Source of the DNA: Mycobacterium sp. Marseille-P9652
Lineage (GTDB): Bacteria > Actinomycetota > Actinomycetes > Mycobacteriales > Mycobacteriaceae
Assembly: GCF_902652685.1 (NCBI RefSeq)
Contig: NZ_CACRUY010000045.1
Coordinates: 1 to 46,067 of the forward strand
DNA: 46,067 bases
Direction: 5' to 3'
The position numbers and the translations under genes are program-made. Positions within the stretch are counted from its first letter, which is position 1; every line of letters starts with the position of its first letter. Below the pieces are notes generated by a model. It was not told the origin of the DNA and made no database searches. It was given only the letters and a program-made list of their open reading frames with translations. Shown here piece by piece: positions 1 to 46,067 of this stretch.

Positions 1-90
1 CGCTGCCTCAAACGCCGCCTGGCGCGCGTCGTCTTCACCCGACTGCGAGCCGACCACCACCCCCACCCCGCACTGCAAACAGCTGCCTAA
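1..90 (+). mobile_element. IS110-family-like transposase, C-terminal fragment (partial)
   Basis: An open frame enters from the left edge and ends at TAA (88-90). The 29 visible residues are rich in Arg, beginning RCLKRRLARVVFTRLR. This pattern resembles the extreme C-terminus of IS110-family (DEDD) transposases, which are common in M. avium complex genomes. The catalytic parts lie outside the window, so the family call rests on a short tail only. It is followed by a short hairpin and then by amiA1 on the other strand. It could also be the end of another basic protein. Confidence 0.5.
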
Positions 91-93
91 ACC

Positions 94-113
94 TGCTCCT
101 TGACATAGGAGCA
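94..113 (+). terminator. Hairpin just after the transposase stop
   Basis: A perfect 7-bp stem TGCTCCT / AGGAGCA closes a 6-base loop, 3 bases after the transposase stop codon. It could be a transcription terminator or part of the right end of the insertion element. There is no U-tract, which is usual for mycobacterial terminators. Confidence 0.4.
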
Positions 114-137
114 ACGCACGCTCGCGGCAAGGGAAAC

Positions 138-1307
138 CTAGAGCAGGGCCGCCTGCTCGACGATGTTGACCATCACACGCAGCCCGATCGCCAGCGCGCG
201 CTCGTCAAGGTCGAAATTGGGCTGGTGCAGGTCGAGCTGCGGCCCCTCGCCCGGCCACACGCCCAGGCGCGCCATCGCGCCGGGGATCTCCTCGAGATAC
301 CAGGAGAAGTCCTCGCCGCCGCCGGATTGCCGGGTGTCGGCCAGTGCGTCGGGGCCGACGGCCTCGATGGCGTGGGTGAGGATGCGGGTCGAGGCGTCCT
401 CGTTGACCACCGGCGGCACGCCGCGGTGGTAGCGCAGCGTGTGCTCGATGACCAGCGGCGACAGCAGGCCAGTGACGGACTCGCGGATCAGCCCCTCCAA
501 CTCCAGCCAGGTGTGCCTGCTGGCGGTGCGCACGGTGCCGGACAGCACGCCCGTTTGCGGAATGGCGTTGGCGGCGACCCCGGCGTTGACCGCGCCCCAC
601 ACCAGCACCGTGCCGTTGCGCGGGTCGATCCGGCGCGACAGCACCCCGGGCAGCCCGGTGATCAGCGTGCCCAGCCCGTAGACCAGGTCGGCGGTGAGGT
701 GCGGCCGCGACGTGTGCCCGCCGGGCGAGTACAGCGTGATCTCGATCGAGTCGGCGGCCGACGTGATGGGGCCGTGCCGGACGGCGACCTTGCCCACCTC
801 GAGCCGGGGATCGCAGTGCAGGGCAAAGATTCGGGACACCCCGCTGATCGCCCCGGCGGCGATCGCGTCGATCGCCCCGCCCGGCATCAGCTCCTCGGCC
901 GCCTGGAAGATCAGCCGCACGCCGACCGGCAGCTCGGGCACCGACGCCAGCACCTGCGCGGTGCCGATCAGTATCGCGGTGTGCGCGTCGTGCCCGCAGG
1001 CGTGCGCGACGTTGGGCATGGTCGACTCGTACGGCGCCCCGGTCCGCTCGGCCATGGGCAGCGCGTCCATGTCGGCCCGCAGGGCGATCCGGGGCTCGCC
1101 CTCGGGACCCAGGTCGCACACCAGCCCGGTTCCGCCCGGCAGCACCTTGGGGTTGAGGCCCGCGTCGGCCAGCCGCTCGGCGACGAACTGGGTGGTGACG
1201 TACTCCTGGCGGCCCAGTTCCGGGTAGCGGTGCATGTGCCGGCGCCACTCGACCAGGTCGTCGCCGCGGGCGGCCAGCCAGCGATCGGCTGCGGAGGCGA
1301 GACTCAT
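138..1307 (-). CDS. amiA1: M20-family amidohydrolase AmiA1 (Rv3305c-like)
   Basis: A 389-residue metallopeptidase-type hydrolase of the M20D (aminoacylase / IAA-amino acid hydrolase) family. The metal site is visible as HACGHDAHTA near residues 102-111, FQAAEE supplies the catalytic glutamates, and GGGEDFSWYL sits near the C-terminus. It should hydrolyse an amide bond of an N-acylated amino acid or similar substrate in the cytosol; the substrate is unknown. Its ATG overlaps the TGA of the upstream amiB1 (ATGA at 1304-1307), so the two are translationally coupled. Length and gene order agree with M. tuberculosis Rv3305c. Confidence 0.9.
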   Translation of the reverse strand: MSLASAADRWLAARGDDLVEWRRHMHRYPELGRQEYVTTQFVAERLADAGLNPKVLPGGTGLVCDLGPEGEPRIALRADMDALPMAERTGAPYESTMPNVAHACGHDAHTAILIGTAQVLASVPELPVGVRLIFQAAEELMPGGAIDAIAAGAISGVSRIFALHCDPRLEVGKVAVRHGPITSAADSIEITLYSPGGHTSRPHLTADLVYGLGTLITGLPGVLSRRIDPRNGTVLVWGAVNAGVAANAIPQTGVLSGTVRTASRHTWLELEGLIRESVTGLLSPLVIEHTLRYHRGVPPVVNEDASTRILTHAIEAVGPDALADTRQSGGGEDFSWYLEEIPGAMARLGVWPGEGPQLDLHQPNFDLDERALAIGLRVMVNIVEQAALL

Positions 1308-2482
1308 GAGCGCGCCCGCCGCTCGTGCGCCGCCGTCACCCGGTCACGCTCGGTTGGCGTCTGCGCCAGGCGAACGACGGTGCGCGCCAGCATGATCGCG
1401 CCCTCGACGACGGCGCGGTCGGCGCTGGGCCCGGCGGCCGCGGTGGCGAAGGCCCGCTGGTGGACCATGGCCCCGCCGGCGTCGACCCCGATCACCGGGT
1501 GGATGCCCGGCAGCACCTGCGTCACGTTGCCCATGTCGGTGCTGCCCATCGGCAGGGCCGCCTCGTACTCGGGGGCCACCGGCTCGCGGCCGAGCCGGCG
1601 CATCTCGTCGCGGAAGACGTCGGACAGCCAGGTGTCGGGCTTGAGCTCCGCGTAGGGCGGGGCCGGGTTGTCGATCTCGTACTCGCACCCGGCGGCCAGG
1701 GCGCCCGCGGCGAAGCACGCGTACATCCTGCCCTCCAGCTGTCGCAACGAATCGAACTCCACCGCCCGCATCGCATACTGCAACGCCGCGTGCCCGGGGA
1801 TGACGTTGACCGCCTGACCGCCGTCGGTGACGATGCCGTGCACCATCTGGCCCGGCGCCAGTTGCTGGCGCAGCAGCCCGACGGCCACCTGCGCGACGGT
1901 CACGGCGTCGGCGGCGTTGATCCCCTGGTGCGGCGCGACGGCCGCGTGCGATTCCTTGCCACGGTAGTGCACGGTCGCCTCGGACAGCGCCAGCGAGCGG
2001 GCGGCCGCTATGTCGGCCGGGCCGGGATGCAGCATCACCGCGGCCGCGACGTCGTCGAACACCCCGGCGTCCAGCATCAGCGCCTTGCCGCCGCCCGCCT
2101 CCTCGGCCGGAGTGCCGATCAGCGCGACCCGCAGGCCCAGGTCGTCGGCCACCTCGGCCAGGGCCAGCGCGGTGCCGACCGCCGACGCCGCGATGATGTT
2201 GTGCCCACACGCGTGCCCGATCTCGGGCAGCGCGTCGTACTCGGCGCAGACCCCGACCACCAGCGGCCCGCTGCCGAAGTCGGCACGGAAGGCGGTGTCC
2301 AAACCCCCTGCGCGGGCGGTCATTTGGAAGCCCCGTTCGGCCACCAGGGCCTGCGCCTTGGCGCAGCTGCGGTGCTCGGCGAACGCGAGTTCCGGCTCTG
2401 CGTGGATGGCGTGGGACAACTCGACGAGGTCGCCGCCGTGCCGCCGCACGACATCCTCGACGGTGTCCAGGGCTGAGGGCAT
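1304..2482 (-). CDS. amiB1: M20-family amidohydrolase AmiB1 (Rv3306c-like)
   Basis: A 392-residue paralogue of AmiA1. The M20 metal motif is HACGHN at residues 90-95, followed by TPAEEAGGGK with the catalytic glutamates. This form resembles the p-aminobenzoyl-glutamate hydrolase / AbgB branch of M20D, but the substrate cannot be told from sequence. The start is ATG at 2482; on the minus strand a GATACT box lies 6 bases before it, so a leaderless transcript is possible. It is the first gene of a two-gene unit with amiA1 and lies 35 bases downstream of the cutinase gene, separated by a hairpin. Confidence 0.9.
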   Translation of the reverse strand: MPSALDTVEDVVRRHGGDLVELSHAIHAEPELAFAEHRSCAKAQALVAERGFQMTARAGGLDTAFRADFGSGPLVVGVCAEYDALPEIGHACGHNIIAASAVGTALALAEVADDLGLRVALIGTPAEEAGGGKALMLDAGVFDDVAAAVMLHPGPADIAAARSLALSEATVHYRGKESHAAVAPHQGINAADAVTVAQVAVGLLRQQLAPGQMVHGIVTDGGQAVNVIPGHAALQYAMRAVEFDSLRQLEGRMYACFAAGALAAGCEYEIDNPAPPYAELKPDTWLSDVFRDEMRRLGREPVAPEYEAALPMGSTDMGNVTQVLPGIHPVIGVDAGGAMVHQRAFATAAAGPSADRAVVEGAIMLARTVVRLAQTPTERDRVTAAHERRARS

Positions 2483-2498
2483 CCTCGCAGTATCTCAC

Positions 2499-2513
2499 CG
2501 CCGCAAAGCGGCG
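2499..2513 (-). terminator. Hairpin between the cutinase gene and amiB1
   Basis: A perfect 6-bp stem CGCCGC / GCGGCG with a 3-base loop, starting 4 bases after the cutinase stop codon on the minus strand. It probably ends or weakens cutinase transcription before amiB1, which has its own -10-like box. It is short, so it may be only an attenuator. Confidence 0.4.
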
Positions 2514-2517
2514 ACTC

Positions 2518-3174
2518 CTACACCAGTCCGGCGATGAATCCGGCGGCCTGGCCGGGATAGGGCGGCGCGTCGTAGTCGTGGTGCGCGTCCCGGTCGCGCC
2601 CGCCGACCACGCAAATGGGATCGCCGGGGCTGCACAGGTCGATGGCCCGGCCGGCGAACAGGCCCGTGGTCGACAACGGCGTGCCGAAGCGGTTGCCGGG
2701 GTTACCGAACACCGCGACCGCCGCGACCTTGTTGGCCAGGCCGGGGTCCAGCGGCGGGGCCGAGCCGAAGTTGCCGACGGTGTTGCCCAGCGGCAGGACG
2801 TCGGCCAGCATCGACACCGCGGCGGCGCCCTGCGAGAAACCGCCGAGCACAAGTTTGGTCGACGGGCACTGGTCGACCATCTGCGCGATGTGGTCGCGCG
2901 CGTCGTTGGCGGCGTCGGCGGTGGTGAGGAAGTTGTAGCTGGCCGGATAGTTCACCGGGTAGGCGTCGACGCTCCGCGAGCCGAGCCGCGACCGCAGGGC
3001 GGCGAACAGCGCGTCGCCCTCGGCGCCCAGGCCGGGCGGCTCGGCGGTGCCGCGGGCGAAGATCAGTTGGACGTTGGGGCAATCCGCCGCGGCCCTGGGT
3101 GCGGGCCCGACCATCAACGCGGCCGCCGCCACCGCACCGGCGGCCGCCGCGACCGGCAAAGCGCGAAAACTCAT
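2518..3174 (-). CDS. Secreted cutinase-family serine esterase
   Basis: A 218-residue exported alpha/beta hydrolase of the cutinase family (carboxylesterase, lipase or phospholipase activity on the cell surface or outside). An N-terminal signal peptide of about 30 residues ends near ADCP. The nucleophile motif GGFSQGAA places Ser114; Asp185 in GDPIC and His198/199 in DAHHD are the likely rest of the triad. ATG at 3174 is chosen because GAGG lies 9 bases upstream and the protein then begins directly with the signal peptide; an ATG at 3195 is possible. In M. tuberculosis amiB1 and deoD are neighbours with no cutinase between them, so this is an addition. Confidence 0.85.
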
Positions 3175-3203
3175 GCGCCAGATCCTCACATACATAGCGA
3201 AGC

Positions 3204-3209
3204 TAAGCT
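3204..3209 (+). promoter_or_regulatory. -10 box of deoD (leaderless)
   Basis: TAAGCT ends 8 bases before the GTG of deoD at 3218, the geometry expected for a leaderless mycobacterial transcript. No good -35 box is visible. The same 43-base gap must also hold the divergent cutinase promoter. Confidence 0.45.
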
Positions 3210-3217
3210 CGCCCAGT

Positions 3218-4018
3218 GTGACCGACGTTGCATCCGACGACCTCGCGCGGCGGGCGGCCGGGGTCATCGCCGAACGCACCGGGGTCGACGGGCACGACGT
3301 CGCCGTCGTCCTCGGCTCGGGATGGTCGCCGGCGCTGGCGGCGCTCGGCACGCCGACCGCCGTGCTCCCCCAGGCCGAGGTGCCCGGCTTCGCGCCCCCC
3401 ACCGCCGTCGGCCATTCCGGCGAGCTGCTGTCGACGCGCGTCGGCGGCCACCGCGTGCTGGTGCTGGCCGGCCGGGTGCACGCCTACGAGGGCCACGACC
3501 TGTGTCACGTCGTGCACCCCGTGCGGGCGGCCTGCGCGGCCGGCGCCCGCGTCGTCGTACTCACCAACGCGGCGGGCGGGCTGCGCCCCGACATGACGGT
3601 CGGGGAGCCGGTGCTGATCAGCGACCACCTGAACCTGACGGCGCGGTCGCCGCTGGTGGGCCCGCACTTCGTCGACCTCACCGACGCCTACTCCCCGCGG
3701 CTGCGCGCCCTGGCCCACGACCTCGAGCCGGGGCTGGCCGAGGGGGTGTACGCGGGACTGCCCGGCCCGCACTTCGAGACCCCCGCCGAGATCCGGATGC
3801 TGCGCACGCTGGGCGCCGACCTGGTGGGGATGTCGACCGTGCACGAGACCATCGCGGCACGCGCGGCCGGCGCGGAGGTGCTCGGGGTGTCGCTGGTGAC
3901 CAATATGGCCGCCGGGATCGGCGGCGAGCCGCTCAGCCACGCCGAGGTGCTGCGCGCCGGCGCCGCGTCGGCCGCGCGGCTGGGCGCCCTGCTGGCCCGC
4001 ATCATCGAACGCCTGTGA
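3218..4018 (+). CDS. deoD: Purine nucleoside phosphorylase (DeoD/PNP)
   Basis: A 266-residue enzyme that cleaves purine (deoxy)nucleosides with phosphate to a free base and (deoxy)ribose-1-phosphate. The sequence fits the trimeric PNP / MTAP family: VVLGSGW near the start, [10 protein letters not shown] for phosphate and sugar contacts, [24 protein letters not shown], and VGMSTVHE near the base-binding region. GTG at 3218 is chosen over the longer open frame (from 3047) because it matches the family length (268 in M. tuberculosis) and lies 8 bases after a -10 box. One base separates it from pmmB, so the two form an operon in which PmmB can process the pentose phosphate produced. Confidence 0.93.
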
Positions 4019-4019
4019 G

Positions 4020-5669
4020 ATGACGCCCGACGCCGACGAATGGCGGCGACCCGCTGCCCCCGGCGACGCCGGGCTTGCGATCGCCGCGGCCGAGTGGATC
4101 GCGCACGACCCCGACCCGGCGACCGCCGCCGAACTCGCCGCCTGCAGCCCCGAGGAGCTCGCCGCGCGCTTCGCCCACCCGCTGACGTTCGGCACCGCGG
4201 GGTTGCGCGGCCCGGTGCGCGGCGGCCCCGACGCCATGAACGTCGCGGTGGTGCTGCGCGCGACGTGGGCGGTGGCCCACGTGCTGGGCCGCGATGATTA
4301 TGCGGCGGGTTCCCGCGTGGTGGTCGGCGGCGACGCACGGCACGGGTCATCGGCCTTCGCCGTCGCCGCCGCCGAAGCGCTTGCGGCGCAGGGGTTTTCG
4401 GTGCTGTTGCTGCCATTGCCGGTGCCGACGCCGGTGGTCGCCTTCGCGGTACGCCGCACCGGGGCCGGCTTCGGCATCCAGATCACCGCGTCGCACAACC
4501 CGCCGTCGGACAACGGCTACAAGGTGTACGTCGAGGGCGGCATGCAGCTCGTCTCCCCCACCGACCGCCGGATCGAGGAGGCGATCGCCGGCGCTCCCCT
4601 GGCCGACCAGATCCCCCGCGCACCGGTGCAATTCGCCGACACCGACCTCGTCGAGCGTTACGTCGAGCGCGCCGCGGCGGTGCGGCGCGGGACGGGCTCC
4701 GTGCGGGTGGCGCTCACGCCGCTGCACGGGGTGGGCGGCGCGGTCGCGCTGGCCGCGCTGCGCCGGGCGGGGTTCGACGACGTGCACACCGTCGAGGCGC
4801 AGTTCGCGCCCGACCCCGACTTCCCCACCGTCGCCTTCCCCAACCCCGAGGAGCCCGGCGCCACCGACGCGCTGCTGGCCCTGGCCGCCGACAAGGGCGC
4901 CGACGTCGCGATCGCCCTGGATCCCGACGCCGACCGGTGCGCGGTGGGGATCCCGACCGCGCACGGGTGGCGGATGCTGTCGGGCGACGAAACCGGTTGG
5001 CTACTCGGCGAATACGTGCTGTCGCACACGCAGGGCCCGAAGCGCGTGGTGGCCAGCACGGTGGTGTCGTCGCGGATGCTGGCGGCGATCGCCGACCGCC
5101 ACGGCGCGACGCACGTCGAGACGCTCACCGGCTTCAAATGGCTGGCGCGCGCCGACGCCGGCGTGCCCGGCGGCACCCTGGTGTACGCCTACGAGGAGGC
5201 CATCGGGCACTGCGTCGACCCCGCCGCGGTGCGCGACAAGGACGGCATCAGCGCCGCTGTCCTAGTGTGCGACCTGGTGGCCGGGCTCAAGGCGCGCGGC
5301 AGTTCGGTGCCCGAGGCGCTCGACGAGCTGGCCCGGCGGTACGGGGTGCACGACGTCGCCGCCGTGTCGCGCCGGGTCGCCGACCCGGACGAGGCCGCCG
5401 AGCTGATGCGCCGGCTGCGTGCGGCCCCGCCCGACCGGCTGGCGGGTTTCGCCGCCACCGTCACGGACATCGGCGACGCGCTGATCCTCACCGGCGGCGA
5501 CGCCGCGGCGTCGGCGCGGCTGGTGGTGCGGCCGTCGGGCACCGAGCCGAAGCTGAAGTGCTACATCGAGATTCGCTGTGCGCCGACGGCCGACCTGGCA
5601 CCGGCGCGCGAACGCGCGCGGGCCCTGCGCGACGAGGTGGTGGGGGCCGTGCGGGCGTGGCCCAGCTAG
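4020..5669 (+). CDS. pmmB: Phosphohexomutase / phosphopentomutase PmmB
   Basis: A 549-residue alpha-D-phosphohexomutase. The phosphoserine loop TASHNP puts the catalytic serine at residue 158, the metal loop DPDADR is at 301-306, the sugar-recognition motif EEAIGH follows, and the phosphate-binding motif RPSGTEPK lies near the C-terminus. It moves phosphate between C1 and C6 (hexose) or C1 and C5 (pentose). The position directly after deoD suggests that ribose-1-phosphate or deoxyribose-1-phosphate is a real substrate, although M. tuberculosis Rv3308 is named for phosphomannose. It ends 75 bases from the converging upp gene. Confidence 0.92.
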   Translation: MTPDADEWRRPAAPGDAGLAIAAAEWIAHDPDPATAAELAACSPEELAARFAHPLTFGTAGLRGPVRGGPDAMNVAVVLRATWAVAHVLGRDDYAAGSRVVVGGDARHGSSAFAVAAAEALAAQGFSVLLLPLPVPTPVVAFAVRRTGAGFGIQITASHNPPSDNGYKVYVEGGMQLVSPTDRRIEEAIAGAPLADQIPRAPVQFADTDLVERYVERAAAVRRGTGSVRVALTPLHGVGGAVALAALRRAGFDDVHTVEAQFAPDPDFPTVAFPNPEEPGATDALLALAADKGADVAIALDPDADRCAVGIPTAHGWRMLSGDETGWLLGEYVLSHTQGPKRVVASTVVSSRMLAAIADRHGATHVETLTGFKWLARADAGVPGGTLVYAYEEAIGHCVDPAAVRDKDGISAAVLVCDLVAGLKARGSSVPEALDELARRYGVHDVAAVSRRVADPDEAAELMRRLRAAPPDRLAGFAATVTDIGDALILTGGDAAASARLVVRPSGTEPKLKCYIEIRCAPTADLAPARERARALRDEVVGAVRAWPS

Positions 5670-5744
5670 CGGTGATCGCAAGCGCGGCGGTGGGGGCACC
5701 CCGCGGAGCTGGGGGACCGGGCGCCGCGGGTCACCGCCATCGAT

Positions 5745-6368
5745 CTAACGCGGCCCGAACTGGCGGTCGCCGGCGTCGCCCAGGCCGGGCACGATGAAGG
5801 CGACGTCGTTGAGCCCGTCGTCGACGGCGGCGGTGAACAGCCGCGCGCCGGGGGCCGCCTTCTCCAGCGCCGCAACGCCTTCCGGGGCCGCGACCGCGCA
5901 GAGCACGGTGATGTCGGTCGCGCCGCGATCGCGCAGCAGGCCCACCGTGTACACCAGCGAGCCGCCCGTGGCGAGCATCGGGTCGAGGACCATGACGGGC
6001 ACCCCGGCCAGGTCGTCGGGCAGCGACTCGAAATACCCTGCGGCACGGTGGGTTTCCTCGTCGCGGGCCACGCCGACGAATCCGACCCTCGACTCGGGCG
6101 ACAGGGCGAGCGCCTGGTCCACCATGCCCAGCCCGGCGCGCAGCACGGGCACCAGCAGCGGCGGGTCGGCCAGCCGCACGCCCGCCGTTTCGGCCAGCGG
6201 CGTCCGGAACGGGAACGTCGCGCGCGCCGCGTCGCGGGTGGCCTCGTAGAACAGCATCGCGGTCAGGTCGCGCAGCGCGGCGCGGAAGCCGGCGCTGCCG
6301 GTGCGTTCGTCGCGCATCGCCGTCAGCCGCGCGGCCACAAGCGGGTGATCGACGACGCGTAGCTCCAC
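5745..6368 (-). CDS. upp: Uracil phosphoribosyltransferase
   Basis: A 207-residue enzyme making UMP from uracil and PRPP in pyrimidine salvage. Diagnostic motifs are [10 protein letters not shown], the PRPP loop [13 protein letters not shown], and the C-terminal uracil-binding segment [12 protein letters not shown]. The GTG at 6368 gives the M. tuberculosis Rv3309c length of 207; a TAACCT box lies 8 bases before it on the minus strand (6377-6382), suggesting a leaderless mRNA. It is transcribed divergently from sapM and converges on pmmB. With deoD here and cdd-deoA-add nearby it completes a nucleoside salvage cluster. Confidence 0.95.
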
Positions 6369-6376
6369 GGCAGTCG

Positions 6377-6382
6377 AGGTTA
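6377..6382 (-). promoter_or_regulatory. -10 box of upp (leaderless)
   Basis: Reads TAACCT on the minus strand, 8 bases before the GTG of upp. It shares the 93-base divergent region with the sapM -10 box on the other strand. Confidence 0.45.
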
Positions 6383-6449
6383 GATGACAATCGGGTTCCG
6401 TTGGGCGGACACGCTTGCGCGGGTGCCGATCAGGGCCCGCGACCGCCCA

Positions 6450-6455
6450 TATACT
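6450..6455 (+). promoter_or_regulatory. -10 box of sapM (leaderless)
   Basis: TATACT, a near-consensus SigA -10 element, ends 6 bases before the GTG at 6462. No matching -35 box is seen at the right distance. Confidence 0.55.
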
Positions 6456-6461
6456 CCCGGC

Positions 6462-7337
6462 GTGCGGCGCCCCACGCGACTGGCCCGAGCGGCCCAGCGA
6501 GCCCTCCAGATGGCCGGCGCGGTGGCGATCGCGGCCATGGGGACCACAGCTCCGCGGGTCAACCTCACCGCGGCCGCGGTGCCGCAGGCCGCGCACGTGG
6601 TGATCGTGATCGAGGAGAACCGGGCGCAGAGCCACATCATCGGCAGCAGGTCGGCGCCGTTCATCAACGCGCTGGCGGCGGGCGGCGCCAACTTCACCCA
6701 GTCGTTCGCCGAAACCCACCCCAGCGAGCCGAACTATCTGGCCCTGTTCGCGGGCAGCACGTTCGGGGTGACCACAGATGCCTGCCCCGTCGACGCCGGC
6801 GCCGCGCCGAACCTGGCCTCCGAGCTGCTGGCCGCCGGCTACACGTTCGCCGGGTTCGCCGAGGGCCTGCCCGCGCCCGGCTCCGCGGTGTGCAGCGCGG
6901 GCAAGTACGCCCGCAAGCACGTGCCGTGGGCCAACTTCACCAACGTGCCGCCGGCCGACTCGCTGCCGTTCTCGGCGTTCCCGACGGGCAACTACGCGGC
7001 CCTGCCCACGGTGTCGTTCGTCATCCCGAACAACGACAACAACATGCACGACGGGTCGATCCCGCAAGCCGACGCCTGGCTGAACAGCCAGCTGTCCGGC
7101 TACGCAAACTGGGCGGCCGCCAACAACAGCCTGTTGATCCTCACGTGGGACGAGGACGACGGCGGCCCTCACAACCAGATCCCGACCGTCATCTACGGCG
7201 CCCACGTCCGGCCCGGCGCCTACCCCGAGCAGATCAGCCACTACAACGTGCTCTCCACGCTGGAGCAGATGTATGGCCTGCCCAAGACGGGTTACGCCGC
7301 CAACGCCCCGGCGATCACCGACATCTGGGGCGGGTAG
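6462..7337 (+). CDS. sapM: Secreted acid phosphatase SapM
   Basis: A 291-residue protein with an N-terminal signal segment and a phosphoesterase domain. Motifs shared with M. tuberculosis SapM (Rv3310) include [52 protein letters not shown] and [20 protein letters not shown]. In M. tuberculosis SapM is a secreted phosphatase that removes PI3P from phagosomes and blocks their maturation; the same role is inferred here. GTG at 6462 is preferred to ATG at 6384 because a TATACT box lies 6 bases before it and the upstream part would contain the promoter. The neighbours upp and the Rv3311-like gene keep M. tuberculosis order. Confidence 0.9.
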
Positions 7338-7364
7338 GCGCCGGGCTCCCCCGGCGCTCGTCGC

Positions 7365-7370
7365 TATTGT
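7365..7370 (+). promoter_or_regulatory. -10 box of the Rv3311-like gene (leaderless)
   Basis: TATTGT ends 7 bases before the ATG at 7378. It supports that start over the longer upstream open frame, which would overlap sapM. Confidence 0.45.
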
Positions 7371-7377
7371 GTGCCGC

Positions 7378-8697
7378 ATGGCTGCTGACCTCGTGCCGAT
7401 CCGCCTGAGCCTGTCCGACGGCGACCGCTACACGCTGTGGGCGCCCCGCTGGCGCGACGGCGCCGACGAGTGGGAGGCGTTCCTCGGCAAGGACGAGGAC
7501 CTGTACGTGTTCGAGACCGTCGCCGACCTCGTCGCGTTCGTGCGCAACGACACCGACAACGACCTGGCCGACCACCCCGCGTGGGAAGACATGACGTCGG
7601 CGCACGCCCACCGGTTCGAGCCCGCCGAGGACAAGCGGTTCGACCTGGTCGCGGTCGAGGAGCTGGTGTCGGAGAAGCCCACCGAGGAGTCGGTGAACGC
7701 GCTGGCCGGCGTGCTGGCCATCGTGTCGTCCATCGGTTCGGTGTGCGAGCTGGCCGCGGTGTCGAAGCTGTTCAACGGCAACCCCGCGCTGGGCACGGTC
7801 CCCGGCGGCATCGACCACTTCACCGGCAAGGCCGGCCAGAAGCGGTGGAACCAGATCGGCGAGATCATCGCCCGCGCCTGGGACGACGTGCTGAGCGCGG
7901 TCGACGGCATCGTGAGCACCCCCGAGGTCGACGACGAGGCGTCGGCCAAGGCGGCCGAGGAACTTGCCGAGGAGCCGCCCGAAGAGCCGGAAGAGGAGAC
8001 CGAAGACGACGCCGAGGCGGCGGCCGAGGAGGATTCCACCGACGAGGCGGAGGTCGACGAGGCGGAGGCCGAGGACGGGGACGACGAGGCCGGCGACGAG
8101 GAGCCCGAGGAGGTTCGCGCGGCCGGCGACACCGTCGTGCTCGGCAGCGACGAGAACTTCTGGCTCAAGGTGGGCATCGACCCGATCCGCATCATGACCA
8201 GCTCCGGCACGTTCTACACGCTGCGCTGCTACCTGGACGACGAACCGATCTTCCTGGGCCGCAACGGCCGGATCAGCGTGTTCACCTCCGAGCGCGCGCT
8301 GGCGCGCTACCTCGCCGACGAGCACGACCACGACCTGTCCGACCTGGCCACCTATGACGACATCCGCACCGCCGCCACCGACGGCTCACTGCGGATCGAC
8401 ATCACCGACGAGAACGTCTACGTCCTGTCCGGGCTGGCCGACGACTTCGCCGACGGCCCCGACGCGGTGGACCGCGACCAGCTGGACCTGGCCGTCGAAC
8501 TGCTGCGCGACATCGGCGACTACTCCGAGGAGAGCACCGTCGACAAGGCGCTCGAGACGAACCGCCCCCTGGGCAAGCTGGTGGCCCACGTGCTGGAGCC
8601 GGAGTCGGTCGCCAAGCCGCAACCGCCGTACGCGGCGGCGGTGCGCGAGTGGGAGAAGCTCGAGCAGTTCGTCGACGGGCGACTGCGACGGGAGTGA
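7378..8697 (+). CDS. Rv3311-like protein with two related halves joined by an acidic linker
   Basis: A 439-residue protein of unknown function with no signal peptide or membrane segment. It has an N-terminal globular part (about 1-180), a linker of about 60 residues (185-246) made mostly of Glu, Asp and Ala, and a C-terminal part (255-439). The halves look like diverged copies: residues 35-72 ([11 protein letters not shown] ... [12 protein letters not shown]) line up with 292-329 ([11 protein letters not shown] ... [12 protein letters not shown]). Length and position match Rv3311 of M. tuberculosis (420 residues), also uncharacterised. The ATG at 7378 follows a -10 box by 7 bases. I do not assign a function. 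Confidence 0.85.
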
Positions 8698-8783
8698 GGC
8701 CCTGACGGGCGCCGGCGCGTTTGACGGGTCGTCAAGACTCCTCTTTACTGGCCGTATCGGGCCTCGACAGGGAAGGTGAGCAC

Positions 8784-9767
8784 GTGTCGCTTCCCGGCAT
8801 CGGGCCCCTCCCGCTGTACGGATTCCAGCGCCCGGCCCTGCTTCTGTTCGGTGTGGTGCCGCTGGCCCTGCTGGCCGTGTACGTGCTCGTCCAGGCCCGC
8901 CGCCGGCGCCGGCTGCGCCGGTTCACCGAGACGCCCGTGCCGCAGTCGTGGTGGCGGCACCTGCCGATCGCCGTGTCGCTGCTGAGCCTGGTGCTGCTGA
9001 CCGTCGCGCTCGCCACGCCCACCCACGACATGCGCATCCCGCGCAACCGCGCCGTCATCATGCTGGTGATCGACATGTCCCAGTCGATGCGCGCGACCGA
9101 CGTCGAACCCAACCGGCTCAAGGCCGCCGAGCAGGCGGCCAGCCAATTCGCCACCCAGCTCACGCCGGGGGTCAACCTCGGGCTCGTCGGGTTCGCCGGA
9201 ACGCCCTACCTGCTGGTGCCGCCGACCCCCCAGCACCAGGCCACCATCGAAGCCCTGAAGAAGCTCGACTTCGCCGACAGCACGGCCACCGGCGAGGCGA
9301 TCTTCACCGCCCTGCACGCCATCCAGGCCACCGCGATCGCCGGCGGCGACACCCCGCCGCCCGCCCGCATCGTGCTGCTGTCCGACGGCGGCGAGAACAA
9401 GCCGTCGAACCCCAACGATCCCCACGACGGGGTGTTCACGGCGGCGCGCCTGGCCAAGGACCAGGGGGTGCCGATCTCGACGATCTCGTTCGGCACCAAG
9501 ACCGGCGAGATCGAGATGAACGGCAAGCGGGTGGCGGTGCCGGTGTCCACCGACCAGATGAAGACGGTCGCCCGGCTGTCCGGGGGCCAGTCCTACACCG
9601 CCACCAACATCGCCGAGCTGGAGAAGGACTACAACGCCATCGAGAAGGAGATCGGCTACCGCGTCGTCGCCGGCCCCGGCAGCGCCGGCTGGCTGCGGCT
9701 GGGTGTCATCACCGCGCTGGTCGCGGCGGGGCTGGCGCTGCTGATCAACCGGCGGCTGCCGGCCTGA
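8784..9767 (+). CDS. VWA-domain membrane protein (Rv1481-like), copy 1
   Basis: A 327-residue membrane protein with two N-terminal membrane helices (about 15-36 and 60-78), a von Willebrand factor A domain and a C-terminal helix (about 306-322). The metal-ion site starts with DMSQS, residues 97-101, giving the DxSxS motif. It resembles M. tuberculosis Rv1481, which lies beside a MoxR ATPase gene; no MoxR or DUF58 gene is seen here. The GTG at 8784 has GGGAAGG upstream and gives an N-terminus like that of copy 2. It converges on a paralogue on the minus strand, with only 4 bases between stop codons. Confidence 0.85.
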   Translation: MSLPGIGPLPLYGFQRPALLLFGVVPLALLAVYVLVQARRRRRLRRFTETPVPQSWWRHLPIAVSLLSLVLLTVALATPTHDMRIPRNRAVIMLVIDMSQSMRATDVEPNRLKAAEQAASQFATQLTPGVNLGLVGFAGTPYLLVPPTPQHQATIEALKKLDFADSTATGEAIFTALHAIQATAIAGGDTPPPARIVLLSDGGENKPSNPNDPHDGVFTAARLAKDQGVPISTISFGTKTGEIEMNGKRVAVPVSTDQMKTVARLSGGQSYTATNIAELEKDYNAIEKEIGYRVVAGPGSAGWLRLGVITALVAAGLALLINRRLPA

Positions 9768-9776
9768 CCGGTCAGG
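9763..9776. repeat. Perfect palindrome spanning both converging stop codons
   Basis: CCTGACCGGTCAGG is its own reverse complement and contains the TGA of copy 1 (9765-9767) and the TGA of copy 2 (9772-9774, minus). The flanking bases continue as an imperfect inverted repeat because both genes end with similar codons (NRRLP then Ala or Ser). It may act as a bidirectional terminator hairpin. Confidence 0.7.
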
Positions 9777-10779
9777 AGGGCAGCCTGCGGTTCAGCAGCA
9801 GACCCGCCAGGACTGCCCCCGCCAGCACGACCGCGCCGAGCAGCATCCACGCGAGGCTGGCGTCGCCCTTGACGGTCTCGTAGCCGATCTGGTGCTGCAG
9901 GGTGGTGTACACCTGCTTGAGCGACTCCAGGCTGTCGGCGTGGAACGACTGGCCGTCGGTGATCTCGCAGATCTTCTGCAGCGTCTGGTCGTCCACCGGC
10001 ACCGGGATGGTCGCGCCCTCGTACTCGACGGTGCCGTACGGCGTCCCGAACGAGATCGTCGAGATCTGGATGCCCTGAGCCTTGGCGGCCCTGGCCGCGG
10101 TGAAGGCACCCTGCGGCGCGTTGGGGTCCAGCGGGACGTTCTCGGCGCCGTCGGATTCCAGCACGATGCGCGCCGGTGGCGGGCCGTCGCCGCCGCCCAT
10201 CACCGAGCCGACCGTCGCGATCGCCTGCATCGCCGTGAAGATGCCCTCGCCTGTCGCGGTCTTCGGCGCGGGTTTCAGGCTGTCGATCGCCGCCTTGACG
10301 GCCTCGCGGTTGGTCGTCGGGGACACCAGCAGCGAGGCGTTGGCCGCGAACTCCACCAGGCCCAGGTTGATCGCCGGCGTGAGCTCGTCGGCGAACTGCT
10401 TGCCGGCCTCCTTGGCGGCGCTCAGCCGGTCCGGCGGGACGTCGTTGGACGCCATGGACTCCGAGACGTCGATGACGAGCATCACGACCGCGCGGTTGAG
10501 CGGGATGCGGATGTCGGAGGTCGGGCCGGCCATCGCCGTCGTCAGCAGCACCAGCGACGCGGCCAGCAGGATCGTCGGCACGTGCCGCCACCGGCTGGGC
10601 CTGGCCGGTGCGACCCGCTCCAGCACGTCCATGTTCGCGAACCGAAGCACGCGGCGCCGACGGGCGAAGAGCAGGGCGACGTAGACGCCGATGACAAGCA
10701 GGACGGAGAGCAGGAACAGGAAGAACCAGGCGTGTTGGAAGCCCGTCAGCGACACGGGTCCCAGCAGAGGCAGCTTCAT
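9772..10779 (-). CDS. VWA-domain membrane protein (Rv1481-like), copy 2
   Basis: A 335-residue membrane protein, the same length as M. tuberculosis Rv1481 and closer to it than copy 1 (shared stretches MKLPLLGP-type start, [25 protein letters not shown]-type end). The MIDAS motif DVSES is at 104-108. Helices are near 17-38, 66-84 and the C-terminus. Copies 1 and 2 share the whole layout and many motifs ([20 protein letters not shown]), so they arose by duplication with inversion or by independent recruitment. Such proteins usually work with MoxR AAA+ ATPases; the partner is presumably elsewhere in the genome. Confidence 0.87.
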
Positions 10780-10825
10780 GTCCAGCCACCCTATTCGTCA
10801 GGCGGCGTTGCTGCAGAAACCCCCT

Positions 10826-11860
10826 TTACCCCACCGCGAGGTCGCGGCGCTGGGTGAACTTGATGTCGAGGCTGCGCAGGTGGGTCTGCAGGCCCGCGTC
10901 CTGGATCGGGATGAGGTGGGCGGGGGTGTCGGTCTCGTTGTAGTGGGCGTGCCACATGCCCGGCGGGGTGGTGAAGGCCCCGCCGGCCTGCCACTCGACG
11001 CGGATCGGGTCGACGATGTCGCCGCGCTCGTCGAGCCGGGTGCCCAGCAGCGTGTAGCAGCCGCTGGGCGGCGCGTCGAGGATGAGGTCCAGTGCCACCG
11101 ACTGGTGCCGGTGCGGGCGCTGCACCTGCTGGGGCGGCAGCACGCCGAACATCGCCCACAGCACGTGGGTGATGGTCATCGTCTGCTCCTGGTTGGCGTT
11201 GGCCAGGAGCACGCTGACCCGGCTCTTCTCGTTGGCGCCCGGGCGGTTGGCGATCTCTTCGAGCTTGGCCACGGCGTCGGTGCGGCGGAACTTGGTCGCC
11301 CGGAATCGGGGCTGTGTCGCCTCGGCGCCGAGGTAACGCAGCAGCGGCTCGTCGTGCACCCAGTACATCGCCGTCTCGTCGTCGCCGTAGAACACCGAGC
11401 GGGTTCCCGCGGGCAGCGTCAGGAAGTCGCCCTTCTCCCACTTGACCAGTCGCCCGTTGATGGCCGCGAAGCCCCGCCCGTACATGACGTAGTACAGCTG
11501 GGACGTGGCGTTCGGGCTGGCGTCGACCTGTTCGCCCGGGCGGATGCGGATGAAGTTGGCCAGCAACGCCGGGCTGGTCGCCGCCCCGGTGTCGATGCCG
11601 AGCTCCCGGGAGAGGTCCAGCGGGAAGACGCCGGTGGGCTGATCGACATAGATTTCCGGGTCGAAACGGGTGATCGGAACCTGCGGCGCATGCCCCGAAC
11701 CGATCGGGTTGGCGGCCTTGGAGTACTCGAAGTAGCAGGCGTCGTCCGCCCACTCCTCGAACCGGCCCTCGAAGCCGTATTCGGCGACGTTGGTCATCGG
11801 CGCCGGGATGGTCGGGTCGAGGTCGGGAACGGCCGACTGGTTGGTTTCCAAGGTGGACAT
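10826..11860 (-). CDS. Double-cupin protein, gentisate 1,2-dioxygenase-like fold
   Basis: A 344-residue bicupin. The first barrel spans about 85-170 (IRPGEQ, YYVMYGRGFAAINGRLVKWEKGDFLTLPAGTR in parts) and the second about 240-330, with possible metal-binding histidines in RPHRHQS and GMWHAHYN. This layout is like gentisate dioxygenases and related ring-cleaving or storage bicupins. The first barrel lacks an obvious HxH pair, so activity, if any, would sit in the second. ATG at 11860 is chosen for the clear ribosome site AGGAAAGGA. No aromatic-degradation genes lie nearby, so the substrate is unknown. Confidence 0.7.
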   Translation of the reverse strand: MSTLETNQSAVPDLDPTIPAPMTNVAEYGFEGRFEEWADDACYFEYSKAANPIGSGHAPQVPITRFDPEIYVDQPTGVFPLDLSRELGIDTGAATSPALLANFIRIRPGEQVDASPNATSQLYYVMYGRGFAAINGRLVKWEKGDFLTLPAGTRSVFYGDDETAMYWVHDEPLLRYLGAEATQPRFRATKFRRTDAVAKLEEIANRPGANEKSRVSVLLANANQEQTMTITHVLWAMFGVLPPQQVQRPHRHQSVALDLILDAPPSGCYTLLGTRLDERGDIVDPIRVEWQAGGAFTTPPGMWHAHYNETDTPAHLIPIQDAGLQTHLRSLDIKFTQRRDLAVG

Positions 11861-12143
11861 GAACGTGTCCTTTCCTGCTGACGAGATCGGAGTGAAGGGT
11901 TGCCGGCGCCTTCCGCCGGGCACGACGCCACCGGCCGAAGGACTGTTTCGGTGGTACCCGCCGCGCGGCGCACTAATCGTGCCCGCGGCCGCCTCCCGAC
12001 CGGGCGGGCCAACGGCTGGTCACGGACCAGATTCGGCGCCGCGCGAACGCAATCCAAAGCGAAGTGTGTTACGAAGCCGCCGGATTGGGGAACCCCGGAC
12101 CAAGATGGCGCCTACCCTGGGCGCCGCTAAGACAGGAGCTGAA
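11861..12143. other. Divergent intergenic region between the cupin and GlsB-type genes
   Basis: A 283-base gap that must hold promoters for both neighbours. A GGGTAC hexamer on the minus strand near 11953-11960 resembles a SigF -10 half, but I see no matching -35 half. Nothing else recognisable was found. Confidence 0.4.
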
Positions 12144-12428
12144 ATGATCGGATCGATTATCCTCGCCGTCGTCGTGGGCGCGATCATCGGTTTGGTGGCG
12201 CGTCTCGTCATGCCGGGTAAGCAGAACATCGGCATGGTGATGACGATTGTCTGTGGCGCCGTGGGCGGCCTGCTGGGCTCGGTGATCGCCAGCCAGTTCG
12301 GTTACCACAACGCCAACGGTGGCATCGCCTGGATCCCGTTCTTCATCGGCGTGGTCTGCGCGATCGTCCTCATCGCGATCTACGAGGCCGTGACGGGCCG
12401 CCGCACCGGTACCCGCCTGCCCCGCTAG
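12144..12428 (+). CDS. GlsB/YeaQ/YmgE-family small membrane protein
   Basis: A 94-residue integral membrane protein with three predicted helices (about 2-20, 28-46 and 58-79) and the glycine-rich pattern of the transglycosylase-associated protein family (GAIIGLVARLVMPG, GAVGGLLGSVIA). Family members are stress-induced in several bacteria; the molecular role is not known and no transglycosylase activity is implied. ATG at 12144 has a good ribosome site (ACAGGAGCTGAA). It is followed by a strong hairpin before the converging add gene. Confidence 0.85.
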   Translation: MIGSIILAVVVGAIIGLVARLVMPGKQNIGMVMTIVCGAVGGLLGSVIASQFGYHNANGGIAWIPFFIGVVCAIVLIAIYEAVTGRRTGTRLPR

Positions 12429-12438
12429 CCAATTCGGC

Positions 12439-12478
12439 CGAACGCCGCTCGCCCGGTCCCCCGGGTGGGCGGCGTTCG
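12439..12478 (+). terminator. Strong GC-rich terminator hairpin between the GlsB-type gene and add
   Basis: A 10-bp perfect outer stem (CGAACGCCGC at 12439-12448 with GCGGCGTTCG at 12469-12478) continues with wobble pairs into CCC/GGG around a short loop. It lies between two converging genes, so it probably ends both transcripts. There is no U-tract, as usual in mycobacteria. Confidence 0.75.
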
Positions 12479-12490
12479 CGCGTGTCGGGC

Positions 12491-13573
12491 TCAGCCGATC
12501 AGCACCGCGTACCGCGGCTTGATCACCTCGTCGATGATCGCCAGCCGCTCGTCGAACGGGATGAACGCGGACTTCATCGCGTTGATGGTGAACCGCTCCA
12601 GATCGCTCCACCCGTAGCCGAAAGCCTCGACCAGCCGGTGCATTTCGCGGCTCATCGAGGTGTCGCTCATCAACCGGTTGTCGGTGTTCACGGTGACCCG
12701 GAACCGGGTTCGCGCCAGCAGGTCGAACGGGTGGTCGGCGATGCTCTTGACGGCGCCGGTCTGCACGTTCGAGCTCGGGCACATCTCGAACGGGATTCGC
12801 TTGTCCCGCAATATCGATGCGAGGCGGCCAAGCCGAACGCTCCCGTCGGAGAGGACGTCGATGTCGTCGACGATGCGCACCCCGTGGCCCAGCCGGTCGG
12901 CCCCGCAGAACGCGATCGCCTCGTGGATCGACGGCAGCCCGAACGCCTCGCCGGCGTGAATCGTGAAGCGCGCGTTGTTGTCCCGCATGTATTCGAAGGC
13001 GTCGAGGTGCCGCGTCGGCGGGTTGCCGGCCTCGGCGCCGGCGATGTCGAAACCGACCACCCCCTTGTCGCGCCAGCGGACCGCGAGCTCGGCGATCCGG
13101 CGCGACACCGCCGCGTGCCGCATGGCGGTGACCAGCAGCCGCACCACGATCGGGCGGCCCGCGTCGGCGCAGGCTTTCTCGCCGTCGGCGAAGCCCGCCA
13201 GCACCGCCTCGACGATCTCGTCGAACGACAGACCCCGGTCGATGTGCAGTTCCGGCGCGAAGCGGATCTCGGCGTACACCACCGAGTCGGCGGCCAGGTC
13301 CTCCACGCACTCGTACGCCACGCGATGCAGCGACTCGGCCGTCTGCATCACCGCGACGGTGTGCGAGAACGGCTCGAGGTAGCGCTCCAGCGAGCCGCTG
13401 TGCGACTGCGTGCGAAACCAGGTCGCCAGCTCGTCGACGTCGGTGGCGGGCAGCCCGTCGTAGCCGGTCCGGCCGGCGATGTCGATGACGGTCGACGGGC
13501 GCAGCCCGCCGTCGAGGTGGTCGTGCAGCAGGGCCTTGGGCGCCCGGGTGATCTGCTCCAAATCCAGTGTCAC
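12491..13573 (-). CDS. add: Adenosine deaminase
   Basis: A 360-residue metal-dependent deaminase turning (deoxy)adenosine into (deoxy)inosine. Visible motifs are the zinc-site HDHLDGG near residue 18, EIRFAPELH, the catalytic FTIHAGE, the second metal region RLGHGVR, and [13 protein letters not shown] and TVNTDNR containing the last metal aspartate. The GTG at 13573 overlaps the deoA stop (GTGA, 13570-13573), so it is coupled to deoA. It is the last gene of cdd-deoA-add and the product inosine feeds DeoD upstream in the window. Confidence 0.95.
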
Positions 13574-14856
13574 GTCACGATCCGATCGATGATCAGCGGC
13601 CGGGCGTCCGGCGCGCTGGGGCCGACACCGTAGCCGCCGTCGAGCTCGGCCAGCGCGGCGGCGAAGCGCTCCGGGGTGTCGGTGTAGAGGGTGAACAACG
13701 GCTCGCCCGGCGCGACCGGCTCCCCGGGGCGGCGGTGGATCCGAACCCCGGCACCCGGCTGCACGGCACCGCCCGGGCGGGACCTGCCCGCGCCGAGCCG
13801 CCAAGCCGCCAGCCCCACTGCCATCGCGTCGATATCGCCCATTGTGCCGCCCCGGTTGGCGGTCACGGTCTCGGCATGCGCACCTACCGGCAATGGGGCC
13901 GACAGGTCGCCGCCCTGCGCAGCGACGAGCCGGCGAAACCGATCCATCGCGGTGCCGTCGCGCAGCGTGTCGGCCGGGTCGCGGTCGCCGATGCCGGCCA
14001 GGTCGAGCATCTCGGCCGCCAGCCGCACCGTCAGCTCGACCACGTCCGGCGGCCCCCCGCCGGCCAGCACGTCCAGCGACTCGGCGACCTCGAGCGCGTT
14101 GCCCACGGTCGCGCCCAGCGGGCGGTTCATGTCGGTCAGCAACGCGCGGGTCGGCACCCCGTGGGCCGCGCCCAGCGCGACCATGGTGTGCGCCAGTTCG
14201 CGGGACTGCTCCTCGGACGCCAGCAGCGCGCCGGACCCGACCTTGACGTCGAGCACCAGGGCGCCCGCGCCCTCGGCGAGCTTTTTGCTCATGATCGAGC
14301 TGGCGATCAGCGGCAGCGATTCGACGGTGCCGGTGATGTCGCGCAGCGCGTAGAGCTTGGCGTCCGCCGGGGCGAGGTCGCCGGCGGCGAAGATGGCCGC
14401 GCCGACGTCCCCCAGCTGCTCGCGGATGCGGCCGGTGGACAGCGCGGCGGTGAATCCCGCGATGGACTCGAGCTTGTCCAGGGTGCCGCCGGTGTGTCCG
14501 AGGCCGCGGCCGGCGGCCTGGGGCACCGCCGCACCGCAGGCGGCGACGACGGGGACCAGCGGCAAGGTGATCTTGTCGCCGACCCCGCCGGTCGAGTGTT
14601 TGTCCACGGTCGGCAGGTGCAGGTCGGTGAAGTCCAGTCGCTCGCCGGACGCGAGCATCGCCGCCGTCCACCGGGCGGTCTCGCCGGGGTCCATGCCGCG
14701 GAAGACGATCGCCATCAGCAGCGCGGCCATCTGTTCCTCGGCGACGCGACCGTCGGTGTAGGCGCCGATCACCCAGTCGATGGCCGCGTCGGACAACCTG
14801 CCCCCGTCGCGCTTGGTCTTGATCACGGTGGGCGCGTCGAACCCGAAATCGGTCAA
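13570..14856 (-). CDS. deoA: Thymidine phosphorylase
   Basis: A 428-residue pyrimidine nucleoside phosphorylase that converts thymidine or deoxyuridine and phosphate to base and deoxyribose-1-phosphate. The family motifs [10 protein letters not shown] (phosphate and metal site) and [16 protein letters not shown] are intact. The start is TTG at 14856: it overlaps the cdd stop as TTGA (14853-14856) and the protein aligns with the family from that point. Length agrees with M. tuberculosis Rv3314c (427). A rare start codon in a 4-base overlap implies translation mainly by re-initiation from cdd. Confidence 0.94.
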
Positions 14857-15245
14857 GGACGTAGCCCGTCGGCTCCGAACGCGTCCGGAAGCAGGTCATC
14901 GAGGCGGCGCGGCCCGGCCGGGTGGTCGATCAGCAGATCGGGGCCCCCGTGTTCGAGCAGCACCTGGCGGCAGCGTCCGCAGGGCATCAGCACGGACCCG
15001 CGCCCGTCGACGCACGCCAGCGCGACCAGGCGGCCACCGCCGGTCGTGTGCAGGGCGCACACCACCGCGCACTCGGCACAGAGACCCAGGCCATATGAGA
15101 CGTTCTCCACATTGCAACCGGTGACGATGCGGCCGTCGTCGACCAGCGCGGCCGCCCCGACCGGGAACCGCGAGTACGGCGCGTAGGCGCCCGCCGACGT
15201 TTCGATTGCCTTGCCCCGCAACACGTTCCAGTCGATGTCAGGCAT
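14853..15245 (-). CDS. cdd: Cytidine deaminase
   Basis: A 130-residue zinc deaminase converting (deoxy)cytidine to (deoxy)uridine. The zinc and catalytic residues are visible as CAEC (Cys-Ala-Glu, the tetrameric small-CDA form) and PCGRCRQ, with [14 protein letters not shown] upstream. It is the first gene of cdd-deoA-add; its product deoxyuridine is a substrate of DeoA. ATG at 15245 gives a protein close to the M. tuberculosis length of 133. Confidence 0.95.
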
Positions 15246-15407
15246 CGCGCAACCCCGCTCGTCGATGGGCCGAATCAGGCTAGAAGGCCACCTTAGCCCC
15301 GGGCTGATCGTTCGCTGAGAGGACCGTCCGGCGGCCGTTCGCCTCCGAATCAAGGGTTAGGCTGAGTTGCCAGGCTTGGGTGTCCAGCGAAGGCGGTGAG
15401 GACAGGG

Positions 15408-15857
15408 GTGACTACGCAGGCGACGACCGCAGTTAATACGGACCCGGCGAAGGCAGTGCCCGCGAAGCCGTCGCGCAAGCGGCGGCCGCCACGCACCCTC
15501 TATCGGGGCGACCCGGGAATGTGGTCGTGGGTGCTGCACCGCATCAGCGGCGCGACGATCTTCTTCTTCCTGTTCGTCCACGTCCTCGGCCAGGCCATGG
15601 TGCGGGTCAGCCCGCAGGTCTACAACGGGGTGATCCACGACTACCAGACCCCGGTGGTCGGCCTGATGGAGTTCGGCCTGGTGGCCGCGGTGCTCTTCCA
15701 CGCGCTGAACGGAGTGCGCGTGATCCTCATCGACTTCTGGTCGGAGGGTCCTCGCCACCAGCGGCTGATGTTGTGGATCGTCGCGGTGATCTCGCTGCTG
15801 CTGTTGGTGCCGTCCGGTGTGGTGCTGGCCATCCACGCGCTGGAGCATTTCCGATGA
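15408..15857 (+). CDS. sdhC: Succinate dehydrogenase cytochrome b subunit SdhC
   Basis: A 149-residue membrane subunit with three helices that helps hold haem b and the quinone site of complex II. HRISGATIFFFLFVHV and FHALNGVRVILIDFW contain the conserved histidines. The hydrophilic first 40 residues are longer than the annotated M. tuberculosis protein (112 residues, starting at the MWSW that is residue 38 here). GTG at 15408 is chosen because GGTGAGGACAGGG precedes it; GTG at 15396 and the internal ATG are alternatives. It overlaps sdhD by ATGA. Confidence 0.9.
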   Translation: MTTQATTAVNTDPAKAVPAKPSRKRRPPRTLYRGDPGMWSWVLHRISGATIFFFLFVHVLGQAMVRVSPQVYNGVIHDYQTPVVGLMEFGLVAAVLFHALNGVRVILIDFWSEGPRHQRLMLWIVAVISLLLLVPSGVVLAIHALEHFR

Positions 15858-16324
15858 GCAGCCCCGACCTCCAACTCGGCCGGGGCCAGGTGGCGCCCGT
15901 CCGCCAGCGCAGCCACGACCGGCCCGCCAGCCTCGACAACCCGCGCTCTCCGCGGCGGCGCGCGGGCATCCCCAACTTCGAGAAGTTCGCATGGCTGTTC
16001 ATGCGGTTCTCCGGGGTGGTGCTGATCGCCCTGGTGTTCGGCCACATGTTCATCACGCTGATGTGGGACAAGGGCGTGTACCGCATCGACTTCAACTTCG
16101 TGGCGCAGCGGTGGTCCTCGCCGTTCTGGCAGACGTGGGACCTGCTGCTGCTGTGGCTGGCACAGCTGCACGGCGGCAACGGCCTGCGCGTCATCATCGA
16201 CGACTACAGCCGCAAGGACAGCACACGCTTCTGGCTGAACTCGCTGCTGGTGTTGTCGATGGTGTTCACGTTGGTGCTGGGCACGTACGTGATCATGACC
16301 TTCGACCCGAACATCGGAGGCTGA
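15854..16324 (+). CDS. sdhD: Succinate dehydrogenase membrane anchor SdhD
   Basis: A 156-residue membrane anchor with three predicted helices (FMRFSGVVLIALVFGHMF, TWDLLLLWLAQLHGGNGLRV and the C-terminal FWLNSLLVLSMVFTLVLGTY in part). The histidines in GHMF and LHGG are candidates for haem or quinone contacts. The N-terminal 40 residues are polar and rich in Arg. ATG at 15854 overlaps the sdhC stop, and sdhA follows after 3 bases, so the four sdh genes form one transcript. Confidence 0.9.
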   Translation: MSSPDLQLGRGQVAPVRQRSHDRPASLDNPRSPRRRAGIPNFEKFAWLFMRFSGVVLIALVFGHMFITLMWDKGVYRIDFNFVAQRWSSPFWQTWDLLLLWLAQLHGGNGLRVIIDDYSRKDSTRFWLNSLLVLSMVFTLVLGTYVIMTFDPNIGG

Positions 16325-16327
16325 CCA

Positions 16328-18082
16328 ATGATCCAGCAGCATCGGTACGACGTGGTGATCGTCGGCGCCGGCGGCGCCGGGATGCGGGCGGCCGTCGAGG
16401 CCGGGCCCCGCGTGCGCACCGCCGTGCTGACCAAGCTCTATCCCACCCGCAGCCACACCGGCGCGGCCCAGGGCGGAATGTGCGCGGCGCTGGCCAACGT
16501 CGAGGACGACAACTGGGAGTGGCACACGTTCGACACGGTCAAGGGCGGCGACTACCTCGCCGACCAGGACGCCGTGGAGATCATGTGCAAGGAGGCCATC
16601 GACGCGGTGCTCGACCTCGAGAAGATGGGGATGCCGTTCAACCGCACCCCCGAGGGCCGCATCGACCAGCGCCGCTTCGGCGGGCACACCCGCGACCACG
16701 GAAAGGCGCCCGTGCGGCGCGCCTGCTACGCCGCCGACCGCACCGGCCACATGATTCTGCAGACGCTCTACCAGAACTGCGTCAAGCACGACGTGCAGTT
16801 CTTCAACGAGTTCTACGCGCTGGACCTGGTGCTCACCGAGACCCCGGGCGGCCCCATCGCCACCGGCGTGGTGGCCTACGAGCTGGCCACCGGCGAGATC
16901 CACGTCTTCCACGCCAAAGCCGTCGTGATCGCCACCGGCGGGTCCGGGCGGATGTACAAGACCACCTCGAACGCGCACACCCTGACCGGCGACGGCATCG
17001 GCATCGTCTTCCGCAAGGGACTTCCCTTGGAAGACATGGAGTTTCACCAGTTCCACCCGACCGGCCTGGCCGGGCTGGGCATCCTCATCTCCGAGGCCGT
17101 GCGCGGCGAGGGCGGCCGGCTGCTCAACGGCGAGGGCGAGCGCTTCATGGAGCGGTACGCGCCGACGATCGTGGACCTGGCGCCGCGCGACATCGTCGCG
17201 CGCTCCATGGTTTTGGAGGTTTTGGAGGGGCGCGGCGCCGGCCCGCACAAGGACTACGTCTACATCGACGTCCGCCACCTCGGCGAGGACGTGCTGGAGG
17301 CCAAGCTGCCCGACATCACCGAGTTCGCCCGCACGTACCTGGGCGTCGACCCGGTGCACGAGCTGGTGCCGGTGTACCCGACGTGCCACTACGTGATGGG
17401 CGGCATCCCCACCACCGTGACCGGACAGGTGTTGCGGGACAACACCTCAACCGTGCCGGGCCTGTACGCGGCCGGCGAGTGCGCGTGCGTGTCGGTGCAC
17501 GGCGCCAACCGGCTGGGCACCAACTCGCTGCTGGACATCAACGTGTTCGGCCGCCGCGCGGGCATCGCCGCCGCGAATTTCGCACGCAGCCACGACTTCT
17601 GCGACATGCCGCCACAGCCCGAGGCGATGGTCGTCGGGTGGGTGAGCGACATCCTCAACGAGCACGGCAACGAACGCGTCGCCGACATCCGGGCCGCGCT
17701 GCAGCAGTCGATGGACAACAACGCCGCGGTGTTCCGCACCGAGGAGACGCTCAAGCAGGCGCTCACCGACATCCACGCGCTCAAGGAGCGCTATTCGCGA
17801 ATCACTGTGCAGGACAAAGGGAAACGCTACAACAGCGACCTCCTGGAGGCCATCGAGCTGGGGTTCCTGCTGGAGCTGGCGGAGGTCACCGTCGTCGGGG
17901 CGCTCAACCGCAAGGAGTCCCGCGGCGGGCATGCCCGCGAGGACTACCCCAACCGCGACGACGTCAACTACATGCGCCACACGATGGCCTACAAGCAGGG
18001 CACCGACCTGCTGAGCGACATCGCGCTGGACTTCAAGCCCGTCGTGCAGACCCGCTACGAGCCCAAGGAACGGAAGTACTGA
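16328..18082 (+). CDS. sdhA: Succinate dehydrogenase flavoprotein subunit SdhA
   Basis: A 584-residue FAD subunit that oxidises succinate to fumarate. The dinucleotide fold VVIVGAGGAGMRA is at residues 9-21, and RSHTGAAQGG (41-50) contains His43, the expected covalent flavin site. QFHPTGL, the substrate loop RGEGGRLLN and the histidine/arginine segment PTCHYVMGGIPT are in place. It is close in length to M. tuberculosis Rv3318 (590). It shares one base with the start of sdhB (TGATG). Confidence 0.96.
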   Translation: MIQQHRYDVVIVGAGGAGMRAAVEAGPRVRTAVLTKLYPTRSHTGAAQGGMCAALANVEDDNWEWHTFDTVKGGDYLADQDAVEIMCKEAIDAVLDLEKMGMPFNRTPEGRIDQRRFGGHTRDHGKAPVRRACYAADRTGHMILQTLYQNCVKHDVQFFNEFYALDLVLTETPGGPIATGVVAYELATGEIHVFHAKAVVIATGGSGRMYKTTSNAHTLTGDGIGIVFRKGLPLEDMEFHQFHPTGLAGLGILISEAVRGEGGRLLNGEGERFMERYAPTIVDLAPRDIVARSMVLEVLEGRGAGPHKDYVYIDVRHLGEDVLEAKLPDITEFARTYLGVDPVHELVPVYPTCHYVMGGIPTTVTGQVLRDNTSTVPGLYAAGECACVSVHGANRLGTNSLLDINVFGRRAGIAAANFARSHDFCDMPPQPEAMVVGWVSDILNEHGNERVADIRAALQQSMDNNAAVFRTEETLKQALTDIHALKERYSRITVQDKGKRYNSDLLEAIELGFLLELAEVTVVGALNRKESRGGHAREDYPNRDDVNYMRHTMAYKQGTDLLSDIALDFKPVVQTRYEPKERKY

Positions 18083-18882
18083 TGACCGACACGGTCGACG
18101 CGGACGTCGAGCGGGGACCCGAGCCGCCACTGCCGCCGATCCCCGAGGGCGCGGTGCTGGTGACGGTGAAGATCGCCCGGTACAACCCCGACCAGCCGGA
18201 GGCGTTCGCGGAAACCGGCGGCTGGCAGTCGTTCCGGGTGCCCTGCCTGCCGAGCGATCGCCTGCTCAACCTGCTGATCTACATCAAGAGCTACCTCGAC
18301 GGGACGCTGACCTTTCGGCGGTCCTGCGCGCACGGCGTGTGCGGCTCGGACGCGATGCGGATCAACGGCGTCAACCGGCTGGCCTGCAAGGTCTTGATGC
18401 GCGACCTGCTTCCCGAGAAGCGCGGCAAGCAACTGACGATCACCGTCGAGCCGATCCGCGGGCTGCCGGTGGAGAAGGACCTCGTGGTCGACATGGAGCC
18501 CTTCTTCGACGCCTACCGCGCGGTGAAGCCCTACCTGGTGACGAGCGGCAATCCGCCTACGCGCGAACGCATTCAGAGCCAGACCGACCGCGCCCGCTAC
18601 GACGACACCACCAAGTGCATCCTCTGCGCGGCGTGCACCACCAGTTGCCCGATCTTCTGGCACGAGGGCAGCTACTACGGCCCGGCGGCGATCGTCAACG
18701 CGCACCGCTTCATCTTCGACAGCCGCGACGAGGCCGCCGCCGAGCGGCTCGACATCCTCAACGAGGTCGACGGCGTGTGGCGGTGCCGCACCACCTTCAA
18801 TTGCACGGAGGCCTGCCCGCGCGGCATTCAGATCACCAAGGCGATCCAGGAAGTCAAGCGCGCGTTGATGTTCACGCGCTGA
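18082..18882 (+). CDS. sdhB: Succinate dehydrogenase iron-sulfur subunit SdhB
   Basis: A 266-residue electron-transfer subunit. The [2Fe-2S] site is CAHGVCGSDAM plus NRLAC. The [4Fe-4S] site begins CILCAACTTSCP, and CTEACPRGI completes the [4Fe-4S] and [3Fe-4S] clusters. It passes electrons from SdhA to the quinone site in SdhCD. It ends the operon and its stop codon is 7 bases from the converging PknD-like gene. Confidence 0.96.
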   Translation: MTDTVDADVERGPEPPLPPIPEGAVLVTVKIARYNPDQPEAFAETGGWQSFRVPCLPSDRLLNLLIYIKSYLDGTLTFRRSCAHGVCGSDAMRINGVNRLACKVLMRDLLPEKRGKQLTITVEPIRGLPVEKDLVVDMEPFFDAYRAVKPYLVTSGNPPTRERIQSQTDRARYDDTTKCILCAACTTSCPIFWHEGSYYGPAAIVNAHRFIFDSRDEAAAERLDILNEVDGVWRCRTTFNCTEACPRGIQITKAIQEVKRALMFTR

Positions 18883-18889
18883 GCTCCGT

Positions 18890-21448
18890 TCAGGCGGGCG
18901 GGAGCTTCAGCACGCGGTTGTTGCCGGAGTCGGCGACGTACACATTGCCGGCGGTGTCGACGCCGATGCCCTGGGGACGCTTGACTCCTTTGAACGGCAA
19001 CGTTATCGACGTATTGGAGGCCCGGAGAAACTCGGTGACGCGATTGTCGTTGTCCTCGGTCACGTATACGTTGCCGGTGGTGTCGACGGCCACGTCGTCG
19101 GGATGTCCGACGACGAACGGCAGGACGGTCGGAACCGTCGCTGTCCACGGCAGTTTCAGCACCCGCTCGTTGTCGCGATCGACGATGTAGAGGGCGCCGT
19201 CGCGACTTACGGTCACGGCCGAGGGGCACGCCAGGCCGCTCAACGGCAACTCCGTCTGCTCGGTCGAATTCGCGAGCAAGTCCACCACCCGGTTGTGCGC
19301 GCAGTCGCTGACCACGACGACGCGATCGTTGCCGGGGCCGTGCAAAGCGATCGCCACGCCCGAGGGGTCCCGGAGATCGGCGAACGGGAGCACGATCGGG
19401 TTGCTCGACCCGGCCGTCACCTCCAGCACGCGGTGCAGCGCGGGCTCGGTGACCACCAAGTCACCCGCGTCGTCGACCGATATGTCGTCGGGGTGATCGA
19501 GGCCGGCCAGAGGCACCACGGTCGGGGTGGTCGAGCCCGCGGCCAGTTCCAGCACCCGGCTGTTGCCGCTGTCGGTGACGTAGACGTCACCCTTCGCGTC
19601 GACCGCGATCTCCTCGGGGTTGTCGAGACCGGTGAACGGCAACACGATCTGGCCCCGGTCTTTCGCGGAATGGAACGGGAACTGGTCGGTGATCCGCAGG
19701 AACGCGGCGACGGCGATCACCGCGACCACCACCACCGCCGCCGCGGTCAACACCGCGCCGCGGCCGAGTCTTCTCGACGGGGTACGGGCCGCGACCGGCA
19801 TGGTGGGTGCGGTGTCCCGCAGCGCGACGGCAGGGTCGCTGACGGCGGCTGCCGGCGCCGCGTTCGGGGAGACGTCGGTAAGGGCCGCGCGAGCGGCCAC
19901 GGCCAGGTCATGGGCCGACTGGTAGCGGTCCTCCGGGTCCTTCGCCATGCCCCGTGCGATCACCGCGTCGAAGCCGGCGGGTATCGCCGGGTCGACGCCG
20001 CTGGGTTTGGGCGGCTCGTTGGTGCGATGGGCGACCACCAGGCCCTCCACCCCGCCACCGCTGAAAGGCAGCCGCCCGGTGAGGCATTCGTAGAGGACGC
20101 AGGCAAGCGAGTACACGTCCGCACGAGCGTCGACGACCCTTCCGTCGCTGCCCGCGCTGAAGCGCTCCGGGGCCATGTACGCCGGGCTTCCCGGGGCGAC
20201 GTTGGTGAGCGTCAGGCGACCGGCGTCGGCCTCGTGGACGAGCCCGAAATCGATGAGGTACACGAAATCGTCGCCGACCGTCAGCAGGTTCGTCGGCTTC
20301 ACGTCGCGATGTACCAGCCCGACCTTGTGCGCGGCGTCCAGCGCTGCCGCAACCTGTTCGACCACCCGCACGGCCTTCTGCGGACTCATCGCCCCGTCGC
20401 GCTTGAGCACCTCCTTCAGGTCGATGCCATCGACGATCGGCATCACCAGGTACAGGCGCCCGTCGATCTCGCCCGTCTCGTAGATCGGGATGATGTTCGG
20501 GCTGGCCAGCCGGCCCGCCGCGTACGCCTCGCGGCGGAATCGCTCCCGAAATCCCGGCTCCGCGGCCAATTCCGGCTGCAGCAACTTGACGGCCACATCG
20601 CGGCCCAGCATCGTGTCGTGGGCCCGATACACCGCGCCCATGCTGCCCTGACCGAGCTTGTCGAAAAGCCGGTAGCGGCCGAACTCCACTTCTTTCGGAG
20701 GCCCCGCCTCCGAATCCGCCGCGGCGGTCGGGGGTGCCAAGGCGTTGTGCGCGGCGACGGACAACTCCCGGGCCGTTTGGTAGCGGTCCTCGGGGTCTCG
20801 TGCCATCCCGCGCGCAATCACCTCGTCGAAGGCCGCCGGGATCGTCGGGTCGACATCGGTCGGCCTGGGCGGGCCGTCCTCACCCGGAACGGCGGCCTGA
20901 CCGGTCAGGCATTCGAAGAGGACGGAGGTCAGGCCGTAGATGTCGGTGCGCGCATCGACGGGGTCGCCGCCGGTCGGGGCGGCCCCGAAGTTGATGAGGT
21001 ACACGAATGCGCCGCCCACCAACAGGTTTGAGGCCGTCACATCGCCGTGGACCAGCCCGGCGACGTGGGTGGCTTCCAGCGCCGAGGCGGCCTGCACGAC
21101 CACCCGCACGGCCACCTCCGGGCGCAGCGGCCCGCTGCGGCTCAGCAGATCGCGCACGGTGATGGCATCGGCGACGGCGGGCATCACGAGGAATTGCCGG
21201 CCGTCGATCTCGCCGGCCTCATATATCGGGAGGATGTTCGGGTCGGTGAGCCGGGCCGCGATGGAGACCTCGCGCCGGAAGCGCTCCTGATCGCGCACCT
21301 CGGCCGCCGACTCCGGCGAGAGCACCTTGATCGTGACGTCGCGGTTCATCACCGTGTCCCGGGCCTGATACACCGTGCCGGTGCCATCCGATCGGATCGC
21401 CTTCAGCAACCGGTAACGCCCGAAGACCTCGCCTTCCACTCCGTCCAC
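18890..21448 (-). CDS. PknD-like receptor Ser/Thr kinase with tandem pseudokinase and kinase domains and NHL sensor
   Basis: An 852-residue transmembrane kinase. Domain 1 (about 10-240) is a degenerate copy: it keeps Lys41 and Glu60, but HRD/K is HGDVTASN (134-141, catalytic Lys replaced by Thr) and DFG is NFG (153-155). Domain 2 (about 257-520) looks active: glycine loop LGQGSMG (265-271), Lys288, HRDVKPTN (380-387), DFG (400-402), APE (426-428), with threonines in the activation loop. One helix (about 564-584) leads to an outside six-bladed NHL propeller (600-852) with repeats such as GNVYVTDSGNNRV, as in PknD. M. tuberculosis PknD has a single kinase domain (664 residues). The GTG at 21448 follows AGGAGG by 6 bases. 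A diguanylate cyclase lies 105 bases upstream on the same strand. Confidence 0.92.
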   Translation of the reverse strand: MDGVEGEVFGRYRLLKAIRSDGTGTVYQARDTVMNRDVTIKVLSPESAAEVRDQERFRREVSIAARLTDPNILPIYEAGEIDGRQFLVMPAVADAITVRDLLSRSGPLRPEVAVRVVVQAASALEATHVAGLVHGDVTASNLLVGGAFVYLINFGAAPTGGDPVDARTDIYGLTSVLFECLTGQAAVPGEDGPPRPTDVDPTIPAAFDEVIARGMARDPEDRYQTARELSVAAHNALAPPTAAADSEAGPPKEVEFGRYRLFDKLGQGSMGAVYRAHDTMLGRDVAVKLLQPELAAEPGFRERFRREAYAAGRLASPNIIPIYETGEIDGRLYLVMPIVDGIDLKEVLKRDGAMSPQKAVRVVEQVAAALDAAHKVGLVHRDVKPTNLLTVGDDFVYLIDFGLVHEADAGRLTLTNVAPGSPAYMAPERFSAGSDGRVVDARADVYSLACVLYECLTGRLPFSGGGVEGLVVAHRTNEPPKPSGVDPAIPAGFDAVIARGMAKDPEDRYQSAHDLAVAARAALTDVSPNAAPAAAVSDPAVALRDTAPTMPVAARTPSRRLGRGAVLTAAAVVVVAVIAVAAFLRITDQFPFHSAKDRGQIVLPFTGLDNPEEIAVDAKGDVYVTDSGNSRVLELAAGSTTPTVVPLAGLDHPDDISVDDAGDLVVTEPALHRVLEVTAGSSNPIVLPFADLRDPSGVAIALHGPGNDRVVVVSDCAHNRVVDLLANSTEQTELPLSGLACPSAVTVSRDGALYIVDRDNERVLKLPWTATVPTVLPFVVGHPDDVAVDTTGNVYVTEDNDNRVTEFLRASNTSITLPFKGVKRPQGIGVDTAGNVYVADSGNNRVLKLPPA

Positions 21449-21553
21449 CGCAAGCCTCCTGAAGAGCGCACGAAATGGTGCCTGGATGCTACCAATCGGT
21501 TGAGCCCGGTCCGCCTAAGTCGGATGCGCGGCGGGCGTCTCCGGCGCGCCGGG

Positions 21554-22621
21554 TCAACACAATTCGTGGTGGCTGCTCCGGTTGCCACCCAGTCGTTTCG
21601 CCGCGTACATCGCGGCATCGGAGGCGGTGATCAAACCGTGCAGGAGCGCCTGCGGCTCGTCGGCCGGTATGTCGTCGAGACGCGCGCAGGCGGTGCCGAT
21701 ACTCGCCGTGACCCCGGCGGTCGAGTTTTCGATCGCCACGCACAGCTTCGCGGCCAGCGCCTCGGCGTTGCAGGTCACGGCGGTGCCGGCCAACAGGAAC
21801 TCCTCGCCACCGCTGCGCGCCACCACCGCCTGGTTGTCGGCGGCGGCCAGCAGCGCCTGGGCGACCTGGACCAGCGCGTGGTCGCCCGCGGCGTGGCCAT
21901 TGCGGTCGTTGAGGGCCTTGAAGTTGTCCAGGTCGATCAGCATGACGACCAGGTGTGAGTCGATGCCCCGCCGGGCCAGGATCATCCCCAGCGCCTCGTG
22001 CTGGAAGGCGCGCCGGTTGAGCAGGCCCGTCAGCGGGTCGCGGTCGGCCTGCAGCAGGTCTCCGGACAGGGCGCGCACCAAAATCCGGATCGCCAGCGGC
22101 AGCGCGATGTTGACCTCGATCACCAGCCAGAGATCCACCCCGGCCAGGTTGGGGTGCCCGAACCTGCCCAACTCCACGGCCTCCCAGGCGCCGACGGCGG
22201 CCGCGACCGCGAAGTTGTACAGCACGAACGCGGTCGTGTGGAAGAAGGCCATGTAGGCGCCGAAGGTCGCGAAGGCGACGCAGCCCATCAGGGCGGCCAG
22301 CGGGTTGGGGTGCGCGAGGCAGGCCAGGGCGGTGGCCGTGTTGCAGGTGATGCCGAAGGCGATCGACTGCGGACGCGTCGGCCAGCGCCATACCCACAGC
22401 AGGACCCCCGCGATTCCGCCGGCGACGGCGACAAGCGTCATCGCCACCGGCACGGTTCCGCGGGGACCGTCCGACCCGGCCAGCAGCGCGACGAGGCACA
22501 GCACCATCGACGCCGCGATCGAGGCCATCACGGCGCGGGTGGCGCCGCTGAGGCCCCGCGAAGCCAGGTAGCCGGAGAGCCAGTCGTACTGATCGGCCCG
22601 CCGGCGAAACAGCGCGGTCAT
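21554..22621 (-). CDS. Membrane diguanylate cyclase (GGDEF family)
   Basis: A 355-residue protein with about six N-terminal membrane helices (residues 28-182) and a GGDEF domain (about 190-350). The active-site loop is SGGEEF (270-275), so catalysis of c-di-GMP from two GTP is expected; DRDPLTGLLNRRAF and LIDLDNFKALND mark the domain start and metal/GTP residues. No RxxD inhibitory site is seen five residues before GGEEF, so product inhibition may be weak. No EAL domain is fused. ATG at 22621 is used. It is probably co-transcribed with the kinase gene downstream. Confidence 0.9.
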   Translation of the reverse strand: MTALFRRRADQYDWLSGYLASRGLSGATRAVMASIAASMVLCLVALLAGSDGPRGTVPVAMTLVAVAGGIAGVLLWVWRWPTRPQSIAFGITCNTATALACLAHPNPLAALMGCVAFATFGAYMAFFHTTAFVLYNFAVAAAVGAWEAVELGRFGHPNLAGVDLWLVIEVNIALPLAIRILVRALSGDLLQADRDPLTGLLNRRAFQHEALGMILARRGIDSHLVVMLIDLDNFKALNDRNGHAAGDHALVQVAQALLAAADNQAVVARSGGEEFLLAGTAVTCNAEALAAKLCVAIENSTAGVTASIGTACARLDDIPADEPQALLHGLITASDAAMYAAKRLGGNRSSHHELC

Positions 22622-22785
22622 CGTCGACTCCCCATCGGCACCCGGTCACCGACGCCGGGCGGCTAGCCGAATGCTACGGCCCCATCGCGGCCGACGCGGC
22701 GGTTTCGCCGGGTCAGGGCGTGGATTTGCCCCGCCGCGGATGCCCCCCCTGGTCCAGCCTCTCCCGGGCGGCCGGCACGGCCGGC

Positions 22786-22812
22786 CGTCACACTTGCGGG
22801 CCGTGCCTCGTC
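22786..22812 (+). promoter_or_regulatory. Candidate SigJ (ECF41) promoter of the CMD gene
   Basis: CGTCACA (22786-22792), a 16-base spacer and CGTC (22809-22812). This differs by one base from the ECF41 consensus TGTCACA-N16-CGTC as I recall it. Transcription would begin at or just before the ATG at 22821, giving a leaderless mRNA. ECF41 sigma genes are commonly linked to CMD genes, and sigJ is the converging neighbour. Confidence 0.65.
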
Positions 22813-22820
22813 TAGATGTC

Positions 22821-23480
22821 ATGACACAGAAAACACGCATCGAGCCCCTTGCCCCGAACCGAGCCGGACTGCTGACCCGCGCGATGTACCGGATCGCCGG
22901 ACGCCGTTACGGCCAGGTTCCCGAACCGTTCGCCGTCGCGGCGCACCACCGCGGCCTGCTGGTCGCCGGCGCCGTGCACGAGACCATGGTCGATCGGGCA
23001 TCGCGCACGCTGCCTGCGGGCGTCCGCGAACTCGCGGTGTTCTGGACCGCGCGGGCGATCGGCTGCTCGTGGTGCGTCGACTTCGGGGCGATGCTGCAGC
23101 GACTCGACGGCCTCGACGTCACGCGGCTCAAGGAAATCGACTCCTACGCAACGTCTCCCGCCTTCAGCGACGATGAGCGCGCCGCGATCGCCTACGCCGA
23201 CGCGATGACGAGCGACCCGCACACCGTCACCGACGAACAGGTCGAGGACCTGCGCGCCCGCTTCGGCGACGCCGGCGTGATCGAGCTGACCTACCAGATC
23301 GGGCTGGAGAACATGCGGGCGCGCATGAACTCCGCGCTGGGCATCACCGAGCAGGGCTTCAGTTCCGGTGACGCGTGCCGGATTCCGTGGGCCGACGGCG
23401 GCGACCACAAACGCGGCGTAGCCGGGCGCAGAGGGTCGCCGCCAATGCCTAAAGCGTCCGCCGCAGCGGAGACCCGGTGA
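22821..23480 (+). CDS. Carboxymuconolactone decarboxylase / AhpD-like protein
   Basis: A 219-residue protein of the CMD family with a CxxC pair, Cys82 and Cys85 in GCSWCVDFG, as in AhpD-type peroxidatic or thiol-disulfide proteins. ENMRARMNSALGI near residues 170-182 and GFSSGDACRIPWA near the end are typical of a mycobacterial subfamily. ATG at 22821 is chosen because the in-frame GTG at 22803 lies inside the promoter. The last 28 residues are outside the domain and overlap the end of sigJ by 32 bases on the other strand. The likely job is handling oxidised substrates under SigJ control; this is inferred from context. Confidence 0.85.
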   Translation: MTQKTRIEPLAPNRAGLLTRAMYRIAGRRYGQVPEPFAVAAHHRGLLVAGAVHETMVDRASRTLPAGVRELAVFWTARAIGCSWCVDFGAMLQRLDGLDVTRLKEIDSYATSPAFSDDERAAIAYADAMTSDPHTVTDEQVEDLRARFGDAGVIELTYQIGLENMRARMNSALGITEQGFSSGDACRIPWADGGDHKRGVAGRRGSPPMPKASAAAETR

Positions 23481-24357
23481 ACTTGTCCGGGTTCGCGATG
23501 TCCCACAGAGCGCAGACCTTTCCGTCGCGCACCGTGAACGCGGTGATGCGCGGCAGCATTTCCTGGTGGCCGTCCTCGCCGGGGAAACCCGCGGTGTAGG
23601 CCCCGAGTTCACCGTTGACGCGGGCGAGCTGTTGGGCGGTGTAAAAGGCCGGACCGTAGCGATCGGCCAGGCCCAGCATGAACCGGACCACCTTGTCCCG
23701 ACCGCGAATGGTCCGAATGGCCGTGGGCGCCTTGCCATTCGAGTCGCCGGTGAAGGTCACGTCTGGATGCAGCAGCGCGACGACGGCGTCGACATCCCCG
23801 GCGGCCATGGCGGCCATCAGGCGGCCGACCACCTCGTCGTGCGCGGGGTCGGGCTTAGGTGGCGGCGTCGCGGCCACGGCCCTGCGCGCCCGCGACGCCA
23901 GCTGCCGAGCGGCGGGCTCCGTGGTGCCCAGCACGCGCGCGACGTCGGCGAACGGCACGGCGAACCCGTCGTGCAGGACGAACGCGACCCGCTGGTCGGG
24001 GGAGAGCCGCTCCAGCACCACCATCGCCGCGAACCGCGCGTCCTCGCGGGCCACCACGGCGGACAGCGGGTCGGTCCGGTCGAAGCCGGTGACGACGGGT
24101 TCGGGCAGCCAAGTGCCGGTGTAGGCCTCGCGGCGGTGCGCGGCCGAGCGCAGCTTGTCGAGGCCGAGCCGGCTGACAACTGTGGTGAGCCACGCGCGAA
24201 GGTCGCCGATCTGGGCGGCGTCCTGCGAGTCCCAGCGCAGCCAGGCCTCCTGCACGATGTCCTCGGCATCCGCGACGGTGCCGACCAACCGGTAGGCGAC
24301 GGACATGACATGTGGTCGCAGCGCCTCGAATTCGGCGACCCCCTGCGCTGAGGTCAT
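23449..24357 (-). CDS. sigJ: ECF41-group sigma factor SigJ with fused SnoaL-like domain
   Basis: A 302-residue sigma factor. Region 2 is at about 10-75 (DAEDIVQEAWLRW), the linker holds WLPEP (83-87), region 4 is at about 105-160, and a SnoaL-like fold fills 170-302. The ECF41 hallmark motifs are present: WLPEP, DSNGK (205-209, in place of DGGGK) and NPDKF (289-293, in place of NPDKL). In this group the C-terminal domain replaces a separate anti-sigma factor and tunes activity. It matches M. tuberculosis SigJ (Rv3328c, 312 residues). ATG at 24357 follows a TAGGCT box by 7 bases on the minus strand. No copy of its own consensus was found upstream. Confidence 0.94.
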   Translation of the reverse strand: MTSAQGVAEFEALRPHVMSVAYRLVGTVADAEDIVQEAWLRWDSQDAAQIGDLRAWLTTVVSRLGLDKLRSAAHRREAYTGTWLPEPVVTGFDRTDPLSAVVAREDARFAAMVVLERLSPDQRVAFVLHDGFAVPFADVARVLGTTEPAARQLASRARRAVAATPPPKPDPAHDEVVGRLMAAMAAGDVDAVVALLHPDVTFTGDSNGKAPTAIRTIRGRDKVVRFMLGLADRYGPAFYTAQQLARVNGELGAYTAGFPGEDGHQEMLPRITAFTVRDGKVCALWDIANPDKFTGSPLRRTL

Positions 24358-24364
24358 GCCACCG

Positions 24365-24370
24365 AGCCTA
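24365..24370 (-). promoter_or_regulatory. -10 box of sigJ (leaderless)
   Basis: Reads TAGGCT on the minus strand and ends 7 bases before the ATG. It lies almost wholly inside the first copy of a 27-bp direct repeat. Confidence 0.45.
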
Positions 24371-24447
24371 GCGCGGCGACGGCGAGCGCCGAACGGCGCG
24401 AGCAAGGAGCCGCGCCATCGGCCTAGCGCGGCGACGGCGAGCGCCGA
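24366..24447. repeat. 27-bp perfect direct repeat, two copies, upstream of sigJ
   Basis: The same 27 bases, beginning GCCTAGCGCGGCGACG, occur at 24366-24392 and 24421-24447. The copies are offset by 55 bases. The sigJ -10 box overlaps the first copy, and the second carries a near copy (TAGGCC on the minus strand), so the repeat could duplicate a promoter or a binding site. Confidence 0.85.
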
Positions 24448-24500
24448 GCGTGACGCTAGCGTCACGTTCGGCGCCGAGCGTGAAGCTAGCGTCACGGTCG
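24441..24500. repeat. Two tandem 30-bp units, each with an 18-bp palindrome
   Basis: Units at 24441-24470 and 24471-24500 differ at two of 30 positions. The first contains the perfect palindrome CGTGACGCTAGCGTCACG (24449-24466); the second has one mismatch (24479-24496). Units of this kind appear to be scattered between genes in M. avium complex genomes, from memory. They lie between the divergent genes sigJ and the aminotransferase gene and could bind a dimeric regulator or form RNA hairpins. Confidence 0.85.
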
Positions 24501-24514
24501 CGGGCCTGCCGAGT

Positions 24515-24520
24515 TACGCT
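24515..24520 (+). promoter_or_regulatory. -10 box of the aminotransferase gene (leaderless)
   Basis: TACGCT ends 7 bases before the ATG at 24528, which argues against the longer upstream open frame that would run through the palindromic repeats. Confidence 0.45.
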
Positions 24521-24527
24521 CGCGGCC

Positions 24528-25859
24528 ATGACCGACCACCTGTGGCTGCACTTCGCCCGGCACGGCCCGGGCGTCACGCCGCCGGTGATCGTTCGCGGCG
24601 AGGGCGTCACGATCTTCGACGACCGCGGCAAGAGCTACCTGGACGGCCTGTCGGGCTTGTTCACGGTGCAGGTCGGCCACGGCCGCACGGAACTCGCCGA
24701 GGCCGCGGCCCGGCAGGCCGGCACGCTGGCGTACTTCCCGCTGTGGGGGTACGCGCACCCGGCGGCCATCGAGCTCGCCGAACGCCTGGCGCGCTACGCC
24801 CCGGGCGAGTTGAACCGGGTCTTCTTCACCAGCGGCGGCACCGAGGCCGTCGAGACCGCGTGGAAGCTGGCCAAGCAGTACTACAAGCTGATCGGGAAAC
24901 CCGGTAAGCACAAGGTGATTTCGCGCGCGGTCGCCTATCACGGCACCACCCAGGGCGCGCTGGCGATCACCGGGCTCCCGAAGTACAAGGCGCCGTTCGA
25001 GCCGGTGACGCCGGGCGGCTTCCGGGTGCCCAACACCAACTTCTATCGCGCACCCGAACCGTTTGCCAACGACGCCAAGGGTTTTGGCGAGTGGGCCGCC
25101 GACCGGATCGCCGAGGCGATCGAGTTCGAGGGGCCCGACACGGTCGCCGCGGTGTTCCTCGAACCGGTGCAGAACGCGGGCGGCAGCATCCCCCCTCCCC
25201 CGGGCTATTTCGAACGGGTCCGCGAGATCTGCGACACCTACGACGTGCTGCTGGTCTCCGACGAGGTGATCTGCGCATTCGGGCGGATCGGGTCGATGTT
25301 CGCCTGTGACGACTTCGGCTACGTGCCCGACATCATCACCTGCGCCAAGGGGTTGACGTCGGGCTACTCGCCCCTCGGCGCGATGGTCGCCGCCGAGAGG
25401 TTGTTCGAACCGTTCGACGACGGCGCGACGATGTTCCCGCACGGCTACACCTTCGGCGGCCACCCGGTGTCCGCCGCCGTGGCGCTGGCCAACCTCGACA
25501 TCTTCGAACGGGAGGGACTCAACGAGCGGGTCCGCCACAACGCGCCCGCCTTCCGCGCCACGCTGGAGAAGCTGTACGACCTGCCGATCGTCGGCGACGT
25601 GCGCGGCGAGGGCTACTTCTATTCCGTCGAGCTGGTCAAGGACCAGGCCACCAAGCAGACGTTCCCCGACCCCGAGCGCGGCGCGCTGCTGGGCCGGGTG
25701 TCCGCCGGCCTCTTCGAGGGCGGGCTGTACTGCCGCACCGACGACCGCGGCGACTCCGTCATCCAGCTCGCGCCGCCGCTGATCAGCGGGCAGGCCGAGT
25801 TCGACGCGATCGAGGCCGTCCTGCGGACGGTCCTGTCCGACGAGTCCCGGCGCCTGTAG
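24528..25859 (+). CDS. Class III PLP aminotransferase (Rv3329-like)
   Basis: A 443-residue aminotransferase of the omega-amino acid:pyruvate / 4-aminobutyrate type. SGGTEAVETAWKLA near 102-116 binds the PLP phosphate, YHGTTQGAL follows, LLVSDEV contains Asp245 which contacts the pyridine nitrogen, and Lys274 in TCAKGLTSGY is the Schiff-base lysine. The amino donor cannot be told from sequence. It occupies the same place as Rv3329 in M. tuberculosis, next to sigJ and dacB1. Confidence 0.92.
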   Translation: MTDHLWLHFARHGPGVTPPVIVRGEGVTIFDDRGKSYLDGLSGLFTVQVGHGRTELAEAAARQAGTLAYFPLWGYAHPAAIELAERLARYAPGELNRVFFTSGGTEAVETAWKLAKQYYKLIGKPGKHKVISRAVAYHGTTQGALAITGLPKYKAPFEPVTPGGFRVPNTNFYRAPEPFANDAKGFGEWAADRIAEAIEFEGPDTVAAVFLEPVQNAGGSIPPPPGYFERVREICDTYDVLLVSDEVICAFGRIGSMFACDDFGYVPDIITCAKGLTSGYSPLGAMVAAERLFEPFDDGATMFPHGYTFGGHPVSAAVALANLDIFEREGLNERVRHNAPAFRATLEKLYDLPIVGDVRGEGYFYSVELVKDQATKQTFPDPERGALLGRVSAGLFEGGLYCRTDDRGDSVIQLAPPLISGQAEFDAIEAVLRTVLSDESRRL

Positions 25860-25925
25860 CCGCGGGACGCAACTCAGGCCTCACCAGTCACAGCGCGGCT
25901 CCCCGGAATCGGGCCGGCAATCGCC

Positions 25926-25931
25926 TAGTCT
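25926..25931 (+). promoter_or_regulatory. -10 box of the dacB1-sugI-nagA operon
   Basis: TAGTCT ends 9 bases before the ATG at 25941, so the mRNA would have no or a very short leader. Confidence 0.4.
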
Positions 25932-25940
25932 GCACAGACA

Positions 25941-27164
25941 ATGAGACTCCTGCGTTCCGCGTCGTGCCTGGCAGCGGCCATTTCCCTGATGGCCGCCCCG
26001 GCGGCGCTGCCGCTGGCCCGGGCCGAGCCCGGCGCCGGACCAAACGCCGCGCCGGCCTGCCCGTTCAAGGTGAGCACCCCACCGGCCGTGGACTCGTCGG
26101 AGGTGCCGCAGGCCGGTGACCCGCCGATCCCGCTGGCGGTGCCCGCCAAGCCCGTCGGCGGCGAGGCGCTGGGAAGCTGCGGCATCGTCACCGCCCCCGA
26201 CACGCCGCCCCTGCCGAACGACGTCTCCGCCGACGCCTGGCTGGTCGCCGACCTGGACAGCGGCGCCGTGGTCGCGGCCAAGGACCCGCACGGCCGCCAC
26301 CGCCCGGCCAGCATCATCAAGGTGCTGATCGCGATGGCGTCGATCAACGCGCTCAACCTCAACAAGTCGGTGCCGGGCACCGCCGACGACGCCGCCGCCG
26401 AGGGCACCAAGGTCGGCGTCGAGGAGGGCGGGGTCTTCACCGTCAACCAGCTGCTGCACGGCCTGCTGATGCACTCCGGCAACGACGCCGCGCACGCGCT
26501 GGCGATGCAGCTCGGCGGCATGCAGCAGGCGGTGGAGAAGATCAACGTGCTGGCCGCCAAGCTGGGCGGCAAGGACACCCGCGTGGCGACACCGTCGGGG
26601 CTGGACGGCCCCGGGATGAGCACGTCGGCCTACGACATGGGCTTGTTCTACCGCTACGCCTGGCAGAACCCGACGTTCGCCGACATCGTCGCCACCCGCA
26701 CCTTCGACTTCCCGGGCCACGGCGACCACCCCGGCTACGAGCTCGAGAACGACAACCAGCTGCTCTACAAGTATCCCGGCGCGCTCGGCGGAAAGACCGG
26801 CTACACCGACGACGCCGGCCAGACGTTCGTCGGCGCCGCCAACCGCAACGGCCGGCGGCTGATGGCGGTCCTGCTGCACGGGACGCGGGTGCCGATCGCG
26901 CCCTGGGAGCAGGCGGCGCATCTGCTCGACTACGGGTTCGCCACCCCGCAGGGCACCCAGGTCGGGGCGCTCGTCGAACCCGACCCGTCGCTGCTGCCCA
27001 AGCGCGACACCGGCGACCATCCCAACGCCGCGCAGGCGGCCGACCTGGTGCCGTCGGCGGACGCGCTTCCCGTGCGGGTGGGCGTCGCCGTCGTCGGCAC
27101 GGTCATCGTGTTTAGTTTGATCATGGTCGCACGCTCGATGAACCGCCGACCTCAACACCGTTGA
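25941..27164 (+). CDS. dacB1: D-alanyl-D-alanine carboxypeptidase DacB1
   Basis: A 407-residue penicillin-binding protein that trims the terminal D-Ala of peptidoglycan stem peptides outside the membrane. It has a signal peptide (about 1-29), a Pro-rich segment, then the three active-site motifs SIIK (124-127), SGN (179-181) and KTG (285-287). A C-terminal helix near 379-398 should anchor it. It matches Rv3330 (405 residues). Its TGA overlaps the TTG start of sugI. Confidence 0.95.
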
Positions 27165-28525
27165 GCTCGGCCCCTGCCCGACCGCGTGGTCTACTGGTCG
27201 GGCTCACCGCCGCCAGCGTCGGCCTCATCTACGGCTACGACCTGGCCATCATCGCGGGCGCGCAGTTGTTCGTCACCGAGGACTTCGGGCTTACGACGCG
27301 GCAGCAGGAACTGCTGACGACCATGGTCGTGCTCGGCATGATCCCCGGCGCCCTGGGCGCGGGCGTCCTGGCCAACGCGATCGGGCGCAAGCGGTCGGTG
27401 CTGCTGATCCTCGTCGCGTACGCGGCGTTCGCGCTGCTGGGCGCGTTCTCGACGTCCCTGCCGATGCTGTTGGCGGCGCGCTTCCTGCTTGGGCTGGCCA
27501 TCGGCGTCTCGGTGGTGGTCGTCCCCGTGTACGTGGCGGAGTCGGCCCCGGCGGCGGTGCGCGGATCGCTGCTGACGGCCTATCAGCTGACCATCGTGAG
27601 CGGGCTCGTCGTCGGATACCTGACCGGTTATGCGCTCGCGGGCGCGCACAGCTGGCGGTGGATGCTGGGGCTGGCCGTCGTGCCCGCAATCCTGCTGCTG
27701 CCGTTGGTCATTCGAATGCCGGACACCGCCCGCTGGTATCTGATGAAGGGCCGCGCACAGGAGGCCCGCGCCGCGCTGCAGCGCGTGGACCCCGCGGCGG
27801 ACGTGGACGCCGAACTCGCGGACATCGGCCGCGCGCTGGGCGAGGGCACGGGCGGTGTGTCGGAGATGCTGCGCCGGCCGTACCTTCGGGCGACGGTCTT
27901 CGTGGTGATCCTCGGGTTCCTGATCCAGATCACCGGCATCAACGCGATCATCTACTACAGCCCCAGGATCTTCGAGGCCATGGGCTTCACCGGCAACTTC
28001 GCGCTGCTGGCGCTGCCGGCGATCGTCCAGATCGCCGGGCTGATCGCCGTCGGCACCTCGGTGGCGCTGGTCGACCGGGTGGGCCGGCGCCCGATCCTGT
28101 TGTGCGGCATCGGCATGATGATCGCCGCGGGCGTCGTGCTGCTGGCCGTGTTCGCCCGGGGCCTGGGCAGCTCGATGGGCGGACCGGGACTGGTGATCGG
28201 CTTCGGCGGCGTGCTGCTCTTCATCTTCGGCTACACCATGGGCTTCGGCTCCCTGGGCTGGGTGTACGCCAGCGAGAGCTTCCCCACCCGGCTGCGGTCC
28301 CTGGGCTCGAGCGTGATGCTGACCTCCAACCTGGTGGCCAACGCCATCGTCGCCGCGGTCTTTCTGACCATGCTGCACGCGCTCGGCGGCGCGGGAACCT
28401 TCGCGGTGTTCGCGGTCCTCGCGGCCCTCGCCTTCCTCTTCGTCTACCGCTATGCCCCGGAGACCAAGGGCCGCCCGCTCGAGGACATCCGGCACTTCTG
28501 GGAGAACGGCGGCCGGTGGGAGTGA
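27161..28525 (+). CDS. sugI: MFS sugar transporter SugI
   Basis: A 454-residue, 12-helix transporter of the sugar porter family. Family marks are [10 protein letters not shown] in helix 1, GRKRSV and GRRPIL in the 2-3 and 8-9 loops, [26 protein letters not shown] in helix 7 (substrate site) and [11 protein letters not shown] at the end. The sugar is unknown; linkage to dacB1 and nagA makes an amino sugar plausible. The TTG start at 27161 overlaps the dacB1 stop (TTGA). M. tuberculosis Rv3331 is annotated as 502 residues, so a further upstream start is possible there but would run into dacB1 here. Confidence 0.9.
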
Positions 28526-29643
28526 TCCGCGCGGGCGCCATCGTGCTCGACGGGCAGGTCCAGCGGCCCGGGTGGCTGGAGACATCCGGTGAGCGCATCG
28601 CGGCTTGCGGCGCCGGGGAACCCCCGCGGCCGCCCGACGACGACTTTCCGGATGGCACGGTGGTGCCCGGCTTCGTCGACATGCATGTGCATGGCGGCGG
28701 CGGGGCGTCCTACACCGAATCCGACCCGGACCGTATCGCCCAGGCTGCCGCGTTCCACCTGCGGCACGGCACCACCACGACGCTCGCCAGCCTGGTCACC
28801 GCGTCGCCGGCCGAACTCATAGCCGGGGTGCTGGCGCTGGCCGACGCGACCCGGCGGGGGCTCATCGCGGGCGTCCACCTCGAGGGGCCGTGGCTGAGCC
28901 GGGCGCGGTGCGGCGCGCACGACCCGAACCGGGTGCGCCCCCCGGAGCCCGCGGAGCTCGACGCGGTGCTGGCCGCCGGTGGCGACGCGATCCGCATGGT
29001 GACCCTGGCGCCAGAACTCGCCGGCGCCGAGGCGGCGACCCGGCGCTTCGTCGACGCGGGAGTCGTTGTCGCCGTGGGCCATACGGATGCCACGTACGAC
29101 CAGGCCCGGCGTGCGATCGCCGCCGGCGCCACCGTCGCGACCCACCTGTTCAACGCGATGCCCCGGCCGGACCCCCGCGAACCCGGCCCCGCGCTCGCCC
29201 TGCTCGAGGACCCCGGCGTGACGTGCGAGCTGATCGCCGACGGCGTCCACGTGCATCCGGCGATGTGCCGCTTCGCGATCGAGGCGGCGGGTCCCCGGCG
29301 CGTGGCGGCGATCACCGATGCCATCGCCGCCGCCGGATGCGACGACGGGCCGTTCGAGCTCGGCGGGATGCCGATCGAGGTGGCGTCCGGGGTGGCGCGG
29401 GTACGCGGGACGTCGACGATCGCCGGCAGCACGGCCACCATGGCCCGCGTCTTCCGCAACGTCGCGGAGCTGGCCGGGGTGGCCGCCGCCGCGACCATGA
29501 CCTCCACCACCCCCGCGCGGGCGCTGGGGCTGCCGCGGGTGGGCGGCATCGAAGCCGATTACGACGCGAATCTGGTTGTGCTGGACCGTGACCTGCGGGT
29601 CACCGCCGTGATGGTGCGCGGCGACTGGCGGCCCACTGCGTAG
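28522..29643 (+). CDS. nagA: N-acetylglucosamine-6-phosphate deacetylase
   Basis: A 373-residue metal amidohydrolase converting GlcNAc-6-phosphate to GlcN-6-phosphate and acetate. VVPGFVDMHVHGGGG holds the first metal pair, HLEGPWLSRARCGAH the substrate site, AVGHTDATYD and THLFNAM further ligands, and AITDAIAAAG the catalytic aspartate. The GTG at 28522 overlaps the sugI stop (GTGA); GTG at 28516 is an alternative. M. tuberculosis Rv3332 is 383 residues. The operon links wall trimming, uptake and amino sugar recycling. Confidence 0.92.
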   Translation: MIRAGAIVLDGQVQRPGWLETSGERIAACGAGEPPRPPDDDFPDGTVVPGFVDMHVHGGGGASYTESDPDRIAQAAAFHLRHGTTTTLASLVTASPAELIAGVLALADATRRGLIAGVHLEGPWLSRARCGAHDPNRVRPPEPAELDAVLAAGGDAIRMVTLAPELAGAEAATRRFVDAGVVVAVGHTDATYDQARRAIAAGATVATHLFNAMPRPDPREPGPALALLEDPGVTCELIADGVHVHPAMCRFAIEAAGPRRVAAITDAIAAAGCDDGPFELGGMPIEVASGVARVRGTSTIAGSTATMARVFRNVAELAGVAAAATMTSTTPARALGLPRVGGIEADYDANLVVLDRDLRVTAVMVRGDWRPTA

Positions 29644-29649
29644 ACGGCG

Positions 29650-29676
29650 TGTCACATGACGCCGCGCTGCCGCGTC
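29650..29676 (+). promoter_or_regulatory. Perfect ECF41 (SigJ) promoter of the DoxX gene
   Basis: TGTCACA (29650-29656), a 16-base spacer and CGTC (29673-29676): an exact match to the ECF41 consensus as I recall it, with the same spacer as the CMD promoter. It starts 7 bases after the nagA stop and would give a leader of about 28 bases that includes AGGAGG. Confidence 0.7.
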
Positions 29677-29711
29677 ATACAGGTGAATCGCCAACAACGC
29701 AGGAGGCCATG

Positions 29712-30080
29712 ATGAATGTGCTGCTATGGACTTTGCAGATATCGCTTGCCGCGATCTTCACCGCATCGGGGCTGGCGAAGATCAGCATGCCCCGTGACCG
29801 GCTCATCGCGACTGGACAAACCGGGATCGCGCCGTTCCCAATGCCGGTGGTACGCCTCACCGCATTCAGTGAACTGTTGGGCGCCATAGGCATTGTTGTG
29901 CCTCGCCTGGTTGGAGTCGCGGAGTTCCTCATCCCGGCTGCCGCCGGCGGACTGGCGATCGTCATGGTGGGCGCCATGGCCTCCCACGCATATCTTCGCG
30001 AGCCCCGCAACGTCGCAGTGAACGTGGCCATCTTCATCGCAGCCGTCACGCTGGCTGTCGGCAGGGGACTCGGACTATGA
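29712..30080 (+). CDS. DoxX-family membrane protein
   Basis: A 122-residue membrane protein with four predicted helices and the DoxX pattern (LAAIFTASGLAKIS, FSELLGAIGIVVPRLVGVAEFL in parts). DoxX-like proteins have been linked to oxidative stress and thiol handling; the biochemical role is not settled. ATG at 29712 is preferred since AGGAGG at 29701-29706 is 5 bases upstream; ATG at 29709 is too close. Base composition looks less GC-rich than the neighbours, and M. tuberculosis has other genes here (Rv3333c, Rv3334), so it may be acquired. It carries a SigJ-type promoter. Confidence 0.85.
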   Translation: MNVLLWTLQISLAAIFTASGLAKISMPRDRLIATGQTGIAPFPMPVVRLTAFSELLGAIGIVVPRLVGVAEFLIPAAAGGLAIVMVGAMASHAYLREPRNVAVNVAIFIAAVTLAVGRGLGL

Positions 30081-30126
30081 GCGTCCATCGACGAGATCAC
30101 GGTCATGGTGCGCCCGCTCAAGTCGG

Positions 30127-31176
30127 CTACCGTTTTCGCGGACCGGATGCGCGCGGCTGTCGCGACAATCTGGTAACCGCAAGGCCGCCAAGGGCTCCCA
30201 GTGCCGCCGCGGTGAGCGCCTGACGCGCGCTGAGTCCTTCGTCCAGTTGCACGCGGGGCGCGATGATGGCCGGTGGCGGCGGGTCGACGGGCAACCGGCG
30301 TGGATCGGTCGACGCGGTGGCCGCCCACGCCGCGCAGAACAGCACGAGATACGCCGTGATGTAGGAGAACACCATCAGCCCCAGCACCGGACCGAACGTG
30401 GCGCCCGCCGCGCTGCGCAACACCACCCGAAGATAGATCGACGCCACCTGCTTGAACACCTCGAAGCCCACCGCCGCGATCATCCCGGCGCGCATCGAGT
30501 CGACGACATTGACCTTCTCCCGGGGCAGTCGGGCGATCATCCAGGTGAACAGCAGCCACGACACGAGCACCGACACCACGATCGACACACCGCGAAGCAG
30601 CCAGTCGATCACGGAAAGCTCGGGCACCCCAAGCCATTTCAGGACCGCGGACATCGGCTGGGCGTGACCGAGCGTCGTCAGCGCGATGGTCGCCACCGTC
30701 ACCGCGAACGTGCCCAGCATCGCCAGCAGGTCGGAAACCTTGTTGCGCACGAACCCCGGCGAGTCGATGCGGTGCTCCCACCACATCTCCGTCAAAGCCT
30801 GCCGCAGGTGCGACATCCAGCCCAGTCCGCCCCACGCCGCGGTCACCAGGCCGATCACCCCGACCGACGTGCGCGCGTCGATCGCCGAGTTGATCAGGTC
30901 GAGCAACTGCTGCCCCAGCGGCCCCGACACCTGCGAGCGGATGTGGTCGTCGATCGTGTTCAGCAGCTGCGGCCGCACGGCCAGCATGAATCCGAAGACC
31001 GCGAAACCGACCATGAGCAAAGGGAATAGCGCGAAGATCGTGTAGTACGTGAGTCCGGCCGCGAAGAACCCGCCGTTGCGGTCGTCGAAGCGCTGGTACG
31101 CGCGGATGACGTGGTCCAGCCAGGGAAACCGGGAGCGCAGCCGACCGAAGAAACCCGGCTTGACCGGCTCACTCAT
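30127..31176 (-). CDS. YihY/UPF0761-family membrane protein (Rv3335c-like)
   Basis: A 349-residue inner membrane protein with about six helices and the family motifs GFFAAGLTYYTIFALFPLL (20-residue stretch in helix 1), WGGLGWMSHLRQALTEMW and FGPVLGLMVFSYITAYLVL in parts. The family was once called ribonuclease BN, but that activity belongs to another gene; the function is unknown. It starts 9 bases after trpS ends and is probably co-transcribed. The C-terminal tail after residue 290 is polar and Pro-rich and makes it longer than the M. tuberculosis protein (289). Confidence 0.87.
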   Translation of the reverse strand: MSEPVKPGFFGRLRSRFPWLDHVIRAYQRFDDRNGGFFAAGLTYYTIFALFPLLMVGFAVFGFMLAVRPQLLNTIDDHIRSQVSGPLGQQLLDLINSAIDARTSVGVIGLVTAAWGGLGWMSHLRQALTEMWWEHRIDSPGFVRNKVSDLLAMLGTFAVTVATIALTTLGHAQPMSAVLKWLGVPELSVIDWLLRGVSIVVSVLVSWLLFTWMIARLPREKVNVVDSMRAGMIAAVGFEVFKQVASIYLRVVLRSAAGATFGPVLGLMVFSYITAYLVLFCAAWAATASTDPRRLPVDPPPPAIIAPRVQLDEGLSARQALTAAALGALGGLAVTRLSRQPRASGPRKR

Positions 31177-31185
31177 ACGCCGAAC

Positions 31186-34646
<3,461 letters not shown>

Positions 34647-34654
34647 CGCGAGCC

Positions 34655-36895
<2,241 letters not shown>

Positions 36896-36992
36896 GGTCC
36901 CTCTCCAGGCATCATTAGCGGTTGAATCTTGGGGGGCTCAGCGTTGTTCCTGCCACGTTATCAGCGGTGTTTGGACAGGTGTCGACCCGCCG

Positions 36993-37023
36993 TTGGCACG
37001 GAGTCGGCTCGGTAAGATAGTCT
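36993..37023 (+). promoter_or_regulatory. Likely promoter of the metZ-metX operon
   Basis: TTGGCA (36993-36998) with TAGTCT (37018-37023) 19 bases later; TAAGAT at 37013 is an alternative -10. A start just after 37028 would place the riboswitch at the very 5' end of the mRNA. Confidence 0.45.
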
Positions 37024-37030
37024 CCGTATT

Positions 37031-37151
37031 GGTCATGAGCGCCAGCGTCAAGCCCCGGCTTGCTGGCCGGCAACCCTCCAACCGCGGTGGGGTGCCCCGG
37101 GTGATGACCAGGTCTAGTAGCCAGTAGCCGGCTGCACGGCAAGCGCGGGTC
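37031..37151 (+). ncRNA. SAM-IV riboswitch upstream of metZ
   Basis: About 121 bases that match the mycobacterial SAM-IV aptamer as I recall it: it opens GGTCATGAGCGCCAGCG, continues with CAAGCCCCGGCTTGCTGG (P2 region), GGCAACCCTCC, GTGGGGTGCCCCGGG, TGATGACC which pairs with GGTCATG to close P1, and ends GGCAAGCGCGGGTCC, the pseudoknot side. It senses S-adenosylmethionine and should lower metZ-metX expression when SAM is high. Confidence 0.93.
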
Positions 37152-37163
37152 CGCCATGACGGG

Positions 37164-37179
37164 CCCCTGACTGAAGGGG
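37164..37179 (+). promoter_or_regulatory. Hairpin that can hide the metZ ribosome site
   Basis: CCCCT (37164-37168) pairs with AGGGG (37175-37179) over a 6-base loop. AGGGG is the best ribosome-binding sequence before the metZ ATG at 37192. This suggests that the riboswitch acts on translation by sequestering this site. Confidence 0.5.
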
Positions 37180-37191
37180 ATGGCAACTGCC

Positions 37192-38544
<1,353 letters not shown>

Positions 38545-38554
38545 GGGCACCGAC

Positions 38555-39694
38555 GTGACCATCTCCGACGTGCCCACCCAGACACTGCCCGCCGAGGGGG
38601 AAATCGGCTACGTCCACATCGGCTCGCTGACCACCGAGAGCGGCGTGGTGATCGACGACGTCTGCATCGCCGTGCAGCGGTGGGGCGAGCTGTCGCCGAC
38701 GCGCGACAACGTGGTGGTGGTTCTCCATGCGCTGACGGGCGATTCGCACATCACGGGCCCCGCCGGCCCCGGGCATCCCACGCCCGGCTGGTGGGACGGG
38801 GTCGCCGGGCCCGGCGCGCCCATCGACACCGACCGCTGGTGCGCCGTCGCCACCAACGTGCTGGGCGGCTGCCGGGGTTCCACCGGACCCAGCTCGCGCG
38901 CCCGGGACGGCAAGCCCTGGGGCTCCAGGTTTCCCTTGATCACCGTGCGCGACCAGGTGGAGGCCGACGTCGCCGCGCTGGCCGCCCTGGGCATCGACCG
39001 GGTTGCCGCCGTCGTCGGCGGATCCATGGGCGGCGCAAGGGCTTTGGAGTGGATGGTCGGGCACCCCGACCGGGTGCGGGCGGGCTTGCTGCTCGCCGTC
39101 GGCGCCCGCGCCACCGGCGACCAGATCGGCACGCAGACCACCCAGATCGCGGCCATCAAGGCGGACCCGAACTGGCAGGGCGGCGATTATCACGGCACGG
39201 GACGCAGGCCCGACGCCGGCCTGGCGATCGCCCGCCGCTTCGCGCACCTGACCTATCGCGGCGAGGTCGAGCTCGACACCCGCTTCGCCAACGAGATCCA
39301 GGGCGACGGCGACGGCCGCTACGCGGTGCAGAGCTACCTCGAGCACCAGGGCGACAAGCTGCTCGCCCGGTTCGACGCGGGCAGCTACGTGGTGCTGACC
39401 GAGACACTGAACAGCCACGACGTCGGCCGGGGGCGCGGCGGGGTGCCTGAGGCGTTGCGGGGCTGCCCGGTGCCGGCCGTGGTCGGGGGCATCACCTCCG
39501 ACCGGCTCTATCCGTTGCGCCTGCAGGAGGAGCTGGCCGAGCTGCTGCCGGGTTGCGGCGGGCTGCGGGTGGTCGAGTCGATCTGCGGGCACGACGGGTT
39601 CCTGGTCGAATCCGAGGCGGTCGGTGAGCTCATCCGCGAGACGCTCGACCTGGCCCACCGAACCGGCGAGAGCGAAGGCGCGTGCCGGCGGTGA
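38555..39694 (+). CDS. metX: Homoserine O-acetyltransferase
   Basis: A 379-residue alpha/beta-hydrolase-fold acyltransferase that moves acetyl from acetyl-CoA to homoserine. The nucleophile is Ser157 in [18 protein letters not shown] and ICGHDGFL contain the likely Asp and His. GTG at 38555 gives exactly the M. tuberculosis Rv3341 (metA) length. It works one step before MetZ and shares its transcript and riboswitch. Its stop overlaps the next gene (GTGA). Confidence 0.95.
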
Positions 39695-40425
39695 CGCGCT
39701 CGGGGCAGGAGCGCTCCCTCTCGTTCGGCTCGGCGGCGGCGGCCTATGAGCGCGGTCGCCCGTCGTATCCGCCTGAGGCGATCGACTGGCTGCTGCCGCG
39801 CGGCGCCCGGCAGGTGCTCGACCTCGGCGCGGGCACCGGGAAGCTGACCACCCGGCTGGTCGAACGCGGCCTCGAGGTGGTGGCCGTCGACCCGATCCCC
39901 GACATGCTCGAACTGCTGCGGGATGCGCTGCCGGAAACCAGCGCGCTGCTGGGCACCGCGGAAGAGATTCCGTTGCCCGACAACAGCGTCGACGCCGTGC
40001 TGGTGGCGCAGGCGTGGCACTGGGTCGACCCGGCGCGCGCCATCCCCGAAGTGGCTCGCGTGCTCCGCCCGGGCGGCCGGCTGGGCCTGGTGTGGAACAC
40101 CCGCGACGAACGGCTAGGCTGGGTGCGCGAACTCGGGGAGATCATCGGTTCCGACGGCGACCACGGCCGCTTCGACGTCGAGTTGAGCGAGTCGTTCACC
40201 GAGCCCGAGCGGCATCACGTGGAGTGGACGAATTACCTTACGCCGCAAGCCCTGATCGATCTGGTTGCGTCGCGCAGCTACTGCATAACCTCGCCGGCCG
40301 AGGTGCGCACCAGGACGCTCGACCGGGTGCGCGAGCTGCTGGCCACCCACCCGGCCCTGGCAAATGCGACCGGCCTGGCGCTGCCGTACGTCACGGTGTG
40401 CATCAGGGCGACACTCGAGGGGTAG
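39691..40425 (+). CDS. SAM-dependent class I methyltransferase (Rv3342-like)
   Basis: A 244-residue methyltransferase. Motif I is [12 protein letters not shown] near residue 40, followed by [11 protein letters not shown] (motif post I), [17 protein letters not shown] and [11 protein letters not shown]. This is the ubiquinone/menaquinone-biosynthesis-like Methyltransf_11 type; substrate unknown. GTG at 39691 overlaps the metX stop; GTG at 39682 is an alternative. Co-transcription with the methionine genes ties a SAM user to SAM supply. Confidence 0.88.
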
Positions 40426-40457
40426 GGCGGCGCGGCAAGCCCGGAGACCTGAGGCGG

Positions 40458-40646
40458 ATGACCGTCGCGCATTCCGTCGCCTCGCTCGTTGGAGACACCG
40501 AAAGCGCCGGGTCACAGGACGTCGTCATCGTTGGCCATTCGACGGGCGGCATGATGTTGCCCGGGGTGGTCACGGCGGGGGCCGCGCGGATCCGCGAAAT
40601 CCTCTTGGCTGCAGCGTTTCTGCCGTCCGAAGGGCCCGTCGTCCCC
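40458..40646 (+). pseudogene. Fragment of an alpha/beta hydrolase
   Basis: A frame from ATG 40458 gives about 63 residues that read like the middle of an alpha/beta hydrolase: VVIVGHSTGGMM has the nucleophile elbow (GHSTGG) and ILLAAAFLPSEG the next strand. The N-terminal strands and the acid and histidine parts are missing. The open frame runs on to 40733, but from about 40650 it is antisense to the end of the serpin gene, so homology is cut there. It looks like a remnant at the edge of an insertion or deletion. Confidence 0.6.
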
Positions 40647-40657
40647 CACACCCGGCT

Positions 40658-41980
40658 TCACCGTGGATCCATCACCTGCCCTACGAAGACGACGGCGCCG
40701 GTCTTGTCGAGAATGGCGAACAGGAACGGGTGATCGACCATCACGTCCTCGACCGGGCCTAGTTGGCCGCCGGTCACGCCCGACGCGGCCGCGGCTTCGG
40801 TGCCGTACTCGTCGATCCCGATGAACGCCTTCTGGATTACGTGTGTGAGGGACAGCGGTTGATCAGTGGTGATGTTGGAGAAGTCCGCCTGCTTATCGTC
40901 GAATGCGCGCGGCATTCCCATCGCTGCCAAGGTGTCCTTGAAATCCTGAGGCCCCCAGGTGATACGGAACTTCGGCAAGCTCAGGTCGACCCCGGTCTTC
41001 TCAAACCTCAGGGCACGGAACCAAGCGTCGTCCATACTGTTGCGAACCGCCTGCAGCTGTCCTTCCGCCGGCAGCACGACCAGCATCGTGAGGTCGCCGC
41101 CTACGTAGGGCAGGGCGACGGCCTGGAAGTTCGGGCCCGCCGAATAGTCCCTGACCAGCGGCCCCTGCTGCATCATCGGCACGCTGACGGTCGATTGAGG
41201 AGTCACATGGAAGCTCCAGGCGGCTGTACGTTCTTTCGCGAAGGGGTACTGCCAGCTCGCCTTGAGATAGGCCGCATTCAGCAACACGACACGCGTCAAC
41301 TCGTCTATCGCATCCGGCGGGAACAGATCTTTGATCTGTCCTTTGGTTGCGTCGCTGGCGAAGTTGTTGATGCTGACGCGCTCACCGCCGGGGTTGCCCT
41401 TGAAGTCGGCGAGGTGCACGCCCGCGTCGTACTGGGTAGCGAGTACGTCGAGGTACGGCTCGCGAATTTTCATACCCTGCTGCAGCCAGACCGCGTCGAC
41501 CATCGCCAACTCGATACTTCTCGCGTCTTCGGCGGAGGTCGCCGCGCGGTTGCGGGAGCGTAGCTCGATCAGCAATCGATTCATGGCACGGTAGTAGGTG
41601 TCATTGCCGAACGGATCGTGCAGAACGGCTTTCATTTCGGCCGCGGTGCCACCGGCGGCGCCCGCATAGGCCATCGACAACGCGACACCGAGGCTGAGCG
41701 GAGAGAAGATCAGGTTTTTGTCGCTGGCCGCCGACAGGCGCCGGAACAGATCCAGCCCGAAACCATTGGTCGCGTCGACAAACGATTGCTCCTCGCCCGC
41801 AGCAACATTCGGTGTGTTGTCGTACGTTCGGTTTGACCGGGTAACGGGAGCGGATGCCTGTCCGTGCGTGGATTGGGCATGATTACGGTCGCCTCCGCAG
41901 CCGATGGCACCTGCGAAGACGACGCAAGCGGCAATGGCGGCGTGGAATCCGACGCGGAAGGAGCGGGTCAGGCGCTTCAC
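40658..41980 (-). CDS. Serpin-family protease inhibitor, probable lipoprotein
   Basis: A 440-residue serpin with an N-terminal lipoprotein signal (AIGC, Cys28 to be lipidated) and a low-complexity linker to about residue 65. NLIFSPLSLGVALSMAYAGA (20 residues, 89-108), LNAAYLKASWQYPF and VDHPFLFAILDK are classic serpin signatures. The hinge of the reactive loop, EYGTEAAAAS (391-400), has the small residues needed for loop insertion, so it should be an inhibitor. Counting from Gly393 as P15 puts P1 at Leu407 and P1' at Gly408, which suggests chymotrypsin-, cathepsin G- or elastase-like targets. Start GTG at 41980. GC content looks lower than in the neighbours. I know of no serpin in M. tuberculosis. 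Confidence 0.93.
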   Translation of the reverse strand: MKRLTRSFRVGFHAAIAACVVFAGAIGCGGDRNHAQSTHGQASAPVTRSNRTYDNTPNVAAGEEQSFVDATNGFGLDLFRRLSAASDKNLIFSPLSLGVALSMAYAGAAGGTAAEMKAVLHDPFGNDTYYRAMNRLLIELRSRNRAATSAEDARSIELAMVDAVWLQQGMKIREPYLDVLATQYDAGVHLADFKGNPGGERVSINNFASDATKGQIKDLFPPDAIDELTRVVLLNAAYLKASWQYPFAKERTAAWSFHVTPQSTVSVPMMQQGPLVRDYSAGPNFQAVALPYVGGDLTMLVVLPAEGQLQAVRNSMDDAWFRALRFEKTGVDLSLPKFRITWGPQDFKDTLAAMGMPRAFDDKQADFSNITTDQPLSLTHVIQKAFIGIDEYGTEAAAASGVTGGQLGPVEDVMVDHPFLFAILDKTGAVVFVGQVMDPR

Positions 41981-42066
41981 GGTGACCAGTATCTACAGTT
42001 CGAGAAGCGCGTACAGGTACTTCAGACCCTTCGGTGGGTTTTTAAACGCGTCGCGCGCATCCGGTC

Positions 42067-42445
42067 TCAGCGGGAGGCGGGCTGAAACAGCTCCACCAAG
42101 TTGCCGGACGGGTCCTGGAGCAGGACCTGTTGTCCGCCAGGGCCACTGAGGATCTCGTTGCGAAATCTGACACCGGCCGCCCGTAGGGCGATCCGCCTCG
42201 GCCGCGATGTCCTCGACTAAAAGCTGTATGCGGTTCCACCCTCCGGGGGTGGGGGCGACACCGTCGGGCATAGCTCGTGCCGCCGAGCTCTCGGGACCCG
42301 CGAGCAACAGCTGCAACGATCCGCGCACCACGGCGGCGAAGGCTGGCCCGGCATCGAAGTCGACGCTGAAGCCCAGGTGCGTGGTGTAGAACTCAACAGC
42401 GGCCTGTACGTCATCAACGAGGTAACGAACGCGGGCAACGTCCAT
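42067..42445 (-). pseudogene. VOC (glyoxalase/bleomycin resistance) protein gene with a +1 frameshift
   Basis: ATG at 42445 begins a VOC domain (VRYLVDDVQAAVEFYTTHLGF, split here, then GWNRIQLLVEDIAAEADR). After about residue 86 the frame changes: reading with one base skipped in the GGG run at 42186-42188 restores LRAAGVRFRNEILSGPGG, QQVLLQDPSGNLVELFQP and a stop at 42067, which is the normal C-terminal half with its metal glutamate. The total length, 379 bases, is 126 codons plus one. Either the gene is broken or there is one extra base in the assembly. Left unrepaired, the product would run out of frame to 41993. Confidence 0.85.
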
Positions 42446-42706
42446 GAAGGTGGAACATAGCAGTCCGCGCCCACCCACCGAGGCTCGTCGCATCGCTTGT
42501 CTGAACAATGGGGACGGCGCCCGGCGACGGCGTTACTGCACGGGCGGTCGCACCCAATAAAGGAAGCCTCCGCCACGCCCGCCTTACGAAACGCTTATTG
42601 CGCAAAGCTTTATCGCACCGTGTTGTAAACGTGACAAAAGTAGACCAAAGTTCCTTGAGTGATTCGAGTGCCGCCAGCGCACTCCACGACAGACGGGCAG
42701 GCCAGC
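42446..42706. other. AT-richer intergenic region between the VOC and DUF732 genes
   Basis: 261 bases that include a stretch near 42585-42660 clearly richer in A and T than the surroundings (TTGTAAAC, GACAAAAG, GACCAAAG). It must hold the promoters of two divergent genes. I see no reliable -35/-10 pair and no gene. Confidence 0.4.
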
Positions 42707-43192
42707 ATGAAATCACTGGCGACGACTCAGCGTATCCGGCTCTTTCGGCACCAGCCGCTGACCATCCGCCTCCTGGCGGCGGCGGCTTTCCTGCTCACCG
42801 TGGCCGCCGCGTTCGGGGCACCGGCTAAGGCGGACCCGATCACCGACGACCACTTCATCGACGCGCTCAATCACGCCGGCATCGACTTCGGTGAGCCGGG
42901 GAATGCGATGGCCGTCGGCCAGTCGATCTGCCCGATGCTCGCCGAGCCGGGCGGCAACTTCGCCGAGGCCGCGGCCAGCGTCACGCACCGCGGCCTGTCG
43001 CCGGGTATGGCGAAGATGTTCACCACCATCGCAATTCAGATGTACTGCCCTCAGGAGATGGCCAGCATCGCCAGCGGCAACCCGACGGGCGGCCTGCCGC
43101 AGATCCCGGGCATGGGCGGCCTCCCGGGCGTGGGCGGCATCGCGGGCGGGATCCCGGGCATGGCCGGCATCCCGGGTCTGCCGGGGAGCTAG
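42707..43192 (+). CDS. Secreted DUF732-family protein (Rv3354-like)
   Basis: A 161-residue exported protein: signal peptide to about residue 42 (ends AKADP), then a DUF732 domain (DDHFIDALNHAGIDF, VGQSICPMLAEPG, MYCPQEM with the conserved cysteine pair). The last 33 residues are made of Pro-Gly-hydrophobic repeats (PGMGGLPGVGG type), a collagen-like tail. Function unknown. ATG at 42707; no ribosome site is obvious. Its TAG overlaps the stop of the DUF3017 gene on the other strand (CTAG, 43189-43192). Confidence 0.87.
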   Translation: MKSLATTQRIRLFRHQPLTIRLLAAAAFLLTVAAAFGAPAKADPITDDHFIDALNHAGIDFGEPGNAMAVGQSICPMLAEPGGNFAEAAASVTHRGLSPGMAKMFTTIAIQMYCPQEMASIASGNPTGGLPQIPGMGGLPGVGGIAGGIPGMAGIPGLPGS

Positions 43193-43470
43193 CGCGTGCC
43201 GAGCGGGTCGATGGTCGAGGCGATATAGATCATCGCCGCGCCGACGGCCGCGGTGGTCACGAAGTCGGTGCCCTTGCTGCGCACGGCGAGCAACCCGGCC
43301 CGCTCCTCCGACAGCGCCAGGCGTAGCACGGCCGCCACGCCGACCCCGATCCCGATCAGCAGCGAACCCCGGCGCCAGAAGTTGGCGCCGACGAGCGCGA
43401 ACGCCATCGCAAAGATCAACCCCACCAACAGGATTGGCCACTGCGACTGCAGGACGGACCGTGCGCTCAT
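43189..43470 (-). CDS. DUF3017 membrane protein (Rv3355c-like)
   Basis: A 93-residue protein with three predicted membrane helices ([35 protein letters not shown] and [16 protein letters not shown]). It belongs to an actinobacterial family of unknown function that is regularly found after folD. ATG at 43470 overlaps the folD stop (ATGA), so it is coupled to folD. Confidence 0.88.
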
Positions 43471-44312
43471 ACCCGCTCGGCCAATTCGACGACGTTGGTC
43501 AGCAGGAACGCGCGGGTCAGTGGTCCCACACCACCCGGGTTCGGCGAGACATGACCGGCGACGTCCCACACGTCGGGGTGCACGTCTCCCACCAGACCGC
43601 TGTCGGTGCGGCTGACGCCCACGTCGACCACCGCGGCGCCGGGCCGCACCATGTCGGCGGTGAGCATGTGCGGGACGCCGACCGCCGCCACGACGATGTC
43701 GGCCTGCCTGGTGTACGTGGCGAGGTCGCGGGTTCCGGTGTGGCACAGGGTTACCGTGGCGTTTTCGGAACGCCGTGTCAGCAGCAGGCCCAGTGGACGG
43801 CCGACCGTCACTCCGCGGCCGATGACGACCACGTGCGCGCCGGCGATCTCCACGTCATAGCGGCGCAGCAGGTGCACGATGCCGCGCGCGGTGCACGGCA
43901 ACGGCGCCGGAACGCTGAGCACCAGGCGACCCAGGTTGGTGGGGTGCAACCCGTCGGCATCCTTGGCCGGGTCGACGCGCTCGAGGGCGGCGTTCTCGTC
44001 GAGGTGCCTGGGCAGCGGCAACTGGACGATGTAGCCGGTGCACTCCGGATTGGCGTTGAGCTCGTCGATGGTGTCGTGCAGCGTTTCGGTGTCGATGTCG
44101 GCGGGGAGGTCGCGGCGGATCGAGGTGATGCCGACCTTGGCGCAGTCCGCATGCTTGCCGCGGACGTAGGCCTGCGAGCCCGGGTCGTCGCCGACGAGGA
44201 TCGTGCCCAACCCGGGGGTGCGACCGGAGGCGGTCAGCGCGGCGACGCGTTCGGAGAGATCGACGAAAATCTCGTCGCGGGTGGCCTTGCCGTCCAGTGT
44301 GATTGCGCCCAC
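43467..44312 (-). CDS. folD: Methylenetetrahydrofolate dehydrogenase / cyclohydrolase FolD
   Basis: A 281-residue bifunctional one-carbon enzyme interconverting 5,10-methylene-, methenyl- and 10-formyl-tetrahydrofolate. [14 protein letters not shown] holds the tyrosine and lysine of the active site, [14 protein letters not shown] follows, [18 protein letters not shown] is the NADP loop, and [18 protein letters not shown] closes the protein. GTG at 44312 gives exactly the M. tuberculosis Rv3356c length. It is divergent from the OYE-type gene. Confidence 0.95.
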
Positions 44313-44314
44313 GC

Positions 44315-44345
44315 CTGACAGTTTGGCACGCCACCCGATTAAGCT
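44315..44345 (+). promoter_or_regulatory. Promoter of the OYE-type gene (leaderless)
   Basis: CTGACA (44315-44320), one mismatch from TTGACA, and TAAGCT (44340-44345) with a 19-base spacer; the ATG follows after 6 bases. Confidence 0.5.
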
Positions 44346-44351
44346 CCCGAT

Positions 44352-45578
44352 ATGTCTACCCCTCCGGACGTGCTGTCGCCGGCCAAGCTCGGCCCGATCA
44401 CGCTGCGCAACCGCACCATCAAATCGGCCACCTTCGAGGCGCGCACCCCGAACGCGCTGGTGACCGACGACCTCATCGAGTACCACCGGGCGCCCGCCGC
44501 GGGCGGTGTCGGCATGACGACCGTCGCCTATTGCGCGGTCTCCCCCGGCGGTCGCACCGAGGGCAACGGAATTTGGATGCGCCCCGAGGCCGTGCCCGGC
44601 TTCCGCCGCCTCACCGACGCGATCCACGCGGAGGGCGCCAAGGTGAGCGCGCAGATCGGGCACGCCGGCCCGGTCGCCAACGCCAAATCCAACAAGGCCA
44701 CGGCGCTGGCGCCCGTGCGGTTCTTCAACCCGATCGGGATGCGGTTCGCCAAGAAGGCGACCCACGACGACATCGACGACGTCACCGCCGCGCACGCCAA
44801 CGCCGCGCTGTTGGCCATCGAGGCCGGCTTCGACGCGGTCGAAATTCATCTCGGCCACAACTATCTGGCGAGCGCCTTCCTGTCCCCGCTGATCAACCGC
44901 CGCGACGACGAGTTCGGCGGTTCGCTGGAGAACCGGGCCAAGGTCGCGCGCGGCATCGTCATGGCCGTGCGCCGCGCCGTCGAGAAGGAGGGAACGCCGA
45001 TCGCGGTCACCGCGAAGCTCAACATGACCGACGGCGTCCGCGGCGGCATCAGCGTCGAGGAGGCGCTGACGACGGCGAAGTGGCTGCAGGACGACGGCGG
45101 TCTCGACGCGATCGAGCTCACCGCGGGCAGCTCGCTCGTCAACCCCATGTACCTGTTCCACGGCGACGCGCCGCTCAAGGAGTTCGCCGGCGCCTTCAAG
45201 CCGCCGCTGAGCTGGGGCATGCGCATGACCGGCAAGAAGTTCCTGCGCGAGTACCCCTACCGCGAGGCCTACCTCTTGCGCCACGCGAAGCAGTTCCGGG
45301 CGGAGCTGACGATCCCGCTCATCCTCCTCGGCGGCATCACCAACCGGGAGACGATGGACCTGGCGATGGCCGAGGGATTCCAGTTCGTCGCGATGGGCCG
45401 CGCCCTGCTGGCCGAACCCGACCTGATCAACCGCATCGCCGCCGACGGCGCCGCGCACAGCGTTCATTCGGCGTGCACCCACTGCAACAAGTGCATGGCG
45501 ACCATCTACGACCGCACCTACTGCGTCGTCACCGGCGCACCCGACGCCATGGCGGGGAATTCAGCCACAGGGAAGTAA
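44352..45578 (+). CDS. Old yellow enzyme-family FMN oxidoreductase (Rv3359-like)
   Basis: A 408-residue TIM-barrel flavoprotein of the NADH:flavin oxidoreductase / OYE family. [15 protein letters not shown] begins the barrel, QIGHAGP and [27 protein letters not shown] (in parts) are the FMN and substrate segments, and the C-terminal CTHCNKCM cysteines resemble an iron-sulfur site of the 2,4-dienoyl-CoA reductase branch. The substrate is unknown. M. tuberculosis has the toxin-antitoxin pair relJK (Rv3357-Rv3358) between folD and this gene; it is absent here. Confidence 0.88.
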
Positions 45579-45591
45579 CAGCTGCGCAAGC

Positions 45592-45597
45592 TAGAGT
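45592..45597 (+). promoter_or_regulatory. -10 box of the FHA gene (leaderless)
   Basis: TAGAGT ends 7 bases before the ATG at 45605. Confidence 0.45.
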
Positions 45598-45604
45598 TGT
45601 CGCA

Positions 45605-46067
45605 ATGACTTCAGCAGCCCCACCTGTGTTGACCGTCCGCTATGACGGGTCGGAGCGCACCTTCGCGGCGGGCCATGACGTGGTCGTCGGACGCGATCTG
45701 CGCGCCGACATGCGGGTCACGCACCCGCTGATCTCGCGCGCCCACCTACTGCTGCGCTACGACCAGGGCCGCTGGCTGGCGATCGACAACGGTTCGCTCA
45801 ACGGCACCTTCGTCAACGGCCGGCGTGTCCCCGTCATCGACATCTCCGACGGGCAGACCATCAACATCGGCAACCCCGACGGCCCGATGCTGCGGTTCGA
45901 GGTCGGCAGGCACCAGGGCATGGCCGGGCGCCCGCCCGAAACGGAGTCGATGCGCCTCCCGGCCGGGGCGACCCAGTCGTCGGGTACGGCCTGGTCGGGC
46001 CCGCCGCCCGGGCCCGCCGGGCCGCCGCCGCCCGCTCCCGGGCGTCCGCAGGGCCGGATCGCGGCCC
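45605..46067 (+). CDS. FHA-domain protein, N-terminal part of an Rv1747-like ABC transporter (partial)
   Basis: The first 154 residues of a protein that continues past the window. An FHA domain fills about 10-100: VVVGRDLRADM, HPLISRAHLLLRY and DNGSLNGTFVNG are its phosphothreonine-binding signatures (Arg, Ser-Arg-His, Asn). A Pro/Gly-rich linker follows. The sequence reads closely like the first FHA domain of M. tuberculosis Rv1747, an ABC exporter phosphorylated by PknF and involved in lipooligosaccharide export. The transporter part is outside the window, so this is inferred. Confidence 0.8.
   Translation, partial: MTSAAPPVLTVRYDGSERTFAAGHDVVVGRDLRADMRVTHPLISRAHLLLRYDQGRWLAIDNGSLNGTFVNGRRVPVIDISDGQTINIGNPDGPMLRFEVGRHQGMAGRPPETESMRLPAGATQSSGTAWSGPPPGPAGPPPPAPGRPQGRIAA

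What the first reader, a model, noticed from the sequence alone, without database searches (positions are those of the whole stretch)
18890..21448. Receptor kinase with tandem pseudokinase and kinase domains on a PknD chassis
Seen: two homologous kinase domains in one chain. The first has lost the catalytic Lys (HGDVTASN) and the DFG aspartate (NFG) but keeps Lys41 and Glu60; the second keeps all catalytic residues. One membrane helix and a six-bladed NHL propeller follow, as in PknD. Known: mycobacterial PknD has one kinase domain. Inference: the pseudokinase may regulate the neighbouring kinase in cis, in the manner of JAK JH2-JH1, a layout I do not know from described mycobacterial kinases.
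Basis: partly seen in the sequence, partly recalled or inferred. Interest (0 to 1): 0.8.

Follow-up and report, generated by a model that had tools for sequence, protein, structure and literature searches.

The report
Receptor kinase with built-in dead kinase
A small group of non-tuberculous mycobacteria carry a membrane receptor enzyme whose kinase was once doubled, and the front copy has repeatedly lost working parts while being kept, which suggests it now serves as a regulator of the working copy.

Summary
The minus-strand ORF 18890-21448 (852 aa) encodes kinase-like domain D1 (aa 9-237), an intact Hanks-type kinase D2 (256-525), one membrane helix and a six-bladed NHL propeller. The layout occurs in 16 of 396 Mycobacterium genomes searched, beside sdhB in 14 of 20 testable copies; D1 and D2 arose from one tandem duplication. 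Shared instead: first Gly-loop Gly lost in 22 of 22, HRD Arg in 21 of 22, activation segment plus helix G in the same 16 of 22, by at least two independent deletions. HRD Asp and Asn171 stay in 22 of 22. D1 is under purifying selection (dN/dS 0.04-0.47), looser than D2. Of 77 columns conserved in both domains two are fixed differently; one is the PknB Leu33 (back-to-back dimer) position. Best reading: a pseudokinase kept as regulatory dimer partner of D2. Activator versus inhibitor, cis versus trans, are untested. My paper searches listed no description of it. New variant of a known kind.

The parts
18890..21448 (-). tandem pseudokinase-kinase receptor, 852 aa, GTG start
   Evidence: full-length homologues
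20738..21424 (-). D1, kinase-like domain (aa 9-237), non-catalytic by sequence
21347..21349 (-). Met34 of D1, position of PknB Leu33 (N-lobe back-to-back dimer); Met in 22 of 22
21026..21049 (-). D1 catalytic loop HGDVTASN (aa 134-141): HRD Arg is Gly, catalytic Lys is Thr, Asp136 and Asn141 kept
20984..20992 (-). NFG in place of DFG (aa 153-155); private to this sequence among 22
20945..20983 (-). 13-residue remnant of the activation segment of D1 (aa 156-168), no APE motif
20684..20737 (-). linker between D1 and D2 (aa 238-255), low model confidence
   Evidence: pLDDT under 50 at 239-252
19874..20683 (-). D2, Ser/Thr kinase domain with all catalytic residues (aa 256-525)
20606..20608 (-). 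Leu281 of D2, position of PknB Leu33; Leu in 21 of 22
19697..19753 (-). transmembrane helix (aa 566-584)
   Evidence: mean hydropathy 2.96
18899..19627 (-). six-bladed NHL propeller (aa 608-850); best natural solved relative is the PknD sensor 1rwi (designed Pizza propellers score higher)
21477..21495 (-). upstream element with TAGCAT (possible -10 box); TAGCAT in 19 of 19 loci aligned
21455..21460 (-). AGGAGG, likely ribosome-binding site
18082..18882 (+). neighbour read as sdhB (name from recall, no family search made), convergent, 7 bases between the stop codons

Best explanation
This is a PknD-like receptor Ser/Thr kinase whose kinase domain was duplicated in tandem once, before the species carrying it diverged. 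The C-terminal copy D2 remains the enzyme (shown by sequence). The N-terminal copy D1 has lost what is needed to phosphorylate proteins (in 16 of 22 members the activation segment, P+1 loop and helix G) while keeping its fold and its N-lobe (shown by sequence and model). Inferred: D1 is kept as a non-catalytic dimer partner. Its N-lobe packs back-to-back on the N-lobe of D2, in the same chain or a partner chain, in the way two PknB or PknD kinase domains activate each other, so that D2 is held in, or switched to, its active state by the propeller sensor. Because most D1 lack the front-to-front parts, they could act as activator but neither as enzyme nor as ordinary trans-phosphorylation partner.
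For: One duplication: D1 22 of 22 in one clade, D2 22 of 22 in one clade, each 100/99, sisters at 100/97. D1 dN/dS is 0.04-0.47 in 26 close pairs, above that of D2 in 25 of 26, so constrained but relaxed. Activation segment and helix F-H region are short together in 16 of 22 and full-length together in 6 of 22; one origin for all three groups of deletions is rejected (AU p 1.7e-130; groups named after seeing trees), while groups A and C alone could share one (p 0.229). The model keeps the fold and has no helix G in D1. Among 77 columns at least 90% conserved in both domains only two are fixed differently: Arg19/Gly266 and Met34/Leu281, the latter at PknB Leu33. Equivalents of PknB Arg10 (R in 22 of 22) and Asp76 (21 E, 1 D) are retained in D1. 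L33D, D76A and V222D PknB mutants were solved to study dimerization (PMC8541300, passages); N-lobe dimerization activates PknD and PknB (PMC3601408, passages).
Against: No activity data. The dimer-face residues could simply be inherited, and three positions are few; one hit among two differing columns is weak statistically, and 7 of 12 single kinases also have I or M at that position, one of 12 also has Arg for the first Gly. The relative placement of D1 and D2 is not resolved (pTM 0.56, linker pLDDT under 50). Residue loss is otherwise patchy, as relaxed constraint would give. The joint loss of the two parts rests on only 2-3 independent contrasts (p 0.5). 13 of 22 D1 keep all five of Lys72, Glu91, Asp166, Asn171 and Asp184 (PKA names), so nucleotide binding is not excluded there.
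Confidence: 0.42

Rival explanations
1. JAK-type autoinhibition: D1 packs on D2 in the resting state and restrains it; ligand binding to the propeller releases it.
For: Same domain order as JAK JH2-JH1 (recalled); D1 is N-terminal, joined by an 18-residue linker, conserved and degenerate.
Against: No residue or contact evidence for an inhibitory face; the retained positions examined are those of an activating dimer.
Confidence: 0.2
2. Scaffold: D1 is a phospho-acceptor or docking platform for another protein, as the MviN pseudokinase is for FhaA.
For: A mycobacterial precedent exists (PMC12599244 and PMC3601408, passages); lost parts with kept fold.
Against: D1 is not of the MviN (ActPs3) type: it keeps the HRD Asp in 22 of 22 and the DFG Asp in 21 of 22. 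The neighbours tested show no evident signalling partner.
Confidence: 0.17
3. Slow decay: D1 is a relic on its way out, tolerated because D2 works.
For: Piecemeal, lineage-specific residue losses, repeated deletions, faster change than D2; a broken remnant of the whole gene at the sdh locus in one MAG (L070).
Against: dN/dS below 0.5 in all 26 pairs; 53 of 237 D1 sites invariant in 22. The 22 were read as open frames to begin with, so their openness is no independent evidence; and the searches started from D1, so a gene that lost D1 alone would have been missed.
Confidence: 0.15
4. D1 keeps a different, nucleotide-dependent activity or is a nucleotide sensor.
For: HRD Asp and Asn171 in 22 of 22; full five-residue nucleotide and metal set in 13 of 22.
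Against: First Gly lost in 22 of 22, beta3 Lys replaced in 6, DFG Asp lost in the window's own copy.
Confidence: 0.06

Closest known systems
PknD of Mycobacterium tuberculosis (receptor kinase with NHL propeller)
   Same: Kinase, one membrane helix, NHL sensor; the propeller matches 1rwi at 4.5e-56
   Different: One kinase domain, in the pst operon (PMC1262709, passages) rather than beside sdhB; another kinase-NHL protein of the window's genome matches 1rwi better, 215 against 194 bits
PknE and PknB kinase domains
   Same: D2 and D1 are nearest to PknE among solved kinase chains; N-lobe dimer positions retained
   Different: PknB carries PASTA domains; neither has a second kinase domain (recall)
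JAK family JH2-JH1
   Same: Pseudokinase N-terminal to an active kinase in one chain (recalled)
   Different: Tyrosine kinases of animals bound to separate receptors; here the pair arose by its own duplication; mode of regulation untested
MviN pseudokinase with FhaA (ActPs3)
   Same: A mycobacterial membrane-protein pseudokinase with a role in signalling
   Different: VALT, no HRD, no DFG (PMC12599244); D1 of the window keeps Lys and HRD Asp; MviN is not in tandem with a kinase (recall)
Plant tandem kinase-pseudokinase proteins (Yr15/WTK1)
   Same: Kinase and pseudokinase in one chain (search listing)
   Different: Eukaryotic, disease resistance
One-domain membrane pseudokinases of other Mycobacteriaceae genera (seen here)
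   Same: Also lack the activation segment and align with D1 nearly end to end
   Different: One domain, HRD Asp lost, Pro-rich tails; the four put in the tree form a separate clade

Membership tests
Hanks-type receptor Ser/Thr kinase (PknB/PknD kind) | Kinase domain with Lys, HRD Asp, DFG Asp, activation segment with APE | tested here: met
   D2 of the window; Foldseek TMt 0.93 to PknE
Hanks-type receptor Ser/Thr kinase (PknB/PknD kind) | Single membrane helix between kinase and extracellular sensor | tested here: met
   hydropathy only
PknD orthologue | NHL propeller sensor | tested here: met
PknD orthologue | Single kinase domain | tested here: not met
   two domains
PknD orthologue | Best PknD match of its genome | tested here: not met
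   another kinase-NHL protein scores higher against 1rwi
Pseudokinase (loss of at least one of Lys72, Asp166, Asp184) | Triad residue lost in D1 of the window | tested here: met
   DFG Asp is Asn153; across the family 7 of 22 meet this triad rule
Pseudokinase | No phosphotransfer activity | not testable with these tools
   no assay
ActPs1 (PMC12599244) | Substitutions in all three catalytic residues | tested here: not met
   D1 keeps Lys41 and Asp136; helix G loss is shared with about 60% of ActPs1
ActPs2 | beta3 Lys to Arg and HRD Asp to Asn | tested here: not met
ActPs3 (MviN) | VALT, no HRD, no DFG | tested here: not met
DYD | beta3 Arg, no aC Glu, DYD motif | tested here: not met
DLHK | No membrane region, degraded ATP and DFG motifs | tested here: not met
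GLW and CP1 pseudokinases | Family motifs | not tested
   those sections of PMC12599244 were not read
JAK-type JH2-JH1 | Pseudokinase directly N-terminal of an active kinase | tested here: met
   (by sequence)
JAK-type JH2-JH1 | Pseudokinase restrains the kinase | not testable with these tools
   no assay

The most novel reading that the evidence does not exclude
A bacterial receptor kinase family that carries its own allosteric dimer partner: after one tandem duplication the front kinase was turned into a non-catalytic activator, with activation segment and helix G discarded together at least twice independently while the N-lobe back-to-back face was kept and made asymmetric (Met in D1, Leu in D2). 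This would be convergent pseudokinase birth caught at several stages in living species.
Probability: 0.3. Interest if true: 0.75.

Novelty: new variant of a known kind. Interest (0 to 1): 0.55.

Why it matters
It gives a natural series, in related bacteria, of a kinase domain at successive stages of becoming a pseudokinase while fused to its working sister. That makes it directly testable which parts of a kinase are dispensable for a regulatory role. It also shows that the usual three-residue test for pseudokinases would of the 22 D1 domains active although 12 of those 15 lack most of the activation segment, so surveys may miss such domains.

Tried and rejected
Rejected: (1) that Asn for the DFG Asp and the lost catalytic Lys are the conserved defect. 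(2) That the tandem is a PknD orthologue. My guess that the 895-aa kinase-NHL gene at G000:C6 is the pst-linked PknD also failed: its neighbours are an aminotransferase and a NIF3 protein. (3) Misassembly: 22 sequences from different species, strains and assemblies share the layout. (4) One origin for all deletions of the activation segment.

Led nowhere or incomplete: a Pkinase census in 30 genomes of the class, whose match list was cut, says nothing on other tandem kinases. The paired-contrast test of the two deletions had 2-3 contrasts, p 0.5. Nine paper searches answered (one search found nothing) listed no description of a tandem pseudokinase-kinase in mycobacteria; the library holds only open-licence papers. 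I saw passages or named sections of six papers: PMC12599244 (abstract, passages, sections 6, 7, 12, 13, 14), and passages of PMC3601408, PMC6333020, PMC6428115, PMC8541300 and PMC1262709.

Rows dropped or wrong: the tree left out four divergent kinases of the own genome (L085, L086, L090, L091), and fragments under 180 aa were left out of both trees; L070 (remnant) is not among the 22. In one search the E3198 pair was mislabelled as one single kinase, and its D2 row was mis-cut; both were put right. The D2 of M. intermedium is cut by its contig end. One search stopped with an error and was replaced. The AU tests used an alignment that still holds columns of the deletions, and groups chosen after seeing trees. 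The sdhB-side genes of L048 were not looked at.

Full report
What is there. The minus-strand ORF 18890-21448 starts with GTG behind AGGAGG and encodes 852 aa. Pfam finds two Pkinase stretches and NHL repeats. D1 spans aa 9-237, D2 256-525, one hydrophobic helix 566-584, and six NHL blades start at 608, 650, 692, 739, 780 and 822. AlphaFold2 on 15 sequences (mean pLDDT 74.6, pTM 0.56) gives two kinase folds; helix G (466-476) is present in D2 and absent in D1, and linker residues 239-252 have pLDDT under 50, so the arrangement of the two is not resolved. Foldseek's best match is PknE, TMt 0.93.

Spread. With D1 as query, 14 of 248 genomes of the genus matched at 1e-50. At 1e-45, 25 of 396 matched. 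Sixteen of these carry the tandem: the window's own and 14 others I read as full or contig-cut frames, and G259, which shows two matches in one 872-aa frame at the coordinates of sp. E3198 (L044). Of the other nine I read six, all one-kinase proteins; three (G005, G094, G233) were not read. In 401 genomes of the family 14 matched at 1e-42: four of the own genus (three with the tandem) and ten of three other genera, all ten one-domain. Among 33 loci of named records, 16 Mycobacterium loci hold two kinase domains in one frame (M. scrofulaceum, M. parascrofulaceum, M. gordonae, M. asiaticum, M. intermedium, sp. E3198 and two MAGs), one (L070) is a remnant, and 16 from other Actinomycetota have one full kinase domain; L058 shows a weak 39-residue second hit at a contig end.

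Place. The gene lies tail to tail beside the gene I read as sdhB (name from recall) in 14 of the 22 tandem copies; G059 is cut at that point by its contig end, asiaticum 1275 'b' was not looked at, and six copies (five M. asiaticum, one M. intermedium) show no sdh genes in the stretch held, though M. intermedium is cut at the 3' end. Three M. asiaticum strains have both an sdh-side copy and another. In the window 7 bases separate the two stop codons. TAGCAT stands upstream in 19 of 19 loci aligned, and a GGAGG box before the start in 18; in L039 the start I chose lies upstream of its GGAGG. A promoter is plausible, not shown.

Origin. With 73 kinase domains D1 (22 of 22) and D2 (22 of 22) are each one clade at 100/99 and sisters at 100/97; nearest outside are five single kinases, two of them with NHL-like tails by eye. 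One tandem duplication is the simplest account.

What D1 lost and kept, in 22 proteins (PKA names): first Gly of the loop lost 22 of 22 (20 Arg, 2 Gln); HRD Arg lost 21 of 22 (17 Gly, 2 Ala, 1 Thr, 1 Cys); activation segment shortened to 11-20 residues in 16 and 31-37 in 6; beta3 Lys to Arg in 6; helix C Glu lost in 5; catalytic-loop Lys lost in 9; DFG Asp lost in 1, the window's own; DFG Gly lost in 4. HRD Asp and Asn171 are kept in 22 of 22. Thirteen of 22 keep all five nucleotide and metal residues. D2 keeps its catalytic motifs in 20 of the 21 rows correctly cut there; G031 has DFE.

The two deletions go together: helix F to H is 8-23 residues in exactly the 16 with a short activation segment, and 30 in the other six. 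The 16 fall in three groups. Holding all three together is rejected (p 1.7e-130), as is the gordonae group with the asiaticum trio (p 6.9e-8); own-like with gordonae-like is not (p 0.229). So there were at least two independent deletions, three by parsimony on the best tree. The trio's remnant keeps APE while the other 13 do not.

Selection. In 26 close pairs D1 has dN/dS 0.04-0.47 and D2 0.04-0.25; D1 is higher in 25 of 26. Mean identity is 0.65 in D1 and 0.80 in D2; within D1 beta1-beta2 (0.82) and beta4-beta5 (0.76) are best kept, helix C (0.51) and the aG region (0.46) worst. 53 of 237 D1 sites are invariant.

The dimer face. Profile alignment to PknB places PknB Arg10, Leu33 and Asp76 at D1 Arg11, Met34 and Glu77 and at their D2 counterparts. 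They are R in 22 of 22 of both; Met in 22 of 22 (D1) and Leu in 21 of 22 (D2); E or D in all. Of 77 columns at least 90% conserved in both domains only Arg19/Gly266 and Met34/Leu281 differ; at the second position 12 single kinases have I4, M3, T3, K1, R1, and at the first G11, R1. That L33D, D76A and V222D PknB variants were made to study dimerization is in PMC8541300 (passages); that N-lobe dimerization activates PknD and PknB is in PMC3601408 (passages). That Leu33 lies at the centre of the back-to-back face and Val222 in helix G is recall.

Reading. D1 is a pseudokinase by lost parts rather than by a shared triad loss. Kept fold, kept N-lobe face and discarded substrate parts fit a non-catalytic dimer partner best; inhibition, scaffold and slow decay remain open, as scored. 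Against my reading: patchy residue loss, three interface positions only, no placement of the two domains, no biochemistry.

Comparison. In layout it resembles pseudokinase-kinase pairs such as JAK (recalled), but no inhibition was shown. D2 is a member of the receptor Ser/Thr kinases; the protein is not a PknD orthologue; D1 fits none of the five bacterial pseudokinase families whose features I read in PMC12599244 (ActPs1, ActPs2, ActPs3, DYD, DLHK), GLW and CP1 not being read. 'Tandem' and 'NHL' do not occur in that review's main text.

Noticed in passing
L093-L102: Ten one-domain membrane pseudokinases in three other genera of the family: HRD Asp lost, no activation segment, beta3 Arg in 10 of 10, Pro-rich tails with repeats of the form PCYPGYxHTPPPDGPC in most; the four put in the tree form one clade.
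   Followed up: partly
L103 (G195:C1:1339300-1341500): A single-domain Mycobacterium kinase with HGD and a short activation segment, sister to another own-genome kinase: the same kind of loss outside the tandem.
   Followed up: partly
L070, about 6001-6309: A broken remnant of the tandem gene at the sdh locus of a Mycobacterium MAG.
   Followed up: partly
window 21554-22621 (-): A GGDEF protein directly upstream of the tandem gene; among the 22 loci compared only sp. E3198 (L044) has it in the stretch held (86%).
   Followed up: no
L032 and L046: In two gordonae-like genomes a separate single kinase gene lies next to the tandem gene on the other strand.
   Followed up: no
window 21477-21495 (-): Upstream element around TAGCAT, conserved in 19 of 19 aligned loci, including copies away from the sdh locus.
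   Followed up: partly
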